The notes under the pieces are model-generated. The model made no database searches. It was not told the origin of the DNA and saw nothing but the letters and a program-made list of their open reading frames with translations. Positions 1 to 64,000 of a DNA stretch of 64,000 nucleotides are shown piece by piece. Position 1 is the stretch's first letter; every line of letters starts with the position of its first letter. The stretch comes from Leptotrichia hongkongensis (GTDB lineage: Bacteria > Fusobacteriota > Fusobacteriia > Fusobacteriales > Leptotrichiaceae). The translations under genes and the position numbers were made by a program. The stretch is taken from positions 186,001 to 250,000 of the forward strand of contig NZ_AP019846.1 of NCBI RefSeq assembly GCF_007990635.1, given 5' to 3'.

Positions 1-297
1 GCTTATGAAATGTTCTGCTATAGAATACAGCTTTATATTGGAGCCTATATTGCGGCAATGAACGGTGTTGATGCAATTGCCTTTACTGGTGGAATTGGAG
101 AAAATTCAGTTGGAGTGAAAAAACATATATGTGAATCGCTTTCATACTTTGGAATCGAACTTGATGAAGAAAAAAATGCACAAAGATTACCAGGGAATAT
201 AGAATTGTCAACCAAAAATTCAAAAGTTAAAATATATAAGATTGAAACAGCAGAAGAGCTTGTAATTGCAAGAGATACTTATAGATTAACAAAATAA
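1..297 (+). CDS. ackA: Acetate kinase, C-terminal part (5' end outside window)
   Basis: Acetate kinase makes ATP and acetate from acetyl phosphate and ADP in the cytoplasm, at the end of the phosphotransacetylase-acetate kinase route. Only the last 98 residues are present; the reading frame is open from base 1, so the ATG at position 10 is internal. The stretch FTGGIGENSVGVK matches the conserved C-terminal ATPase-fold signature of acetokinases, and the remaining tail has normal length and composition. A hairpin terminator follows 10 bases after the stop, so this is probably the end of a transcript. Butyrate kinase is related, but the tail fits acetate kinase better. Confidence 0.88.
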   Translation, partial: AYEMFCYRIQLYIGAYIAAMNGVDAIAFTGGIGENSVGVKKHICESLSYFGIELDEEKNAQRLPGNIELSTKNSKVKIYKIETAEELVIARDTYRLTK

Positions 298-307
298 AAA
301 TACAGAT

Positions 308-336
308 AGCCAAACTTTAGGGTTTGGCTTTACAAT
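308..336 (+). terminator. Rho-independent terminator after ackA
   Basis: An 8-bp perfect stem (AGCCAAAC with GTTTGGCT, 6-base loop) ends at 329 and is followed by a T-rich stretch. It lies between the acetate kinase stop and the flavodoxin ribosome binding site. Confidence 0.65.
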
Positions 337-362
337 AATTTATGACCAAAGAAAGGAAAACT

Positions 363-785
363 ATGGCAACATTAAATATAATTTATTACACAGGTACTGG
401 AAATACTGCAGATATGGCAAAATACATTGGTGAAGGAGCAGAAAATGCTGGAGCCGATGTAAAATTGATAAATGTAGAAGAAGCTGATGAAAGTGCAATA
501 AATGCTGATTTTGTAGCATTTGGATCGCCTGCTGTCGGAGCAGAAGAAATTGCACCAGAAATGGTTGAATTCTTTGAAGGGATAAAAGAACAGATTGTTG
601 GGAAAACAGTTGGACTTTTTGGTTCTTATGACTGGGGACAAGGCGGTTGGATGGAAACTTGGCGTGAAGAAATGATAAATGAAGGATTTTCTATTGTAAA
701 TGATGGTCTTATAATTCATCTAGCTGTTGATGATGATGAAAAAATTGAGAAATGCAAGGAATATGGAAAAGCAATAGTTGGTTAA
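363..785 (+). CDS. Flavodoxin
   Basis: Short-chain flavodoxin of about 140 residues, a cytoplasmic FMN electron carrier that can replace ferredoxin. The N-terminus carries the phosphate-binding loop YYTGTGNTADMA after a first beta strand, and the later segments FGSPAVG and FGSYDWGQGGWM match the two flavin-contacting loops. I place the start at ATG 363 rather than the in-frame ATG 342 because the purine-rich AGAAAGGAA lies just before 363, and MATLNIIYYTG is the usual beginning for the family. It is a single gene behind the ackA terminator. The electron partner cannot be deduced from the neighbours. Confidence 0.9.
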   Translation: MATLNIIYYTGTGNTADMAKYIGEGAENAGADVKLINVEEADESAINADFVAFGSPAVGAEEIAPEMVEFFEGIKEQIVGKTVGLFGSYDWGQGGWMETWREEMINEGFSIVNDGLIIHLAVDDDEKIEKCKEYGKAIVG

Positions 786-912
786 TTTTAACTTTAAAAA
801 ATGAATTAATAAAATTTAGAAAATCTATAGTTTGAATAAAAATTATAACTTTTGATATCAATTTTAAATAAATTACTGTAAAATTTTCATAGTTATAAAT
901 ATGGAGGAAAAA

Positions 913-1539
913 TTGGGAAATTTATTAATACAGCTGGCTATAATGGTCTTTGTTGGAACACTTATAGGATGGTTTACAAATTATCTGGCAATAAAGCTGC
1001 TATTTAGACCTTATAAGGAAGTAAACTTTCTATTTTTTAAAATACAAGGATTAATTCCTAAAAATCGAGACAGAATATCAGAAAACCTTGCTGAAACAAT
1101 CGAAAAGGAGCTTATTTCAGTAGAGCATATTACAGCAAAACTAAAGGATAGTGATGTTATTAATGATGATGTTTTAGATAAACTGCTTGATAAAGTTATA
1201 GGAGAAAAGCTTAAAAATAGTGTGTTAGAAAAAAATCCACTATTAAAGATGTTTTTAAATGATTCGTTAATTGAAAAAATAAAATCATACTTTAAAAAGT
1301 CCATTTTGGAAAATAAAGAGGAAATAGTGGAAGAAATAATAAAAATCGCAGAAGATAAAATAAATTTTAAAGAAATTATGCTTGAAAAAATGAAAAATTT
1401 TTCATTAGAAGAAATGGAAAAAATTATTTTGTCTGTGTCTAAAAATGAATTGAAACATATTGAGATTATTGGTGGGGTATTAGGAGGAGTGATTGCATTA
1501 TTCCAGTTTTTCGTAATGTTATTATTAAAACAAATATAA
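913..1539 (+). CDS. DUF445 family membrane protein (YheB-like)
   Basis: Inner-membrane protein of the DUF445 family; the molecular function is not established. Two hydrophobic segments bracket the protein: one near the N-terminus, ending in the family hallmark GWFTNYLAIKLLFRP, and one at the C-terminus (GGVLGGVIALFQFFVMLLL). Between them is a charged helical region. The TTG at 913 is the likelier start: GGAGG at 903-907 overlaps the alternative ATG at 901 and sits five bases before the TTG, while no Shine-Dalgarno precedes 901. At about 208 residues it is shorter than many members, which can reach 400. Confidence 0.8.
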   Translation: MGNLLIQLAIMVFVGTLIGWFTNYLAIKLLFRPYKEVNFLFFKIQGLIPKNRDRISENLAETIEKELISVEHITAKLKDSDVINDDVLDKLLDKVIGEKLKNSVLEKNPLLKMFLNDSLIEKIKSYFKKSILENKEEIVEEIIKIAEDKINFKEIMLEKMKNFSLEEMEKIILSVSKNELKHIEIIGGVLGGVIALFQFFVMLLLKQI

Positions 1540-1597
1540 AGAATATTTTAAAATTTTATTTTAGATTATGTTGTTTATAGATATTTTTCTATAATTT

Positions 1598-1745
1598 TTA
1601 ATTTTTTTATTTATTTTTGCAGGATTGCTCATTGCCGCAAATCCTGCACCTATGGCTAGACTACGACTTTTATTTGTCCAACTCCGAAACTCCTCCTTAC
1701 AGTCGTCAAACAGTCGTAGTTGAACAAATAAAAGCTCCGTCAATT
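1598..1745 (-). repeat. Modular palindromic repeat, copy A1 (core type A)
   Basis: Intergenic copy of the repeat family described in the findings, in reverse orientation. It contains a small hairpin (1619-1647, arms GCAGGATT and AATCCTGC) next to a long imperfect palindrome whose outer arms are CTTTTATTTG and CAAATAAAAG. The reverse complement reads like copy A2 at 40685-40998 almost base for base across the core. A 60-codon open frame on the minus strand here is an accident of the repeat. Confidence 0.85.
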
Positions 1746-1854
1746 TATCTAAAGCTAAAAAAAATTATTATTAATAAAAATATCTTAAAATAAAAACTAT
1801 TATCTAATTTAGAAAATTTGGAAAATAAGAAATAAAAAATATTGAGGAGAAGGA

Positions 1855-2865
1855 ATGAATGAGGAAAGAATATTGGAACCTAAGGAATTAGGGGAGGACA
1901 ATATTCAAAGAAGTTTACGGCCAAAAACTTTTAAGGAATATATTGGCCAGAAAGATTTGAAAGAAAAAATGAATATATTTATAAAAGCTGCTAAAATGAG
2001 GAATGAATCGCTTGATCATATTTTATTGTATGGGCCTCCAGGATTGGGAAAAACTACGCTTGCAGGAGTTATTGCCACGGAAATGGGAGTGAACTTGAAG
2101 ATAACGACAGGGCCTGTACTGGAGAAAGCGGGAGATTTAGCGGCTATTTTGACGTCTTTGGAGGAAAATGATATTTTGTTTATTGACGAGATTCATAGAT
2201 TGAATACATCGGTAGAGGAAATTTTGTATCCTGCGATGGAAGATGGGGAACTGGATATTCTTATCGGAAAAGGGCCGTCTGCAAGAAGTATTCGTGTAGA
2301 ATTACCACAATTTACGCTAATCGGTGCGACAACAAGGGCGGGACAGTTAAGTACGCCGCTTCGTGACAGATTTGGAGTTACTCATAGGATGGAGTACTAT
2401 CAATTAGAAGATTTGAAAGAAATTATACGAAGAGGAGCAAATATTCTTAATATTTCGTATGATGAAGAAGGGATTACAGAAATCGCTAAAAGAAGCAGAG
2501 GAACTCCTAGAATTGCAAACAGGCTTTTAAAAAGAGCAAGAGACTTTGCATTGGTGGAAGGTTCGGGTGTTTTGGAAAAAGAAAGTGTTGATGGGATTTT
2601 GAGGCTTTTGGGAGTAGACGATAACGGACTTGATGAATTAGATAGAAATATCCTGCTTTCAATTATAAATGTGTATAATGGAGGGCCTGTTGGAATTGAA
2701 ACATTGTCACTTTTACTTGGAGAAGACAGACGAACGATAGAAGAAGTTTATGAGCCATATTTGGTAAAAATAGGGTTTATAAAAAGAACACCACGTGGTA
2801 GAGTTGTAACCGAATTTGGCTATAAGCATTTAGGAATTGAAAAAATATTTAGTGAAAAAGAATAA
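1855..2865 (+). CDS. ruvB: Holliday junction branch migration helicase RuvB
   Basis: AAA+ motor that drives branch migration of Holliday junctions together with RuvA and RuvC. The 336-residue length is typical. Walker [10 protein letters not shown] is at residues 60-68, Walker B is LFIDEIHRL, sensor I is in GATTRAG, and the arginine finger lies in RDRFG. The C-terminal winged helix ([18 protein letters not shown]) binds DNA. The start has a strong GGAGAAGGA site. ruvA and ruvC are not adjacent, so this is a solitary ruvB, preceded by a palindromic repeat. Confidence 0.97.
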
Positions 2866-2993
2866 AATGTGATAATATTATTTTAAAACAAGACTTAAAA
2901 TTTATGATTATTTTTGCCTGCTCAAATCTTTAAAATTTTTATGTAGATAGGGCTAAAATATGATAAAAAGTAAAAAAATGAGGTGAAAAACTG

Positions 2994-3707
2994 TTGTTGA
3001 CAGTAATAGCGGAAAAAGAAAATATTGATGAAAATAATGGAAAGATTTTGATAAAAGATAAATCAGACTGCAATCATATCCAAAATGTTTATCGTCTAAA
3101 TATAGGCGATGAATTACGGATAATTGATGGTGAATATGAATATTTTACAAAAATTATTGAAATCTCAAAAAAGGAAGTTGCTGTAAAAATATCGGAAAAA
3201 AAAGAAGACAGCTACTCTTTAAATGTAAATATTGATGTTGCAATGGGAATTTTGAAAAATGATAAAATGAATCTGGCAATACAGAAGCTGACGGAAATTG
3301 GTGTAAATAGCATAATTCCCTTAAAAACTGAACGAGTTGTTGTAAAAATTAATGAAAAAAAAGAAAAATGGGACGTAGTTGTAAGAGAAACATTAAAACA
3401 GTGCAGAGGAATAAAATTTACTGAAATTACACCTGTGAAAAAACTTGCAGAAATTGATTATTCTAAATATGATAAAATAATATTTGCTTATGAAAATAGC
3501 GATGAATCAAAATCTTTGCCAGAAATAATAAAAAAAGAAGATAAAAATATTTTATACATAATTGGTCCAGAAGGTGGGATTACCCAAGAGGAAGTTAATT
3601 TTTTAAAAGAAAATAAAGCAATAGAAATTAGCCTAGGAAAACGTATTTTAAGAGCAGAAACTGCGGCAATTGTGGTGTGTGGCATTATTGCCAATTTTTA
3701 TATATAA
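2994..3707 (+). CDS. rsmE: 16S rRNA (uracil-1498-N3)-methyltransferase RsmE
   Basis: SPOUT-class methyltransferase that uses SAM to methylate U1498 of 16S rRNA. The knotted C-terminal SAM site is visible as IGPEGGITQEEV and LGKRILRAETAAIV, and the N-terminal half has the PUA-like fold typical of the family. The 237-residue length is normal. The gene begins with TTG at 2994, preceded at eight bases by GAGGTG; a second TTG follows directly and is equally possible. No ATG is available near the conserved N-terminus. It is the first of several ribosome maturation genes in this window. Confidence 0.93.
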   Translation: MLTVIAEKENIDENNGKILIKDKSDCNHIQNVYRLNIGDELRIIDGEYEYFTKIIEISKKEVAVKISEKKEDSYSLNVNIDVAMGILKNDKMNLAIQKLTEIGVNSIIPLKTERVVVKINEKKEKWDVVVRETLKQCRGIKFTEITPVKKLAEIDYSKYDKIIFAYENSDESKSLPEIIKKEDKNILYIIGPEGGITQEEVNFLKENKAIEISLGKRILRAETAAIVVCGIIANFYI

Positions 3708-3738
3708 TTTTTTATTTTGCTAAAAATTGAGAAATAAA

Positions 3739-3767
3739 TTGAAAATTAGTCAAATATATAATATAAT
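3739..3767 (+). promoter_or_regulatory. Promoter upstream of rsfS
   Basis: TTGAAA at 3739-3744, a 17-base spacer and TATAAT at 3762-3767 form a near-consensus housekeeping promoter about 125 bases before the rsfS start. Confidence 0.6.
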
Positions 3768-3891
3768 ATACCTTAGTAGTGGTATCGTAATAATTTTTTT
3801 GTGAAATTTTGATAAATAAAAAATTTTAAAATAAAAAATTGAAATAGATTTTATAAATAAAAATAATATAAAAAGAAAGGGAATTTTTAGA

Positions 3892-4257
3892 ATGAGTGAA
3901 ATAAATAATAATTATGAAAAAGAAGTTCAAGAGATAGTTAATATTATGGAAGATAAGAAAGCACAGGATATAAAGGTATATGATATGAGAGGGAAATCTC
4001 CATTTTTTGATTATTCAATTTTATGTACTGGTAGTTCTTCTAGAAATATTGAGGCAATAGCAACTGATATAAAGAAAAGTCTTGAGAATGTGAAAAGTGT
4101 GGAAGGGCTTGATGAGGCAAACTGGGTTTTAATTGATGCTGGAGATTTGATTATTAGTGTGTTTAGCAAGGATGCAAGAGAATACTACAGATTAGATGAT
4201 TTTTATAATGGGGTAAATGAAAAAAATAGAGAAATTGACAAAAACGATGGGGAATAG
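3892..4257 (+). CDS. rsfS: Ribosomal silencing factor RsfS (iojap family)
   Basis: RsfS binds ribosomal protein uL14 and prevents 30S/50S joining in starved cells. The 121-residue protein shows the family core: an N-terminal helix, then DYSILCTGSSSRNIEAIATDI, LEGLDEANWVLID-like sequence, and the conserved DAREYYRLDDFY near the C-terminus. The start is preceded by AAAGGGAA. It has its own promoter at 3739-3767 and is followed 77 bases later by PBP2. In many bacteria rsfS neighbours nadD; here that link is absent. Confidence 0.93.
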   Translation: MSEINNNYEKEVQEIVNIMEDKKAQDIKVYDMRGKSPFFDYSILCTGSSSRNIEAIATDIKKSLENVKSVEGLDEANWVLIDAGDLIISVFSKDAREYYRLDDFYNGVNEKNREIDKNDGE

Positions 4258-4334
4258 ATACCTATTTTACTGAAATAATATGTTTTTGGAAGTTTAATTG
4301 AGGAAAAATGCAATAAAATATGAAGAGGAAAATT

Positions 4335-6302
4335 ATGAGAGAATTAGATAAAAAAGAAAAAAATGTACGATTTATAGTTTTTCTTGTTCTTGTAGGAGCA
4401 GTTTTTTTACTGTTGGTAGCACGATTGTTTACATTACAGGTATTAGATGCATCTCAGTATGCGGAACAGGCGTTACAAAATAGAATTAGAACCAATGTAA
4501 TAAAGGCTACACGTGGAGAAATTTACGATAGAGAAGGAAAATTACTTGCAAAAAATACAACAGGTTATCAAGTAATTCATTCTCATACGCAACCATTAAG
4601 TCCTAAAGATGTAGCATTATTAAAAGAAGTAAAGAATATGACGCAAGAACAGATAGATGCGAGACTTTCTCAAGAACGAAAAGCGGTTGCAGAACGTATA
4701 AAGGAAACAATAGGCGATATAAAGAAAATAAGTCAGATAACAGGTTATCAAGTTGATTATTTGATTGACAGATTTTTTAAGCAGCAAAGAATGGGAACAG
4801 ATAAAAAAATTCTTGTTATTGAAGATTTAGAAAAACAAGTTGCATTAAGAGCAATTGAAAAAATTGATAATGATAGAATTGATATTGTAGAGTATAACAA
4901 GAGATATTATCCAGAAGACTCTCTAGCTTCGCATGTGATTGGGTATGTAAAGCCAATTAGTGAAAAGGAATTTAAGGATTTGGAAAAAGAAGGTTACAGA
5001 AACAGTGACTTGATTGGAAAAAAAGGTGTAGAGCGTTCATATGATAAGGAAATGAAAGGTCAGGATGGAAAGGAAAATGTCGAAGTTGATGCCAAAGGAA
5101 ATGTTATAAGACAAATGGAAACAACTGAAAGTGTCGCTGGAAAAAATGTCTATTTATCACTTGACTTGGAATTACAAAAATATATGACAGATGCCTTTAC
5201 AGGAAAAAGTGGAGCATTTATTGCAATGGAGGCAAAAACTGGGAAAATTATTGCATTTGTAAGTAATCCTGAAATCAGTTTGAATTTATTGAGTTCAAGA
5301 ATACCTGACAATCAGTGGAATGAACTAGTAAATTCAAAAGCTAAGCCACTTGTAAATAAAGGTATTGCTGGACTTTATCCTCCAGGATCTACTTTTAAAG
5401 CGATAACTGGAATGGGTATCTTAGAATCAGGTATTTCACCATATGCAACAGTAACTTCAACAGGACAATACCGATATGGGAAATTAATATTTAGAGATTC
5501 TCATAAATATGGAAATGGAGTAACTAACTTTGCAAAATCTATTGAACAATCTGTAAATACATATTATTATGTTTTCTCTCAAAAAGCTGGAGTAGAGAAG
5601 ATAGTAAAATATGCAAAAGAATTTGGAATAGGGTCTAAAACTGGAATTGATATTCCGGGAGAACTAGCTGGAACTTTACCAAGCCCTGAATGGAAGAAAA
5701 AAAGATTTAAGAAGAAACAGGATCAGCGATGGCTACCTGGAGATTTGATAAATATGTCGATAGGACAAGGTTATGTGCTTGCAACTCCTATTCAAATTGC
5801 TTCTGCCTATCAGGCTATTGCAAATAATGGAGTTCAGTTAAAACCTACAGTTGTGGACAGATTTGTAACTTATTCAGGAAAAGTTGAAAATAATGCGCCA
5901 AAAGTTGTTAGAAAACTAAATGTAAGTTCAAAAAACTTAAAATTAATGCAAAATGCCTTAAGATTGCCTGTAAGCGGTTATGGAGGAACTGCAAAACTGT
6001 TAAGAATTGGAGGCTATCCAGTTTCTGCAAAAACAGGAACTGCACAAAATACAGGATTTGGAGATAATCACTCATGGATTGCGGGATATTTTCCATCAGA
6101 TAATCCTCAAATTGTATTTGTATCCATTGTAGAAGGTGGAGGATATGGAGGAGTAGCTTCTGGAGATATGGCTCTTAAATTCATATTAAAATATAGAGAT
6201 AAATATGTTATAAAAAAAGCTCAAGCAGAAATGCAGAAAAAAAGAGAGGAAGAAGAAAAGAAAAAACAGCAAGCAAATAATAAAAATTTAGCAAAAAGAT
6301 AA
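4335..6302 (+). CDS. mrdA: Penicillin-binding protein 2 (peptidoglycan D,D-transpeptidase)
   Basis: Class B penicillin-binding protein that cross-links peptidoglycan during elongation, anchored in the inner membrane with a periplasmic catalytic domain. A signal anchor (FIVFLVLVGAVFLLLVARLF) is followed by the dimerisation domain with RGEIYDREG, and then the transpeptidase domain. The active-site triad motifs are PPGSTFK (serine near residue 352), SVN in IEQSVNTYYY, and KTG in SAKTGTAQ. I favour ATG 4335 because GAGG at 4325-4328 is well placed for it; ATG 4320 has no such site. The C-terminus ends in a charged Lys/Glu/Gln tail. RNase J follows after 20 bases. Confidence 0.94.
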   Translation: MRELDKKEKNVRFIVFLVLVGAVFLLLVARLFTLQVLDASQYAEQALQNRIRTNVIKATRGEIYDREGKLLAKNTTGYQVIHSHTQPLSPKDVALLKEVKNMTQEQIDARLSQERKAVAERIKETIGDIKKISQITGYQVDYLIDRFFKQQRMGTDKKILVIEDLEKQVALRAIEKIDNDRIDIVEYNKRYYPEDSLASHVIGYVKPISEKEFKDLEKEGYRNSDLIGKKGVERSYDKEMKGQDGKENVEVDAKGNVIRQMETTESVAGKNVYLSLDLELQKYMTDAFTGKSGAFIAMEAKTGKIIAFVSNPEISLNLLSSRIPDNQWNELVNSKAKPLVNKGIAGLYPPGSTFKAITGMGILESGISPYATVTSTGQYRYGKLIFRDSHKYGNGVTNFAKSIEQSVNTYYYVFSQKAGVEKIVKYAKEFGIGSKTGIDIPGELAGTLPSPEWKKKRFKKKQDQRWLPGDLINMSIGQGYVLATPIQIASAYQAIANNGVQLKPTVVDRFVTYSGKVENNAPKVVRKLNVSSKNLKLMQNALRLPVSGYGGTAKLLRIGGYPVSAKTGTAQNTGFGDNHSWIAGYFPSDNPQIVFVSIVEGGGYGGVASGDMALKFILKYRDKYVIKKAQAEMQKKREEEEKKKQQANNKNLAKR

Positions 6303-6322
6303 AACAAGGAGGTGTTTACTAA

Positions 6323-8194
6323 ATGTCAGAAAAAGAAAAAAATGAGTTTGGGAATCAAACTTTTAAAAGAAACTTTTCTAAAAAAGAAGATATTAATAAA
6401 ATAAAATCTGGAATGAAAAGATTTAGAAGAAAAAACACGAATCGAAGACATTTAGATGAAAAAAATGAAGTACGTTATATTCCAAGAGTAAATGACAGGA
6501 ATAGACATATAGACAAGGAAGTGGATGGAAAAGAAGAAAAGATGTATGTAATTCCGCTTGGAGGTATTGAGGAAGTTGGGAAAAATATGACAGCTTTTCA
6601 ATATAAAGATGAAATTATTGTAGTGGATGCAGGACTTACTTTTCCGGAAGATGAACATTTGGGAATAGATGTTATAATTCCAGATTTTTCATATTTAGAA
6701 TCAAACAGACATAAAATAAAAGGTTTACTTTTGACACATGGACATGAAGATCATATAGGAGCAATCCCTTATTTTTACCAAAAATTAGGAACAGAAAATA
6801 TACCAATGTATGGTGGAAGACTGACACTTGCTCTTGCAAAAGCAAAATTTGAGAAAAAAGATGCAAAATTACCAAAAGAAAAAGTAATTAGCGGGAGAAC
6901 AATCTTAAAAGTCTCAAAATATTTTACAGTTGAATTTATAAGTGTGACACACAGTATCGCAGACTGTTATGCAATTTGTATAAAGACTCCAGCAGCAACG
7001 ATTCTACATTCTGGAGATTTTAAGGTAGACTTAACGCCTGTTGATGGAGAAGGATTTGATTTTGGAAGATTGGCTCAGCTAGGTGAGGAAGGTGTAGATT
7101 TATTGCTGTCAGATAGTACAAATGCACAAATTCCTGGATTTACACCATCAGAAAGAACAGTTGGGGAAAGCTTGAAAGATGAATTTGCAAAGGCTGATGG
7201 AAGAATTATTTTAGCTGCATTTGCTTCACATGTGCATAGATTACAGCAAATCGTAAATATTGCATCAAAATACGGAAGAAAAATTGCAATTGATGGAAGA
7301 AGCATGGTAAAAATCTTTGAAATCTGTTCAAATCTTGGATATTTGAAAATACCAAAAGATATAATGATTGACATTGATAAAGTTGAAACTTATCCAGCAA
7401 ATAAAGTACTTATCTTGTGTACTGGAACACAGGGAGAACCGCTTGCAGCTCTTTCAAGAATTGCAAATGGAACACATAAGCATATTTCTTTAAGAGAAGG
7501 AGATACAGTTGTAATTTCGGCAACACCTATTCCTGGAAATGAAAAAGCGGCAACTAAAAATATAAATCAGCTTATGAAACGTAATGCAGATGTTGTATTT
7601 GAAAAAGGAATCGGAATTCATGTATCAGGACATGGATGCCAGGAAGAACAGAAACTTATGTTAAATCTAGTAAAACCTAAATTTTTCCTTCCTGTGCATG
7701 GAGAATATGCAATGATAAAAAAACATAAGGAATTGGCAGTTGCAGTAGGAGTACCTGAAAAAAATGTTATTTTATCAGAGAATGGAGCAAAACTGGAATT
7801 GTCGAAAACTAAATTCAGAACAGCAGGAAAAGTTCCTAGTGGTGCGACATTTATCGATGGATTTGGAATTGGGGATATTGGGAATGCTGTATTGAAAGAT
7901 AGACAAAATCTAGCAGATGATGGAATAGTTATTATTTCGATTTCTCAATACAGAAACGGTAAGTTTAATAAGCAAGTTGAGCTTGTAACACGTGGTTTTG
8001 TGTATAATAAAGATGCAGAAAGCTTATTATCAGAAACAAAAGAGCTGATTAAAATAGAACTTAGCAGCATGGAAAATGAAGGAATAAAAGAGATTGGTAA
8101 GATTAAACAGAGAATAAGAGCGAAAATAGGAGAGTTCCTGAATAAAGAAACAGATAGAGAGCCTATTATTTTACCAATTATAATGGAGGTTTAG
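6323..8194 (+). CDS. rnj: Ribonuclease J
   Basis: Metallo-beta-lactamase/beta-CASP ribonuclease with 5'-3' exonuclease and endonuclease activity, the main mRNA-decay and maturation enzyme in bacteria lacking RNase E. After a basic, probably disordered 70-residue N-terminal extension, the metal site LLTHGHEDHIGA is clear, followed by THSIADCYA, HSGDF, and the beta-CASP motifs including ASHVHRL and SGHGCQEEQKL with PVHGEY. The C-terminal dimerisation domain is complete. AGGAGGTG precedes the start. The N-terminal extension is longer than in Bacillus RNase J1. It is translationally close to yhbY (one base between stop and start). Confidence 0.95.
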   Translation: MSEKEKNEFGNQTFKRNFSKKEDINKIKSGMKRFRRKNTNRRHLDEKNEVRYIPRVNDRNRHIDKEVDGKEEKMYVIPLGGIEEVGKNMTAFQYKDEIIVVDAGLTFPEDEHLGIDVIIPDFSYLESNRHKIKGLLLTHGHEDHIGAIPYFYQKLGTENIPMYGGRLTLALAKAKFEKKDAKLPKEKVISGRTILKVSKYFTVEFISVTHSIADCYAICIKTPAATILHSGDFKVDLTPVDGEGFDFGRLAQLGEEGVDLLLSDSTNAQIPGFTPSERTVGESLKDEFAKADGRIILAAFASHVHRLQQIVNIASKYGRKIAIDGRSMVKIFEICSNLGYLKIPKDIMIDIDKVETYPANKVLILCTGTQGEPLAALSRIANGTHKHISLREGDTVVISATPIPGNEKAATKNINQLMKRNADVVFEKGIGIHVSGHGCQEEQKLMLNLVKPKFFLPVHGEYAMIKKHKELAVAVGVPEKNVILSENGAKLELSKTKFRTAGKVPSGATFIDGFGIGDIGNAVLKDRQNLADDGIVIISISQYRNGKFNKQVELVTRGFVYNKDAESLLSETKELIKIELSSMENEGIKEIGKIKQRIRAKIGEFLNKETDREPIILPIIMEV

Positions 8195-8195
8195 A

Positions 8196-8531
8196 ATGAT
8201 ACAGCTTTCAAGTAAAGAGAGAGCTTTTTTAAAGAAATTGGCACATAACTTGGATCCGATTGTAAGAATTGGAAAGGATGGAATTGATGAAAATGTGTTA
8301 AAGTCAATTGCAGAAGTTGTGAAAAAAAGAGAATTAATAAAAGTAAAAATATTGCAAAATTCATCGATTGAATTTAATAGGGAAATGGGAGATGAAATTG
8401 CTCAGAAAACAAAATCAGTTTTTGTAGATAAAATAGGAAAAGTGCTAATATTTTTTAAGCCTAAAAATAAAAAGGATGCAAAAATTACACCTGAATTTAA
8501 TGAGTTTAAAAAAAGTAAAAAAATAAAATAA
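8196..8531 (+). CDS. yhbY: YhbY family CRM-domain RNA-binding protein
   Basis: Small RNA-binding protein with one CRM domain, associated in other bacteria with pre-50S particles. The first 97 residues cover the whole fold, with LKKLAHNLDPIVRIGKDGID and the later GxxG-type loop region; the last 20 residues are a basic tail. The SD GGAGG lies inside the end of the RNase J gene and the genes are separated by one base, so they are almost certainly co-transcribed. This couples an RNase and a ribosome assembly factor. Confidence 0.88.
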   Translation: MIQLSSKERAFLKKLAHNLDPIVRIGKDGIDENVLKSIAEVVKKRELIKVKILQNSSIEFNREMGDEIAQKTKSVFVDKIGKVLIFFKPKNKKDAKITPEFNEFKKSKKIK

Positions 8532-8555
8532 AAAGAAAGTATAGAGGAAAAATAA

Positions 8556-9017
8556 ATGAGTGGAGGAATACTGTTTGGAAACAGACTGCTTGATGTTGCA
8601 GCAATTTCGTGCTTTTTAGCACAGTTTTACAAAGTTTTTTTTCCTGTATTCAAGGGACAGAAACCTCAGTGGGCAAGACTTATCCAAACTGGCGGAATGC
8701 CAAGTTCTCACGCTTCGACGGTTGTTTCCCTTGTAACAGGTGTATTTTTATTAAAAGGATTTAGTTCAATTGAATTTGCAATTTCAATGGTTTTTGCTGG
8801 GATTGTCTTGTATGACGCAACAGGAGTCAGACAACAGGCAGGAAAACATGCTAGAGCTCTAAATACACTAGTAGATGCCATTGAACATCATGAAGGCATA
8901 GAAATAATTAATGAAAAATTTAAAGAACTTTTAGGACACACGCCAGTAGAAGTATTTTGGGGAAGTGTTCTAGGAATTGTGATTGGACTTTTGTTTAAAG
9001 GCTATATATTAGGATAA
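8556..9017 (+). CDS. Divergent PAP2 family membrane protein (YuiD/DUF212)
   Basis: Membrane protein of the divergent PAP2 family (Bacillus YuiD type), related to acid phosphatase/vanadium haloperoxidase proteins; the substrate is unknown. The diagnostic stretch QTGGMPSSHASTVVSL is present, together with YDATGVRQQAGKHA, and several hydrophobic helices follow (IGLLFKGYIL at the end). Length 153 residues is normal. It is the last gene of the PBP2-rnj-yhbY run and is closed by a terminator at 9025-9057, so an envelope role is plausible by context only. Confidence 0.85.
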   Translation: MSGGILFGNRLLDVAAISCFLAQFYKVFFPVFKGQKPQWARLIQTGGMPSSHASTVVSLVTGVFLLKGFSSIEFAISMVFAGIVLYDATGVRQQAGKHARALNTLVDAIEHHEGIEIINEKFKELLGHTPVEVFWGSVLGIVIGLLFKGYILG

Positions 9018-9024
9018 ATATTAA

Positions 9025-9057
9025 ATCGCAGTTATTAACTTAGCTGTGATTTTTTTG
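9025..9057 (+). terminator. Rho-independent terminator
   Basis: Seven-bp stem ATCGCAG/CTGTGAT (one G-U pair, 12-base loop) followed by a run of seven T. Confidence 0.75.
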
Positions 9058-9064
9058 TAAAAAT

Positions 9065-9093
9065 TTGAAAAATAGCTTAAAATATGGTAGAAT
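9065..9093 (+). promoter_or_regulatory. Promoter and 240-base leader before tlyA
   Basis: TTGAAA at 9065-9070, 17 bases, TAGAAT at 9088-9093. The stretch 9018-9339 holds no gene. The leader contains two hairpins: AAATATAG/CTATATTT at 9123-9148 with a short T tail, and AAGCCAA/TTGGCTT at 9233-9284. I recognise no riboswitch class in it. Confidence 0.5.
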
Positions 9094-9339
9094 AAATAGA
9101 TTTATTAAATATATAAGCTGTTAAATATAGAGTAGTTTCACTATATTTTTGGCAAATATGATTTTAGTAATAAAAAATAAATAGAAAAATAAGAGATTTG
9201 TTTTATTATATACTCAAATTCCTTTTGATGCTAAGCCAATGAAAAAAGGCAATATAAAAGCAACATAACTTTTGGATTTGGCTTTAAATTAGTATTATTA
9301 GGAACTATCTTTTATTTAGAGAACTAGAAAGAGAAAGTA

Positions 9340-10077
9340 ATGAAAAAAAGATTGGATTTAATCCTAGTAGAAAGGGAATTTTTTGAAACAAGGGAAAAAG
9401 CCAAACGGGAAATAATGGTGGGAAATGTCATTGTAAATGACCAAGTTGTAACAAAGGCTGGAACAATATTTAAAGACAATGATGAACTGAATATCCGGAT
9501 AAAAGATAAGTTGAAATATGTAAGTCGTGGTGGACTAAAATTGGAAAAAGCCATAAAAACTTGGAATTTGGATTTTAGTGATAAATTGGTGCTTGATATT
9601 GGAGCGTCTACAGGCGGATTTTCAGATTGTGCATTGCAAAATGGAGCAAAGCGTGTATATAGCGTCGATGTTGGTAAAAATCAGCTTGATTGGAAACTAA
9701 GAAATGACGATAGGATAGTCTCGCTTGAAGAAATGCATATAAAAGACTTGAAAGAAGAAGATATTGAAAATCAAAAGGTTGATTTTATTGTAATAGATGT
9801 CTCTTTTATTTCCCTAACGAAAGTTATTCCTTATTTAGAGAAGTTTCTTGCTAAAGATGGAAAGGCTGTAATGCTAGTTAAGCCACAATTCGAAGTTGGA
9901 AGAGAAAAAATAGGAAGAAATGGTGTTGTGGAAAATGAGGAATATCACGATGAAGCCATAAAAAAAATAATTCACTTTTCAAAAGAATATGGATACGAGC
10001 TAATTGGCGTTGAAGATTCCCCAATAAAAGGGGCAAAGGGTAATAAGGAGTTTTTAATGTTGCTAAAATTTCCGTAA
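9340..10077 (+). CDS. tlyA: TlyA family rRNA 2'-O-methyltransferase
   Basis: SAM-dependent 2'-O-methyltransferase of the TlyA family (16S C1409 and 23S C1920 in actinobacteria), often mislabelled hemolysin. An N-terminal S4 RNA-binding domain (RLDLILVEREFFETREKAKR) is followed by the FtsJ-like Rossmann domain with the SAM loop VLDIGASTGGFSDC and the KxxK-type active-site segment VKPQFEVGREKIGRNGVV. Length 245 residues is typical. It has its own promoter and a long leader. Whether it modifies both sites here is unknown. Confidence 0.92.
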   Translation: MKKRLDLILVEREFFETREKAKREIMVGNVIVNDQVVTKAGTIFKDNDELNIRIKDKLKYVSRGGLKLEKAIKTWNLDFSDKLVLDIGASTGGFSDCALQNGAKRVYSVDVGKNQLDWKLRNDDRIVSLEEMHIKDLKEEDIENQKVDFIVIDVSFISLTKVIPYLEKFLAKDGKAVMLVKPQFEVGREKIGRNGVVENEEYHDEAIKKIIHFSKEYGYELIGVEDSPIKGAKGNKEFLMLLKFP

Positions 10078-10191
10078 AAAGCAGTTTTAGTAAAAAAACA
10101 ACAAAATACATGTTTAAAATTAAATGCAAAATTTATTATAAAAATATATTTTTATAATTATAATTGTTAAAATACATTATTAGGAGGAAAA

Positions 10192-11508
10192 ATGAAAAAG
10201 AACAAAATAATGCAGGCAGTATTAGGACTTATATTGGTAAGCATGCCTTTATTTGCAGCTACCACTATAATAAAAACAACAAGGAATGACAAGAATACAA
10301 GTGCTGGATATTCAAAAGACACAACAGAGTTGAACAGAATTGTGGATGTAATAAATATTATTGAAAACAATTATGTTGGAAAGGAAGAAACTCCAAGCAA
10401 AAAGGAACTTTATGAAGGAGCTGTTGCAGGAGTTGTAAATAGTCTGAAGGATCCTTATTCAGAATACTTGTCTAAAGCTGATTTAGCAGACTTTTCTGAA
10501 GATATGGAAGGAGAATATGTTGGAGTTGGAATGAGCATAAGCAAGAAAAAGGGGGAAGCTCTTGAAGTTGTTTCGCCATTTATCGGAAGTCCAGCTGAAA
10601 AAGTAGGAATAAAAATAAAAGATAGAATTATAAAAGTTGATGGAAAAGATATTTTGCCACTTACAGCAAATGAAACTGTAAAACTTCTGAAAGGTAAGGA
10701 AGGAACAAAAGTTGATGTAGAAGTAGTTAGGGAAGGTAAAAAGGAGCCAATGAAATTTACATTGACAAGAGCTAAAATTAAACTGGAAATGGTTGAAAGC
10801 AAAATGCTTGAAAATAACATTGGTTACGTAAGTCTTTTAAGATTTGGAAATCACGTTGGAGCAGAAGTTGAAAAAGCTATTAAAGATTTACAAGCTAAAG
10901 GAATGAAAGGATTAATATTAGATTTACGTTCTAATCCAGGAGGTTCATTACAAGAAGCACAAGATATTTCTTCACTTTTTGTAAAAGAAGATTTAATTGT
11001 TTACTTAAAATATAAAAATGGACAACAGAGAAATTATAACAGAACTTCAAAAAATCTAGGTAATTTCCCATTAATCGTATTAACAAATAAAGCAAGTGCA
11101 AGTGCTTCGGAAATTGTTACAGGTGCAATTAAAGATTACAAACGTGGTACAATCATTGGAGAAAAAACATTTGGAAAAGGAATCGTTCAGCAAGTTATAC
11201 CTTTGAGAACAGAGGATGCCATAAAACTTACTATTGCCCAATACTTTACACCAAAAGGGAACTACATTCATGAAAAAGGAATTGAGCCTGATATAGAAGT
11301 AAAAATGGAAGAACTGCTTGCATTAAAAGGGTATGCAAATGATAGTGAACAAGCTAGAAAAAATAGAGAAAAAGAAATAGAAGATATTATTATAAAAGAT
11401 AAAGGTAAAGAAGAAGCTGCTAAAATTATTTCAGCTGGGGATGTTCAACTAAAAAGAGCAATTGAAGAAATGAATAAAAAAATAAGTGGAACAGGAAAAA
11501 GAAAATAA
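10192..11508 (+). CDS. ctpA: Carboxy-terminal processing protease (S41, CtpA)
   Basis: Exported serine protease that trims C-termini of envelope proteins. A signal peptide (AVLGLILVSMPLFAA) is followed by a short helical region, a PDZ domain around residues 105-190 with EYVGVGMSISKKKGEALEVV, and the S41 core. The catalytic region reads NKASASASEIV (serine near 304) with the lysine in GEKTFGKG near 329, matching the Ser-Lys dyad spacing of the family. The start has AGGAGGAAA. The C-terminal 60 residues are lysine-rich and helical. rsmI follows after 44 bases. Confidence 0.94.
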   Translation: MKKNKIMQAVLGLILVSMPLFAATTIIKTTRNDKNTSAGYSKDTTELNRIVDVINIIENNYVGKEETPSKKELYEGAVAGVVNSLKDPYSEYLSKADLADFSEDMEGEYVGVGMSISKKKGEALEVVSPFIGSPAEKVGIKIKDRIIKVDGKDILPLTANETVKLLKGKEGTKVDVEVVREGKKEPMKFTLTRAKIKLEMVESKMLENNIGYVSLLRFGNHVGAEVEKAIKDLQAKGMKGLILDLRSNPGGSLQEAQDISSLFVKEDLIVYLKYKNGQQRNYNRTSKNLGNFPLIVLTNKASASASEIVTGAIKDYKRGTIIGEKTFGKGIVQQVIPLRTEDAIKLTIAQYFTPKGNYIHEKGIEPDIEVKMEELLALKGYANDSEQARKNREKEIEDIIIKDKGKEEAAKIISAGDVQLKRAIEEMNKKISGTGKRK

Positions 11509-11552
11509 TCGTTATCAAAATTAATAAAAGAAATTAAAATTAGGAGAAATAT

Positions 11553-12251
11553 ATGTTTTATGTTGTTGGTACGCCAATTGGAAATTTAGAAGACATAACT
11601 TTTAGAGCAATAAAAGTTTTGAAGGAAGTTGATTATATTTTTGCAGAAGATACAAGAGTCACTAAAAAACTTCTTTCTCATTATGAAATCGAAAAAACGG
11701 TGTACCAATACCATGAACATAATAAACTTCATCAAATTACAAATATTATTAATCTTTTAAAAGATGAAAAAAAAATTGCACTTGTAACAGACGCTGGAAC
11801 GCCGTGTATTTCAGATCCAGGCTTTGAACTAGTAAATGAAATTTTAAAAGCTGAAATAAAAGTCGTTGGAATACCAGGAGCTTCATCAATTGTTACAGGT
11901 GCAAGTATTTCAGGGCTGGATATGCGAAGAATGGCATACGAAGGCTTTTTACCAAAGAAAAAAGGCAGACAGAAACTTTTCAATAAATTAAAGGAAGAAG
12001 AACGAACAATTGTAATTTTAGAATCCCCCAACAGAATTTTAAAAACTTTAAAAGATATAAAAGAATATCTGGGAGAACGTTACGTTGTAATTACAAGGGA
12101 ACTTACCAAAATTTATGAAGAAATAATCCGTGGAAATGTTTCTGAAATTATAGAAAAGTTGGAAGAAAAGCCAATTAAGGGAGAAATTGTTTTATTTATA
12201 AGGGCAATAAATGATGATGGTATTTATTTAAAAATAACAAAAATAGAGTAA
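11553..12251 (+). CDS. rsmI: 16S rRNA (cytidine-1402-2'-O)-methyltransferase RsmI
   Basis: Tetrapyrrole-methylase-fold enzyme that 2'-O-methylates C1402 in the 16S decoding centre. The N-terminus FYVVGTPIGNLEDITFRAI is the family signature, and VTDAGTPCISDPG forms the SAM pocket, followed by GASSIVTGASISGLD and ESPNRILKTL. At 232 residues it lacks most of the small C-terminal domain of the E. coli enzyme, as is common in short members. SD AGGAGAA lies before the start. The region after it is gene-free for 644 bases. Confidence 0.93.
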   Translation: MFYVVGTPIGNLEDITFRAIKVLKEVDYIFAEDTRVTKKLLSHYEIEKTVYQYHEHNKLHQITNIINLLKDEKKIALVTDAGTPCISDPGFELVNEILKAEIKVVGIPGASSIVTGASISGLDMRRMAYEGFLPKKKGRQKLFNKLKEEERTIVILESPNRILKTLKDIKEYLGERYVVITRELTKIYEEIIRGNVSEIIEKLEEKPIKGEIVLFIRAINDDGIYLKITKIE

Positions 12252-12256
12252 TTTAA

Positions 12257-12412
12257 TAGGGCGTGTCTGAAAATTCTCAAAATGATGAATTTTTAACAAA
12301 TTTTTTCAAAATCAAAAATAATAAACACTGATTTTATTGTGATTTGTGTAATTTATAAAATCAAAAAAAAAATTAAAAACAACATAGATTTTGGGTTTTC
12401 AGATACAGCCTA
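12257..12412. mobile_element. MITE-like element with terminal inverted repeats
   Basis: A 156-bp AT-rich element bounded by imperfect inverted repeats: the left end begins TAGGGCGTGTCTGAAAA and the right end, read inward, begins TAGGCTGTATCTGAAAA, both followed within a few bases by CAAAAT. It has no coding capacity. Such ends look like those of a transposon whose transposase is elsewhere, so it is best described as a non-autonomous deletion derivative. No clear target duplication longer than TA is seen. Confidence 0.6.
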
Positions 12413-12479
12413 ATGTCAATAGAAGTTATAAAATTTTAATTTTTTACTAATGATAGTATGTAATTCAAAATTTATTAAA

Positions 12480-12715
12480 TATTCGCTATTTAAACGGGGA
12501 ATAGTATAAGACATATTAATTAATAATTACTTTTTCTTATTTTAAGTATTTTAATTAAACTATTTGTTGTAGTTAAATTAAAATTGTCGTGATTTTTTGG
12601 AAACAAAAAGTACTGTTTGAGCAAAGCGAGTTTAATTTTTGTTTCCAAAAAATGCTTAGACGAGCGGGGATTGCAAAGGGGATGGCGACTGTTCCCCTTT
12701 GCTTTATAAAAAAAA
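12480..12715. repeat. Palindromic mosaic, copy C (filled site)
   Basis: The rest of the gene-free stretch 12252-12895. At 12480-12512 it has a fragment resembling the right end of the modular repeats. From 12568 a second repeat begins that also occurs at 27143-27197; between its halves lies a 78-base insert (12595-12672), which is a long palindrome with arms TTTTTTGGAAAC and GTTTCCAAAAAA and apex ACTGTTTGAGCAAAGCGAG. A G-rich hairpin GCAAAGGGGA/TTCCCCTTTGC closes it at 12673-12702. Confidence 0.7.
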
Positions 12716-12895
12716 GTATAAAAAAGATAGAAAAAAATATTATTAATAAAAATATCTAAAGTAGAAATAAAAAAACAGATGGATAAATGGTTAGAAAAAT
12801 TTAATAATATTGAGTTTTTATCTTTAATTTTAAAATTAACCTTAATTTTAGGATTAAAAATAAAAATTTAGAGAGAAAATGGAGAAAATGAAAGA

Positions 12896-13771
12896 ATGAA
12901 TATAAACTGGTATCCAGGGCATATGAAGAAAACAAAGGATTTAATTGTTGAAAATCTTAAGATAATTGATGTTGTTATTGAGATTTTAGATGCAAGGATT
13001 CCGATTTCTAGTAAAAATCCAGATATTTCAAAGCTGGCAAATAATAAGAAAAAGATTATTGTTCTGAACAAAGTAGATTTGATTGATAGCAAGGAATTAA
13101 AAAGTTGGGAAGATTATTTTTTGAAAAATAATTTTTCTGATTATTTTGTAGCTCTGAGTGTAGAAAAAGGGACTAATTTTAATGAACTACGAAAAATTAC
13201 AGATAAAATTTATGCTGAGAAATTGGAAAAAATGAAAAAAAAAGGACTTCGTAAAACTGAAGTAAGAGCTATGATTGTTGGGATTCCTAATGTTGGGAAG
13301 TCTAAATTTATTAATAAATTTGTGAATAAAAATAAAGCAAGAGTTGGAAATACTCCAGGATTTACACGTGGAAAGCAATGGATAAAAATTGATGAAAAAT
13401 TGGAACTGCTGGATACACCAGGAGTTTTATGGCCAAAGTTTGAAGATGAGGAGGTAGCTTATAATTTAGCGATTACTGGCTCAATAAAGGACAATGTATT
13501 ACAATTGGAGCATGTTGCAATTAAATTTTTAGATAAATTAAAGGATTTGGGAAAAATAGACAATCTTGTAAAAGTGTATAATTTGGAAGAATATATAACT
13601 AATGAGGAAATTTTGGGATTGGAAAACCATAAGATACTGGAAATTTTAGAAAAACGGCTTGGTGTTTCTAAAAATGATGAACATAATTATGAAATTATTT
13701 CGAGAAGGCTTATGAAAGATTATAGAATGGGGAAAATAGGTAAGTTCTTCTTGGAAATCGCTAAAAATTAG
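12896..13771 (+). CDS. rbgA: Ribosome biogenesis GTPase RbgA (YlqF)
   Basis: Circularly permuted GTPase needed for late 50S assembly. The motif order is permuted as expected: G4 NKVDLID first, then G1 GIPNVGKSKF, and G3 DTPGVLWP. The N-terminus NINWYPGHMKKTK is the YlqF hallmark, and the C-terminal ANTAR-like helical domain is complete with RRLMKDYRMGKIGKF. Length 291 residues is normal. The neighbour rnhB, found next to ylqF in Bacillus, is absent here. Confidence 0.94.
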   Translation: MNINWYPGHMKKTKDLIVENLKIIDVVIEILDARIPISSKNPDISKLANNKKKIIVLNKVDLIDSKELKSWEDYFLKNNFSDYFVALSVEKGTNFNELRKITDKIYAEKLEKMKKKGLRKTEVRAMIVGIPNVGKSKFINKFVNKNKARVGNTPGFTRGKQWIKIDEKLELLDTPGVLWPKFEDEEVAYNLAITGSIKDNVLQLEHVAIKFLDKLKDLGKIDNLVKVYNLEEYITNEEILGLENHKILEILEKRLGVSKNDEHNYEIISRRLMKDYRMGKIGKFFLEIAKN

Positions 13772-13939
13772 CAGATAAGAATTTTTTTATTTAAATTGAA
13801 ATAGAACTTATATAAAAAAATAATAAGATATAGAATAAAAATGGTTATTTGTGTGAAAATTTATAGTAGCCTAAAAAAATTTCAAGAGAGTAAAAATAAA
13901 ATTGAAACAAGGCTTTATTATAGAAGGAGAAATATAAAA

Positions 13940-15196
13940 ATGAGAATTGGAATATTTACAGATACATACAGACCTCAAGTAAATGGAGTTGTAAGTTCGA
14001 TTATGACACTTGAGAAGGAGCTTAGAAAGCTGGGGCATAAAGTATATATTATTACTACGACTGATCCAGATGCACCTCAAGTTGAGCCTAATGTTTTACG
14101 AATACCAAGTATGGAATTTAAGCCGTTGCCACAGTATAGACTGGGAATGATTTATTCTTCAAAAATAATAAAAAAGATAAAGAGGCTGGAATTAGATATT
14201 ATTCATTCACAGACAGAATGGGGTGTAGGAACATTTGCGAGATTTGCTGCAGTTAATCTTGAAATACCGCTTGTTCATACATATCACACGTTATATGAAT
14301 ATTATACACATTATATTTTTGGTTCGAGATTTGTTTCAGCTGGGAAAAAGATTGCAGCTGCGATTAGTAAATTTTATTGTGAAAAATGTAATGGACTGAT
14401 TGTACCAACAAGAAAAGTTGAAGATATTTTGTATTCTTATGGTGTTGATCAGACAATGAACATTATTCCAACTGGACTGGAATTGGATAAATTTTATCGT
14501 GGAAATTATTCCGATGAAGATTTGGAATTTATGAGAGAAAATTTTGGAATAGAGAAAAGTGATTTTCTTTGTGTGTATATTGGGCGGATTGCCGAAGAAA
14601 AAAGTATTGATTTGTTAATTGATATGTTTTCTAAAATTAAGGATGAAAACTTTAAATTTATGATTGTTGGGCGTGGGAGAATTTTGGATGACTTGAAGAA
14701 ACAAGCTGAAGATCTTGGTATTTCAGATAGAGTCATTTTTACAGGGGAAGTTCCACATGATAAAGTTGCTGCTTACTACCAAATGGGAGATGTATTTTTG
14801 AATGCTAGTATATCAGAAACGCAAGGACTTACATTTGTTGAGGCAATGGCTGCCAAAACACCTGTCGTGGCAAGATATGACTTAAATCTGGAAGACTTGC
14901 TTGTAAAAAATGAGGCGGGACTTGTTTATAAAACTGAAGAAGAATTTATTAATTCTATAATGCTTTTAAAAGAAGATAAGGAATTTAGAGAAAAAATTAT
15001 CGAAAATGCTTTTGTCGCTTCACAAGATTACACAGCACAGAAATTTGGAGAACGAGTAGAAGCAGTTTACAAAAAAACAATAGAGGAGTATGATAGTCGT
15101 GAAAGTTTTACTATATTCAGAGGGGAAAAGTTCCTTCAGCAAATCCGGCGTTGGACAAGCCTTAAATCATCAGGTAGAAGCCCTTGGAGCAAATAA
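13940..15196 (+). CDS. GT4 glycosyltransferase, likely glucosyl-diacylglycerol synthase
   Basis: GT-B fold retaining glycosyltransferase of family GT4. I start it at ATG 13940, where GAAGGAGAA precedes the typical N-terminus MRIGIFTDTYRPQVNGVVSS; the frame extends upstream to 13841 without a good ribosome site. The UDP-sugar binding region has YIGRIAEEKSIDLLI and the EX7E-type motif SETQGLTFVEAMAAKTPVV. Sequence and length (418 residues) resemble alpha-monoglucosyl-diacylglycerol synthases. The next gene overlaps it by 98 bases and resembles CpoA, so the two probably act in sequence on a membrane glycolipid. The substrate is inferred. Confidence 0.72.
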   Translation: MRIGIFTDTYRPQVNGVVSSIMTLEKELRKLGHKVYIITTTDPDAPQVEPNVLRIPSMEFKPLPQYRLGMIYSSKIIKKIKRLELDIIHSQTEWGVGTFARFAAVNLEIPLVHTYHTLYEYYTHYIFGSRFVSAGKKIAAAISKFYCEKCNGLIVPTRKVEDILYSYGVDQTMNIIPTGLELDKFYRGNYSDEDLEFMRENFGIEKSDFLCVYIGRIAEEKSIDLLIDMFSKIKDENFKFMIVGRGRILDDLKKQAEDLGISDRVIFTGEVPHDKVAAYYQMGDVFLNASISETQGLTFVEAMAAKTPVVARYDLNLEDLLVKNEAGLVYKTEEEFINSIMLLKEDKEFREKIIENAFVASQDYTAQKFGERVEAVYKKTIEEYDSRESFTIFRGEKFLQQIRRWTSLKSSGRSPWSK

Positions 15197-16133
15197 TATT
15201 GAAGTTACGCAGGATCCTGAAGATGATTATGATTTGGCACATATAAATACTGTTGCACTAAAATCTTATGAAGTGTTAAAACAGGCAAAGAAAAAAGGTA
15301 AACCTGTAATTTATCACACACATACAACCTATGAAGATTTTCGTGGAAGTATAAAGGGAAGCTATGTCCTGTCGCCAATTATAAAATTCTGGACAAAGAA
15401 ATTATATAATGAAGCGGATTATTTAATTTCTCCGTCAGAATATACAAAAAATCTTATAAAATCAAAATATTTAGAAAAAGAAAAAGAAATTAGGGTAATT
15501 TCAAACGGTGTAAATATAAATAAATTTAATAAAAATGAAGTTTTAAAAGAAAAATTTTTAAATGAATACAAGTCAGTGTATGACATAAATAAGCCGTTAA
15601 TTATAACAGCTGGACTGCCTTTTGAGAGAAAAGGAATAAAAGATTTTGTAAAAGTGGCGCAGGAATGCAGTGATTATCAATTTCTTTGGTTTGGTTCGTC
15701 AAGCGTAAAGTCAATGCTTCCTGACAAAATACAGAAAATTATTGAAAATCCACCAAAAAATCTAATTTTTCCAGGATATGTAGATAAAGATATTCTAATT
15801 GGAGCATTTAGCGCTGCAAAAGCCTTTTTGTTTATGACTTATGAAGAAAATGAGGGAATTGTAGTGTTAGAAGCGCTTTCGGCTAAATTACCGCTTGTAG
15901 TAAGGGATATTCCTGTGTATGAAGACTGGCTGGAAGATGGAAAAACTTGCTTTAAGGCTAGGACTAACGAAGAATTTTGCCAAAAAATAAGAAATATTGT
16001 GGAAAACAATGTGGAAAACTTGGATGAAATTACAGAAACTGCCTATAATATTGCTGTAGAGCGGGATTTGTTGAATATAGGAAAAAAATATAAAGAATAC
16101 TATGAGTATATATTAAATCAAAAAAATAGATAA
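15099..16133 (+). CDS. GT4 glycosyltransferase, CpoA-like (second glycolipid step)
   Basis: Second GT4 enzyme, 344 residues. The most likely start is GTG 15099: AGGAG at 15084-15088 is too close to the ATG at 15090, and the product then begins MKVLLYSEG, followed by KSGVGQALNHQ, very like pneumococcal CpoA, which adds galactose to glucosyl-diacylglycerol. The C-terminal catalytic motif is EENEGIVVLEALSAKLPLVV. It overlaps the upstream glycosyltransferase by 98 bases in another frame, which implies coupled translation. The acceptor and donor sugars are not proven. A hairpin follows at 16175. Confidence 0.72.
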   Translation: MKVLLYSEGKSSFSKSGVGQALNHQVEALGANNIEVTQDPEDDYDLAHINTVALKSYEVLKQAKKKGKPVIYHTHTTYEDFRGSIKGSYVLSPIIKFWTKKLYNEADYLISPSEYTKNLIKSKYLEKEKEIRVISNGVNINKFNKNEVLKEKFLNEYKSVYDINKPLIITAGLPFERKGIKDFVKVAQECSDYQFLWFGSSSVKSMLPDKIQKIIENPPKNLIFPGYVDKDILIGAFSAAKAFLFMTYEENEGIVVLEALSAKLPLVVRDIPVYEDWLEDGKTCFKARTNEEFCQKIRNIVENNVENLDEITETAYNIAVERDLLNIGKKYKEYYEYILNQKNR

Positions 16134-16174
16134 CCTTTCAAAAAATTAGAAAAAACAATTTCAATAAATCAAAA

Positions 16175-16218
16175 AGAGAAAACCATCAATAAGTCAACAA
16201 TGGTTTTCTCTCTAATTT
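16175..16218 (+). terminator. Terminator after the glycosyltransferase pair
   Basis: A perfect 12-bp stem (AGAGAAAACCAT/ATGGTTTTCTCT) with a 13-base loop, followed by a T-rich tail. The rest of 16219-16634 is AT-rich without a gene; it holds the promoter at 16480-16508. Confidence 0.65.
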
Positions 16219-16479
16219 TAGACATTTCAATTTATCATATAATAAAAAAACTGTTTTAACATTGACTTAAAAATGATGGATGATTATATTTTTAGAACTT
16301 CAAGTTTCTTTTATTTATTTTTCTAACGTTGTTTAGTATGTATTTAAGCGTAGGAGTCATATTGTTTAAGTGTCTAGTTTTTTATTATTTATATCCTAAA
16401 ATTTTTCAAAATTAACCTAAACTAGATAAAATTAAGATTTGTACTTAATTATATGATGCCCTTATGTTATTTTTTTTTC

Positions 16480-16508
16480 TTGAAAAAACCTAAGAAATTT
16501 AGTAAAAT
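16480..16508 (+). promoter_or_regulatory. Promoter of the outer-membrane/glycosidase locus
   Basis: TTGAAA at 16480-16485, 17 bases, TAAAAT at 16503-16508, leaving a leader of about 120 bases before the start at 16635. Confidence 0.5.
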
Positions 16509-16634
16509 ATACTTAGTTAAGAAAGAGATATTTTAGTCAAAGTATAATATTTTTTATTTTTTTATAATTTTTTCTAAATGTTCGTATATTAAATTATAAA
16601 AAAGAGATTTTCAAAATTAAGGGAGAACAGAATT

Positions 16635-18374
16635 ATGAAAAAATTACATATTTTAAGTACAATGATGCTGTCAGCAGCAACTGCAATGGCCCAGGAAATA
16701 AAGATAAATGGGGGATGGGACTTTAACAGGGCATATAAAAATGATTTAACCAAACATCAGAAAGGTTTGTCAAATACTATTTATGACTATAAATTTAAAA
16801 ATGGTCCCGTTGCAGGAATAGAGTGGCTGTTTGATAATCAGGGAAGGCTTGAATTAGGAATTGGTGCAGAACATAAGTTTTCTGTAAAATCTTCAGCTTT
16901 AAAAGATAAGAATGAAATGAAAATGTATGAAATAACACCAATGTACTTAACAAGCAAATATAATTTAGTAACTTCTAAAGAAGGAAATGATCTTGTTTAC
17001 CTTATCGGAAGAGTAGGGTATGCTAAAGCTAAAGCTGGAAGGGACAATAAAGAAGATTTGAACGATAAAAATTTTCGTGGTGGACTCTATTATGCTGGTG
17101 GACTAGGTACTCAAATTGGTCCTATTTCGATTGAAGCATTATACGAAAGATCAAACTTACGATATGATAAAGTAAATTTAGGTAACATAAACAGAAATAA
17201 TATAAGTACTCTAAATAATTTTAAAAAGACGAAAGATAATATAAATACGGTTGGTGTAAGAGTAGGATACAGTATCGGAAATATCAAAAATTTACCAAAG
17301 AAAAAAAATGGAACTGTGCCTTTTGATCCTTTTAGAACTGATATTTTTGCTAAAACAGGAGATATGCAGTACACTACGGATAAAATTCAGAAAAGAAAAT
17401 GGAATGGCGGAGAACTTAGATTAAATGCAGGATATAATTTTAAAAATAGATATAATATCCAGCCAGAGCAATTTTTAGGAACAGGAATGAAAAATAATAA
17501 ATGGCAGTCTGCAAAATCTGATTTTGATATTAAAAAGATGCCTGTTGTTGGTTTGGAATATTTATTTGATAATCAGGGAATTGTTGAACTAGGTCTAGGT
17601 GTTGAACAAAGATTTCTTGATATTACAGCTTTTTTTAATGATAAAGAACAGAAACATGTTTTAAGAACCTATCCCGCTTACGCTACAACAAAAATTAACT
17701 TAGTAAATAATAAAGGGAATAATCTTCTTTATGCTGTTGGAAGAATAGGATATGTACACGGTGAAATAAAGGAAGAAAACTTTAACAAGAAAGATCTTCA
17801 TGGTGGTCTTTACTATGCTGGAGGATTAGGTACAGAATTAGGCCCAGTTTCTATAGAAGCTCTTTACGAAAGATCAAATTTCAAATATCAGCCAAAAGAT
17901 ACAGTCAGTCCTATAAAAACTAAAGGTAAAATTGATACATTTGGTATAAGAGTAGGATACAGAATAGGAAGTATAAAAAATAAACCCAAAATAAAAGAAG
18001 TTAAGACAGCAGGATATGCCTATAATGACATACCGGAAGAAGATAGAATAGATATAATTAATAATTTGAGAGATAAAAGTAACGAAGTTTTAACTTCTGG
18101 AAAGAATCCTATAAAAAGACATAAATCTTTGGAAAATGAAATAAAGGAAGCTAGAGTGGCAGGCTATAAAACTTATAATGATATACCAGAAGAAGACAGG
18201 ATAGATATAGTTGGTAATTTGAAAGGAAAAAGCAATACTGTTTCAACTTTAAAAAAAGATACTGTAAAAAGAGAAAAATACTTTGAAGATGAGATAAAAA
18301 AAGAAAATGCTAAAAATGTATCTGAAGAAGATTCTATAGATATAATCAATAATTTAAGTTTTAACAGATTATAA
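16635..18374 (+). CDS. Outer-membrane protein with two tandem beta-barrel domains
   Basis: Predicted outer-membrane protein of 579 residues; I cannot assign a named family. A signal peptide (LSTMMLSAATAMAQ) is followed by two homologous domains at about residues 22-220 and 255-450. Each contains the same landmarks: GxEWLFDNQG or GLEYLFDNQG, GLYYAGGLGT, SIEALYERSN, and GVRVGYSIG or GIRVGYRIG, with alternating polar/apolar strands as in a beta-barrel. The C-terminal 120 residues hold three copies of a NDIPEEDRIDII-type repeat and no terminal aromatic barrel signature. It is followed after 72 bases by a secreted glycosidase and probably shares its transcript. Confidence 0.65.
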   Translation: MKKLHILSTMMLSAATAMAQEIKINGGWDFNRAYKNDLTKHQKGLSNTIYDYKFKNGPVAGIEWLFDNQGRLELGIGAEHKFSVKSSALKDKNEMKMYEITPMYLTSKYNLVTSKEGNDLVYLIGRVGYAKAKAGRDNKEDLNDKNFRGGLYYAGGLGTQIGPISIEALYERSNLRYDKVNLGNINRNNISTLNNFKKTKDNINTVGVRVGYSIGNIKNLPKKKNGTVPFDPFRTDIFAKTGDMQYTTDKIQKRKWNGGELRLNAGYNFKNRYNIQPEQFLGTGMKNNKWQSAKSDFDIKKMPVVGLEYLFDNQGIVELGLGVEQRFLDITAFFNDKEQKHVLRTYPAYATTKINLVNNKGNNLLYAVGRIGYVHGEIKEENFNKKDLHGGLYYAGGLGTELGPVSIEALYERSNFKYQPKDTVSPIKTKGKIDTFGIRVGYRIGSIKNKPKIKEVKTAGYAYNDIPEEDRIDIINNLRDKSNEVLTSGKNPIKRHKSLENEIKEARVAGYKTYNDIPEEDRIDIVGNLKGKSNTVSTLKKDTVKREKYFEDEIKKENAKNVSEEDSIDIINNLSFNRL

Positions 18375-18446
18375 AATTACAGATTTTCTAAAAAAATCCA
18401 ATTACAATGTGAAGTTGAAATATTAATTTTGAGAAGGAGACAGAAA

Positions 18447-21400
18447 ATGAAAAAATCTATAGTTGCTGTACTGCTCCTAATTTTTGTGAGTTTCTCAATA
18501 ATGGCTGAAAATATAGGTAACATGCCTTCTTCAGTAAATGAAGTAAAATCAGGTAACGAAATATTATTGAAATGTTTAAATACAGTGGGAGAAAGTACGC
18601 AAGGAACTGAAATAACTGAAAATAATGGCAATAATATATTTTTAAAATGCTTAAATTTTGAAAATAGTAGTGAAAATACAGTTACAACAAATAAAATTAA
18701 CTCTAAAGATATATTGCTGGAGTGTTTAGATACAAGTAAGAATACATCTGATGAAATGGTAAAAAATGAAAATTCGGATGAGAAAATATTAAAATGTTCA
18801 AATTTAGTCAAAATAATTAATGCAAATGAATTGTTTCAGACAGATAAAATAGAAAATATTAATGGAGTTCAGCTGAAATGTTCAAATACAATAAAGAATA
18901 TAGGTAAATCTGAAATACCATTATTAGATAGTGGTGGCTCAAATGATATAATATTAAAATGTTCCAATGTATCCGAAGATTTGTCAAAAAACGAAACAAA
19001 AATAAACAATGGAACAGGAAATTCAACAGAAATAACATTAAAATGTTCCAATATAGTTAGAGTTATTGACGGAAATAAAGTTTTTTCAGATAATTCGGAA
19101 AATGATACTGCAGTAATATTAAGCTGTTCAGATAAAACAGAAAACGCAAATATTATTGGAAATATAGGACAGCCAAAAGTAAATATAGGATCTTTAGGAG
19201 GCAATATAGGAGGAAAAGTGCCTGTTGGGCCTATTATTGGCGGAGTGGCAGGAGCTTCTGCTGTCGGAGCGATAGTTGGTGGAATTGGCCATCATAAAGG
19301 TGGCGGAAAAGGTGGAAACCCTGGACATCAAAACGGCAGAAATGATGGTGGCAAAGATGATAATCCTAAAAAACAAAAAAAAGATGATACAAAAATTCAT
19401 AATGTGAAAGGAATTGGAATACAGCCTGTCAACCCTTTTTGGAGAAGTAATCTTAGGGAAGCTGAAGATTCTTATTCCCAAATAGCAAAAGTAGGATTTC
19501 AATGGGTAAGAATTACAGCCTCATGGAATAGAATCCAGTCTTCAAAAAATGGAAGATACGACTGGCAGGATATAGATGATGCTGTTGCTCTTGCCAAAAA
19601 ATATAACTTGAAAGTCTTAATGCAAATAAGTGGTGCTCCTGAATGGGCAACAGGAGCAGACAAACTTTCAGCTGCTGAAAAAAATGCATTGAATGCAAGA
19701 AAAATTTGGGTAGCATCATTTGCGCCGCTTCAGCAGTATGATAACGATTTTTCAAATTTTGTAAGTGCATTGGTAAAAAGATACGCTTCACAGGGAGTAA
19801 TTGACTATGAATTTTGGAATGAACCAGGAAATCCAGAATTTTGGCATGATACAATTCAAAACCCTAGACCAAATCCTGAACATTATACTCATTTGCTGAA
19901 AATAGCATATACGGCAGCACATAATGCTTATAATGATGTAAATGTTATGGCTGGTGGAATGACGGTAGGAAACAGCAATAGTTCAACAGGATACATCGGA
20001 CCAATGGAATTTTTAGAAAGGATGTATAGATCTGGTGCAAAGGGGTATTTTGATGGTGTATCGCATCATCCTTATGGAATTTATGCCAGAGCATTTCGAG
20101 ATAATGGTTGGGCAAATATGATAGGTGATGTTGTGGCACCTGGTAGTGGAGAAAAAACATTGTATCAGATAATGTCAGAGAATGGTGATGGAAATAAAAA
20201 AATATGGCCATCAGAAGTAGGACTGGATGCCGCTTATCCTGGAGTTGATGAAACAAAACAGGCTAATGTAATAAGCCAGATTTTAGGATGGTATCAAAAA
20301 TCAGACATATTTGGGCCTCTTATTCTATATCAGGCAAAAGATAGAAAGCCGTATATTACCTCAGGAGTAGTCGATAGAGACAGTAATGGAGATGGATGGC
20401 TTGATGTAAATATTGATACAAATGGAGACGGTATTCCTGATGCGAATATTGATGCAGATAATAACGGACGGCCTGATATATTAGATGCTGCAGACCCTGA
20501 AAATTATTTTGGGATTTGGAAGTCAGATGGCACAGAAAAAAAAGCAGTAGATGTAATTCGAAGATTTATTAAAAATCAGCCAGCACCTGGACCATCGCCA
20601 TTAACAAACGGATGTAGCAGTGCTACAGATGCTTCGGGACAATGGAAGAGTGTGAAATGCTGGGAATTTAAAGATAGAAATATCCCTTCTGGTTGGGTAA
20701 GTAAAAGAATTATCAATCATTTGGGTAGCCATTTGACTTATTTGCCAAGCAGTATCAGTTTAGATGGTGATCACGCAATACTTACTACACGACGTCATTG
20801 TGTTAACAGAAAAGGTGATCCTTTAACTGATGCAAATGCCACTACAGGTGTATGTCCTGCAGGTAAAGTTACTCAATATTCAAGTGGTAGATTAGAATCT
20901 AATAAGCTTGTAGATGCTTCTAAACCGTTCCGTGCAGAAATACGTGCCAGAATGAACTGGAATCGTCTGCAGGGAATGCGTACAGCCCTTTGGATGCAGA
21001 AACAGCAAAATGATGTGGATACGCCTATTTGTAAAAATCCAGGTGGAAGTGCTCCTTATGGTTCATTATTAATTTTGGAATGGTTTTCAAGTACTCCTAG
21101 TTATGCATGGCCTGCAACTAATATCAGCTGTTATTACAGCCAAGTAAATCACGAATGGACTCCACGTGGCTTTACACATCGTCTTGAAAATATTGTTGGT
21201 GGACAGAGTAAATCATTGACGCATGAATGGCACGTCTGGACAATTGAGTTTGATGGAACAAAAGTACGTTATTATATGGATGGAAGATTGATTCCTGTTG
21301 TTCATTACCGTATTAAGGATGCTCAACGTATCAGTGTAGTTGATAATACTAGATATGACCAATATGGTAATTATCTTTCTACTATGCCAGATGAAGACTT

Positions 21401-21575
21401 TAGCAAGTTGAATGCTCCATCGTCCTTAATTAAACAAGGATTTGAGAATGATAAATGGCATTTTATTTTCAATGACTATGTGGAATGGGAACCAGGATTG
21501 AACCCGCCATCTGAGCATTCTCCATTCCCGGTTCAAACTACAGAAATTGATTATGTTCGGTTGTATCAGAAATAG
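18447..21575 (+). CDS. Secreted two-domain glycoside hydrolase (clan GH-A plus GH16-like)
   Basis: Exported protein of 1042 residues. ATG 18447 is preceded by AGAAGGAGA. Order: signal peptide ending FSIMA; eight repeats each centred on an LKCSN- or LKCLN-type motif (bases 18557-19130); a Gly-rich linker; a TIM-barrel glycosidase with acid/base glutamate in YEFWNEPGN and nucleophile glutamate in IWPSEVGLD; two calcium-loop-like repeats (DRDSNGDGWLD, DTNGDGIPD) inserted before the last barrel helix; and a GH16-like beta-sandwich at the C-terminus (EWHVWTIEFDGTKVRYYMDG). The GH16 catalytic loop reads SLLILEW instead of the usual E-x-D-x-x-E, so this domain may only bind glycan. The substrate is unknown. 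Confidence 0.75.
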   Translation: MKKSIVAVLLLIFVSFSIMAENIGNMPSSVNEVKSGNEILLKCLNTVGESTQGTEITENNGNNIFLKCLNFENSSENTVTTNKINSKDILLECLDTSKNTSDEMVKNENSDEKILKCSNLVKIINANELFQTDKIENINGVQLKCSNTIKNIGKSEIPLLDSGGSNDIILKCSNVSEDLSKNETKINNGTGNSTEITLKCSNIVRVIDGNKVFSDNSENDTAVILSCSDKTENANIIGNIGQPKVNIGSLGGNIGGKVPVGPIIGGVAGASAVGAIVGGIGHHKGGGKGGNPGHQNGRNDGGKDDNPKKQKKDDTKIHNVKGIGIQPVNPFWRSNLREAEDSYSQIAKVGFQWVRITASWNRIQSSKNGRYDWQDIDDAVALAKKYNLKVLMQISGAPEWATGADKLSAAEKNALNARKIWVASFAPLQQYDNDFSNFVSALVKRYASQGVIDYEFWNEPGNPEFWHDTIQNPRPNPEHYTHLLKIAYTAAHNAYNDVNVMAGGMTVGNSNSSTGYIGPMEFLERMYRSGAKGYFDGVSHHPYGIYARAFRDNGWANMIGDVVAPGSGEKTLYQIMSENGDGNKKIWPSEVGLDAAYPGVDETKQANVISQILGWYQKSDIFGPLILYQAKDRKPYITSGVVDRDSNGDGWLDVNIDTNGDGIPDANIDADNNGRPDILDAADPENYFGIWKSDGTEKKAVDVIRRFIKNQPAPGPSPLTNGCSSATDASGQWKSVKCWEFKDRNIPSGWVSKRIINHLGSHLTYLPSSISLDGDHAILTTRRHCVNRKGDPLTDANATTGVCPAGKVTQYSSGRLESNKLVDASKPFRAEIRARMNWNRLQGMRTALWMQKQQNDVDTPICKNPGGSAPYGSLLILEWFSSTPSYAWPATNISCYYSQVNHEWTPRGFTHRLENIVGGQSKSLTHEWHVWTIEFDGTKVRYYMDGRLIPVVHYRIKDAQRISVVDNTRYDQYGNYLSTMPDEDFSKLNAPSSLIKQGFENDKWHFIFNDYVEWEPGLNPPSEHSPFPVQTTEIDYVRLYQK

Positions 21576-21741
21576 TAGTATTATTCAGTTTCAGATTAAT
21601 TTAGGATTATTAGTTTCATATAATTTGAAAATTAATTTAAATTGTCAAAGAAACCTTACGGATATATAGAAATAGTTATAATCGGATAAAATAAGACAAA
21701 ATACTTATTAATCCAAAATAAATGTATGTACAAAATAAAAC

Positions 21742-21770
21742 TTTACAAATTAAAATTTTTATAGTATAAT
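21742..21770 (+). promoter_or_regulatory. Promoter of the cystine ABC operon
   Basis: TTTACA at 21742-21747, 17 bases, TATAAT at 21765-21770. Transcription would start near 21777 and give a 240-base leader containing a peptide gene and an attenuator. Confidence 0.7.
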
Positions 21771-21811
21771 GCTTTTATATACAAATATAATTGTGAAAGA
21801 GAGTTGTAAAA

Positions 21812-21883
21812 ATGGAAAATATTATAAAAAAAGACAAAAAATTAGATATGATAATGTGTATGAATTTGTATAGTTTATTTTAA
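21812..21883 (+). CDS. Candidate 23-residue leader peptide
   Basis: Short frame with ATG at 21812, eight bases after GAGAG, and ending TAA at 21883. The peptide is lysine-rich at first and then reads MIMCMNLYSLF. It lies between a consensus promoter and two mutually exclusive hairpins ahead of the cystine-type transporter. A cysteine codon (TGT) flanked by methionine codons is what a sulfur amino-acid attenuator would use, though only one Cys codon is present. The peptide has no recognisable family. Confidence 0.5.
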   Translation: MENIIKKDKKLDMIMCMNLYSLF

Positions 21884-21904
21884 AATTAATTAAAAAATAA
21901 TTTT

Positions 21905-21988
21905 AGATGTAAGCTTATTTTAAAGTGAATAAATTGATAAAATAAGATTGCATCTTAGAAAGCCGGATAATCTTATTCGGCTTTTTTC
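21905..21988 (+). promoter_or_regulatory. Candidate transcription attenuator
   Basis: Hairpin 1 pairs 21905-21921 with 21939-21955 (15 of 17 pairs Watson-Crick, one wobble, one mismatch). The following terminator (21961-21982 plus T6) has stem AGCCGGAT/ATTCGGCT. AATAAGATT at 21941-21949, in the 3' arm of hairpin 1, is perfectly complementary to AATCTTATT at 21969-21977 in the terminator, so antiterminator pairing would break both hairpins. Confidence 0.6.
21961..21988 (+). terminator. Intrinsic terminator inside the cystine operon leader
   Basis: Eight-bp stem with one G-U pair and a six-base loop, followed by TTTTTTC, located 33 bases before the first transporter gene and well downstream of the promoter, as expected for premature termination. 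Confidence 0.75.
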
Positions 21989-22020
21989 TTTAAAAAATAT
22001 TTATTTTTGGAGGTCTTGGA

Positions 22021-22803
22021 ATGAAAAAAATTAAATTATTGCTAGGAGTTTTATTATTGCTGATTTTAGCCGTATCTTGTGGAAATAAAGTGAATGCTGG
22101 GAAAAAAAGGGTTATAAAAGTAGGGACAGATGGAGTTTATGCACCATTTTCGTTTAAGGATGAAAGTAGCGGTAAATTGACAGGATATGATGTTGAGGTT
22201 ATTCAGGAAGTTGGAAAAAGAATAAATGCAGATATTGAATTTACAACTGTTCCTTGGGATAGCATATTTTTGGGGCTGGAGTCAAAAAGATATGATATTA
22301 TTGCCAATGAAATTGAAAAAACTAAGGAAAGAGAAGAAAAATATATTTTTTCTGATAAATATTTAGTTTCAGCTGCTCAGATTATTGTAAAAGAGGGAGA
22401 GAATAATATAAAGACTTTGAAGGATCTAGAAGGTAAAAGAGTAATTTCAGCAGTTGGAAGCAATTATTCAAAAACTGTTGAGGAATATAATAAAACAGCT
22501 GCTAAAAAGATAGATCTTAACTATTTTGACGGTGGAATTACATTGACATTGGTAGAAATAGCACAAGGAAAAGCGGATGCAACATTGAGCGACAGACTTG
22601 TGGTAAGTTACTATAAAAAACAGCAAGGAGATAAAGTTCAGCTGGTAGGGGAGCCTTTGAGTACAACACCAACATTTTTCCTATTTAGAAAAGATAGCGA
22701 AGAATTAAGAAATGAAGTGAACAAAGCACTTGCTGAGATGAGAGCCGATGGAACGCTTGCTAAAATATCAGAAAAATGGTTTGGCGGAGATTATACGAAA
22801 TAG
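22021..22803 (+). CDS. Cystine-type ABC transporter solute-binding lipoprotein 1
   Basis: Periplasmic binding protein of the polar amino-acid family, anchored as a lipoprotein: signal LLGVLLLLILAVSC with Cys20 in the lipobox. The N-terminal ligand-site sequence GVYAPFSFKDESSGKLTGYD, DVEVIQEVGKR and PWDSIFLGLES match the cystine-binding branch (TcyA/TcyJ/FliY). The protein is 260 residues, normal for the family. A paralogue follows after 60 bases, then permease and ATPase, making one operon behind the attenuator. The ligand is inferred from sequence resemblance; other polar amino acids are possible. Confidence 0.8.
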   Translation: MKKIKLLLGVLLLLILAVSCGNKVNAGKKRVIKVGTDGVYAPFSFKDESSGKLTGYDVEVIQEVGKRINADIEFTTVPWDSIFLGLESKRYDIIANEIEKTKEREEKYIFSDKYLVSAAQIIVKEGENNIKTLKDLEGKRVISAVGSNYSKTVEEYNKTAAKKIDLNYFDGGITLTLVEIAQGKADATLSDRLVVSYYKKQQGDKVQLVGEPLSTTPTFFLFRKDSEELRNEVNKALAEMRADGTLAKISEKWFGGDYTK

Positions 22804-22863
22804 TTAAAAATTTAATTTTACGATAATATAAATAAAAAATATAAAAATTTTAGGAGGAAAATC

Positions 22864-23655
22864 ATGAAAAATATTTTGAAAATAACAGGAATTTTATTGA
22901 TAGGACTATTTCTTATCAGCTGTGGAGGAAAACAGGAAAATGGTAAAAGTGGGAGTAGTGAAGGAAAACAAAAAGTTAAAGTTGGAACAGAAGGAGTTTA
23001 TGCACCATTTACGTTTACTGATGGAAGTGGGAAATTAACTGGATATGATGTGGAAGTTGTTGAAGAAATTGGGAAAAGGGCAAATTTAGATATAGAATTT
23101 GTGCCTACGCCTTGGGATAGCATGTTTTTAGGACTGGAATCGAAAAAATTTGACTTTATTGCAAATGAAATTGCTAAAAATCCTGAAAGAGAGAAAAAAT
23201 ATACTTTCTCTGATGATTATTTAGTATCAGCTGCTCAAATTATTGTTAAAAAAGGAAGAACTGACATTAAGACACTTGAGGACTTAAAAGGTAAAAGAGT
23301 TATGACAGGAGTAGGAAGCAATTATAACAAGACTTTGACTGATTTTGACAAAAATAAGGAAATAAATTATGCTTATTTTGATGGAAATGTTTCAATTGCA
23401 CTAGAAGAAATTGCACAAGGAAAGGCAGACGCTACTTTAAATGACAGATTGACAGTAGGATATTTCACAAAACAAAGAGGAAATCTTGTAGAAATCGTAG
23501 GAGAGCCTGTAACAAAAACACCTGTATATTTCACATTTAGAAAAGATAGCGAAGAATTGAAAAATAAAGTAAATAAAGCACTAGCTGAAATGAAAGCTGA
23601 CGGAACACTTGCCAAAATATCAGAAAAATGGTTTGGTGGAGATTATACGAAATAA
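22864..23655 (+). CDS. Cystine-type ABC transporter solute-binding lipoprotein 2
   Basis: Paralogue of the preceding gene, 263 residues, also a lipoprotein (GILLIGLFLISC, Cys20). It shares GVYAPFTF, GKLTGYDVEV, LVSAAQIIVKKG and an almost identical C-terminus ending KISEKWFGGDYTK. The two differ mainly in the central hinge and ligand loops, where the first has NYFDGGITLTLVEIAQGK and this has AYFDGNVSIALEEIAQGK. Both feed one permease/ATPase pair, so they probably widen substrate range or affinity. AGGAGG precedes the start. The recent appearance of the duplication is judged only from visible identity. Confidence 0.82.
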   Translation: MKNILKITGILLIGLFLISCGGKQENGKSGSSEGKQKVKVGTEGVYAPFTFTDGSGKLTGYDVEVVEEIGKRANLDIEFVPTPWDSMFLGLESKKFDFIANEIAKNPEREKKYTFSDDYLVSAAQIIVKKGRTDIKTLEDLKGKRVMTGVGSNYNKTLTDFDKNKEINYAYFDGNVSIALEEIAQGKADATLNDRLTVGYFTKQRGNLVEIVGEPVTKTPVYFTFRKDSEELKNKVNKALAEMKADGTLAKISEKWFGGDYTK

Positions 23656-23676
23656 TTTATAAACAGGAGAAAAGTA

Positions 23677-24390
23677 ATGAATAATAATGTACCTTTTTTA
23701 AACTGGGGATTTATGGTAAGAGCTATTCCAGAAATATTGAAAGCATTGCCAATGACTCTGAATATTGCGATTGTTACGATGATATTTTCGCTGATACTTA
23801 GTTTTTTTATCGCACTTGTGAGAATAAATAAAATTCCTGTGCTGACAAGGCTTGCTACAATTTATGTGTCCTTTATAAGAGGGACACCTCTTTTAGTTCA
23901 GATTTACCTTGCCTATTATGGATTGCCTAAAATATTAGATTATATACATTTAAAGTATGGGTTTAATATAGATGTGAATAATATTCCTGCTATTATCTTT
24001 GTTTACGTAGCATTTATTTTAAATGTATCGGGTTATCTGTCGGAAACATTTAGGGCGGCAATTCAGTCGGTTGATAAAGGGCAAGTTGAAGCTGCATTGT
24101 CTATTGGAATGACAAAATGGCAGGCAATGAAAAGAATTGTACTTCCGCAGGCGATTATAATAACTTTTCCTAATTTTGGAAATACTTTTATAAGTCTGAT
24201 AAAAGATTCCTCACTTGCTTTTACAGTTTCAATTGTAGAAATGATGGGAAAAGCAAAAATAATATCGGCTTCAGGGCTGGATATTTTTGAGGCATATATT
24301 GTTGTTGCTGGAATTTACTGGGTTGTTTGTATAATTGTGGAAAAAGTCATGGGAATTGTGGAAAAGAAATTGAGAGTAGGTGGACTGTAA
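23677..24390 (+). CDS. Amino-acid ABC transporter permease (TcyB/HisM family)
   Basis: Inner-membrane permease of 237 residues with five or so hydrophobic helices. It begins with the N-terminal amphipathic region and LPMTLNIAIVTMIFSLILS, contains FIRGTPLLVQIYL typical of the polar amino-acid branch, and has the coupling EAA loop around EAALSIGMTKWQAMKRIVLPQA that contacts the ATPase. Only one permease gene is present, so the channel is expected to be a homodimer. It is 21 bases after the second binding protein and one base before the ATPase start. Confidence 0.92.
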   Translation: MNNNVPFLNWGFMVRAIPEILKALPMTLNIAIVTMIFSLILSFFIALVRINKIPVLTRLATIYVSFIRGTPLLVQIYLAYYGLPKILDYIHLKYGFNIDVNNIPAIIFVYVAFILNVSGYLSETFRAAIQSVDKGQVEAALSIGMTKWQAMKRIVLPQAIIITFPNFGNTFISLIKDSSLAFTVSIVEMMGKAKIISASGLDIFEAYIVVAGIYWVVCIIVEKVMGIVEKKLRVGGL

Positions 24391-24391
24391 A

Positions 24392-25150
24392 ATGATAAAG
24401 GTTGAAAATCTAAAATTGTCTTTTGGAAAAAATGAAGTTTTGAAAGGAATAAACTTTAAAATAGAAAAAGGACAGGTAATAAGCATCATAGGACCGAGTG
24501 GATCTGGAAAATCAACATTTTTACGAAGCCTTAATTTTCTTGAAACAGCTTCATCGGGAACAATAACTTTTGGAAACGAAACATTTGACTTGAGTAAAAT
24601 AAATAAAAAAGATATAAACAGGCTTAGAAAAAATACGACAATGGTTTTTCAGAATTATAATTTATTCAAAAACAAAACTGCTTTGGAAAATGTAATTGAA
24701 GGTCTTTTGATTGTAAAAAAAATGAATAAGAACGAAGCAACAGAAATAGGATTGAAAATGCTTGAAAAAGTAGGGTTAAAAGATAAAGCCGAATTTTATC
24801 CAAATCAGCTTTCTGGAGGGCAACAGCAAAGAGTGGGAATCGCAAGGGCGGTTGCGATGAGTCCAGAGGTAATTTTGCTTGATGAGCCAACTTCGGCACT
24901 TGATCCTGAACTTATTGGAGAAGTTCTGAAAGTTATAAAAGATATGGTAAAAGAAAATATGACAATGATAATTGTTACCCATGAAATGCAGTTTGCAAGA
25001 GAAGTATCCGATTATGTAGTATTTATGGATAGCGGAACAATTATAGAAGAAGGAAAGCCTGAAGAAATTTTTAAAAATTCTGGAAGTGAAAGATTGCAAA
25101 ATTTTCTAAGAAGATATTACGATAGCGGTACAGATGTTTATTTAATTTAA
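24392..25150 (+). CDS. Amino-acid ABC transporter ATPase (TcyC/GlnQ family)
   Basis: Cytoplasmic ATPase of 252 residues that energises the preceding transporter. Walker A GPSGSGKST, Q-loop in VFQNYNLF, signature LSGGQQQRVGIARA, Walker B VILLDEPTSALDPE and the switch THEMQFARE are all intact. I start it at ATG 24392, with AGGTGG about eight bases upstream and one base after the permease stop; a GTG at 24380 inside the permease is less likely. A terminator at 25234 ends the operon. Confidence 0.94.
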   Translation: MIKVENLKLSFGKNEVLKGINFKIEKGQVISIIGPSGSGKSTFLRSLNFLETASSGTITFGNETFDLSKINKKDINRLRKNTTMVFQNYNLFKNKTALENVIEGLLIVKKMNKNEATEIGLKMLEKVGLKDKAEFYPNQLSGGQQQRVGIARAVAMSPEVILLDEPTSALDPELIGEVLKVIKDMVKENMTMIIVTHEMQFAREVSDYVVFMDSGTIIEEGKPEEIFKNSGSERLQNFLRRYYDSGTDVYLI

Positions 25151-25233
25151 TAAAATGTAGTTAAATTTTTAGAAAGAAAAATAAATTTATTAAAGTATAA
25201 TTTTTATTTTAGAAAGGCTTATTATGGTTAGGG

Positions 25234-25265
25234 GTAGAATTTTGAAAATTCTGCTTCTTTTTTAT
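25234..25265 (+). terminator. Terminator of the cystine operon
   Basis: Stem GTAGAAT/ATTCTGC (one G-U) with a 7-base loop, followed by TTC and a run of T. Confidence 0.7.
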
Positions 25266-25285
25266 GTAATAATTTTACAAACACC

Positions 25286-25314
25286 TTGAAAAATAATGAT
25301 TTGGCTGTTATAAT
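25286..25314 (+). promoter_or_regulatory. Promoter of uppS-cdsA
   Basis: TTGAAA at 25286-25291, 17 bases, TATAAT at 25309-25314. It lies 37 bases before the uppS ATG, a short leader. Confidence 0.75.
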
Positions 25315-25350
25315 TATAGCAATAATATTTTTATTCTTGAAAGGAATAAT

Positions 25351-26169
25351 ATGGATAGAGATGAATTGGTGATTCCTAGGCACATTGCCATTATTATGGA
25401 TGGAAATGGACGTTGGGCTAAGGAGCGTGGAAAGATTCGGCTAGAAGGGCATAGGGCTGGGGCTAGCAGTCTTGAGAAGATTTTAAAGTATGCTGGGAAT
25501 ATTGGTGTGAAATATTTGACTGTGTATGCATTTTCGACTGAAAACTGGAAAAGACCTGAAAAGGAAGTAAATGGGCTTATGGACTTATTTGCGAAGTATT
25601 TGGATAAAGAGAAGAAAAATTTAAAAAAACAAGGTGTAAAATTGCTTGTTACAGGAGCAAAGGAAAATATTTCACAAAAATTGCTAAAGAAAATTGAGGA
25701 AACTGAAAATTATTTGACGGATTGTGAGAATATTGTTTTTAATATAGCGTTTAATTATGGTGGACGTAGAGAGATTATTGATGCTGTGAACAAAGTTTTG
25801 CAAACTAAACTTTTGGATCAATCAAGTGAAATAATAGAAGAGAAGTTTAATAATGAAAATAATCGGCTGAATGTTACAAAAAAAGAAGTAAATGGGTTTG
25901 TAGATGAAAAGAAAAGTTTAGAAAATATAAAAATTACAGAAGAAGAATTTTCTAAATTTATGTACCGTCCAGAAATTCCAGATCCAGAACTTGTAATCAG
26001 AACAAGTGGAGAATTTAGAATAAGTAATTTTCTGCTTTGGGAAGTTGCCTATTCAGAGTTTTACATAACAGATGTTTACTGGCCTGATTTTAACGAAGAG
26101 GAATTAGATAAAGCAATTTTATCCTTTAATAAAAGGGATAGAAGATACGGAGGACTGAATGTTAAGTAG
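25351..26169 (+). CDS. uppS: Isoprenyl transferase (undecaprenyl diphosphate synthase)
   Basis: Cis-prenyltransferase that builds undecaprenyl diphosphate from farnesyl diphosphate and IPP for peptidoglycan and surface glycans. The active-site loop HIAIIMDGNGRWAKERG, FSTENWKRP and the C-terminal DPELVIRTSGEFRISNFLLWEVAYSEF are intact. The protein is 272 residues, longer than the usual 230-250, because of a lysine/glutamate-rich insertion of about 30 residues (roughly 150-190) between the GGRREI helix and the conserved RTSGE region. It overlaps cdsA by 11 bases. Confidence 0.95.
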   Translation: MDRDELVIPRHIAIIMDGNGRWAKERGKIRLEGHRAGASSLEKILKYAGNIGVKYLTVYAFSTENWKRPEKEVNGLMDLFAKYLDKEKKNLKKQGVKLLVTGAKENISQKLLKKIEETENYLTDCENIVFNIAFNYGGRREIIDAVNKVLQTKLLDQSSEIIEEKFNNENNRLNVTKKEVNGFVDEKKSLENIKITEEEFSKFMYRPEIPDPELVIRTSGEFRISNFLLWEVAYSEFYITDVYWPDFNEEELDKAILSFNKRDRRYGGLNVK

Positions 26170-27085
26170 ATTATTTATTATTTTGTTATTTGTACCTTTC
26201 CTTTTGTGGATATTTTTAAAGGGAAATGTGATGTTTCTAATATTTACACTTGTAATAACTGGAATGTCCCTGTTTGAATTTTATAAAATGCTAAAGGATA
26301 AGGGCTTTGAGGTAGCAAGCAGGATTGGAATGGGACTTGGATTGTTTTTACCAGTTGCAATATATTTTCAGGAAAATTCCAAAAATATTTTTTCATATTT
26401 CAGATTTGCTCTTTTCAAGCAAATTAACTTTGATATGGGAGGATTTATCGTATTTGCAATAATTCTTCTGTCTTTAAGGCAGGTTTTGAAAGTAAAAATT
26501 CAAAATGCAATGGCAGAAATTTCATATACTTTATTTGGAATAATTTATGTTTCATATTTATTTTCACATATTTTGCTGATAAAATATGAATTTCCAAATG
26601 GAAATATTCTAGTTGTGATGACATTTATGTTAATTTGGGCATGCGATATTTTTGCCTATCTTGTTGGAATGGCAATTGGTGGAAAAATATTCAAACATAG
26701 ATTAGCTCCAAAAATCAGTCCTAAAAAATCAATTGAAGGTGCAATTGCAGGGATTCTAGCAGTATTTATAGTAATCCTGTCTTTTGATAAAATTTATTTA
26801 TTTATAGCTAATTTCGTATGTGGAATTACATTTTTATCAAAAAACTGTTCTGTAAATTACGATTATGTTGCCATTGGAGGATTAAAAGCCTTTATTCTTG
26901 CGCTTGTAATAGGAATTTTTGCCGAACTGGGAGATTTGGTAGAATCCAAGATAAAAAGAGAGTTGGAAGTAAAAGATTCTGGAAATCTGCTTTTGGGACA
27001 TGGTGGATTTTTAGATAGATTTGACAGTGCGTTATTTGTATTGCCAATTGTGTATTATTTTATGAAGTACGTGGCATATTTATAA
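26159..27085 (+). CDS. cdsA: Phosphatidate cytidylyltransferase
   Basis: Integral membrane enzyme that makes CDP-diacylglycerol from phosphatidate and CTP, the branch point of phospholipid synthesis. Multiple hydrophobic helices fill the 308 residues, and the C-terminal CDS signature is clear: LAPKISPKKSIEGAIAG, then ELGDLVESKIKRELEVKDSG and GHGGFLDRFDSALF. The ATG overlaps the end of uppS; ACGGAGGAC inside uppS is its ribosome site. The uppS-cdsA order is the usual one in bacteria, often continuing with dxr and rseP, which are not here. Confidence 0.94.
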   Translation: MLSRLFIILLFVPFLLWIFLKGNVMFLIFTLVITGMSLFEFYKMLKDKGFEVASRIGMGLGLFLPVAIYFQENSKNIFSYFRFALFKQINFDMGGFIVFAIILLSLRQVLKVKIQNAMAEISYTLFGIIYVSYLFSHILLIKYEFPNGNILVVMTFMLIWACDIFAYLVGMAIGGKIFKHRLAPKISPKKSIEGAIAGILAVFIVILSFDKIYLFIANFVCGITFLSKNCSVNYDYVAIGGLKAFILALVIGIFAELGDLVESKIKRELEVKDSGNLLLGHGGFLDRFDSALFVLPIVYYFMKYVAYL

Positions 27086-27142
27086 AAGTCTTTTAAAGCA
27101 AGTTAAATCAGTTATTGTTTTACTTGATATTTATGTTAATTT

Positions 27143-27197
27143 TTGTAGTTAAATTAAAAATGTCGTGATTGCAAGGGGTGGTGATTGTTCCCTTTGC
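27143..27197. repeat. Short repeat, copy D (empty site of copy C)
   Basis: A 55-base sequence upstream of tyrS matches 12568-12594 joined to 12673-12702, without the 78-base palindrome that separates those halves in copy C. It ends with the G-rich hairpin GCAAGGG/CCCTTTGC. It is too short to be a T-box leader for tyrS and lacks the conserved T-box sequence. Confidence 0.65.
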
Positions 27198-27264
27198 ATT
27201 TAATAAAAAGAAAAAATATAGAAATAAATAAAAGAATAAAACAGAAGAAGGAGAAAAAATAAGA

Positions 27265-28503
27265 ATGAGTATAGATAGAAATAATGAAATAGAAGTAAAA
27301 AACGAAGTAGAAAGACAATTTAATATTTTGAGCCGTGGGTGCGATGAAATAATTAATGAGAATGAATTTAAGAAAAAGTTGGAAAAATCAATTTCAACTA
27401 ATACTCCGCTACGGATTAAATTGGGGATTGATCCGACAGGTTCAGAGCTACATTTGGGACATGCAGTACCTTTGAGAAAATTGAAGCAGTTTCAAGATTT
27501 GGGGCATGAAGTTCTATTTTTGATTGGAACTTTTACTGGAAGAATTGGAGATCCGACAGGGAAATCTGAAACTAGAAAGATGTTGTCAGAGGAACAAGTA
27601 AATGAAAATATAAAAACATATTTGGATCAAGTAAAATTGATATTGGACTTGGATAAAATAAAAGTTGTTTATAATGCTGACTGGCTGGAAAAATTATCAC
27701 TTTCGGATGCGTTGAACTTATTATCGCAGTTCACTGTATCGCAAATGATTTCGAGAGAGGATTTTTCAAAAAGACTGGCTGAAAATAAACCAGTTTCACT
27801 AATTGAGTTTATGTATCCGATTTTACAAGGATATGATTCAGTTGAACTGAAGGCTGATGTGGAATTGGGAGCAACAGAACAAAAATTTAATTTGCTAAGA
27901 GGAAGAGATTTACAGAAAAACTTTGGACAGGAGCAACAAGTCTGTATGATAATGCCAATTCTGGTAGGGCTTGACGGAGTGGAAAAAATGTCTAAATCAC
28001 TTGGAAACTACATTGGTGTAAAGGACACTCCTAACGATATGTTTGGTAAAGTCATGTCAATTTCAGATGAATTGATGGAAAATTACTATACAATGATAAC
28101 AGATGTTCCTTTTGAAAAAATTGAAGAAATCAAGGCTCAAATTGTAGATGGAAGTTTACATCCAATGGAAGCCAAAAAGCAATTAGGAGCTGAAGTTGTA
28201 AAAATTTACTACGGTGAAGAAGCAGCTAAGGAAGCAAGAGACTGGTTTGAAAACGTATTCAGCAAAAGAAATCTTGACGTAGATTTGCCAGAAGTGGAAG
28301 TTCCTTATGGACAAATTAATGTAATTGACTTGCTTGTAAAAGAAGCAAAATTACTTGGAGGAACAAGTGAGGCAAGAAGGCTAATTTCACAAGGTGGATT
28401 CAAAATAAATGACGAGGCGATAAAAGATATTAAGGCAAATGTAAATGTCGAAAGCGGAATGATTATTAGGGCTGGGAAAAAGAAAATTGTGAAAGTGAAA
28501 TAG
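27265..28503 (+). CDS. tyrS: Tyrosyl-tRNA synthetase
   Basis: Class I aminoacyl-tRNA synthetase, 412 residues. The HIGH-type motif is PTGSELHLGHAVPLRKL, the KMSKS loop is GVEKMSKSLGN, and the tyrosine-binding region has QPQxGxD-like LQGYDSVELKADVELGATEQ. A C-terminal S4 domain (LLVKEAKLLGGTSEARRLISQGG) binds the tRNA variable arm. The order and length resemble the TyrZ-type enzyme with HLGH. AGAAGGAGA precedes the start. No T-box is seen upstream. Confidence 0.95.
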   Translation: MSIDRNNEIEVKNEVERQFNILSRGCDEIINENEFKKKLEKSISTNTPLRIKLGIDPTGSELHLGHAVPLRKLKQFQDLGHEVLFLIGTFTGRIGDPTGKSETRKMLSEEQVNENIKTYLDQVKLILDLDKIKVVYNADWLEKLSLSDALNLLSQFTVSQMISREDFSKRLAENKPVSLIEFMYPILQGYDSVELKADVELGATEQKFNLLRGRDLQKNFGQEQQVCMIMPILVGLDGVEKMSKSLGNYIGVKDTPNDMFGKVMSISDELMENYYTMITDVPFEKIEEIKAQIVDGSLHPMEAKKQLGAEVVKIYYGEEAAKEARDWFENVFSKRNLDVDLPEVEVPYGQINVIDLLVKEAKLLGGTSEARRLISQGGFKINDEAIKDIKANVNVESGMIIRAGKKKIVKVK

Positions 28504-28525
28504 TAAAATTTAACAAATAAAAAAA

Positions 28526-28571
28526 TCTCTATTTAGGAATTATTTTTTCTTATGTAGAGTTTTTTTTTATA
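28526..28571 (+). terminator. Terminator after tyrS
   Basis: Weak stem TCTCTA/TAGAG with a long AT-rich loop followed by a nine-base T run. The stem is short, so confidence is moderate. Confidence 0.5.
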
Positions 28572-28574
28572 AGT

Positions 28575-28850
28575 ATTAATACTAAATCCCGTTTAGAAAT
28601 AGGAATAAATTTTTATAATAAGGTTGTTTAATAGCAAATTCGTAATTATTCAATTAAATTATTTTTTAGATATTTTGATTAATAAATATTTTTTCATATT
28701 ACTATGTTTTTTCTTTTTTATTTTTGTAGGATTGCTCATTGCCGCAAATCCTACAACCTATGGCTAGTCTATGACATTTTTCCATGCTGACAAAAAACTC
28801 GCTATGCTCAAACAGTTTTGCCAGCACAGAAAAATTCTCCGACGGGTTAT
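28575..28850 (-). repeat. Modular palindromic repeat, copy B1 (core type B)
   Basis: Occupies most of the gap between tyrS and acpS, in reverse orientation. From left it has the terminal motif ATACTAAATCCCGTTTA, the hairpin GTAGGATT/AATCCTAC (28727-28756 region), and the type B palindrome with arms related to CATTTTTCCATGCTGAC and GCCAGCACAGAAAAA around ACTCGCTATGCTCAAACAGT. It lacks the 5' terminal region seen in copy B2. Confidence 0.85.
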
Positions 28851-28929
28851 TTATGCTAGACTATGTTTCAAAAATGAAAAAAATATATGTAAACTCATTA
28901 AAAATTGAACTACTAAAATTATACAAATT

Positions 28930-28957
28930 TTGTATTTTTAAAAATTTGTAGTATAAT
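28930..28957 (+). promoter_or_regulatory. Promoter of acpS
   Basis: TTGTAT at 28930-28935, 16 bases, TATAAT at 28952-28957, 34 bases before the acpS start. Confidence 0.6.
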
Positions 28958-28990
28958 CTAACAATAGTAAGTTTAAAAAAGGAGATAAAT

Positions 28991-29359
28991 ATGGAAATAT
29001 ACGGTATTGGGACAGATATTATTGAAATATCCCGAATTGAAAAAGCGATTAACCAGACAAGCCTTTTTAAAAGAAAAGTTTATACGGAAAAAGAAATTGA
29101 GCATATCGAAAAAAAAAGGCATCCGTATGCCAGTTATGCAGGGAGATTTGCTGCGAAAGAAGCAGTTTCTAAGGCATTTGGGACTGGGGTGCATGGGTTT
29201 TCGCTAAGTGATATTGAGATTTTGAATGATGAGATGGGGAAACCTTATGTAACGCTTTATAATGCGATAAAGGAGAAGGCACAGGGGCTTACAATACAGA
29301 TTAGTATTTCACATAGCAGAGAATATGCGGTTAGTACGGTAATTATTTATAAAAAATAA
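28991..29359 (+). CDS. acpS: Holo-[acyl-carrier-protein] synthase
   Basis: Transfers 4'-phosphopantetheine from CoA to apo-ACP. The magnesium site is visible as GTDIIEISRIEKA near the N-terminus and RFAAKEAVSKAFGTG further on, with the C-terminal SISHSREYAVSTVII strand. Length 122 residues is typical of the AcpS type. AGGAGATAA precedes the start, and the gene has its own promoter. It would also serve the ACP-like domain of the large fusion encoded at 51047. Confidence 0.94.
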   Translation: MEIYGIGTDIIEISRIEKAINQTSLFKRKVYTEKEIEHIEKKRHPYASYAGRFAAKEAVSKAFGTGVHGFSLSDIEILNDEMGKPYVTLYNAIKEKAQGLTIQISISHSREYAVSTVIIYKK

Positions 29360-29380
29360 AAAAGAAAGGTGTGAAAAAAG

Positions 29381-30670
29381 ATGGTTTGGAGAAAAGATTT
29401 TAATATTGGGATAGAGAAAAGTAGATTTTTTGCGTTGATGATTATGCTTTTTGGTATATTTTGTATAAGTCAGATTGGTTATTCTGCTGGAAATAGTCAG
29501 TCAAAGAAAGTAAAAATTGAGTACTTTGGTAGAAAAGACTGTAAAAATTGTGCAAATTTGGAGAAATTTTTGAAGGAATTATCTACTAAAAGGGATGATT
29601 TTGAATATGTGGAGCATAAAATTGATCAAAGCAAGGAAGAAAAAGTGTTTTTTGATGAAACTACATCGAAGTTAAAACTTGTCAAGGGAACTCCGATTAT
29701 TTACATTGACGGACATATTATTCAAGGGTTTAATACAGCTGACACGACTGGGAAAGAAATTGAAAATTTGATAAATTCTGGGAAAATAAAGGACAAGATT
29801 TTGACTTTGAAGGAATATGTGGAAAGTGGACAGACGGGAAATGTGAGCAGCAATGGTGCAGTCTGTACAGGCGATACAGTATGTGAGGTGCCAGGACTTA
29901 CGAAAGGTGCTGAGAATCAGGTACTTGTAAATATTCCGATTATTAATAAGACTGTTGACTTGACAAATTATTCGCTACTTACAATGTCAATAATTTTGGG
30001 AACAATTGATGGATTTAATCCTTGTGCAATGTGGGTTCTGGTATTATTTTTGACAGCTTTGATTGCCGTTGGAAATAAGGTGAAAATGTTTCGTGTGGCA
30101 GGGCTGTTTATCTTGGCTGAAGCTGTAATGTATTTTTTCATTTTAAATGCTTGGATTTATGCTTGGGATTTTGTGGGACTGGATAAATGGGTAACTCCGC
30201 TTGTTGGAATTATTGGAATTGCTGGTGGGATTTTCTTTATTAGAAATTACTTGAAAAAAGGGGATACGCTGGAATGTGAAGTGACAGATTTTGAGCAGAG
30301 GGCAAAAATTTCTAAGAAGATAAAAGACATTGCTAATAAGCCATTCACATTGCTTACGGCACTTGCGATAATCGGATTGGCACTTTCGGTAAATGTAATA
30401 GAATTTGCCTGTTCAGTTGGAATTCCTCAAACATACACAAAAATCCTACAAATAAATGAAGTTCCTTTCTGGACTAGACAATTTTACACATTTATCTACA
30501 TAATTGGCTATATGATAGATGATATAATAGTTTTTGGATTTGCCTTAATGAGTGTAAATAAATTGCAATTAACTACAAAATATTCTAAATGGGTAAATCT
30601 GTTTGGTGGAATTCTTATGATAATTTTGGGACTTATAATGCTAATTAAGCCAAGTTTGCTTATAATGTAA
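29381..30670 (+). CDS. Thioredoxin/DsbD-like membrane protein
   Basis: Membrane protein of 429 residues with an N-terminal signal/anchor, a thioredoxin-like domain and a DsbD/CcdA-type transmembrane half. The redox motif CKNC (residues about 54-57 in FGRKDCKNCANLEKF) and KGTPIIYIDG, with the cis-proline, define the thioredoxin fold. A cysteine pair, CTGDTVCEV, lies in the loop before the membrane region. The first membrane helix has GTIDGFNPCAMWVLVLFL, and a further cysteine lies in VIEFACSVGIP, as in CcdA/DsbD reductant conduits. It probably moves reducing power across the inner membrane; the partner is not known. Confidence 0.75.
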   Translation: MVWRKDFNIGIEKSRFFALMIMLFGIFCISQIGYSAGNSQSKKVKIEYFGRKDCKNCANLEKFLKELSTKRDDFEYVEHKIDQSKEEKVFFDETTSKLKLVKGTPIIYIDGHIIQGFNTADTTGKEIENLINSGKIKDKILTLKEYVESGQTGNVSSNGAVCTGDTVCEVPGLTKGAENQVLVNIPIINKTVDLTNYSLLTMSIILGTIDGFNPCAMWVLVLFLTALIAVGNKVKMFRVAGLFILAEAVMYFFILNAWIYAWDFVGLDKWVTPLVGIIGIAGGIFFIRNYLKKGDTLECEVTDFEQRAKISKKIKDIANKPFTLLTALAIIGLALSVNVIEFACSVGIPQTYTKILQINEVPFWTRQFYTFIYIIGYMIDDIIVFGFALMSVNKLQLTTKYSKWVNLFGGILMIILGLIMLIKPSLLIM

Positions 30671-30698
30671 ACTGGAACTAGAAAAATGAACAATTTAG

Positions 30699-30727
30699 TT
30701 TAAAAAATGAGAAAAATTTGTTATAAT
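30699..30727 (+). promoter_or_regulatory. Promoter of the MORN-type gene
   Basis: TTTAAA at 30699-30704, 17 bases, TATAAT at 30722-30727. Confidence 0.55.
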
Positions 30728-30788
30728 GTAAAAAGGTAAATTAATAAAATAAAAAAACAAACTTTATAAAATAATAGGAGATATGAAA

Positions 30789-31604
30789 ATGAAAAAAAAT
30801 AATAGCAAAAAAATATTATTTATAGCTGGAATGATGATGTTATCAGCAGTTGCATATGGAAAAGATGTATTTGCAAATTATGGGACAAATTTTGGGAAGG
30901 TTAGATTATCGAAGCTTAGCTCATCAAATATGGAAGATGTAAAAAGAATAGATTCTAGCACTTATGAATTGACAGGAAGCGGAGAATATAGAATTATGGA
31001 AGAAGGCGGAAGAAGACTTGTTGTTAATTTAAGCAATGGAATACTGAATGGGAAATATGATGAATTTTATGCAAACGGAAATAGATTTACGATAGGAAAT
31101 TATAAAAATGGAAAAAAAGAAGGAGAATGGACAGTTTATACTGAAAATGGAAAAGTCTGGAAAAAATATCAATACAAAGATGATCAGTTAAATGGACGTT
31201 ATTCTTCATATTACGGAAAAACAGGGTCTCAGGAAACAGTTGGGAACTATGAGAATGGAAAAATGACAGGAACTTGGACTGAGTATTATGAAAATGGCTC
31301 GAAAAAATCACAAGGAAATTATTCAAATGGACAGAAAAATGGATTATTTAGTGAATGGAACACTAACGGAGGTAAAAAATCTGAAATCAATTATGTAAAT
31401 GATGAAATAAATGGGAAAATGAATGTCTACTACGAAAGCGGAAGACCTTTATATGAAGCAAATATGAATGGGGAAACTGGAACTGTAAGAGGATATTATA
31501 CAGATGGAAGCCTTGGATTTGAAGGAAGTATTAAAGGCAGAAGAAGAACAGGAACTTGGACTTACTATGATAAATCAGGGAATCCTAGAAAAATGAATTA
31601 TTAG
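30789..31604 (+). CDS. MORN/YwqK-type repeat protein, exported
   Basis: Protein of 271 residues with a signal peptide (ILFIAGMMMLSAVAYG) followed by seven or so repeats of about 22 residues built around NGKxxGxWxxYYENG, for example NGKKEGEWTVYTENGK and NGKMTGTWTEYYENGS. These are MORN-like repeats of the family often annotated as YwqK toxin-antitoxin component, although no toxin gene is adjacent and the export signal argues for an envelope role. The start at 30789 has AGGAG eight bases upstream; ATG 30783 is only two bases from it. Function unknown. Confidence 0.75.
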   Translation: MKKNNSKKILFIAGMMMLSAVAYGKDVFANYGTNFGKVRLSKLSSSNMEDVKRIDSSTYELTGSGEYRIMEEGGRRLVVNLSNGILNGKYDEFYANGNRFTIGNYKNGKKEGEWTVYTENGKVWKKYQYKDDQLNGRYSSYYGKTGSQETVGNYENGKMTGTWTEYYENGSKKSQGNYSNGQKNGLFSEWNTNGGKKSEINYVNDEINGKMNVYYESGRPLYEANMNGETGTVRGYYTDGSLGFEGSIKGRRRTGTWTYYDKSGNPRKMNY

Positions 31605-31620
31605 GCTTGTTGTAGTTTTA

Positions 31621-32020
31621 ATTATTAAACCCTATTTAAATAACGAATTTATTACAAACTTTTCTAAGTAAAGGATATAAACCTAATATTTTCAAGTAAT
31701 TTAAGATATAACTTTCATTTTTTAAAAAGAATCTAATATAAATTAATCTGTCGGAGCATTTTTCTGTGTGGGCAAAACTGTTTGAGCATAGCGAGTTTTT
31801 TGTCAGCATGGAAAAATGTCGTAGACTAGCCATAGGTTATTGCGTAGCAATCTTGCCACAATTTTAATTATTAGGATAAATCTTTACTGCAAGATAAGGA
31901 TTTGCGGCAATGAGCAATCCTACGAAAATAAAAAAGAAAAAAGTTGAATGATTATAAATTATCTATTGAACAACCCTATTATAAAAATTTATTTTCATTT
32001 TTAAATGGGATTTAGTATTA
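31621..32020 (+). repeat. Modular palindromic repeat, copy B2 (most complete)
   Basis: A 400-base element filling the gap between the MORN gene and whiA, with no gene. Left end ATTATTAAACCCTATTTAA and right end TTAAATGGGATTTAGTATT form imperfect terminal inverted repeats. Inside are the type B palindrome (about 31757-31822), the conserved TAGCCATAGGTT block, an extra 55-base module containing ATTGCGTAGCAAT and CTTGCC/TACTGCAAG, and the GGATTTGCGGCAATGAGC hairpin. Confidence 0.85.
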
Positions 32021-32161
32021 ATAAAAGTCTGAAAGTCCTTATTTTAACGAAATTTTATAAACAAGTGTATAGGTCTTATAAAAATAGAGCAATAATAAAC
32101 AGCAAAAAGTCAAAAACTTTAATTTAGGAACAGAGAAAAAAATATAAAGAGAGGGGGAAAA

Positions 32162-33064
32162 ATGTCATATTCAGCAAATGTAAAAAGAGAAATCTTCAAC
32201 TTGGAAAATTCAGATAAAGATACTGTTTATGCAGAGCTTTTTGGAATTTTTATTGCAAAGAATGTAATTACAGAACACGGAATTTATTTCAGTACTGAAA
32301 ATGTCTCGCTTGCTAAAAGAATTTATTCAAATTTACGGGCAGTAACAAATATCCCAATTCAACTAAAATACGTTATTAGTAAGCGTCTTGGAACACACAA
32401 AATGTATGAAGTGATACTTTTTCCCACTCAGCACAATCAGCAGGAATACAAATCATTTTTAAAAAAAATCTATTTTCACAAAAATTTTTCAGTTGTGGAG
32501 AATGAAAAACAGTTAGCTGGGATAATCAGAGGCTTTTTCCTTAGCTGTGGATATATAAAGTCTCCAGAAAAGGCTTATGCAATGGACTTTTTTGTGGATA
32601 CTGAAGATTCTGCCACTTATTTGTATTACTTGTTTAAACAGATGGGAAAAAAAGTTTTTCAGACAGAGAAAAAAAATAAGAGCCTTGTTTATTTAAGAAA
32701 TTCAGAAGACATTTTGGATATAATTTTTTTAATTGGGGGAATAAATTCGTTTTTTGAATTTGAAGAAGTTACGATAAATAAGGAAATTCGAAATAAAATT
32801 AATAGAAATATGAATTGGGAAATCGCAAATGAAACAAAAAAATTATCGGCTTCTGAAAAGCAGATTAACATGATAAAGGTAATTGATGAAAAAATGGGTC
32901 TTTCAGAATTGACAGACGTATTAAGCGAAACCGCAAGAATTCGACTGGAAAATCAGGAAATGTCCCTACAGGAACTAGCAGACTTAATGGAAATTTCCAA
33001 ATCTGGAATAAAAAATAGATTTAGACGGCTGGAAACAATTTATAAAGGACTATTAGAAAACTAA
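32162..33064 (+). CDS. whiA: WhiA-family DNA-binding protein
   Basis: Homologue of the WhiA regulator, 300 residues: an N-terminal degenerate LAGLIDADG homing-endonuclease fold (with GIIRGFFLSCGYIKSPEKAY and FKQMGKKVFQTE) and a C-terminal helix-turn-helix (SLQELADLMEISKSGIKNRFRRL). In Firmicutes and Actinobacteria WhiA affects cell division and sporulation genes and sits with yvcJ/yvcK; here it stands alone before lpxK. Its targets in a diderm bacterium are unknown. The start is preceded by GAGAGGGGGAA. Confidence 0.9.
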   Translation: MSYSANVKREIFNLENSDKDTVYAELFGIFIAKNVITEHGIYFSTENVSLAKRIYSNLRAVTNIPIQLKYVISKRLGTHKMYEVILFPTQHNQQEYKSFLKKIYFHKNFSVVENEKQLAGIIRGFFLSCGYIKSPEKAYAMDFFVDTEDSATYLYYLFKQMGKKVFQTEKKNKSLVYLRNSEDILDIIFLIGGINSFFEFEEVTINKEIRNKINRNMNWEIANETKKLSASEKQINMIKVIDEKMGLSELTDVLSETARIRLENQEMSLQELADLMEISKSGIKNRFRRLETIYKGLLEN

Positions 33065-33092
33065 TTAAGAAAGTTAAGCTGAGGAAGAATTA

Positions 33093-34106
33093 ATGAAATT
33101 ATTGTCGATTATATATGGATTTATTGTCTTTTTACGAAATAAACTTTATGATTTGAATATTTTTAAAGAAAAAAAGGTTGATGGAGTGGAAATAATTTGC
33201 ATTGGAAATATTGTGGCAGGAGGGACTGGGAAAACACCAGCTGTGCAGTATTTTGTGCAAAAATATTTAGAAAAGAATAAAAAAGTTGGAATTCTGAGTC
33301 GAGGTTACAAGGGAAAACGGGAAACTGATTTACTGCTTGTGCGGGATGAAAAAGAGATTTATGCCACTTCAAAGGAATCCGGAGATGAAGCCTATTTGCA
33401 TGCCTTAAATTTTCAAATTCCTGTCGTAGTATGTAAAAATCGTTATGAAGGTGCAACTTTTTTAAAAGAAAAATGTGGTGTACAAACAATTATTATGGAT
33501 GACGGCTTTCAGCATAGAAAATTGAAAAAAGATAAAAATATAATTCTAATTGATGCAACAAATCCTTTTGGAATGAATGATTATTTGCCAAAAGGCCGAT
33601 TGCGGGAATCGCTTGACTCTTTAAAAAGAGCTGATGAAATTATTATTACAAAAAGTAATTATGTTTCGAGAGAAGAAATTACGAAAATTAAGGAAAGACT
33701 GGTAAAATATCAAAAACCGATTTCTGTTGCTACTTTTGAAGAAAGTCATTTTTACAAATTAAATTTTGAAAATAGGAAAAAATTGGGTAAAATAAATAAT
33801 GAAAACAATATAAGAAATGAAAAATTTCCATTAGAAATTATTAAAAATAAAAATGTTCTGATTTTTTCTTCAATAGCAAATCCAGCTGTATTTTATCAGA
33901 CAATAAAAAAATTAAATCCAAGTAATATTGATGAAATAAAATTTACAGATCATCACGTTTACACAAATGAAGAAATTTTGGAAATAAAGGAAAAATCCCA
34001 AAATTACGATTATGTTTTGACAACGGAAAAGGATATTGTGAAAATTGATGAAAATATAGAAAATTTAATGATTTTAAAAATGGAATTTAAAATTGTTGAA
34101 AAATAA
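33093..34106 (+). CDS. lpxK: Tetraacyldisaccharide 4'-kinase (lipid A kinase)
   Basis: Inner-membrane-associated P-loop kinase that phosphorylates the lipid A precursor at the 4' position; its presence shows that the organism makes lipopolysaccharide. The N-terminal hydrophobic segment (LLSIIYGFIVFLRNKLYD) is followed by GNIVAGGTGKTPAVQYF containing the P-loop, and the conserved catalytic block DDGFQHRKLKKDKNIILIDATNPFG. The C-terminal FTDHHVYTNEE matches the family. Length 337 residues is normal. It lies 29 bases after whiA. Confidence 0.95.
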   Translation: MKLLSIIYGFIVFLRNKLYDLNIFKEKKVDGVEIICIGNIVAGGTGKTPAVQYFVQKYLEKNKKVGILSRGYKGKRETDLLLVRDEKEIYATSKESGDEAYLHALNFQIPVVVCKNRYEGATFLKEKCGVQTIIMDDGFQHRKLKKDKNIILIDATNPFGMNDYLPKGRLRESLDSLKRADEIIITKSNYVSREEITKIKERLVKYQKPISVATFEESHFYKLNFENRKKLGKINNENNIRNEKFPLEIIKNKNVLIFSSIANPAVFYQTIKKLNPSNIDEIKFTDHHVYTNEEILEIKEKSQNYDYVLTTEKDIVKIDENIENLMILKMEFKIVEK

Positions 34107-34251
34107 ATTGAATTTAAGATTTTGTGAAACCCAAATTTTACAAAATTTTAAAAATAAAAGTTATAAAATCAAATATAAAAATATTGTAGTTATTAAAAAA
34201 TTAAAATTTTTACAAAGATTAGAAAATGAAGCAGAAGGGAGGAATTAAATT

Positions 34252-35028
34252 TTGACTGAAAATAAAAAGCTGGAAAGTGAAAATGTATTTTTAAATACAG
34301 AAAATTTTTCACAATTTATTCTAAAATATAAAAATAATTTTGAAAAACGAAAATATTTCCAGCTTAACAAAAATTTTAAGGTAACAGCTAAAGAACCATC
34401 ATTTATACTAGAATTGGGATATATTTATTTTAGTAAAAACGAAAAAAATGAAAATGTAAAACAAATCATAAGCAAACAATTTTTGGAAACATTTAGAGAA
34501 AAAGACAAAAAAATAGAACGGTTAAGCAAAGTTGAACTTCCCAAATTAATAGATGGATTTAGAAGAAGCATTTTTAATAAAGAATCAATTTATGCTGTAA
34601 AATTAGCAAATGAACTGCTTTATCGGAATAAAGATAAATTTTTGAAATTTTATACAACTATTCATTAATTTCAACAGATACAAATAAACTTGTAAAAACT
34701 TTTTTGCAGAAAAATGATAGAAAAAGTTGAAACTGAAAATGGTTCAAAATTTAACGAAATTCGTGATAAAATAGATGAGATAATAAAAAATATCATAAAC
34801 TATTTCATAAAATCTGATTCAGCTTTTCTAAATTTTGAAAATGTGGAAAACTTAAACTATTTTGTGGAAAATCAAGCTGATGAACTTTACAAAAAAATTT
34901 ATGTGGAAAATTATGATAAAATTGTGGAAAAGTATAATATTCAAAATGTGAAAAAAATACAATTTAGTAAAAATTATGATTTTGAAAATTTAAGTGAAAG
35001 TAAAAAAATACTATATAAATATATATAA
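34252..35028 (+). pseudogene. Unknown gene broken by two compensating frameshifts
   Basis: Two same-frame pieces, 34252-34668 (TTG start, GGGAGG nine bases upstream) and 34714-35028, are separated by stops at 34666 and about 34693. The frame starting at 34644 is open through exactly this gap. If one G is missing near 34643 and one A is extra in the run ending 34725, a continuous 258-residue helical protein results (joined through LYRNKDKFLEILYNYSLI). I recognise no family; the product is rich in Lys, Asn and Glu and has no signal peptide. It precedes serS by 21 bases. Confidence 0.6.
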
Positions 35029-35049
35029 AAAGAAAGGAAATAAAAAATT

Positions 35050-36321
35050 ATGTTGGAAATGAGATACATAAGGGAAAATGCTGATAAAGTCAGAGAATAT
35101 TTAAAAAATAGAAATAGTGACTTTGATTTAAATTCATTGCTGAAATTTGATGAAGATAGAAGAAATTTGCTTCAAGAAGTGGAAATGTTAAAGAAAGAAA
35201 GAAATGAATCAAGTGCATTGATAGGAAAATATAAACAGGAAGGAAAAGATTCTGCTGAACTACTTGCGAGAATGCAGACTGTCAGTGCAAAAATTAAGGA
35301 ACTTGACCAAAAAGTAGCAGAAATTGATGAAAAGCAGTTGGAACTTGCTTATACGATTCCAAACAAATTAAGTGATACGACTCCAGTTGGAAAAGATGAA
35401 GATGATAATGTAGAAGTTAGAAAATGGGGAACTCCAAGAGAGTTTGACTTTGAAATAAAATCACATGATGAACTAGGAGTAGAACTAGGGATTTTGGACT
35501 TTGAAAGAGGGGCAAAACTTGGTGGTTCAAGATTTACAGTTTATAAAAATGCAGCTGCAAGATTGGAAAGAGCATTGATTTCGTTTATGATTGATGTTCA
35601 TACTAGAGAAAATGGATTTGAGGAAATTTTTACGCCACAATTAGTTAGACGAGAAATGATGGTGGGAACAGGACAACTTCCAAAATTTGCTGATGATGCC
35701 TATAAAATTGAAGGTGATGAAATGTATTTGATTCCAACGGCAGAAGTTACACTTACAAATTTACATAACAGCGAAATTCTGGATGAAGAGGAATTACCTA
35801 AATATTACTGTGGATATACAGCTTGTTTTAGAAAGGAAGCTGGTTCTGGAGGTCGTGATTTAAAGGGGCTTATAAGACAGCATCAGTTTAATAAAGTGGA
35901 AATGGTAAAAATTGTAAAACCTGAAACTTCTTACGATGAACTTGAAAAAATGGTAAATTGTGCAGAAAAAATATTACAAAAACTCGAATTGCCATATAGA
36001 GTACTGGCACTTTGCAGCGGAGATATAGGATTTAGTGCGGCAAAAACTTATGATTTGGAAGTTTGGGTTCCAAGTCAAGGAAAATACAGAGAAATTTCTT
36101 CTTGCTCAAATACAGAAGACTTTCAAGCTAGACGTGCAATGATTAAATACAGGGAAAAGGAAACTGGAAAAAGCCATTTTGTGCATACTCTGAATGGATC
36201 AGGACTTGCTGTAGGACGAACATTGCTTGCAATTATGGAAAATTATCAGCAAGATGACGGAACTATAAAAGTTCCAGAAGTATTAGTGCCTTATATGGGT
36301 GGAATGACAGTTATAAAGTAA
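35050..36321 (+). CDS. serS: Seryl-tRNA synthetase
   Basis: Class II synthetase of 423 residues that charges tRNA-Ser. The N-terminal 110 residues form the antiparallel coiled coil that grips the long variable arm. Motif 2 is seen in [26 protein letters not shown], motif 3 in [20 protein letters not shown], and the serine pocket in [10 protein letters not shown]. The N-terminus [16 protein letters not shown] is typical. No T-box leader is visible upstream. The matching tRNA-Ser(UGA) lies at 54445. Confidence 0.96.
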
Positions 36322-36472
36322 CAAAAACACTATAACCGTATATAACTATCATATTAATCTGATTTTTTCCTAAACTGTCAAAAACTGCTCTAAAATTAAG
36401 TACAATAATAAAAATAGGTTATTTGAGAATTTTAAAAATAATTTTGTTATTAAATAACTGAACGGAGAGAAT

Positions 36473-37192
36473 ATGGAAAAATTTATAAAATTTTTGGTAA
36501 TTATGATAATTGGTGGAGGTATAGTGGGGTTTCTAGAACTTAGTGGTTATTTATATCATAATGATATTTTGGCGGAATTAGCTGGATATAAAGTTCATGG
36601 GCTGGATATTTCACATCATCAGGAAAAAGTGAATTGGACTCTTGTTGATAAAAAATATAAATTTATCATTTTAAAAGCGACAGAAGGACAGAATTTTCTT
36701 GATACGGATTTTTTATATAATTGGAATAACGCTAGGTTAAATGGATTTGTAGTTGGAGCGTATCATTTTTTTGTAATGACTAGCAGTGGAGAAGCACAAG
36801 CGGATTTTTATATAAGTAAAGTGCCTGATTCTGAGAAAACATTACCTCCAATTATTGATCTTGAAATTTCTACGAAAAAATATAAAAAACCAGATGTAAT
36901 TGAGCATTTGAGAGTTATGGTTGAAAAACTTGAAAAACATTATAAAAAAAGAGTAATTTTCTATGTGAATTATAACACTTATAATGCATACATAAAAGGT
37001 GAATTTCCTGAAAATAAAATTTGGATTACAGATTATAAATATTTTCCTAAAATAGACGAAGAGAATAGGTGGATAATTTGGCAAGTTTCAAGACGTGGCA
37101 GAATTGAAGGAATTCCAGGATTTACAGATAAAAATGTACTTAGAAAAGGAATGACAGTGGAAGAACTCATAAATCAAAGTAAAATAAATTAA
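36473..37192 (+). CDS. GH25 lysozyme-like muramidase, membrane anchored
   Basis: Glycoside hydrolase family 25, cleaving the MurNAc-GlcNAc bond of peptidoglycan. A hydrophobic N-terminus (FLVIMIIGGGIVGFLELSGYL) is either a signal peptide or anchor. The catalytic domain starts at HGLDISHHQEKVNW, with the conserved aspartate, continues with FIILKATEGQNFLDTDF and AYHFFVM, and carries the DLE active-site pair in PPIIDLEIS. Length 239 residues matches a bare catalytic domain with no cell-wall binding repeats. No phage genes are nearby, so it is probably a housekeeping wall enzyme. Confidence 0.9.
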   Translation: MEKFIKFLVIMIIGGGIVGFLELSGYLYHNDILAELAGYKVHGLDISHHQEKVNWTLVDKKYKFIILKATEGQNFLDTDFLYNWNNARLNGFVVGAYHFFVMTSSGEAQADFYISKVPDSEKTLPPIIDLEISTKKYKKPDVIEHLRVMVEKLEKHYKKRVIFYVNYNTYNAYIKGEFPENKIWITDYKYFPKIDEENRWIIWQVSRRGRIEGIPGFTDKNVLRKGMTVEELINQSKIN

Positions 37193-37319
37193 GTAAAGTA
37201 GATTAAAAAAATATCTTATTTTTAACATTATTTTTTGTTTTCTATTGATTTTTATACGAAAATTTGATAACATATAATTAAAGAAGTTAATCTAATTAAT
37301 AAATATTAGGAGGCGTAAA

Positions 37320-38303
37320 ATGAAATATCATTTTAAAGATTTAGGATTAAGCAACACTAAAGAAATGTTTGCTAAAGCAAATAAAGAAGGTTACGCAGTA
37401 CCTGCTTTTAACTTTAACAACATGGAACAATTACAAGGAATTATCGAAGCGTGCGTTGAAGAAGGATCACCAGTAATTCTTCAAGTATCAACAGGTGCAA
37501 GAAAATATATTGGTAAAGAAATGTTACCTTGGCTTGCAAAAGCTGCAACAGCTTATGTAGAAGCATCAGGATCAGACATTCCAGTAGCATTGCACTTGGA
37601 TCATGGTCCAAATTTTGCTGAAGCAAAAGACTGTATCGAATACGGATTCTCTTCAGTAATGTATGATGGATCTCATCACCCTTACGATGAAAACGTTGCA
37701 GAAGCAAAACAAGTTGCTGATTTCGCTCATCAACACGATGTTACAGTTGAAGCTGAATTAGGAGTTTTAGCTGGAATCGAAGACGATGTAGTAGCAGCAG
37801 AACATGTTTATACTCAACCTGATGAAGTTGAAGACTTCGTAACAAAAACAGGAGTTGATTCATTAGCAATCGCAATTGGAACTTCTCACGGAGCTCACAA
37901 ATTCAAACCAGGAGACGATCCTAAATTAAGATTGGATATCTTGGAAGAAATTGAAAAAAGAATACCTGGATTCCCAATCGTATTACATGGTTCATCAGCA
38001 GTACCTCACCAATTTGTTGAAATGATTAACCAATATGGTGGAAAAATTGCAGATGCAATTGGTATCCCTGATTCAGAATTAAGAAAAGCTGCTAAATCAG
38101 CAGTAGCTAAAATTAACGTAGATACTGATGGAAGATTGGCTTTCACAGCAGGAATCAGAGAAGTATTCGCTAAAAACCCAGGAGAATTTGATCCTAGAAA
38201 ATATGTAGGACCTGCAAAAGACTACATGAAAGAATATTACAAAGATAAAATCAGAAATGTATTCGGATCAAATGGAGCTTACAAAGCTGGAGCTGCAAGA
38301 TAA
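37320..38303 (+). CDS. fba: Fructose-1,6-bisphosphate aldolase, class II
   Basis: Zinc-dependent glycolytic aldolase. Metal ligands are found in LHLDHGPNF, EAELGVLAG and GTSHGAHK with VLHGSSAVP; DGSHHPYDEN follows the active-site strand. At 327 residues it fits the class IIA/B fructose-bisphosphate type rather than the tagatose enzymes, though these are close relatives. Codon use is more polished (GCA, GAA, AAC rich) than in neighbours, as expected for a very highly expressed gene. AGGAGGC precedes the start, and two hairpins follow the stop. Confidence 0.95.
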   Translation: MKYHFKDLGLSNTKEMFAKANKEGYAVPAFNFNNMEQLQGIIEACVEEGSPVILQVSTGARKYIGKEMLPWLAKAATAYVEASGSDIPVALHLDHGPNFAEAKDCIEYGFSSVMYDGSHHPYDENVAEAKQVADFAHQHDVTVEAELGVLAGIEDDVVAAEHVYTQPDEVEDFVTKTGVDSLAIAIGTSHGAHKFKPGDDPKLRLDILEEIEKRIPGFPIVLHGSSAVPHQFVEMINQYGGKIADAIGIPDSELRKAAKSAVAKINVDTDGRLAFTAGIREVFAKNPGEFDPRKYVGPAKDYMKEYYKDKIRNVFGSNGAYKAGAAR

Positions 38304-38335
38304 TAACAAATAAAAAATGAAAATTAATTTAGACT

Positions 38336-38433
38336 ATCTCAAGTTTATTCTCAAACTTGGGATATTCCTTTTGAGTTTTACATAAATAAAATTTGTTTAA
38401 AAGAGGTGAAAATTTTTTTTTTCCTCTTTTTTT
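38336..38433 (+). terminator. Double terminator after fba
   Basis: Stem 38336-38346/38353-38363 (ATCTCAAGTTT/AAACTTGGGAT) is followed by a second stem AAAGAGG/CCTCTTT at 38400-38429 with a long T tail. Confidence 0.7.
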
Positions 38434-38470
38434 GTGGAAAAAACAATAAAAGTATTTAAAAATTTAATTC

Positions 38471-38795
38471 TTATACTAAACCCCATTTAAATGACGAATT
38501 TATTACAAATTTTTCTAATTAAAGGATAAAACTTAATATTTTCAAATAATTAAAATATAATTTTCATTTTTCAAACAGATTCTAGTATAAATGTTCCGTC
38601 GGAGCATTTTTCTGTGCTGGCAAAACTGTCTGAGCATAGCGAGTTTTTTGTCAGTGCATAAAAATGTCGTAGACTAGCCATAGGTTATTGCGTAGCAATC
38701 TTGCCAAATATTTTGATTATCAGGATAAACCTTTACTGCAAGATAAGGTTTTGCGGCAATGAGCAATCCTACGAAAATAAAAAGAAAAATATAGA
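38471..38795 (+). repeat. Modular palindromic repeat, copy B3 (right end missing)
   Basis: Very similar to copy B2 from its left end (ATACTAAACCCCATTTAA) through the type B palindrome (38600-38666), the TAGCCATAGGTT block, the ATTGCGTAGCAAT module and the GAGCAATCCTAC hairpin, then stops matching about 38795. It fills the gap between fba and pyrG, which otherwise contains no gene. Confidence 0.85.
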
Positions 38796-38921
38796 AATCA
38801 AAGAGAAAAATATTTATAAATAATAGTTTATTAAAAAAATAATCTGTTAAATTAAGTGATATTTTATAAAATTGCCAAAATATTTAAAACTGAATAAATA
38901 GGAATAGAAATAGGAGGAAAA

Positions 38922-40535
38922 ATGGATAGACAAAATAACACGACAAAATATATTTTTGTCACAGGTGGAGTTGTTTCATCGCTTGGAAAAGGAATTGTGG
39001 CTTCTTCTTTAGGAAGATTGCTAAAAGAGAGAGGATATAAGGTTACAATTCAGAAATTCGATCCGTATATAAATGTTGATCCAGGAACTATGAGTCCTTA
39101 TCAGCATGGGGAAGTTTTTGTTACAGAAGATGGAGCAGAAACTGACTTGGATTTGGGGCATTATGAGAGATTTATCAATGAGAATTTGACAAAGTATAAT
39201 AATTTGACAACTGGAAAAATTATGTCAAAAATTATTGCAAAAGAGCGTCGTGGGGAATTTTTAGGAGGAACTGTGCAAACTGTGCCTCACATGACAGATG
39301 AAATTAAGTACAATGTTATAAAAGCTGCTGAGGAGAATAACTCTGATATTGTAATTACTGAGATTGGTGGGACAATTGGGGATATTGAAAGTGATCCGTT
39401 TATTGAAGCAATTCGTCAGTTGAAAAGAGAAGTTGGAAGAGAAAATATTGCTTACATTCATGTAACATTATTGCCTTATTTAAAAGCAGCAGGAGAATTG
39501 AAGACAAAACCTACACAACATAGCGTAAAAATGCTTCAAGGGCTTGGAATCTCGCCAGATGTGATTGTAGTGAGAAGTGAACATCCTGTTGATGAAAATA
39601 TTAAGAAAAAAATCTCGATTTTCTGTGATATTGATGAAGAGGCAGTGATTGAATCGCTTGATGCTAAAAGTCTTTACGAAATACCATTAACTATGGAAAA
39701 ATTAGGGCTTGCCGATGTAATTTGTAAACATTTTAAAATAAAAAATGAAAAGCCATTACTGACTGAATGGACTAAAATGGTAGAAAAATTCAAAAACCCT
39801 AAAAAGATTGTAAAAGTAGCAGTTGTTGGAAAATATATTGAATTAAAAGATGCTTACATCAGTATTCATGAATCAATCGAGCATGCTGGGTTTAATCTTG
39901 ATACAAAAGTTGAAATTGATTATTTTAAAGCTGGAGAATTTGATGTGAAAAAACTGGCTGATTATGATGGAATTTTAGTGCCAGGTGGATTTGGTGACAG
40001 AGGAGTAGATGGAAAAGTTGAAGCGATAAAATTTGCAAGAGAAAATAACATTCCATTCTTTGGAATTTGTCTTGGAATGCAAATGGCTTGTGTGGAATTT
40101 GCAAGAAATGTACTTGGCTATAAAGATGCAACTTCGACAGAATTTGAAAAAGACACTTCATATCCAATTATAAGCCTCATGGAAGAACAAAAAGGTCTGA
40201 AAGATATGGGAGGGACAATGCGTCTTGGAGCATATCCATGTGTATTAAAAGACGACAGCTTGGCTGCAAATATATATGGAAAAACTGAAATAACTGAAAG
40301 ACATAGACACAGATACGAATTTAACAATGCTTACAGGGAAGAATTTGAAAAAGCTGGAATGGATATTGTAGGATTATCTCCAGATGGAAATTATGTGGAA
40401 GTAATCGAAATAAAAAACCATCCATATTTTATAGCATCACAATATCATCCAGAATTCAAAAGCCGTCCAAATCGTCCACATCCATTGTTCACAGGTTGGA
40501 TAAAAGCGGCATTAAAGAAACGAAGTGAAAAATAA
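38922..40535 (+). CDS. pyrG: CTP synthase
   Basis: Makes CTP from UTP, ATP and glutamine. The N-terminal amidoligase domain has [19 protein letters not shown] and [21 protein letters not shown]; the C-terminal class I glutamine amidotransferase has the nucleophile in [10 protein letters not shown] and the His-Glu pair in [11 protein letters not shown]. Length 537 residues is standard. AGGAGGAAAA precedes the start, and a terminator follows at 40561. The 380 bases upstream are repeat B3 and AT-rich spacer. Confidence 0.97.
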
Positions 40536-40560
40536 TAATAATTAATTAAAAAATAAATTA

Positions 40561-40604
40561 AGCAGGAAAATTTTTATTAATTAGGAGTTTTTCTGCTTTT
40601 TTAT
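40561..40604 (+). terminator. Terminator after pyrG
   Basis: Ten-bp stem AGCAGGAAAA/TTTTTCTGCT (one G-U) followed by a T run. Confidence 0.8.
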
Positions 40605-40684
40605 TTTGGAAATTTTGAATTAGTAAAATTGAAATTCTAGAAATGTAGGTGAAAGGAGACAGCCTACTTAAAATATAAACAAAA

Positions 40685-40998
40685 TAAACTAACCATTTAA
40701 TATAAACTTTTTCAATAAAGGATAAAAACCTAGTATTTCAAAATAATTAAAATATAATTTTTTTTGTTTTAATAAACCGACGGAGCTTTTATTTGTTCAA
40801 CTACGACTGTTTGACGACTGAAAGGAGGAGTTTCGGAGTTGGGCAAATAAAAGTCGTAGTCTAGCCATAGGTTGTAGGATTTGCGGCAATGAGCAATCCT
40901 ACGAAAAGAAAAAATAAAAAAGTTGAATAATTATGAATTAGCTGTTGAACAACCTTATTATGAAAATTTATTCTCATTTTTAAATGAGGAATAGTATA
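40685..40998 (+). repeat. Modular palindromic repeat, copy A2 (core type A)
   Basis: Lies between the convergent genes pyrG and ptsH. It has the same outer parts as copies B1-B3 (AAAGGATAAAAACCTA on the left, AATGAGGAATAGTATAA on the right), but the palindromic core is type A (40785-40852; arms CTTTTATTTG and CAAATAAAAG, inner ACTGTTTGACGACTG). The extra 55-base module is absent, so TAGCCATAGGTT runs straight into GTAGGATTTGCGGCAATG. Confidence 0.85.
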
Positions 40999-41161
40999 AA
41001 GTATATACTTAGAGAGAGGTTTAGTCTGAAAATAAATAACAAAAAAAAAAGACAATCTTAAAAATAAGAAAGCCTTTTTATTTTTTAGTTTAATAAAACA
41101 TATTTTCTATAACAAATCTATAAAAAACAATATTTTTATTTCACTTAATTACTACAATTTA

Positions 41162-41422
41162 TTAGTCTCTAATAGTTGCTAATAATTCTCCTAAAACTTC
41201 AACTGCTTGATCAGCATCAGGTCCTTCAGCGTAAACTGTAACTTCTGAACCATTTTTGATCCCAATTGATAATAGTTTTAATAAAGATTTTCCGTTTACT
41301 TTTTTTCCTTCATTTTCAACTTCTACTGTACTTTCAAATTCTTTTGCTTTAGCAATAAATACTCCACCTGGTCTTGTATGTAATCCTGTAGGATTTGTCA
41401 TAGTAACTGTTTTACTTGCCAT
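41162..41422 (-). CDS. ptsH: HPr phosphocarrier protein
   Basis: Phosphocarrier of the sugar phosphotransferase system, 86 residues. The active histidine is in TGLHTRPGG, where the more usual sequence is GLHARPA. A serine in NGKSLLKLLSIGI is at the position of the regulatory Ser46 of Firmicutes, so HPr kinase control is possible. The gene stands alone, without ptsI. It starts with an AAGGAGGA site and its own consensus promoter. Confidence 0.95.
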   Translation of the reverse strand: MASKTVTMTNPTGLHTRPGGVFIAKAKEFESTVEVENEGKKVNGKSLLKLLSIGIKNGSEVTVYAEGPDADQAVEVLGELLATIRD

Positions 41423-41455
41423 TTATTTATCCTCCTTAATTATATCTCTACCTTA

Positions 41456-41484
41456 ATTTTACAACAGTTTTCGGTATTTGTCAA
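41456..41484 (-). promoter_or_regulatory. Promoter of ptsH
   Basis: On the minus strand TTGACA (41484-41479), 17 bases, TAAAAT (41461-41456), about 34 bases before the ptsH start. Confidence 0.75.
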
Positions 41485-41543
41485 TAAGTCTGAAGAACAT
41501 TTTTTGTGTTGGGCAGTTAAACAATATAGTTTATTTAAAAAAG

Positions 41544-43175
41544 TTATTGAACATCAATTAATAAAGAGTGATAGTTTGTATAAATAACATTTCCTGGTTT
41601 ACTATTTTTTATTTTTTTTACAAATTTTCTTTCACAGTAATCAACAGTAACTTTGTCGCCTCTTTTCGCTTTAGAATACTCACAGGCAAGGTTTGCGGCA
41701 TGCAAAAGAACATCGTTTGGAAGTTCTTGATTATTTCGTAAAATAAGGACATGGCTTCCAGGAATATCCTTTATGTGCAACCAAATGTCATTCGGTTGTC
41801 CTTTGGAAAAGGAAATTTCCTCATTTTCCTTATTGTTTCTACCAACAAAGATTTGAAAGCCTTTGTAGTTAAATGACAATAGTTCACGTTTTTTCGGTTT
41901 GTTCAATTTAATTTTATTTTTTGATTTATTTCCATTATTTGTTAAATTCAGTTCATTTTCAATTTCTTCAATTCCAATAAAATCATTTTCTTTTTCAATA
42001 AACATTTTTATTTCTTCAAAATACTTTATCTCATTTTGAATGTCTAAAAATCTAGAATTTAAGGCTGAAATAGTTCGTTTTCCCTTATTATATTTATTAT
42101 AATAAAAATTCAGATTATCGTTTGGAGATAAGAGCGGATCCAAATTTATTGTAATTTCCTGATTGTTATAAAAGTCAAAAACTGTAACTTTTTTCATTCC
42201 GTATTTTATTTGGTGCATATTTGCTGCCAGAATATCCCCGATATTTTTATAATTTTCAAAATTTTCATTTTTTTTCAAGTCAACTTTTATATTTTTTTCA
42301 ATTTTTTTGAATTTTTTTATTTGAGAATCAACATATTTTAGCAAGTTTTTCTTTTTTTCACTAATAACATTAGAAGTAATAGTTGTTTTAAAATAAGCGT
42401 TTAACCCATCATTTAAGGTTTCAAAATATTTTCTGCTATTTTCTAAATTTGTATTTTCCTTTTGGCTAAATTCAGAAAATTCGTTGTAAGTTAGTACTTT
42501 TTGAATTTTTCCACGATTCATGATTTCGTACATTACAGGATTATAGCTGGATAAATATTTTTTGAAAGTATCATAATCTTGTGAACACTCTAGTGCAAAA
42601 GCACGTCCTACACCTTCAATTTTTTCCATAAAAGATTCTGTTTCAAATGGAAAATTTTCAGCTTCCAGATATATAGGTGAAATCTTTTTTTCCTCAAATG
42701 GCAACGTGTATTTTGCACCAGTCATAATAACACGGTTCCCAACATCAATTGAAGTAAAATAAAGCGCAGACAAAATTTTGTCCTTGCTAGTCAGAAAAAT
42801 ATTGCTCGCTTTTCCCATAATCTCAATAATTAACGTATATTTTTCCACATCTCCAAACTGATTTAACTTCTCAAAGTCAAAATAAACAATCCTGTCAAAA
42901 CCTTCTTGTCTGATATTTATCAAAATTGAATTTTGCAGATATTTTTTTAATGACAATAAAAATTTTGACTGAAAATCAGTATTTGGATCTTTTTCATCCT
43001 TTAAATAAAAAATAGTTGAATTGTCTTTTACTTGAAAAATTAAGTTATTTTTTCCAAAAAAGAGTGAAAATGAAACTCTGTCATATTGGAAAATCTTTGT
43101 CAGTTTATATCGTAATATTTTTTCTTTTATTTCTTTTATCAAAAATGAAATCCCAATTCCATCTAAATAAAGCAT
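41544..43175 (-). CDS. rqcH: NFACT family protein (RqcH/FbpA-like)
   Basis: Protein of 543 residues with the NFACT-N domain at the start (YLDGIGISFLIKEIKEKI), a central coiled coil with two lysine-rich helices, and the C-terminal NFACT-R (DUF814) domain (FQIFVGRNNKENEEISF, then NDIWLHIKDIPGSHVLI). Bacterial RqcH adds alanine tails to nascent chains on stalled 50S subunits; older annotations call it fibronectin-binding protein. The conserved DxR-like and HxxxxxGSHVxI features of the C-terminal domain are present. Confidence 0.9.
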   Translation of the reverse strand: MLYLDGIGISFLIKEIKEKILRYKLTKIFQYDRVSFSLFFGKNNLIFQVKDNSTIFYLKDEKDPNTDFQSKFLLSLKKYLQNSILINIRQEGFDRIVYFDFEKLNQFGDVEKYTLIIEIMGKASNIFLTSKDKILSALYFTSIDVGNRVIMTGAKYTLPFEEKKISPIYLEAENFPFETESFMEKIEGVGRAFALECSQDYDTFKKYLSSYNPVMYEIMNRGKIQKVLTYNEFSEFSQKENTNLENSRKYFETLNDGLNAYFKTTITSNVISEKKKNLLKYVDSQIKKFKKIEKNIKVDLKKNENFENYKNIGDILAANMHQIKYGMKKVTVFDFYNNQEITINLDPLLSPNDNLNFYYNKYNKGKRTISALNSRFLDIQNEIKYFEEIKMFIEKENDFIGIEEIENELNLTNNGNKSKNKIKLNKPKKRELLSFNYKGFQIFVGRNNKENEEISFSKGQPNDIWLHIKDIPGSHVLILRNNQELPNDVLLHAANLACEYSKAKRGDKVTVDYCERKFVKKIKNSKPGNVIYTNYHSLLIDVQ

Positions 43176-43236
43176 ATTCCCTCCTTAATATATTTTATTT
43201 TTATCAAAAAAATCACAATTAAACTAATAACTGTGA

Positions 43237-44145
43237 TTATATCTTTAAATTTTTAATTGTTTCAAAATCTTTAAAACCTAATTTTTGAGCTTCTTCATCT
43301 GTTCTGTTACGACACAACTTTTTTAAACTTTTTCTAATGGCTCCACCTGGATATTTTAAATTAATTACAAAAACTAAATATTCTAATATTAAAACTGATA
43401 CTGCTATCCTATCTGATATTTTACCATTAATGAAATATAATTTGTTTTTAAATTCATCTAATATCTTGGGCTTTGTGGAAAATTTTATATCTACAATATT
43501 CGAGTTATGAGCTGATAAGTTTCTAATTAAATTGATATTTTCTAACCAAGATAAATATATAATTCCAGATAAATTATGTTCTTTAGCTATTTTATTCTGA
43601 TATTTTTTATATAGTAGTTTATATAAATCCAGTATTTCCCCAAATGTTAAAATATCTGTTACTAGCCATATTGGTATTTTATTGTGATTTTGTTTATACG
43701 TTTCAAGCAATTCGTTTTTACTATTTCCTAAACTTCTATCTATTCTTTTTTTAAAATCTTTTTCTTTAAATGTTCTGAAATGTCTACAATATTCTGTTTT
43801 ATCTACTCACTTATAAAAATCAAGGTATCCATAAGCTCCAAATTTTTCACCTATTAAATAAGAAAATTTAGTTTTTAATGAAATTTCGACTTTTTCAGTT
43901 AATCTTAATAAATTAATTCTTAAATTCTTATTTTCATAAAATCTAGTTAATATTTCATCAAAAGTAATGTCTTGTATATATTGTCCATTTTTAAAATAAG
44001 GTAACGAACATTCTTTTAATTTATAGTAATTTATAAATTGCAATACTTTTTCAGCTTTTTCTTCATCAGTGATAATCATTCCCCTATCTTTAAAGAGTTT
44101 CACTTGTTCTTTAAAAGTCAGAAATTCATCTCTTACCATAATCAT
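43237..44145 (-). pseudogene. Abi_2 family (AbiD/AbiF) protein interrupted by one TGA
   Basis: Abortive-infection-like gene of the Abi_2 family. The N-terminal part (43807-44145) has [21 protein letters not shown] and INYYKL; the C-terminal part (43237-43710) has IPIWLVTDILTFGEILDLY and the HEPN-like NLIRNLSAHNSNI. Both are in the same frame and the 97 bases between are fully open except for a single TGA at 43809-43807 after YLDFYK. Without it the protein would be 302 residues, a normal length. A TGG to TGA change is the simplest explanation; readthrough is conceivable. SD AGGAG lies eight bases before the ATG. Confidence 0.75.
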
Positions 44146-44159
44146 CTTAAATTCTCCTA

Positions 44160-44222
44160 AAAAAAAGCCCTGCGTAGGTATACTAACCTTGTATTATTTA
44201 AAATACTGCAGGGGGTTTGATA
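44160..44222 (-). ncRNA. abiF-like structured RNA upstream of the Abi_2 gene
   Basis: On the minus strand, directly before the Abi_2 gene, CCCTGC pairs with GCAGGG across an interior containing a second small stem (GTATT/AATAC) and GGTTAGTATACC, and a T7 tail follows. This layout, hairpin plus U tail next to an Abi_2 gene, resembles the published abiF RNA motif. Assignment rests on position and shape, not on a covariance search. Confidence 0.55.
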
Positions 44223-44360
44223 TAATTAATTCTACTCTATTTTTATAAAATTGTCAATAAAAAATAAAAAAATTTTATTACAGTTACTATATTTAGTTGC
44301 CATTGTTCTTATGTTGTTTTATTATTATCTTATCTAATGATTTTGTAATAGTGGATTTTC

Positions 44361-45023
44361 TTAAAGCGTATTTTTCCTAACCATAATATTTTCTGCATCC
44401 TCAATATTTAAAACTTTTTCATCCCCATCAACAATTAAAGTTATTAAATATTTATCAATATTTAAAATTTTTATAAGTGATTTTATCATAACGCCTTTTT
44501 CGTTTAGGTATTTTCTAATTGCAGTACTTCCTTTGATTGAAGAGACTTGCACTAAATCATTTTTTTCAAAATTTAAGATTGATTCAGGTTGAATGTCTTT
44601 TTTGACTTTATCTAGATTTTTTACGATTGTTTCAAAAACTTCGATAAATGTGTCCAGTTTTTTTTGTGGAATATCGTCTGTGATTTTTTCTAGAATGTTT
44701 GAGTGAAAATCTCCGTGATAGTTTAATGCAACTTTTCCTTTTGAAGTTAGTTTTACAAAAACTTTACGTCTGTCAATATCTGAACGATAGCGTTCTAAAA
44801 ATTGCTTATCAGTCAGCTTGTTCACTGCAACTGAGGCAGTTCCCATTGTAATGCCCAATTTATCAGATAATTCATTCATTGTAATTTCATTTTCTCCAAT
44901 AGCTTCAATAATATGAAGTTCAGATGTAGTTAAACATTTAATTACCTGATTTAAATTTATTTCTTCAATTTTGTAATATGTTTTATAAAATTTATCTAAT
45001 AGATTTTCTATTTTTTCATACAT
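44361..45023 (-). CDS. MarR-type regulator fused to a FeoA-like domain
   Basis: Transcription regulator of 220 residues. Residues 1-145 form a MarR winged helix (LTTSELHIIEAIGENEITMNEL, then KLGITMGTASVAVNKLTDKQFLERYRSDIDRRKVFVKLT). The last 70 residues (NFEKNDLVQVSSIKGSTAIRKYLNEKG onwards) look like an SH3-fold FeoA domain, as at the C-terminus of DtxR/MntR metal sensors. This suggests a metal-responsive or small-ligand regulator. It follows rpe after 157 bases, and its targets are unknown. Confidence 0.75.
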   Translation of the reverse strand: MYEKIENLLDKFYKTYYKIEEINLNQVIKCLTTSELHIIEAIGENEITMNELSDKLGITMGTASVAVNKLTDKQFLERYRSDIDRRKVFVKLTSKGKVALNYHGDFHSNILEKITDDIPQKKLDTFIEVFETIVKNLDKVKKDIQPESILNFEKNDLVQVSSIKGSTAIRKYLNEKGVMIKSLIKILNIDKYLITLIVDGDEKVLNIEDAENIMVRKNTL

Positions 45024-45180
45024 TTTAACTGTTCCTTTCTTCTTTTATTTACAATTTTTTATTTTATCTGTTTTTTCATATTTTTTGCATTTAACCTCTT
45101 TTAATATCTAATAGATAGATAATTTCAGGATTTGAATAAAGTAGACATAATTTTTGAGTTTAATTTAAGATACTTTTACA

Positions 45181-45813
45181 TTATTTCAGGGAATCAATTT
45201 TTTCTTTATAATTTCCACTAAAAATATAGGAACCTGCAACTAGCACATTTGCCCCAGCTTCTTTTACCAGCTTAGCAGTTTTGTCGTTTATTCCGCCATC
45301 CACTTCAATATCAATGTTTTTGTTAATCTTTCGTAAATCTTTTATTTTCTGTATCATTTCAGGAATGAATTTTTGCCCGCCAAAACCGGGATTCACAGTC
45401 ATTATTAGAACCATATCAATGTTATCCAGGTCATATTTTATAACATCCAGCGGAGTAGAAGGATTTAATGCGACACCTACTTTTTTTCCGAAAGATTTTA
45501 TTAATTGTATTGTTCTGTTCAAGTGCTTTGAAGCTTCAGCATGGACTGTGATTATGTCTGAGAATTGTGCAAAATCTTCTATTAAGTAATCTGGTTCGTT
45601 TACCATCAGGTGTACATCAAATACAAGATTGCTATGTTTTCGTAAAGATGAAATGACAGGAGCTCCAAAGCTTATATTTGGAACAAAATTTCCATCCATA
45701 ACATCTAAATGCAGGTATTCTGCTCCGAGTTTTTCCACTTCTGTGATTTCTTCCTTTAGCTTACTAAAGTCTGCGGCAAGCAGCGAAGGTGCTATGATAA
45801 TTTTTTTATCCAT
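45181..45813 (-). CDS. rpe: Ribulose-phosphate 3-epimerase
   Basis: Interconverts ribulose-5-phosphate and xylulose-5-phosphate in the pentose phosphate pathway. TIM-barrel enzyme of 210 residues with the signature APSLLAADFSKL, HLDVMDGNFVPNISFG, HLMVNEP, MTVNPGFGGQKF and DGGIND, which hold the metal and phosphate. The upstream neighbours rsgA and a PASTA protein on the same strand reproduce the Firmicute order PASTA kinase-rsgA-rpe. The start follows AAAGAAAAGAG, a weak site. Confidence 0.95.
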   Translation of the reverse strand: MDKKIIIAPSLLAADFSKLKEEITEVEKLGAEYLHLDVMDGNFVPNISFGAPVISSLRKHSNLVFDVHLMVNEPDYLIEDFAQFSDIITVHAEASKHLNRTIQLIKSFGKKVGVALNPSTPLDVIKYDLDNIDMVLIMTVNPGFGGQKFIPEMIQKIKDLRKINKNIDIEVDGGINDKTAKLVKEAGANVLVAGSYIFSGNYKEKIDSLK

Positions 45814-45865
45814 AAAAAATCAACTCTTTTCTTTAATTAAATATTCTTAAATCAAGTGTTAGGTT

Positions 45866-46799
45866 TTAAGTATACTTTGAAAACCGTATATTTTCAAGCG
45901 AGTATAAATAAAAATCATACCGTTCTTTTGAAATATTGCCATTTTCTACATTTTCTTTAATTGCACAATTTGGCTCATTTACGTGAATACAGTCTCGAAA
46001 TTTACAGTCAGGAATAAATTCGAGAAACTCTGGAAATAATTTTTCCAGTTCTTTTTTTTCTTCCAGCTTAGGAAAATCAAGTGTTGAAAATCCTGGCGTA
46101 TCTATTATGTATGAATGTGGAGCCGGCATAAAGAATCGACTTTCTATCGTAGTATGTCGTCCTTTTTTAGTTTTCTCGCTAATATCGTTTGTAGTTAGTA
46201 TTTCTTCTCCAATCAAAGTATTAATAAGCGTAGATTTTCCAGCTCCCGACGGTCCTGAAATTACAACAGATTTTTTATTTATATATTGCTTCAATTTTGT
46301 AAGACCATTATTTGTTTGTGTAGAAATTGGAAAAACAGAAATTGTATCTCTAAAAATTTTTCTAAATTTATTTAAAAATTCTTCCAGCTCTTCTTCTGAA
46401 ACTAAATCAATCTTGGATAAGATTAGTATAACTGGAATGTTTTGAGAGTTATGCATTTAAGAGCATTTTCTGAAAATTTATAAAATCAAAATTTGGGCTT
46501 TTTATTGCAAAAAGAATACCGATAAAATCAATATTTGCAATAAGTGGACGATACAAAAAGTTTTTTCTTTTTTCAATTTTTTCAATAACTTTTTCCTTTT
46601 CGTCAAATTCTACACAGTCTCCGATAATACAATTCATTTTATCATTTTTTACTTTTAAAGTTCCACGTAATTTACATTCATAAATATTTTCTTCATTCAA
46701 ATTTTTGGAATTTTCATCCAAAACATAGTAAAATCCTTTTATTTTTCTAATAACTTTTCCTTTAATAAAAATATTTGGGAGAAATTTTAAAATAAAAAT
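45866..46799 (-). pseudogene. rsgA: Ribosome biogenesis GTPase RsgA, frameshifted
   Basis: Circularly permuted GTPase for 30S maturation. The N-terminal piece (to 46449) gives the OB-fold IKGKVIRKIKGFYYVLDE and LYRPLIANIDFIGILFAI, then stops after FQKMLLNA. The rest (45866-46456) continues in another frame with NSQNIPVILILSKIDL, the P-loop SGPSGAGKSTLIN, DTPGFST and a zinc knuckle CKFRDCIHVNEPNC. One extra base around 46451-46453 explains the break. The 5' frame is open from 46799 but has no usual start codon; a TTG at 46803 in a neighbouring frame, with GGGAG before it, suggests a second shift. Product probably inactive unless these are sequencing errors. Confidence 0.8.
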
Positions 46800-46842
46800 T
46801 CAAAATAACTCCCATCTCCTTTCTAAATTTTTCTTGTTTTAG

Positions 46843-47793
46843 CTATTCGTCACCATTATCTCCACCGCTGGAATTGTTATTTCCGCCACCTTGTGTATTA
46901 TTACGTGGAGGAGATTGTGTGTTTCCATTATTCTTCTGTTCAGAACCTTGCTGATCAATTTTGTTAATTGTGTTATCAATGATTTTCTCAATTTCCTGAT
47001 TATCTATTTCTTCTTGAGACTGGTTGATAATTTCCTCAGTTGATTTTTCACGTTTTTTCGGAGCAGCTCCAGTATTTAACACAATTGATATCTTCTGTCC
47101 TCTCTGAATCTTCGTTCCAGCTGCAGGATCTGTAGAAATAATCGTATTTACAGGCAATGTTGGGTCACTTGTACGTGAAATATTTCCAATATCAAGTCCA
47201 ATTTGTTTTAACAATTCTCTCGCATCGTTTAAGTCAAGTCCTGTTATATTTGGCATAACTGACGGATCTACCATTTGCTGTGAAGAAACCAGTATTGAAA
47301 TTTTTTGGTTAATTTCAAGTTTTGTACCTGGTTTTGGATAAACTCCTAAAATTGTATTATATTTCTGGTTAGATGGATAATAATCAATTGTTTCTATTTG
47401 AATATTTTGCCCTTTTAACCGAGATCTTGCTTCAAGCAGTTCTAATCCGATAATATTAGGGACTTTTACATCTTCTCCATTATTTACCCAGATTCTTATA
47501 ACTCTGTTTACTTTAACTTCCTTACCTGGACGTGGATCTTGGTTATAAACCGTATCCAGCGGTACTTTTTCTGTTTTGGAATTAATAACTTTGACTTTTA
47601 ACCCAGCTTTTTTCAAATATTTTACAGCATCCTTCTTGTCAAGGTTCATAACATCAGGAATAACTGTAAGCCTAGTGTTAAAAAAATGACGTTCAAAAAC
47701 ATCTTTTCCAAATCTTATTAATGCCACTAAACAAAGCAGTACAATAATAGTTCTAAAAAATTTTCCATAATTAAATTTATATTTTGTGGTCAT
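46843..47793 (-). CDS. PASTA-domain membrane protein without kinase domain
   Basis: Protein of 316 residues: a short cytoplasmic N-terminus, one membrane helix (FFRTIIVLLCLVALIRFG), and three PASTA domains at about residues 40-110, 111-178 and 180-247, each with a valine-proline start (VIPDVMNL, KVPNIIGL, VMPNITGL) and a GxxV/I-type strand. PASTA domains bind peptidoglycan fragments or lipid II. A Pro/Gln/Asn-rich tail with a Gly-rich end follows. The gene sits immediately before rsgA-rpe, the slot of the PASTA Ser/Thr kinase in Firmicutes, yet no kinase domain is present. Function unknown. Confidence 0.85.
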   Translation of the reverse strand: MTTKYKFNYGKFFRTIIVLLCLVALIRFGKDVFERHFFNTRLTVIPDVMNLDKKDAVKYLKKAGLKVKVINSKTEKVPLDTVYNQDPRPGKEVKVNRVIRIWVNNGEDVKVPNIIGLELLEARSRLKGQNIQIETIDYYPSNQKYNTILGVYPKPGTKLEINQKISILVSSQQMVDPSVMPNITGLDLNDARELLKQIGLDIGNISRTSDPTLPVNTIISTDPAAGTKIQRGQKISIVLNTGAAPKKREKSTEEIINQSQEEIDNQEIEKIIDNTINKIDQQGSEQKNNGNTQSPPRNNTQGGGNNNSSGGDNGDE

Positions 47794-47865
47794 TTTTCAC
47801 CTCATTATTTTTATTGTTAATTCTTTACTCTATATAATATCATAAATATTGAAAAAATGATATAA

Positions 47866-47892
47866 ATTATTTTTCTTTATCTTACTAACAAA
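47866..47892. repeat. 27-bp direct repeat, left flank of the IS
   Basis: ATTATTTTTCTTTATCTTAC followed by TAACAAA, identical to 48980-49006. It directly borders the IS end, as a target-site duplication. Confidence 0.85.
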
Positions 47893-47961
47893 TGTATAGA
47901 TGTCAAACATTTGTTACAAAAATATATTAAAAAAATATTTCTTTCCTAATGTATCTTTAAC

Positions 47962-48660
47962 CTACTGATTTTCCTTGTACTCTTTTAATACTTCATTTGG
48001 ACTCTTAAAGCCCAGTACTTTTCTTGATATGTTGTTGTATCTTGTATTGTATTTCCTTATTGCCCTTAACAGTTCTTCCTTGCTTTTAAATTTCTTGTCT
48101 GCATAGTACTTGCTGTCAAGCCTGTGGCTTCTTTCCACTTTTCCATTCTCCCATGGCGAATATGGACGGGTTGTCACGTACTCTATCCCCTTCTCCTCCA
48201 GTTTCAGCTCAAACAGTGTTTTCTTATCACTTTCAGAATTTGTGAACTCTTTCCCATTATCTGTCTGAACTTTCTTTATGTCAAATCCCAGCTCCCTTTC
48301 CAAGTTCTCTAGAAACTTTGCAGTCTGATAGGTGCTTTTTTCATCTGCTATCCTTAACACTCTTTTTCTTGTATATTCATCTAATGCTGTTATTTGATAA
48401 TACTTCTGGTCACGTGTTCCAAACTGTATGCATTCTTCTGGAACATATTTTATGTCTATCTGCACTCTTTCCCCAGGGTACTTCGCCTGTTCAACTTTCT
48501 TTTTTCTTTTATGCTGCTTTTTAGGCTTTTCTTTGGCATTGCCCTTCATTTTCCTTATTATCTTGCACATTGAATCGTATGTACGGCTGTAGCCTTCCTT
48601 TCTTGCTTTAACATAGACTTCTGCCAGCCCTTCATAGCCAAATTTCCTGTACTTTTTCAT
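47962..48660 (-). CDS. IS transposase, DDE catalytic part
   Basis: C-terminal part of an rve-type transposase, 232 residues. Catalytic acidic residues are in VQIDIKYV, VQTDNGKEF and NGKVERSHR (spacing about 66 and 42). The sequence YEGLAEVYVKARKEGYSRTYDS before it is the typical region between helix-turn-helix and catalytic core. The frame is open further upstream (HPNQHTQEEIELVMKKY) and fits as the continuation of the first frame after a -1 shift near 48703, so the ATG at 48660 need not be the real start. Confidence 0.85.
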   Translation of the reverse strand: MKKYRKFGYEGLAEVYVKARKEGYSRTYDSMCKIIRKMKGNAKEKPKKQHKRKKKVEQAKYPGERVQIDIKYVPEECIQFGTRDQKYYQITALDEYTRKRVLRIADEKSTYQTAKFLENLERELGFDIKKVQTDNGKEFTNSESDKKTLFELKLEEKGIEYVTTRPYSPWENGKVERSHRLDSKYYADKKFKSKEELLRAIRKYNTRYNNISRKVLGFKSPNEVLKEYKENQ

Positions 48661-48668
48661 AACCAGCT

Positions 48669-48881
48669 CTATTTCTTCTTGCGTGTGCTGGTTTGGGTGG
48701 CTTTAGGTCTTCTGCTTTTTGGCAGAAGAGACTGGACTGTTCCGTCGTATCTGTCTCTCCAACGTTTTATCTGCTGACGTGATGTCTTATACTTCACTGC
48801 TGCCTTTGAATTATTATTATGTTTTATTGCATACTCAATTGCCCGTTGACGAACACGGTATATTTCTGATATACTACTCAT
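48669..48881 (-). CDS. IS transposase, N-terminal helix-turn-helix part
   Basis: Seventy-residue product with a helix-turn-helix (RQRAIEYAIKHNNNSKAAVKY, TSRQQIKRWRDRYDG) and a basic end KSRRPKATQ. The catalytic frame continues as HPNQHTQEEIEL if ribosomes or the original sequence slip by -1 at CCTAAAGCC. No strong A6G-type slippery sequence is visible, so it may be a mutation rather than programmed frameshifting. The ATG follows AAGGAGAAACC. Confidence 0.75.
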   Translation of the reverse strand: MSSISEIYRVRQRAIEYAIKHNNNSKAAVKYKTSRQQIKRWRDRYDGTVQSLLPKSRRPKATQTSTRKKK

Positions 48882-48979
48882 ATGAAAGGTTTCTCCTTAA
48901 TGTGGTTTGGTAGATTTACATTATATCAGAAACCTTTCTTTTTTTGTATATTCTTGTCACATATGTATTATCTCACAAC

Positions 48980-49006
48980 ATTATTTTTCTTTATCTTACT
49001 AACAAA
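48980..49006. repeat. 27-bp direct repeat, right flank of the IS
   Basis: Exact second copy of 47866-47892; it ends seven bases before the -35 element of gdhA. Confidence 0.85.
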
Positions 49007-49012
49007 AAACAC

Positions 49013-49042
49013 TTGCAATTTTATATAGAATTGTAGTATGAT
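49013..49042 (+). promoter_or_regulatory. Promoter of gdhA
   Basis: TTGCAA at 49013-49018, 18 bases, TATGAT at 49037-49042. The IS lies immediately upstream but does not interrupt it. Confidence 0.6.
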
Positions 49043-49112
49043 GTAACAGTAGAGAAGATTTTTAACAGAGTTTAAAAATCAGAACAGACTAGAGAAAAGT
49101 GAGGTAGAAACA

Positions 49113-50366
49113 ATGGCAAAAGAAACATTAAATCCATTTGAGATTGCTCAAAAACAAATCAAATCAGCTTGTGATAAATTAAATGCAGATCCAGCTGTTT
49201 ATGAAATTTTAAAAAATCCAATGAGAGTATTGGAAGTATCGTTCCCAGTAAAATTAGACGACGGAACAGTTAAAACATTTGTAGGATACAGATCGCAGCA
49301 CAACAATGCAGTAGGTCCTTTTAAAGGTGGACTTAGATTTCATCCAGGTGTAACAAGAGATGAAGTAAAGGCACTATCTACTTGGATGACATTTAAATGT
49401 TCAGTAGCAGGAATCCCTTATGGTGGTGGAAAAGGTGGAATGGCAATTAATCCTAAAGAATATTCTAAAGCTGAGTTAGAAAGAATCTCTAAAGGTTTTG
49501 CAAAAGCAATTTCACCAATTATTGGAGAAAAAGTTGACATACCAGCTCCAGACGTTAACACAAATGGACAAATTATGTCCTGGATGGTTGACGCTTATGA
49601 AGAAGTTGCAGGAAAATCAACAAAAGGTGTATTCACAGGAAAACCTTTAGAATTTGGAGGATCTCTTGCAAGAACAGAAGCCACTGGATACGGAGTTCAT
49701 TTAACAGCTAAAAAAGCATTAGCAAAATTAAACATTGATGTTAAAGGAGCAACATATGCTGTACAAGGATTTGGAAATGTTGGATTCTATACAGCTTACT
49801 ATGCATATAAAGATGGTGCAAAAATTGTAGCATTTTCAAATTCAGATGTTGCAGTTTACAATGAAAACGGAATCGACATGGAAGCTGTAATAAAAGATTT
49901 TGAAGAAAATGGACGTATTGCAGCAAACAAAGGATATGGAAAAGATATTACAAATAATGAATTGTTAGAATTAGAAGTTGACGTTTTAGCACCATGTGCT
50001 TTAGAAAATCAAATTACTTCTGAAAACGCTGACAGAATAAAAGCAAAAGTAATAACAGAAGGAGCAAATGGACCAACTACTCCAGAAGCTGATGAAATCT
50101 TATTCAAAAAAGGAATTATAGTTATTCCTGACATTCTAGCAAATTCAGGTGGAGTTGTAGTTTCATACTTTGAATGGGTACAAAACTTACAAAGTTACTA
50201 CTGGCCATTTGAAGAAGTTCAACAAAAAGAAGATGTATTATTGTCAACAGCATTTGAAGATGTATGGAACTTAGCGGATGAATACAAAGTAGATTTAAGA
50301 AATGCTGCTTATATGAAGAGCATCGAAAGAATTTCAAAAGCAATGAAATTAAGAGGATGGTATTAA
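49113..50366 (+). CDS. gdhA: Glutamate dehydrogenase
   Basis: Oxidative deamination of glutamate to 2-oxoglutarate with NAD(P). The 417-residue hexameric type contains the active lysine region VPYGGGKGGMAINP with GPFKGGLRFHP, the aspartate-containing DIPAPDVNTNG, and the Rossmann loop VQGFGNVGFYTAY. Cofactor preference cannot be fixed by eye. Codons are favourable, suggesting high expression, in line with amino-acid fermentation. The terminator at 50403 is strong. Confidence 0.95.
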   Translation: MAKETLNPFEIAQKQIKSACDKLNADPAVYEILKNPMRVLEVSFPVKLDDGTVKTFVGYRSQHNNAVGPFKGGLRFHPGVTRDEVKALSTWMTFKCSVAGIPYGGGKGGMAINPKEYSKAELERISKGFAKAISPIIGEKVDIPAPDVNTNGQIMSWMVDAYEEVAGKSTKGVFTGKPLEFGGSLARTEATGYGVHLTAKKALAKLNIDVKGATYAVQGFGNVGFYTAYYAYKDGAKIVAFSNSDVAVYNENGIDMEAVIKDFEENGRIAANKGYGKDITNNELLELEVDVLAPCALENQITSENADRIKAKVITEGANGPTTPEADEILFKKGIIVIPDILANSGGVVVSYFEWVQNLQSYYWPFEEVQQKEDVLLSTAFEDVWNLADEYKVDLRNAAYMKSIERISKAMKLRGWY

Positions 50367-50402
50367 TTTTTTAAATTCTTGATTTAAGTTAAATACAAAA
50401 AT

Positions 50403-50450
50403 AAAGAACCTATTTCTATTTTATTTGATTATAGAGTAGGTTCTTTTTTA
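50403..50450 (+). terminator. Terminator after gdhA
   Basis: Ten-bp perfect stem AAAGAACCTA/TAGGTTCTTT followed by T, with a complementary A run on the other side, so it could also serve the convergent YciI gene. Confidence 0.85.
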
Positions 50451-50500
50451 TTAAATTAAAGCATATTAGATAATTTAAATTCTATAATTGACAATCTAAA

Positions 50501-50806
50501 TTAATAATTATTTTTCTTGTAATTTTTTAAATCCTCATCAAATAGTGCAGGTGTAAATTCAGTTATTACAGTTTCTATCAAATTATTCTTGTAATATGGA
50601 TCTTCTTTTAATATTTCCTCAAGTTCTGATTTTGTTACATTGTATGCTAAAATAAGTCCGCCAGTTGGTGGATTTTGTCTCCCTCCAGCCATAAATTTTC
50701 CAGCATCAATGTTTTTTTGAATAAAATTAAAATGTTCCTGTCTAAATTTTCCCACTTCTTCAAGCGGTTTTGTATAAGTTGTAGATATAACAAAAATTGG
50801 TTTCAT
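50501..50806 (-). CDS. YciI-like (YCII) domain protein
   Basis: Small protein of 101 residues with the YCII fold (FVISTTYTKPLEEVGKFRQEHFNFIQKNIDAGKFMAGGRQN and GGLILAYNVTKSELEEILKEDPYYKNNLIETVITEF). The conserved His-Asp type residues of the putative active site are represented by the histidine in RQEHFNF and the aspartate in KEDPYY. Function in the cell is unknown. It is a single gene, convergent with gdhA. Confidence 0.88.
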   Translation of the reverse strand: MKPIFVISTTYTKPLEEVGKFRQEHFNFIQKNIDAGKFMAGGRQNPPTGGLILAYNVTKSELEEILKEDPYYKNNLIETVITEFTPALFDEDLKNYKKNNY

Positions 50807-51046
50807 AGTTTATTTTCCTTTCTTAAATTATTTTTTTCACGCTATTATAATTATATTTTACAGTATATTTCAAAATAATCAATAAAAATATTTAATTTGT
50901 TAATAAAACTATAGTAAAAAGCTTCCAAAATTATATTTTATAAACAAAATTTTTTATATACAAAGTAATGTGAAATTGAATTTTATTTATGATTATGGTA
51001 TACTAAATTGAATTTTGGATATGCCAATAAAAAGAGGAGGCAAATT

Positions 51047-53527
51047 ATGTTTTTAGAGAGAACGGAGCGACTGGCATTAGTTGACTTTGACAATAAACAT
51101 ATTAATTATATTGATTTGATAAATAATATAAAGTATTTTTCTGAATATGTAGTTGAATTGGAAAAAGAAAAATTTGGGCTGATTGTTATGGAAAATCGTC
51201 CAGAATGGATTTACAGTTTTTTTGCAGTATGGGATAAAAAATCAGCTGGAATAGCCCTTGATGCTAATAGTAATTCAGATGAAATTTTATACGTTTTAGA
51301 AGACTCACATCCAAATGTAATTTTTTGCTCAAATGAAACAGAAGGAACTATTTTTGAAGCAGTTGAAAAATATAGTTCAAAAAATACTGTAAAAGTAATA
51401 AATGTGGATAAAATTACAGTTGAACAGGAAAAAATGAATGTTATAAAAAATATGCAGTTTGAGCTTGAAAATCCAACTGGAGATGAAACAGCGGCTATGC
51501 TTTATACTTCAGGGACAACTGGAAGTCCAAAAGGTGTAATGCTGTCTTTTAATAATTTAAATACTGAAATGGAAGGACTTTATGAAAAGGGAATATTTGA
51601 TCATAGAGATCAGATCTTGGCAATATTGCCGTTTCACCATGTTCTGCCATTGACAGCAACTGTACTTTTGATGTTAAAGTATCAAACTTCAATTGTATTT
51701 GTAGAAAAAATTGCAAGCAAGGAAATATTTGACGCTCTTGAAAAAAATAGAGTAACTGCAATAATAGGTGTTCCAAGAGTATTCAAGCTATTTTATGATG
51801 GAATAAAACAGCAAATTGACGCAAAATTTATTACACGATTTATTTACAAAATGATGAGCAATGTCAAATCATTGAAGATAAAAAGAAAAGTCTTTGCAAA
51901 AGTCCATAAAAAATTCGGTGGACATCTTGACTTCATTGTTGTCGGTGGAGCAAAAATGGATCCTGAAATTTCAAAGTTTTATGAAACATTGGGATTTTAT
52001 GCTCTTGAAGGTTACGGACTTACAGAGACTTCACCAGTTATTGCTGTAAATTCAAAAAAAGAAAGAAAAATTGGAACAGTTGGGAAAAAATTATACAATG
52101 TGGATGTAAAAATTGTAGATGAAGAATTATGGGTTAAAGGACCAATTGTTATGAAAGGTTACTATAATAAACCTGATAAGACGGCGGAAGTTATTACTGA
52201 AGACGGATGGTTCAAGACAGGAGATTTAGCGACAATTGATGAAGAAGGATATGTTACAATTCGTGGAAGAAAAAATACAATGATTGTCCTTTCAAATGGT
52301 AAGAATATTGACCCTGAAACACTTGAAAATAGAGTAATTGCACAAAGTAATGGATTAATCAAGGAAATTGGTATTTTTAATTACAAGAATAAGTTAGCTG
52401 CAATAATTGTTCCAGATTTATTAGAGCTTAGAAAACGTGGAATTACAAATACAAAAGCCTACATCAAAAATATTGTAGAGGACTATAATTTAAAGGCACA
52501 TAACTATGAGAAAGTACTTGATTACAAGTTGTTTGAAGAAGAACTGCCAAAAACACGTGTTGGGAAGACACGTAGATTTATGTTGCCAGATTTATACGAA
52601 AAAAATGAAATTGTAAAAAAAGAAAAAACACCTGAACCTACAGACGAAGCATATAAGATTTTAAAAGAATATGTCAAGAAAAATAAAGGGATTGAACCAC
52701 AGCCCGAAGAAAATCTGGAGCTTGAAATCGGAATGGATTCACTTGACATTGTAGAATTTTTTGCATTTATAGAAAATAGTTTTGGAATTCAGCTGGATGA
52801 AGAAAAATTTGCTGAAATGCCAAATCTGAAACTATTATCAGAGTACATTAATCAAAAAGCAACAAAATTTGAAGATAGTGATGTAGACTGGAAACAGATT
52901 ATAAATGAAACAAAACCTATACAAGATGATAAAAACCGATGGGTAACAAAACTGTTAAAAGTATTTCAGCCAATAGTTGACTTATATTTCAGAGTAAAAA
53001 AAGTTGACAGAAAAAAATTAACAGACAATCCACAAATCTTTGTATCAAACCATCAAAGTTTTATAGATCCATTGATTTTAGGATCACTTTTTCCAAATAA
53101 AATTGTTTTTAATACATTATTTTTAGCAATTGACTGGTATTTTAAAAAAGGTGTAATGAAACTTCTTGTTTCAAATGGAAATGTCGTTTTAATTGATATT
53201 AATAAAAATATTAGAAAAAGTGTAGAAGAAATAGTTGGCTATCTAAAAAGTGGTAAAAGCATCGTAATTTTCCCAGAAGGAGCAAGGACAAAAGATGGAA
53301 AAGTTGCTCAATTTAAAAAAGTATTTGCTATAATTGCAAAGGAACTGAATGTAGATGTCCAATGTCTGGGAATAAAAGGTGCATTTGAAGCATATTCAAG
53401 ATACATGAAGTTCCCAAAACCAAAAAAAATCGAAGTAGCAGTGCTGGAAAAATTCTCGCCAGAAGGAAGCTATGATGAAATTACGCAAAAAGCAGAAAAA
53501 ATTATAAGAGAATATGTTGAGAATTAA
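51047..53527 (+). CDS. Acyl-CoA/ACP synthetase - carrier domain - acyltransferase fusion
   Basis: Three-domain lipid enzyme of 826 residues starting at ATG 51047 after AAGAGGAGG. Residues 1-530: AMP-binding ligase with TSGTTGSPKGVML, GYGLTETSP and the hinge YVTIRGRKNTMIVLSNGKNI. Residues about 550-625: acyl carrier domain with the phosphopantetheine serine in IGMDSLDIVEFF. Residues about 650-826: 1-acylglycerol-3-phosphate acyltransferase with FVSNHQSFIDP and IFPEGARTKDG. It could activate a free fatty acid, load its own carrier and acylate a lysophospholipid, like a rearranged Aas. The substrate is not known. Confidence 0.88.
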   Translation: MFLERTERLALVDFDNKHINYIDLINNIKYFSEYVVELEKEKFGLIVMENRPEWIYSFFAVWDKKSAGIALDANSNSDEILYVLEDSHPNVIFCSNETEGTIFEAVEKYSSKNTVKVINVDKITVEQEKMNVIKNMQFELENPTGDETAAMLYTSGTTGSPKGVMLSFNNLNTEMEGLYEKGIFDHRDQILAILPFHHVLPLTATVLLMLKYQTSIVFVEKIASKEIFDALEKNRVTAIIGVPRVFKLFYDGIKQQIDAKFITRFIYKMMSNVKSLKIKRKVFAKVHKKFGGHLDFIVVGGAKMDPEISKFYETLGFYALEGYGLTETSPVIAVNSKKERKIGTVGKKLYNVDVKIVDEELWVKGPIVMKGYYNKPDKTAEVITEDGWFKTGDLATIDEEGYVTIRGRKNTMIVLSNGKNIDPETLENRVIAQSNGLIKEIGIFNYKNKLAAIIVPDLLELRKRGITNTKAYIKNIVEDYNLKAHNYEKVLDYKLFEEELPKTRVGKTRRFMLPDLYEKNEIVKKEKTPEPTDEAYKILKEYVKKNKGIEPQPEENLELEIGMDSLDIVEFFAFIENSFGIQLDEEKFAEMPNLKLLSEYINQKATKFEDSDVDWKQIINETKPIQDDKNRWVTKLLKVFQPIVDLYFRVKKVDRKKLTDNPQIFVSNHQSFIDPLILGSLFPNKIVFNTLFLAIDWYFKKGVMKLLVSNGNVVLIDINKNIRKSVEEIVGYLKSGKSIVIFPEGARTKDGKVAQFKKVFAIIAKELNVDVQCLGIKGAFEAYSRYMKFPKPKKIEVAVLEKFSPEGSYDEITQKAEKIIREYVEN

Positions 53528-53767
53528 TAGAATTTAATACAAGAGAATGTCTTGAAAAATAGAAAAATCTAATTATAAAATTTATATACTTACTATTTCA
53601 TAAAATATATAATAATAGTAAGATTATTTCTAACTAAGAGACATTCTTTTGTTACAAAAATTAAGAGAAAGAAATGGAAAATCTTAGTTTTTATTATGTA
53701 TTTTAGCATTATATTTGAGTATTCGATATACCCAAATGAGAAAATAAGAAAAATTTTAAAAAAGGTG

Positions 53768-53796
53768 TTGACAATAAAAATTAATTGTGATATACT
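53768..53796 (+). promoter_or_regulatory. Promoter of the tRNA cluster
   Basis: TTGACA at 53768-53773, 17 bases, TATACT at 53791-53796. The 315 bases from 53528 to 53842 hold no gene besides this promoter. Confidence 0.8.
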
Positions 53797-53842
53797 AATT
53801 GAGTACTTGTGAGTTAAAAAACAATAACAAATACTTATAAAT

Positions 53843-53930
53843 GCCTTGGTGGCGAAATCGGTAGACGCACAGGACTTAAAATCCTGTGGGAATTTATCCC
53901 GTGCCGGTTCAAGTCCGGCCCGAGGCACCA
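53843..53930 (+). tRNA. tRNA-Leu (UAA)
   Basis: Acceptor GCCTTGG pairs with CCGAGGC, CCA is encoded, a long variable arm is present, and the anticodon loop is CTTAAAA with anticodon TAA. Confidence 0.95.
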
Positions 53931-53942
53931 CAATCATATTAT

Positions 53943-54018
53943 GCGGGAGTAGCTCAGTTGGTAGAGCGTCAGCCTTCCAAGCTGAATGTCGCGAGTTCGA
54001 CCCTCGTCTCCCGCTCCA
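53943..54018 (+). tRNA. tRNA-Gly (UCC)
   Basis: Acceptor GCGGGAG with CTCCCGC, discriminator T, CCA encoded; anticodon loop CTTCCAA with anticodon TCC. Confidence 0.95.
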
Positions 54019-54024
54019 AAATAT

Positions 54025-54100
54025 GAGCCATTAGCTCAGTCGGTAGAGCACTTGACTTTTAATCAAGGTGTCACTGGTTCGATCCCAGTATGGCTCACCA
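54025..54100 (+). tRNA. tRNA-Lys (UUU)
   Basis: Acceptor GAGCCAT with ATGGCTC, CCA encoded; loop CTTTTAA gives anticodon TTT. Confidence 0.95.
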
Positions 54101-54117
54101 TTTAAATTTAACCATAT

Positions 54118-54194
54118 GTGCCTGTAGCTCAGTTGGATAGAGCAACGGCCTTCTAAGCCGTGGGCCAGGAGTTCGAATCTCTTCAGGCACGCCA
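54118..54194 (+). tRNA. tRNA-Arg (UCU)
   Basis: Acceptor GTGCCTG with CAGGCAC, discriminator G, CCA encoded; loop CTTCTAA gives anticodon TCT. Confidence 0.95.
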
Positions 54195-54197
54195 TAT

Positions 54198-54274
54198 GGA
54201 TCCATAGCTCAGCTGGTTAGAGCACTCGGCTCATAACCGAGCGGTCGCTGGTTCAAGTCCAGCTGGATCCACCA
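54198..54274 (+). tRNA. tRNA with CAU anticodon (Met or lysidine-Ile)
   Basis: Acceptor GGATCCA with TGGATCC, CCA encoded; loop CTCATAA gives anticodon CAT. The first acceptor pair is normal, so it is not the initiator. The body resembles tRNA-Ile2 species (GCTCATAACC loop and stem) about as well as elongator Met, so identity depends on TilS recognition. Confidence 0.9.
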
Positions 54275-54287
54275 TTGAAAAACTTGT

Positions 54288-54362
54288 GCGGCCTTCGTCT
54301 AGTGGTTAGGACCTCGGGTTTTCATCCCGGTAACAGGGGTTCGATCCCCCTAGGCCGTACCA
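54288..54362 (+). tRNA. tRNA-Glu (UUC)
   Basis: Acceptor GCGGCCT with AGGCCGT (G-U at the first pair), CCA encoded; loop TTTTCAT gives anticodon TTC. Confidence 0.93.
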
Positions 54363-54444
54363 TTTATTTTTTTAGAACCATAATTTAAAATTGTGGTATT
54401 TTTTTTAGAAAATTTATAATATTTAATTATTTGATTAAAGTTGT

Positions 54445-54531
54445 GGGTGGATGTCCGAACGGCTAAGGGACCGGTCTTGAAAACCGGCGAAATCGCAAGA
54501 TGTCTGGGTTCGAATCCCAGTTCACCCGCCA
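54445..54531 (+). tRNA. tRNA-Ser (UGA)
   Basis: Acceptor GGGTGGA with TTCACCC, discriminator G, CCA encoded; long variable arm; loop CTTGAAA gives anticodon TGA. Confidence 0.94.
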
Positions 54532-54535
54532 TTAT

Positions 54536-54611
54536 GCCCAGATAGCTCAGTCGGTAGAGCAAGGGACTGAAAATCCCTGTGTCCGTGGTTCGATTCCGCG
54601 TCTGGGCACCA
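54536..54611 (+). tRNA. tRNA-Phe (GAA)
   Basis: Acceptor GCCCAGA with TCTGGGC, CCA encoded; loop CTGAAAA gives anticodon GAA. It is the last of eight tRNAs on one transcript. Confidence 0.95.
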
Positions 54612-54637
54612 TTAGAATAGCTAAAAATGTGATATAT

Positions 54638-54677
54638 AGTGCAAATCAGTATTTATGCTGAAATGCACTTTTTTCTT
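54638..54677 (+). terminator. Terminator of the tRNA cluster
   Basis: Stem AGTGCA/TGCACT with an inner TCAG/CTGA stem and a T6 tail, 27 bases after tRNA-Phe. Confidence 0.8.
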
Positions 54678-54748
54678 TTATTTATGGTATTTTGCGGTTT
54701 TATCCTGTCTTAATCTGTTTCTATTTATTTCAATACATTAAAAATTTA

Positions 54749-54780
54749 TTGGCAACTTACTGGCAACTTATTGGCAACTA
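54749..54780. repeat. Three tandem 11-bp repeats
   Basis: TGGCAACTTA-type units begin at 54750, 54761 and 54772 in the 670-base gene-free stretch after the tRNA cluster. On the minus strand one frame reads IVANKLPVSCQ, like the end of some phage integrases. They may mark an old integration scar. Confidence 0.45.
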
Positions 54781-54967
54781 TTCTAATAAACTAATTTATT
54801 TATAACGTTTCTTAATTCTTTAATAGTTCAATGAGTATGTATACTAATTATTTAAATAGTAAGAAATATCTATTTTTATTAAGTTTGATATTGTTTTAAT
54901 AGAGATATTTTTAAATAAATTTTTGTAAAAATCTATTTTATATATTTTTAAAATATGTATTGATTTG

Positions 54968-54997
54968 TTGACACACATACATATATAAATGTATAAT
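54968..54997 (+). promoter_or_regulatory. Strong promoter before a tiny open frame
   Basis: TTGACA at 54968-54973, 18 bases, TATAAT at 54992-54997: both hexamers are exact consensus. Confidence 0.7.
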
Positions 54998-55030
54998 GTA
55001 CTTATATCAAGACAGGAGGAAGTAGGGATA

Positions 55031-55072
55031 ATGGCAAAAAAGAGCAGTAAAGGAAATTACATTGGGAATTAG
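55031..55072 (+). pseudogene. Thirteen-codon frame, probably a gene remnant
   Basis: ATG 55031 follows AGGAGGA at ten bases and a consensus promoter, but stops at TAG 55070 after MAKKSSKGNYIGN. The same frame continues for 22 more codons (FDSFKALYKNYFQ and so on) to TAA. This looks like the decayed start of a small gene, though a real micropeptide cannot be excluded. The rest of 54678-55282 shows nothing recognisable. Confidence 0.4.
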
Positions 55073-55282
55073 TTTGATTCTTTTAAAGCTCTGTATAAAA
55101 ATTATTTTCAAGTAGATTTTAGTACAAAAATCTTATTCTAAACATGAAGGTTATTGAAGTATATTTAAACACAGTGTAGTAAAATATTAATATTAAGATT
55201 ATTGTAAAATTTAATTCAAAATGTTATTATAGAATAAATAAGTTATTGGAAATTAATTCTATAAATAAAGGAGAGATTTTTT

Positions 55283-56260
55283 ATGTTATATCCAATGAAG
55301 TTTAAAAAATTTTTTGTGGAAAAAGTGTGGGGCGGACGTGAATTTGAAACAAAGTTAGGAATGAAACTGCCTGAAGGTAAAAAAATTGGAGAATCTTGGG
55401 AAGTGTCGGCACATCCGCATGGAATGGGAATTGTCGAAAATGGTGCTTTAACTGGACAAAGGCTAGATGATATTTATAAGAAATATAAAGGGGAGCTTGT
55501 TGGAAAAAAAGTTTATGAAAAATATCCAGATAAATTTCCACTTCTTATAAAATATTTGGATGTAAATGACAGACTTTCTATCCAAGTGCATCCAAGTGAT
55601 GAAGTTGCCCTAAAAAAACACAATGAATTTGGGAAAAGTGAATCTTGGTATATAATGGAGGCAAGCGATGATGCAACTTTAATTATGGGAATGAAGCCTG
55701 GTATCACAAAAGAAAAATTCTTGGAAAAAGTAGAAAAAAATGATTTCGACGGACTATTTGAAGAAAAAACTGTTAAAAAAGGTGATTTTATTGATATCAC
55801 ACCAGGAACAGTCCATGCCTCATTAAAAGGAAGCGTACTTTTCGCAGAAGTTCAGCAAAACTCAGATGTAACTTATAGAATCTATGATTTTGATAGAATT
55901 GATGAAAATGGTAAAAAAAGAGAACTGCATTTACAGGATTCGGCTGATGTAATTGATTTTGGAAAAGAAGTGGAGATTAGAAATACTGATTTTAATGATT
56001 CTGAAAACAGAAAAAGTATTTTGAGAAAACATATTATAAAAAAAGAATATTACTCAATTGATAAATTAAAATTTTCTGATTCTTTTGAAGATGTGAACAA
56101 TGAAAGCATGACAATTTATTCTATATTGGAAGGAGAAGGAAAAATTGTATGGGGAGAAAATGAAGAGCTTTCAATTAAAAAAGGAGAAACAGTTTTAATC
56201 CCTGTTGGAATTAATACAAAAACTATCGGAAACTTTGAAATTTTAAGAACTGTAATTTAA
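55283..56260 (+). CDS. manA: Mannose-6-phosphate isomerase, class I (Firmicute type)
   Basis: Zinc enzyme interconverting mannose-6-phosphate and fructose-6-phosphate. The 325-residue cupin protein has the zinc site QVHPSDE, the family start KFFVEKVWGGREFETKLG, GESWEVSAHP, and TPGTVHASLKGSVLFAEVQ. The C-terminal cupin half is complete. AAGGAGAGA precedes the start. It stands alone, with a terminator at 56268, so it links either mannose use or GDP-mannose supply to central metabolism. Confidence 0.93.
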   Translation: MLYPMKFKKFFVEKVWGGREFETKLGMKLPEGKKIGESWEVSAHPHGMGIVENGALTGQRLDDIYKKYKGELVGKKVYEKYPDKFPLLIKYLDVNDRLSIQVHPSDEVALKKHNEFGKSESWYIMEASDDATLIMGMKPGITKEKFLEKVEKNDFDGLFEEKTVKKGDFIDITPGTVHASLKGSVLFAEVQQNSDVTYRIYDFDRIDENGKKRELHLQDSADVIDFGKEVEIRNTDFNDSENRKSILRKHIIKKEYYSIDKLKFSDSFEDVNNESMTIYSILEGEGKIVWGENEELSIKKGETVLIPVGINTKTIGNFEILRTVI

Positions 56261-56267
56261 GTAGATG

Positions 56268-56326
56268 AAGGCAAGAATTCTAGTTTACTTTTTAGGTAAA
56301 ATTGGATGATTTGCCTTGTTTTTTTA
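56268..56326 (+). terminator. Terminator after manA
   Basis: Stem AAGGCAA/TTGCCTT with an additional inner stem and a T7 tail. The remaining bases up to 56665 are AT-rich spacer with no feature I can name. Confidence 0.7.
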
Positions 56327-56665
56327 GTAGGAATATGATATTCTAATGTTATACTAATATCGTTTTATAATCGTATATTGTATAATATATAGAATTTTCG
56401 AAAAACATGTTATTATTAGTAAATATTTTTTATATTATTAAATTAAAGAGGAACAATTACCATTTCCTTGGTATATTTCACTTTTATCTTCAAGTAGTAA
56501 TCAATTAGATATGCAAAAATAAGGCATAGTGAACTCGGATATTAAAATAAATTAAAGATATAAAATAAGCAGATTTATTAATTAAAATGAAAAAGCTAGG
56601 TTATTAAATAAATATAGCTAGGGAAAATTTTATAAAAAATAAAAAAGGAATAAGGATTAAGAACA

Positions 56666-57202
56666 GTGAAAAGAAGAATTTTGTTGATTGGAATAATGGT
56701 TTTGACTTCATCTTGCGGAATTATTGGTGGAGTTGGAAGTGTAGTTGGAGGGACTATAAAAGCTGCTGGTGGAGTTACTGGGGCAGTTATTGGGACAACT
56801 GGAAAATTGATTGGGGGTATTATTGGTGGAAATGACGGAGAAATAAAGGCTAAAAATACAAAATATAAGTTTTCGAATGCAGAAGTAGAAGTGACTGGAG
56901 GAAAAACTATTGTTACAGGAATTTTGATGCATAATGGAGTAGGAAAAAGAAATCTGACAATAGAAATTCCATGTTTTGATGAAAATGGAGCAAAAATAGG
57001 AGATGCAGTTGACAGTATAAGCGCTCTTGGAAAAAATGAAAAATGGGAATTCCAGGCAGTTCTTAATACAAACGAAACAAAAACTTGTAAACTTAAAGAT
57101 ACATATATTTATGAGGGAAATATAAATACAACTATTGAAAACAAAGATAGTGATACTGAAAATGTTAATCATGAAAGTAATAATATTGAAAATGAAAAAT
57201 AA
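56666..57202 (+). CDS. Lipoprotein with FxLyD-like domain
   Basis: Predicted lipoprotein of 178 residues, GTG start. The signal LLIGIMVLTSSC has Cys17 in the lipobox. A Gly-rich hydrophobic stretch (GGVGSVVGGTIKAAGGVTGAVIG) resembles glycine-zipper segments. The region around GILMHNGVGKRNLTIEIPCFDENGAKIGDAVDSISAL and EKWEFQAVL resembles the FxLyD immunoglobulin-like fold. The tail is Asn/Glu-rich. Function unknown; mtnN follows after 16 bases, probably co-transcribed. Confidence 0.7.
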   Translation: MKRRILLIGIMVLTSSCGIIGGVGSVVGGTIKAAGGVTGAVIGTTGKLIGGIIGGNDGEIKAKNTKYKFSNAEVEVTGGKTIVTGILMHNGVGKRNLTIEIPCFDENGAKIGDAVDSISALGKNEKWEFQAVLNTNETKTCKLKDTYIYEGNINTTIENKDSDTENVNHESNNIENEK

Positions 57203-57218
57203 AAACGGGAGGAAATAA

Positions 57219-57893
57219 ATGATAGGAATTATTGGGGCAGTAATTGAAGAGGCTGAGGCTATAAAAAAGGAAATTAAGGATATTAAAGAAAACATTATAA
57301 ACGGAATATCGTTTTTTACTGGAAAATTTAATGATAAAGATGTTGTTTTTGTACAATCTGGAATTGGGAAGGTAAATGCTGCGATTACTGCTACTTTATT
57401 AATTGAAAAATTTGGTGTAAGTGAGGTTATTTTTTCAGGAGTTGCAGGTTCTCTGGATGAAAGACTGAAAGTTGGAGATGTTGTTATTGGACGAGATGTT
57501 GTTCAACACGATGTTGATGCCACAGCATTTGGATATAGAATGGGACAGATTCCTCAAATGAAGGAATGGGCATTTGAGTCAGATAAGGGACTTATTGAAA
57601 AAACTGGAACTATAACTAATTTTGAACATCAGATATTGCTTGGAAGAATTTTGACTGGGGATCAGTTTGTGAGTCAAAAAGATGTAAAACTTCAACTTGG
57701 AAAGGATTTTGAAGCACTTTGTGTGGATATGGAAAGTGGAGCTGTAGCTCAGGTTTGTACAAGACTAGGTATAAAATTCTTAATAATCCGTTCAATTTCA
57801 GATTCGATTACAGATGATTCTGGAATGGAATACACAAGTTTTGTAAAACTTGCAGCAGAAAATTCTAAAAAAATATTAAAAGAGATTATTTAA
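57219..57893 (+). CDS. mtnN: 5'-methylthioadenosine/S-adenosylhomocysteine nucleosidase
   Basis: Hydrolyses MTA and SAH to adenine and the thioribose/ribosylhomocysteine, recycling products of SAM chemistry and feeding LuxS-type AI-2 synthesis where present. The start MIGIIGAVIEEAEAIKKEI, VQSGIGKVNAAITATLLIEKF, FSGVAGSLDERLKVGDVVIG and the base-binding DMESGAVAQVC are diagnostic; the catalytic aspartate is in IRSISDSI. Length 224 residues is normal. GGGAGGAA precedes the start. Confidence 0.95.
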   Translation: MIGIIGAVIEEAEAIKKEIKDIKENIINGISFFTGKFNDKDVVFVQSGIGKVNAAITATLLIEKFGVSEVIFSGVAGSLDERLKVGDVVIGRDVVQHDVDATAFGYRMGQIPQMKEWAFESDKGLIEKTGTITNFEHQILLGRILTGDQFVSQKDVKLQLGKDFEALCVDMESGAVAQVCTRLGIKFLIIRSISDSITDDSGMEYTSFVKLAAENSKKILKEII

Positions 57894-57925
57894 TAAAAAT
57901 AAAAAGGTAAAAGAAGGGAGAAAAA

Positions 57926-58777
57926 ATGAGTTTTCGATTAAATCCGTTTAAAGTAATGAGAGCAGCTGGAATTGTTGCAGTTGTTACTTATGGTGTGGTG
58001 CTTGCAACAGGCTATAAAAAATCAAAAGAAACTACAACTGAAAGTATTACAAAAGAAATGAAAATTAGAAATAAGGATTTTTATAATTCCAAAGATTATA
58101 AGAATAATCTGACTTTACCAAATCAGGTTGTAGAAAATAATAACGAAACAGTTACAAAAGAACTTGAGCAGACAAAAAGTTCACAACCAATTAATTTACA
58201 GCAAGATCAAGCAGAAATTAATCAGAAAAATACATCATCACAACTACAAACAAATGAAAAAACAACAGGGGATGTAAAAAAGAAAAAAGAGCATGCTAAG
58301 CAGGAAGCTAAAAAATTGGAACAGAAAAAAAAGGAAGAAGCTAGGCTAATCGAACAAAAACGTAAGGAAGAGGCAAGGGCAGAAGCACATCAGGCTGAAA
58401 TACGAAAACAGCAACAAGAGGAGGCTAGAAAGGAACAGGCAAGAGCAGAAGCCGCAAAACAGCATGCTAGAGAAGAGGCGGCAAGAAAATCAAAAGAGGA
58501 AGCGGCAAGAAAAGCTAGAGAAGAAGCAAAGAAAAAACAAGTGAAAAGTAGTTCTAAAAAGTATATTCAGGTAGCTTCGGTAAATTCAGAATCTTCAGCA
58601 AGAGAAATAGCTAAAAAATTAGGTGGAAATTTTTACTATAAAAGAACTTCAGTAAATGGGAAAACAGTTTATGTAGTAATGTCAAATATGACAGACAACC
58701 CGAATACTTTAAAAACTATGGAAAATCAAGCTAAGAAAGCAGGAAGTGGCTATATGATTCGTTCTGTTGGAAAATAA
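57926..58777 (+). CDS. SPOR-domain membrane protein
   Basis: Envelope protein of 283 residues: one N-terminal membrane helix (AGIVAVVTYGVVLATGY), an Asn/Gln/Thr-rich linker, a long charged helix of Lys/Glu/Ala/Arg repeats (about residues 110-210), and a C-terminal SPOR domain (YIQVASVNSESSAREIAKKL to SGYMIRSVGK). SPOR domains bind denuded peptidoglycan at division sites. It follows mtnN by 32 bases and precedes nrnA by 47. Confidence 0.82.
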   Translation: MSFRLNPFKVMRAAGIVAVVTYGVVLATGYKKSKETTTESITKEMKIRNKDFYNSKDYKNNLTLPNQVVENNNETVTKELEQTKSSQPINLQQDQAEINQKNTSSQLQTNEKTTGDVKKKKEHAKQEAKKLEQKKKEEARLIEQKRKEEARAEAHQAEIRKQQQEEARKEQARAEAAKQHAREEAARKSKEEAARKAREEAKKKQVKSSSKKYIQVASVNSESSAREIAKKLGGNFYYKRTSVNGKTVYVVMSNMTDNPNTLKTMENQAKKAGSGYMIRSVGK

Positions 58778-58824
58778 TAGCTAAGAATTATAAAAATTTA
58801 AGAACAGGAATAAAATAAAAATAT

Positions 58825-59841
58825 ATGAAAAAAAATTACAAAGGAAATATTTTTCCAAAAGAAATCGTAAATGAAATAAAACTATCTAAAAGCATTATTT
58901 TAACAGCACATATTAATCCCGATGGAGATGCATTAGGCTCGCTTTTGGCATTTTATTTTATGATAGATGATTTTTGTAAAAAAAATAATATGGAAAAAAT
59001 GATAAAAATCGTTGTTGATGATAAGCTGCCTAAGTATATGCGACATTTTCAAGATACAGAATTGATTTGGAGTTATGAAAAATTTAGTGATGAATTTAAG
59101 CATAATTTTCAAAATAATGAAAAATTTGACTTGTTTATAAGTTTAGATTGTGCAAATGAGGAAAGATATGGAAAGGCTATAGAAATAAAAAAACTTAGTA
59201 AAAAGTCTATAAATATCGATCATCACATTAGTAATACTGAACATGCAGATTTTAATTATGTGGAAGACATTTGCAGTACAGGAGAGCTTTTGTATCAGTT
59301 TTTAGAGATTTTTGAGATTGAGTTGAGAGAGAAAATCGCTAAATATATGTATCTTGGAATAATTAATGATACTGGTAACTTTAGGCATGACAATGTTACA
59401 GAACATACTTTTTTTGTGTGTTCCAAGTTGATTGGTGCAGGTGTTAATAATCACAAGATTGCTAATATTATTTTTGAAGTTAGTGAAAAAAAAGTTGGAT
59501 TTATTGGTGAGCTTTATAAAAATAAAAAAATTGATGAGCGTTATAAGTTCATAAGCTACTATTTGACACAGGAAAAAATGAAAGAGCTAAGTATTGAAAA
59601 AGATGATACGGATGGTGCGGCAGAAATGCTTTTAAAAGTTGAAGGAATGGAACTTTCACTATTTGTAAGGGAAGATGTTGATGGCTCATTAAAAGGAAGT
59701 TTTCGTGCAAATGATAAATATAACGTAAATAAAATAGCTTCAATTTTTGGCGGTGGAGGACATATAAAAGCCGCTGGTTTCAAGACAAATTTATCTTTTG
59801 AGGAAATTTTGGAAAAAACATATCAAGAACTTGAAAAATAA
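58825..59841 (+). CDS. nrnA: DHH-family phosphoesterase NrnA
   Basis: Bifunctional nanoRNase and 3'-phosphoadenosine-5'-phosphate phosphatase. The DHH domain shows TAHINPDGDALGSLLAF and the hallmark INIDHHISN, and the DHHA1 domain ends with FGGGGHIKAAGFKTNLSF. At 338 residues it is close to the Bacillus enzyme. ATG 58825 has a poor purine-rich site (AAATAAAAAT), so translation may be coupled to the gene before it. Confidence 0.92.
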   Translation: MKKNYKGNIFPKEIVNEIKLSKSIILTAHINPDGDALGSLLAFYFMIDDFCKKNNMEKMIKIVVDDKLPKYMRHFQDTELIWSYEKFSDEFKHNFQNNEKFDLFISLDCANEERYGKAIEIKKLSKKSINIDHHISNTEHADFNYVEDICSTGELLYQFLEIFEIELREKIAKYMYLGIINDTGNFRHDNVTEHTFFVCSKLIGAGVNNHKIANIIFEVSEKKVGFIGELYKNKKIDERYKFISYYLTQEKMKELSIEKDDTDGAAEMLLKVEGMELSLFVREDVDGSLKGSFRANDKYNVNKIASIFGGGGHIKAAGFKTNLSFEEILEKTYQELEK

Positions 59842-59880
59842 ATTTAAATAAAAAATCTTTATTTAAGAAAGGAGAATTTT

Positions 59881-60099
59881 ATGTATGACTTTAATATGTT
59901 TAATTATCTTAAAATAAAGGGATTTTCAAATGCTCAGCTTGCGGAAAATTTTCATAAAATAGAAAAGGCAAATCAAAATATTAATGAAATTCTTGATAAT
60001 AATCCAAATGCTGTTTTGAAAAAAATAAAATATACTTATTTAGATAAGGAAAAAAAGGATTTACAATTTGATATTAAAATAGAGGTAGTGAATAGTTAA
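59881..60099 (+). CDS. Small protein of unknown function
   Basis: Seventy-two residues, AAAGGAG seven to eight bases before the ATG. No family is recognised. The middle (FSNAQLAENFHKIEKANQNINEIL) is helical and the end alternates strand-like residues (YTYLDKEKKDLQFDIKIEVV). It is in an operon with nrnA (40 bases upstream) and overlaps the following lipoprotein gene by one base (TAATG), which supports its being real. Confidence 0.65.
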   Translation: MYDFNMFNYLKIKGFSNAQLAENFHKIEKANQNINEILDNNPNAVLKKIKYTYLDKEKKDLQFDIKIEVVNS

Positions 60100-60401
60100 T
60101 GGAAAAGAAAATACGAAAAATAATAATAATTTTATGTTTTGGAATGTTAATAAGTTGTTCATCAGTTGGAAAAAGAGTTGTACCAGATTCGGCGGTTGTA
60201 TCGAGGGATACTGTTGTTAGCAATAGCATTGAAGAGGTAAAGAAAAAATTTAATGAGGCAGTTGAAGCTCAGCATGTTGGATTGTATAAAAAAGGATTTA
60301 GAAATTGGAAAGTTATTTTGTATGGTTCAGAAGCATATTATCAGGTAATTGTTTCAGAAGATGGAAAAATTGTTTCAAGCGAAAGACTTGACTATAAATA
60401 G
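60099..60401 (+). CDS. Small lipoprotein of unknown function
   Basis: One hundred residues with a lipoprotein signal (KIIIILCFGMLISC, Cys20). The mature part contains SIEEVKKKFNEAVEAQHVGLYKKG and ends in strand-like AYYQVIVSEDGKIVSSERLDYK. No family is recognised. Its start overlaps the preceding stop by one base, so translation is coupled. A terminator follows at 60419. Confidence 0.7.
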   Translation: MEKKIRKIIIILCFGMLISCSSVGKRVVPDSAVVSRDTVVSNSIEEVKKKFNEAVEAQHVGLYKKGFRNWKVILYGSEAYYQVIVSEDGKIVSSERLDYK

Positions 60402-60418
60402 AATAAAAATAAGAAAAA

Positions 60419-60450
60419 AGGGAGTTTTTTATTCTCCCTAAATTTTTTAT
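60419..60450 (+). terminator. Terminator after the nrnA operon
   Basis: Stem AGGGAG/CTCCCT with a T-rich loop and a T-rich tail; the convergent TetR gene ends 16 bases later. Confidence 0.7.
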
Positions 60451-60465
60451 TCATTATTCTCTTCT

Positions 60466-61356
60466 TCATTTTTTTTGGTAATTGTCTAAATCATCGAAAA
60501 CATTAATTAAACTGTTTGAATCGAGTTCATAATAAATATCATCATCGCTATTAATTTTAGATTCAGAAGCAGTATAGATTTCCTTTTCTTGATGAATTTC
60601 GTCAATATTAATATTTGGTATTGTTTGAAAATTTTCATTAGAATCTTGGTTATTAATATTTGACTCATTTATATCTGTTTCAATTGTTTCGTTTTGGATA
60701 GAATCAGGAATGTATATTTGTTTTGTTTCAGAAGTTTTTGGTTCTGTTTCGCTATCCTGTTCTTCTACTTCTTTATTGTTATCAAGTTTGAAGAGATTAT
60801 TAAAGAAGACAAAGAAGTCGTTAATTGCAGAACTTTCTTTTTCAGTTTTTAACATAAGAATAGTTCCTTCGAGTAGAGCTATCAGAAGTCTTGCAGTTGT
60901 TTCTGGAACAATATCATCGTATTTTTCAGGAAAAGAATATTTTAAAGTAGTTATAAAAAAAGAAAATCTAAGTTCTATTTTTTTATAGGATTTTACAAGT
61001 TCTTCACGTATATTATTTTTTAAATCTGCCAGCTCTAAAGCCAAATTTCCAAGCGGGCTTCCACCATGAAACTTGTTATTTACAATATTTTCAAAATATT
61101 TTTCAAAAAAATAATGAAATTTATGGATTGATAAGTCATCTACATTGCTGTTAAAGAAGTTTATAAGATTTTCAGTATGATACTTTATAACAGCAATAAG
61201 CAATTCTTCCTTGCTAGAAAAAAACTTGTAAAAAATATCGTTAGGCATTTCGCAAGCCTTAAAAATATCCGTTAATTCGGTGTTTTTATAGCCTTTATAA
61301 TAAAAAAGCTTTGCACTTTGCTGTATTATAAAATTTTTATTATATTCTTTAGTCAT
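60466..61356 (-). CDS. TetR-family regulator with acidic C-terminal tail
   Basis: Regulator of 296 residues. The N-terminal TetR helix-turn-helix is FIIQQSAKLFYYKGYKNTELTDIFKAC and FYKFFSSKEELLIAVI; residues 60-190 form the helical ligand domain (GGSPLGNLALELADLKNNIREELVKSY is typical of the AcrR/TetR_C branch). The last 100 residues are Asn/Glu/Asp/Ser-rich and probably disordered, which is unusual for the family. It is divergent from the MalY-type lyase gene, with only 100 bases between, and might regulate it. Confidence 0.82.
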   Translation of the reverse strand: MTKEYNKNFIIQQSAKLFYYKGYKNTELTDIFKACEMPNDIFYKFFSSKEELLIAVIKYHTENLINFFNSNVDDLSIHKFHYFFEKYFENIVNNKFHGGSPLGNLALELADLKNNIREELVKSYKKIELRFSFFITTLKYSFPEKYDDIVPETTARLLIALLEGTILMLKTEKESSAINDFFVFFNNLFKLDNNKEVEEQDSETEPKTSETKQIYIPDSIQNETIETDINESNINNQDSNENFQTIPNINIDEIHQEKEIYTASESKINSDDDIYYELDSNSLINVFDDLDNYQKK

Positions 61357-61388
61357 TTAAATTTACCTCTTTATAGTATTTTAGATAT

Positions 61389-61417
61389 ATTTTATAATTT
61401 AATTTGAGGATTGTCAA
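61389..61417 (-). promoter_or_regulatory. Promoter of the TetR gene
   Basis: Minus strand TTGACA (61417-61412), 17 bases, TAAAAT (61394-61389), in the 100-base divergent region shared with the MalY-type gene. Confidence 0.7.
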
Positions 61418-61456
61418 CAAAAAATAATTAAAAAATAAATAAAAGGATGTGATTTT

Positions 61457-62647
61457 ATGAAGTACAATTTTGATGAAATTATTGATAGAAAGAATAATCA
61501 TTCTGTGAAATACAATGAACTTTTAAGAAAATTTGGAGTGGATGATGTTATTCCGCTTTGGATTGCAGATATGGATTTTAGGACAGCACAGCCTATAATT
61601 GACGCTCTTGAAAAAAAAGTTCAGCATGGGATTTTTGGTTACGTGTACCGTCCAGATGAATATTTTGAGTCATTTATAAACTGGCAGAAAAGAAGATTTG
61701 GATGGGAGCCAAAAAAGGAACTGCTTAGTTTTAGTATTGGAATTGTACCGAGTCTTGGAGCATTGGTTCAGATTTTTTCTGAAAAAGGTGATAAAATATT
61801 AATTCAGACACCTGTTTATTCAGAATTTTATGATATTAACGAAGACAATGCAAGAGTTGTCATAGAAAATAGGTTTATTGAAAAAAACGGAGAATATTCA
61901 CTTGATTTGGAAGATTTGGAAAATAAATTAAAGGAAAAGCCAAAATTGTTTATTTTGTGCAATCCTCACAATCCGCTGGGACACGTATGGACTCGTGATG
62001 AACTGGAAGCAATTGGAAATTTATGCATAAAATATAAAGTTCCTGTGATTTCCGATGAAATTCATGCTGATTTGACATTGTGGGACAATAAACACATTCC
62101 GATGGCAAGCGTTTCAGAAGAAATTAGACAAAATACAATAACTTGCACTTCTACTGGAAAAGCTTTTAATCTTGCAGGACTTCAAAGTGCAACAATTATT
62201 TTCAATAATTTAGATGTAAAATCAAAATTTGACAGATTCTGGAAAGATCTGGAAGTTCATAGAAACAATCCTTTTAATTTGGTTGCCACAATTGCTGCAT
62301 ATTCTGATGGTGGTGAAGAATATTTGAAGCAGTTAAAGGAATATCTGGAAAACAATATTTTATTTTTAAATAGTTTTTTCAAGGAATATATTCCAGAAAT
62401 TACCCCAAACATTCCACAGGCAACATATCTAGTATGGCTAGATTGTCGAAAATTATGTGAAAAATTTGGATTTAATCAAGAACAGCTGGAAAAATTTATG
62501 CTTACAAAAGCAAAACTTGGACTAAATGAAGGACGTGTATATCAGAAGGGGCTGGAAGGATTTATGAGGCTGAATGCTGCTTGTCCAAGAGCAGTTCTGG
62601 AAAAGGCTGTTAATCAGTTAAAAGAGGCTATTTCAAAGGAAAAGTAA
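61457..62647 (+). CDS. MalY/PatB-type aminotransferase (cystathionine beta-lyase)
   Basis: Pyridoxal-phosphate enzyme of the MalY/PatB family, which usually cleaves C-S bonds of cystathionine or cysteine to yield pyruvate and ammonia. The start NFDEIIDRKNNHSVKYNELLRKFG and PLWIADMDF are diagnostic, NPHNPLGHVW binds cofactor, and the PLP lysine is in TSTGKAFNLAG. Length 396 residues is normal. In oral anaerobes such enzymes release hydrogen sulfide. It fits with the cystine transporter at 22021-25150. Confidence 0.9.
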   Translation: MKYNFDEIIDRKNNHSVKYNELLRKFGVDDVIPLWIADMDFRTAQPIIDALEKKVQHGIFGYVYRPDEYFESFINWQKRRFGWEPKKELLSFSIGIVPSLGALVQIFSEKGDKILIQTPVYSEFYDINEDNARVVIENRFIEKNGEYSLDLEDLENKLKEKPKLFILCNPHNPLGHVWTRDELEAIGNLCIKYKVPVISDEIHADLTLWDNKHIPMASVSEEIRQNTITCTSTGKAFNLAGLQSATIIFNNLDVKSKFDRFWKDLEVHRNNPFNLVATIAAYSDGGEEYLKQLKEYLENNILFLNSFFKEYIPEITPNIPQATYLVWLDCRKLCEKFGFNQEQLEKFMLTKAKLGLNEGRVYQKGLEGFMRLNAACPRAVLEKAVNQLKEAISKEK

Positions 62648-62839
62648 AAAAATTACATTTCAATGTTGCTTATACAAAAACCAACAAAAAAATAATATAA
62701 TTAAAAGTTATTGTTAAATAATTTCTATTTATCAACTTGTATAATGACATAATAAATTATATGGTAACTTTTTAAATTGAACTAAATAATTAACTTTACT
62801 AATTCAATTTAAGAGTGAAAATAAAAGGAGGTGTAATGT

Positions 62840-63361
62840 ATGGGAAATTTTAAAGAAATTTATTTGGCAGGAGGCTGTTTCTGGGGAGTGGAAAAGTTTT
62901 TTAAAATGGCTCCAGGCGTTATAGAAACATCAGTTGGTTACGCAAATGGACAAACTCTTGACACTAATTATGATATTTTAAAAATGACTGATCATGTCGA
63001 AGTAGTGTATATAAAATATGATGAAGATATAATTTCTTTAAATCAACTTCTTGATTATTATTTTTCGATAATTGATCCAACAAGTATCAATAGACAGGGA
63101 CTTGATGAGGGGCGACAATATCGAACTGGAATTTATTATGTTGATAAGGAAGAATCACATACAATAAAAGAAAAAATAGAAAATGAACAAAATAAATATT
63201 CAAGAGAAATCCAAGTGGAAGTGAGACCATTAAAACATTATATTTTAGCGGAAGAATATCATCAAAACTACTTGGATAAAAATCCTAATGGTTATTGTCA
63301 CATTGATTTAGAAAGTGCAGTAAAAATTTTTGGGAAAAATAAAGATATTAGACAAAGTTAA
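62840..63361 (+). CDS. msrA: Peptide methionine sulfoxide reductase A
   Basis: Repairs Met-S-sulfoxide. The catalytic cysteine is in LAGGCFWGVEKFF near the N-terminus, followed by TSVGYANGQT, DHVEVVYIKYD and the HPTxxxRQG-equivalent SINRQGLDEGRQYRTGIYY. A resolving cysteine lies in GYCHIDL near the C-terminus. At 173 residues there is no fused MsrB domain and no signal peptide. AGGAGGTG precedes the start. A terminator overlaps the end. Confidence 0.94.
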   Translation: MGNFKEIYLAGGCFWGVEKFFKMAPGVIETSVGYANGQTLDTNYDILKMTDHVEVVYIKYDEDIISLNQLLDYYFSIIDPTSINRQGLDEGRQYRTGIYYVDKEESHTIKEKIENEQNKYSREIQVEVRPLKHYILAEEYHQNYLDKNPNGYCHIDLESAVKIFGKNKDIRQS

Positions 63362-63385
63362 AAAGTCGGATTATTCCGACTTTTG
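63361..63385. terminator. Bidirectional terminator between msrA and the SGNH gene
   Basis: Perfect 10-bp stem AAAAGTCGGA/TCCGACTTTT with a TTAT loop; T runs on both strands. The stop of the minus-strand gene lies in the loop. Confidence 0.85.
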
Positions 63386-64000
63386 TTGTTTATTATTGTT
63401 TGAATTTAAAATATCTTTACTTAAAACAGAATATAATAGATTAATATATCTTTTGGCAGCATGAGGTTTTGGATGTGTTCCATCTTTGTAGAAGTACTCC
63501 TGTTTACCTTTTGAGTATGAATACCAGTCAATTACCTTTATATTTGGATTCTCAGCGCTTGCCTTCTTAATTTCAGCATTAACGCTGTCTTGCCATGGAT
63601 CAGGCATAACTGTGTTTATAAAGTAAAGTTCATGTCCTTTCAATGTTTCCAAAACAGATTTCATATCCTTTTCGTAAATTGTACCATTTGTTCCAAGTGC
63701 AATTACAATTATTTTTCTTAATTTACCATTTTGAGCATAGTTTTTTAACATATTTGGCAATTCATAAAATTGACGTCCAACTTTTGTTTCAATAATTGCA
63801 TTTGGATATTTTTTTCTTAAATCAATTTTTGTCATATCTAGCACAGAATCTCCGATAAACAATATATCTCTCTCGTCATTTGGATACTTTTTCAAAATTT
63901 CATTTTGTATTTTTGATTCTTCTTCGATACCTTTTGATGGAGCATTTATAGCATTGAGAAGTTCATCCATTGTAAGATTGCCATTTTGTGTATTTGTTGT
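63371..64000 (-). CDS. SGNH-hydrolase domain, C-terminal part of a larger protein
   Basis: The frame is open to the window edge, so the ATG at 63970 is probably internal and the gene is truncated here. The visible 209 residues form an SGNH/GDSL esterase fold: block I FIGDSVLDM with the serine, block III-like IVIALGTNGTIYEKD, and block V KDGTHPKPHAAKRY with the Asp-His pair. This arrangement matches the C-terminal domain of OatA-like acyltransferase-3 membrane proteins that O-acetylate wall or surface glycans, but the membrane part is not in the window. Confidence 0.78.
   Translation of the reverse strand, partial: TTNTQNGNLTMDELLNAINAPSKGIEEESKIQNEILKKYPNDERDILFIGDSVLDMTKIDLRKKYPNAIIETKVGRQFYELPNMLKNYAQNGKLRKIIVIALGTNGTIYEKDMKSVLETLKGHELYFINTVMPDPWQDSVNAEIKKASAENPNIKVIDWYSYSKGKQEYFYKDGTHPKPHAAKRYINLLYSVLSKDILNSNNNKQQKSE

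Follow-up and report, generated by a model that had tools for sequence, protein, structure and literature searches.

Organization of the Repeats in the Window

The window is a stretch of 64,000 nucleotides, positions 186,001-250,000 of contig NZ_AP019846.1 (GCF_007990635.1) of Leptotrichia hongkongensis, whose genome (2.28 Mb) is labeled G000 in this study. Five related intergenic repeats, starting at 1598, 28575, 31621, 38471, and 40685, had been reported from this window in an earlier note, and all five were present. Read in the plus direction, a full copy consists of a 5' terminal module (T5), an A-type or B-type long hairpin, the linker TAGCCATAGGT, an optional module M, a small hairpin H, and a 3' terminal module, T3a or T3b. 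T5 is about 100 bp long and starts with TACTAAACCCCATTTAAATAACGAATTTATTACAAAC, the 3' modules close like TTTAAACGGGGTTTAGTA, the long hairpins span 75-90 bp, and M, at 55-60 bp, forms its own hairpin.

The copy at 31621 (B2, plus strand) contains T5 at 31623-31726 (93% match to the module consensus), which bears the same terminal repeat as the IS630 elements of loci L156, L158, and L167. It is followed by the type B hairpin GTCGGAG...CGTAGAC with the loop CTGTTTGAGCATAGCGAGTTT (31750-31826), the linker (31827-31837), M with the stem ATCTTGC/GCAAGAT (31838-31896), H with the sequence AGGATTTGCGGCAATGAGCAATCCT (31897-31921), and T3a (31938-32021, 94% match), which closes with the terminal repeat TTTAAATGGGATTTAGTA. 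The second plus-strand type B copy, B3, lies upstream of pyrG and comprises T5 (38474-38575), the long hairpin (38598-38674), M (38687-38748), and an M-linked variant of H, GGTTTTGCGG (38746-38770); its 3' terminus is lost. Copy A2, also on the plus strand, has a 5'-truncated T5 (40687-40772), the type A hairpin CCGACGGAG...CGTAGTC with its linker (40777-40872), H (40876-40900), and T3a (40917-41000), which is uncommon beside a type A core. The two remaining copies are on the minus strand. B1, which lacks most of the 5' part, contains T3a (28576-28653), an accessory insert segment, INS (28658-28706), H (28728-28752), and the type B hairpin with its linker (28756-28845), whereas A1 is reduced to H (1621-1645) and the type A hairpin with its linker (1648-1741), both termini being eroded.

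As the earlier note had described, the 55-bp module was found in the copies at 31621 and 38471 and was absent from those at 28575, 1598, and 40685. Its description of shared outer parts does not hold for every copy, as only the one at 31621 keeps both termini. Similarly, the arm sequences of the two core types do differ, but the cores are not wholly unrelated: A and B have in common their feet (GGAG...CGTAG), both edges of the loop (TGTYTGA...GAGTTT), the small hairpin, and the linker. A third core type, C, was detected on the plus strand at 12585-12709, with the hairpin GTCGTGATTTTTTGG...CTGTTTGAGCAAAGCGAGTTT...CTTAGAC and the small hairpin GCAAAGGGGATGGCGACTGTTCCCCTTTGC, and an orphan T3b module adjoins it at 12431-12509 (plus strand). 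Hairpins of all three types have strong predicted folds.

Distribution of the Family in Leptotrichia

The small hairpin GGATTTGCGGCAATGAGCAATCC had 56 matches in G000 at three or fewer mismatches and none in the reversed control, indicating that the family is not due to chance; the only named genome with this exact pattern was that of Leptotrichia sp. oral taxon 879. The repeat family, as type B core, was present in 12 of the 13 Leptotrichia genomes searched. A total of 186 A or B cores were counted in 1.1 Mb examined from the genus, 50 of them in the examined part of G000, so that this genome contains at least 50 copies. Almost all cores (177/179) lay outside open reading frames of 90 aa or more, 35 between convergent genes and 7 between divergent genes. 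Our literature search returned no relevant paper on repeats of Leptotrichia. In the draft assembly of G004, runs of N fall within the repeat hairpins (L099, L115, and L143), and at 632600-633400 of G000 (L007 and L021) type B copies immediately precede two adjacent, similar small lipoprotein-like genes.

Terminal Repeats and Mobility

A search for a transposase with matching ends, which the proposal of a miniature inverted-repeat transposable element (MITE) called for, located IS630-family elements in sister species and none with these ends in G000, where the only remnant, identified by DDE_3, bears the ends of another IS630 type. The terminal inverted repeats of the family, TA-CTAAACCCCgTTTAAA, are carried by IS630 elements in two sister species. 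The ends of L156 and L167 (G011) and L158 (G005) match the terminal consensus TACTAAACCCCgTTTAAA with no mismatch at one end and two at the other, and G010 contains a remnant of this same IS630. The matching protein scored 124 bits against NCBIfam transpos_IS630 (cut-off 100) and also matched Pfam DDE_3; it is split between two reading frames at an A9 run, the first part carrying winged-helix domains and the second DDE_3. In L156, this split into HTH and DDE parts suggests that the transposase may be produced by programmed frameshifting. The sequence shared by IS630 and MITE is limited to the terminal repeat, and their inner sequences are not alike. A matching transposase in the same genome is common for MITEs, not defining, and MITEs can outlive their transposase.

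Among 89 end pairs, 70 started with TAC and 82 ended with GTA followed by T, which is consistent with a 2-bp TA target duplication. At orthologous sites, the element was absent or located elsewhere in several relatives, demonstrating insertion polymorphism; among the sites compared, none was both empty and fully clean. The end-to-end units are short (approximately 105-450 bp) and carry no transposase gene. Coreless units, of 138 and 259 bp, also occur; these could have arisen by deletion and need not be precursors. At G000:C1:85776-86117 (L005) and at G002:C1:2442766, a direct repeat of approximately 57 bp flanks the element and is single in G008. A long target duplication was rejected because this repeat was seen at one site only, and IS630 leaves it unexplained. 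A type A copy in G001 (L130, 2288107 and 2289385) is present twice, on either side of an IS5-like insertion, and continues into an IS630 transposase fragment. A second IS630 group (L153, L162, L154, and L155) has ends matching another small MITE, TATAGTAAAAC...TTTTAAATAGGTTTGAGTATA, which is common in these genomes.

Together, the ends and the polymorphism suggest that these repeats can probably be moved by an IS630-type transposase, and we assign a probability of roughly 0.74 to the reading that each complete copy represents a non-autonomous transposon of the IS630 type with a hairpin passenger, remodeled by recombination between copies. In the mechanism that we propose, a trans-acting IS630-family transposase, present in some Leptotrichia species, would cut at TA-CTAAACCCC.../...GGGGTTTAG-TA, and the excised unit would insert into TA sites between genes. 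The passenger would comprise a long hairpin of type A or type B together with the linker and the small hairpin, the 55-bp hairpin module being optional; its type B/C hairpin would be the Leptotrichia version of a hairpin that occurs between genes across phyla, its loop fixed and its stems free. After insertion, copies would be remodeled by recombination with one another, the module being gained and lost through local gene conversion and the 3' modules being swapped now and then. If so, a large repeat family of Leptotrichia is explained by a known route, namely, IS630 ends moved in trans.

The closest known parallel is RUP of Streptococcus pneumoniae, an intergenic MITE of about 100 copies with terminal repeats matching an IS630 and TA at both ends, which is thought to be mobilized by IS630-Spn1 (PMC2229807). 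The Leptotrichia repeat behaves as, and by its ends belongs to, the RUP-like MITEs of the IS630 type, with a putative TA duplication, but it is larger (approximately 300-400 bp when full), has a modular interior in which several types of hairpin occur and one module is optional, finds its matching transposase in sister species rather than in the same genome, and is unrelated in sequence as far as is known. Its modular interior sets it apart from known IS630-type MITEs. BOX of pneumococcus, built of boxA, boxB, and boxC, is likewise intergenic and modular, and its inner module varies, but its sequence probably differs and BOX elements are not known to be bounded by IS630-type ends. CIR of Caulobacter, ERIC, and Correia/NEMIS are also small mobile intergenic repeats with stable hairpins, most with TA ends; however, neither a hairpin with fixed loop and free stem nor module toggling is noted for them in the same source (PMC2229807).

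Exchange of Modules between Copies

The core exchange put forward in the earlier note was mostly not borne out, the core type being tied to the 3' module and stable at orthologous sites. Type A was paired with T3b rather than T3a at 34:5 and type B with T3a rather than T3b at 79:11 (Fisher p = 2e-16). It is thus very improbable that cores are actively swapped in place as cassettes by a recombinase. Such swapping would account for the occurrence of T5 and M alongside both A and B cores, for the 16 of 129 pairs in which core and 3' module are recombinant, and for the site at 1299831 of G000, which carries a type B core in G000 and, with unchanged orientation, a type A core in G004. However, the latter is about the only convincing exception to the conservation of core type at orthologous sites, and the apparent flips proved to be separate or nested insertions.

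What does vary is module M, whose state differed in 42 of 88 same-orientation ortholog pairs in which both copies were type B, and in 22 of 55 pairs under a strict filter, whereas T5 and the core hardly varied. At the pyrG site, the G004 copy has no M yet retains the M-linked H variant; at the 28575 site, the states are reversed, M being absent here and present in G004. Since G004 keeps this variant without M, a short gene-conversion tract is favored over excision. Simple excision of the 55-bp module was also rejected on sequence grounds, because the module-free form is GGTTGTAGG, whereas a deletion would leave GGTTAAGG. We conclude that the module probably toggles by gene conversion. Opposite orientations were observed at several orthologous sites, but in-place inversion of the element was rejected, as the junctions differ or reveal a nested insertion; those at 888541 and 1551097 correspond to separate insertions in the same gap. 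Site 1909325 is best explained by a new copy landing in the end of an older one, whose body would then have been lost.

A Hairpin with a Fixed Loop in Several Phyla

The loop of types B and C conforms to CTGTYTGAGCnnAGCGAGTTT. In a search of 96 Fusobacteriales genomes, it was found in 36, with up to 38 copies, and the reversed controls were near zero. The same loop recurs in Bacteroidota, Bacillota, and Betaproteobacteria, where the stems differ but remain self-complementary, as well as in viral contigs and on plasmids of Ilyobacter, Parabacteroides, Aureibacter, Butyrivibrio, Variovorax, and Enterococcus; in Enterococcus, the matching sites form poor stems and could be chance hits. A similarity search for core B on plasmids gave no match. 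Stems are mostly alike within a genus and unlike between genera, and their arms covary: 24 arm clusters averaged 6.42 of 8 Watson-Crick pairs, compared with 4.36 after the right arms were shuffled (z = 8.9). In G074, both sides of the stem vary (CTGCCA/TGGCAG, TTTCC/GGAAA, and CTGTCA/TGACAG), and G053, G048, and G074 have independent lineage-specific families with the fixed loop. Within the genomes, viral contigs, and plasmids searched, the type A loop occurred in Leptotrichia alone, with no match in 83 other genomes or the viral contigs and no convincing match on plasmids.

No family in Rfam 15 matched the hairpins at gathering or permissive thresholds, and the open papers searched held no relevant mention of the loop sequence. 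A further candidate, the "skipping-rope" RNA, was set aside, as it yielded neither a match in Rfam nor a helpful paper. The fixed-loop hairpin is a cross-phylum family absent from Rfam and from the open papers searched, and it is a more novel point than the MITE. With a chance that we put near, though short of, even, the hairpin with the loop CTGTYTGAGCGnAGCGAGTTT and compensating stems constitutes an uncatalogued class of structured intergenic elements, RNA or single-stranded DNA, whose loop is recognized by a factor and which was captured and amplified by an IS630-type MITE in Leptotrichia, type A being a derivative limited to the genus. A structure recognized through its loop, in either form, is the most likely, though conjectural, reading, and a loop that is kept while the stem is free makes it a testable question what reads this loop and whether the action is on RNA or single-stranded DNA.

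Role of the Hairpin

The earlier note had offered a MITE or a structured RNA. The MITE ends were found, and the second option stands in the broader form of a structured nucleic acid, as the stems are compensatory and G-T mismatches are in excess on one strand. In distinct stems, G-T outnumbered A-C mismatches by 47:17 in type A and 73:26 in type B (one loop column left out). Without selection on one strand, the two kinds of mismatch are expected to be equal. This excess points to folding of one strand, the strand as written; the asymmetry shrinks when positions are counted, and copies that are related do not count as independent. We infer that the hairpin may be kept for a property of this folded strand. 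It is possible, but on balance doubtful, that the core is transcribed into a structured RNA for which the MITE is only the carrier, acting on the neighboring mRNA (stability or processing) or in trans, which is compatible with the MITE explanation. The strand asymmetry suggests folding of the strand as written, the loop is fixed with compensating stems across phyla, and the core changes most slowly at orthologous sites (approximately 2%, versus 5-17% outside the core). On the other hand, the copies have no preference for the sense orientation (55 sense and 79 antisense), the hairpins are not followed by a T-run and match no Rfam family, and gene conversion and palindrome correction could also keep the stems matched.

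We consider it hardly credible that the repeat is an ordinary MITE whose interior is decaying, with a hairpin that plays no role and a loop likeness across phyla that is due to chance. Many copies are indeed truncated or without the hairpin, but the prevalence of the loop among the 96 genomes, the arm complementarity, and the three independent lineage-specific families argue against it. That the repeats are REP/BIME-like, with hairpins recognized by a Y1 (RAYT) transposase that spreads them and with terminal inverted repeats that are incidental, is quite unlikely. The GTAG/CGTC-tagged REPs are intergenic palindromes with tag-like tetranucleotides at the foot, located mostly between unidirectional and convergent genes and away from divergent promoters (PMC3733652), and the unpaired feet GGAG and CGTAG of the Leptotrichia hairpins resemble the unpaired GTAG tag. 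However, these hairpins, at 75-90 nt, are two to four times longer than the 20-40 nt palindromes of REPs, and the loop rather than the stem is conserved. Moreover, the outer ends are accounted for by the IS630 match, and a link to RAYT/Y1 was rejected: Y1 genes were found neither in G000 nor in the repeat-rich G003 and G010, and the fixed loop did not occur within 1.5 kb of any of 30 Y1 loci (99 kb). At four loci (L305, L306, L307, and L172), a second hairpin, CCTTGA.TTTTTGGTTACTTTT...AAAAGTAAC, lies downstream of the fixed-loop hairpin and is common to several phyla.
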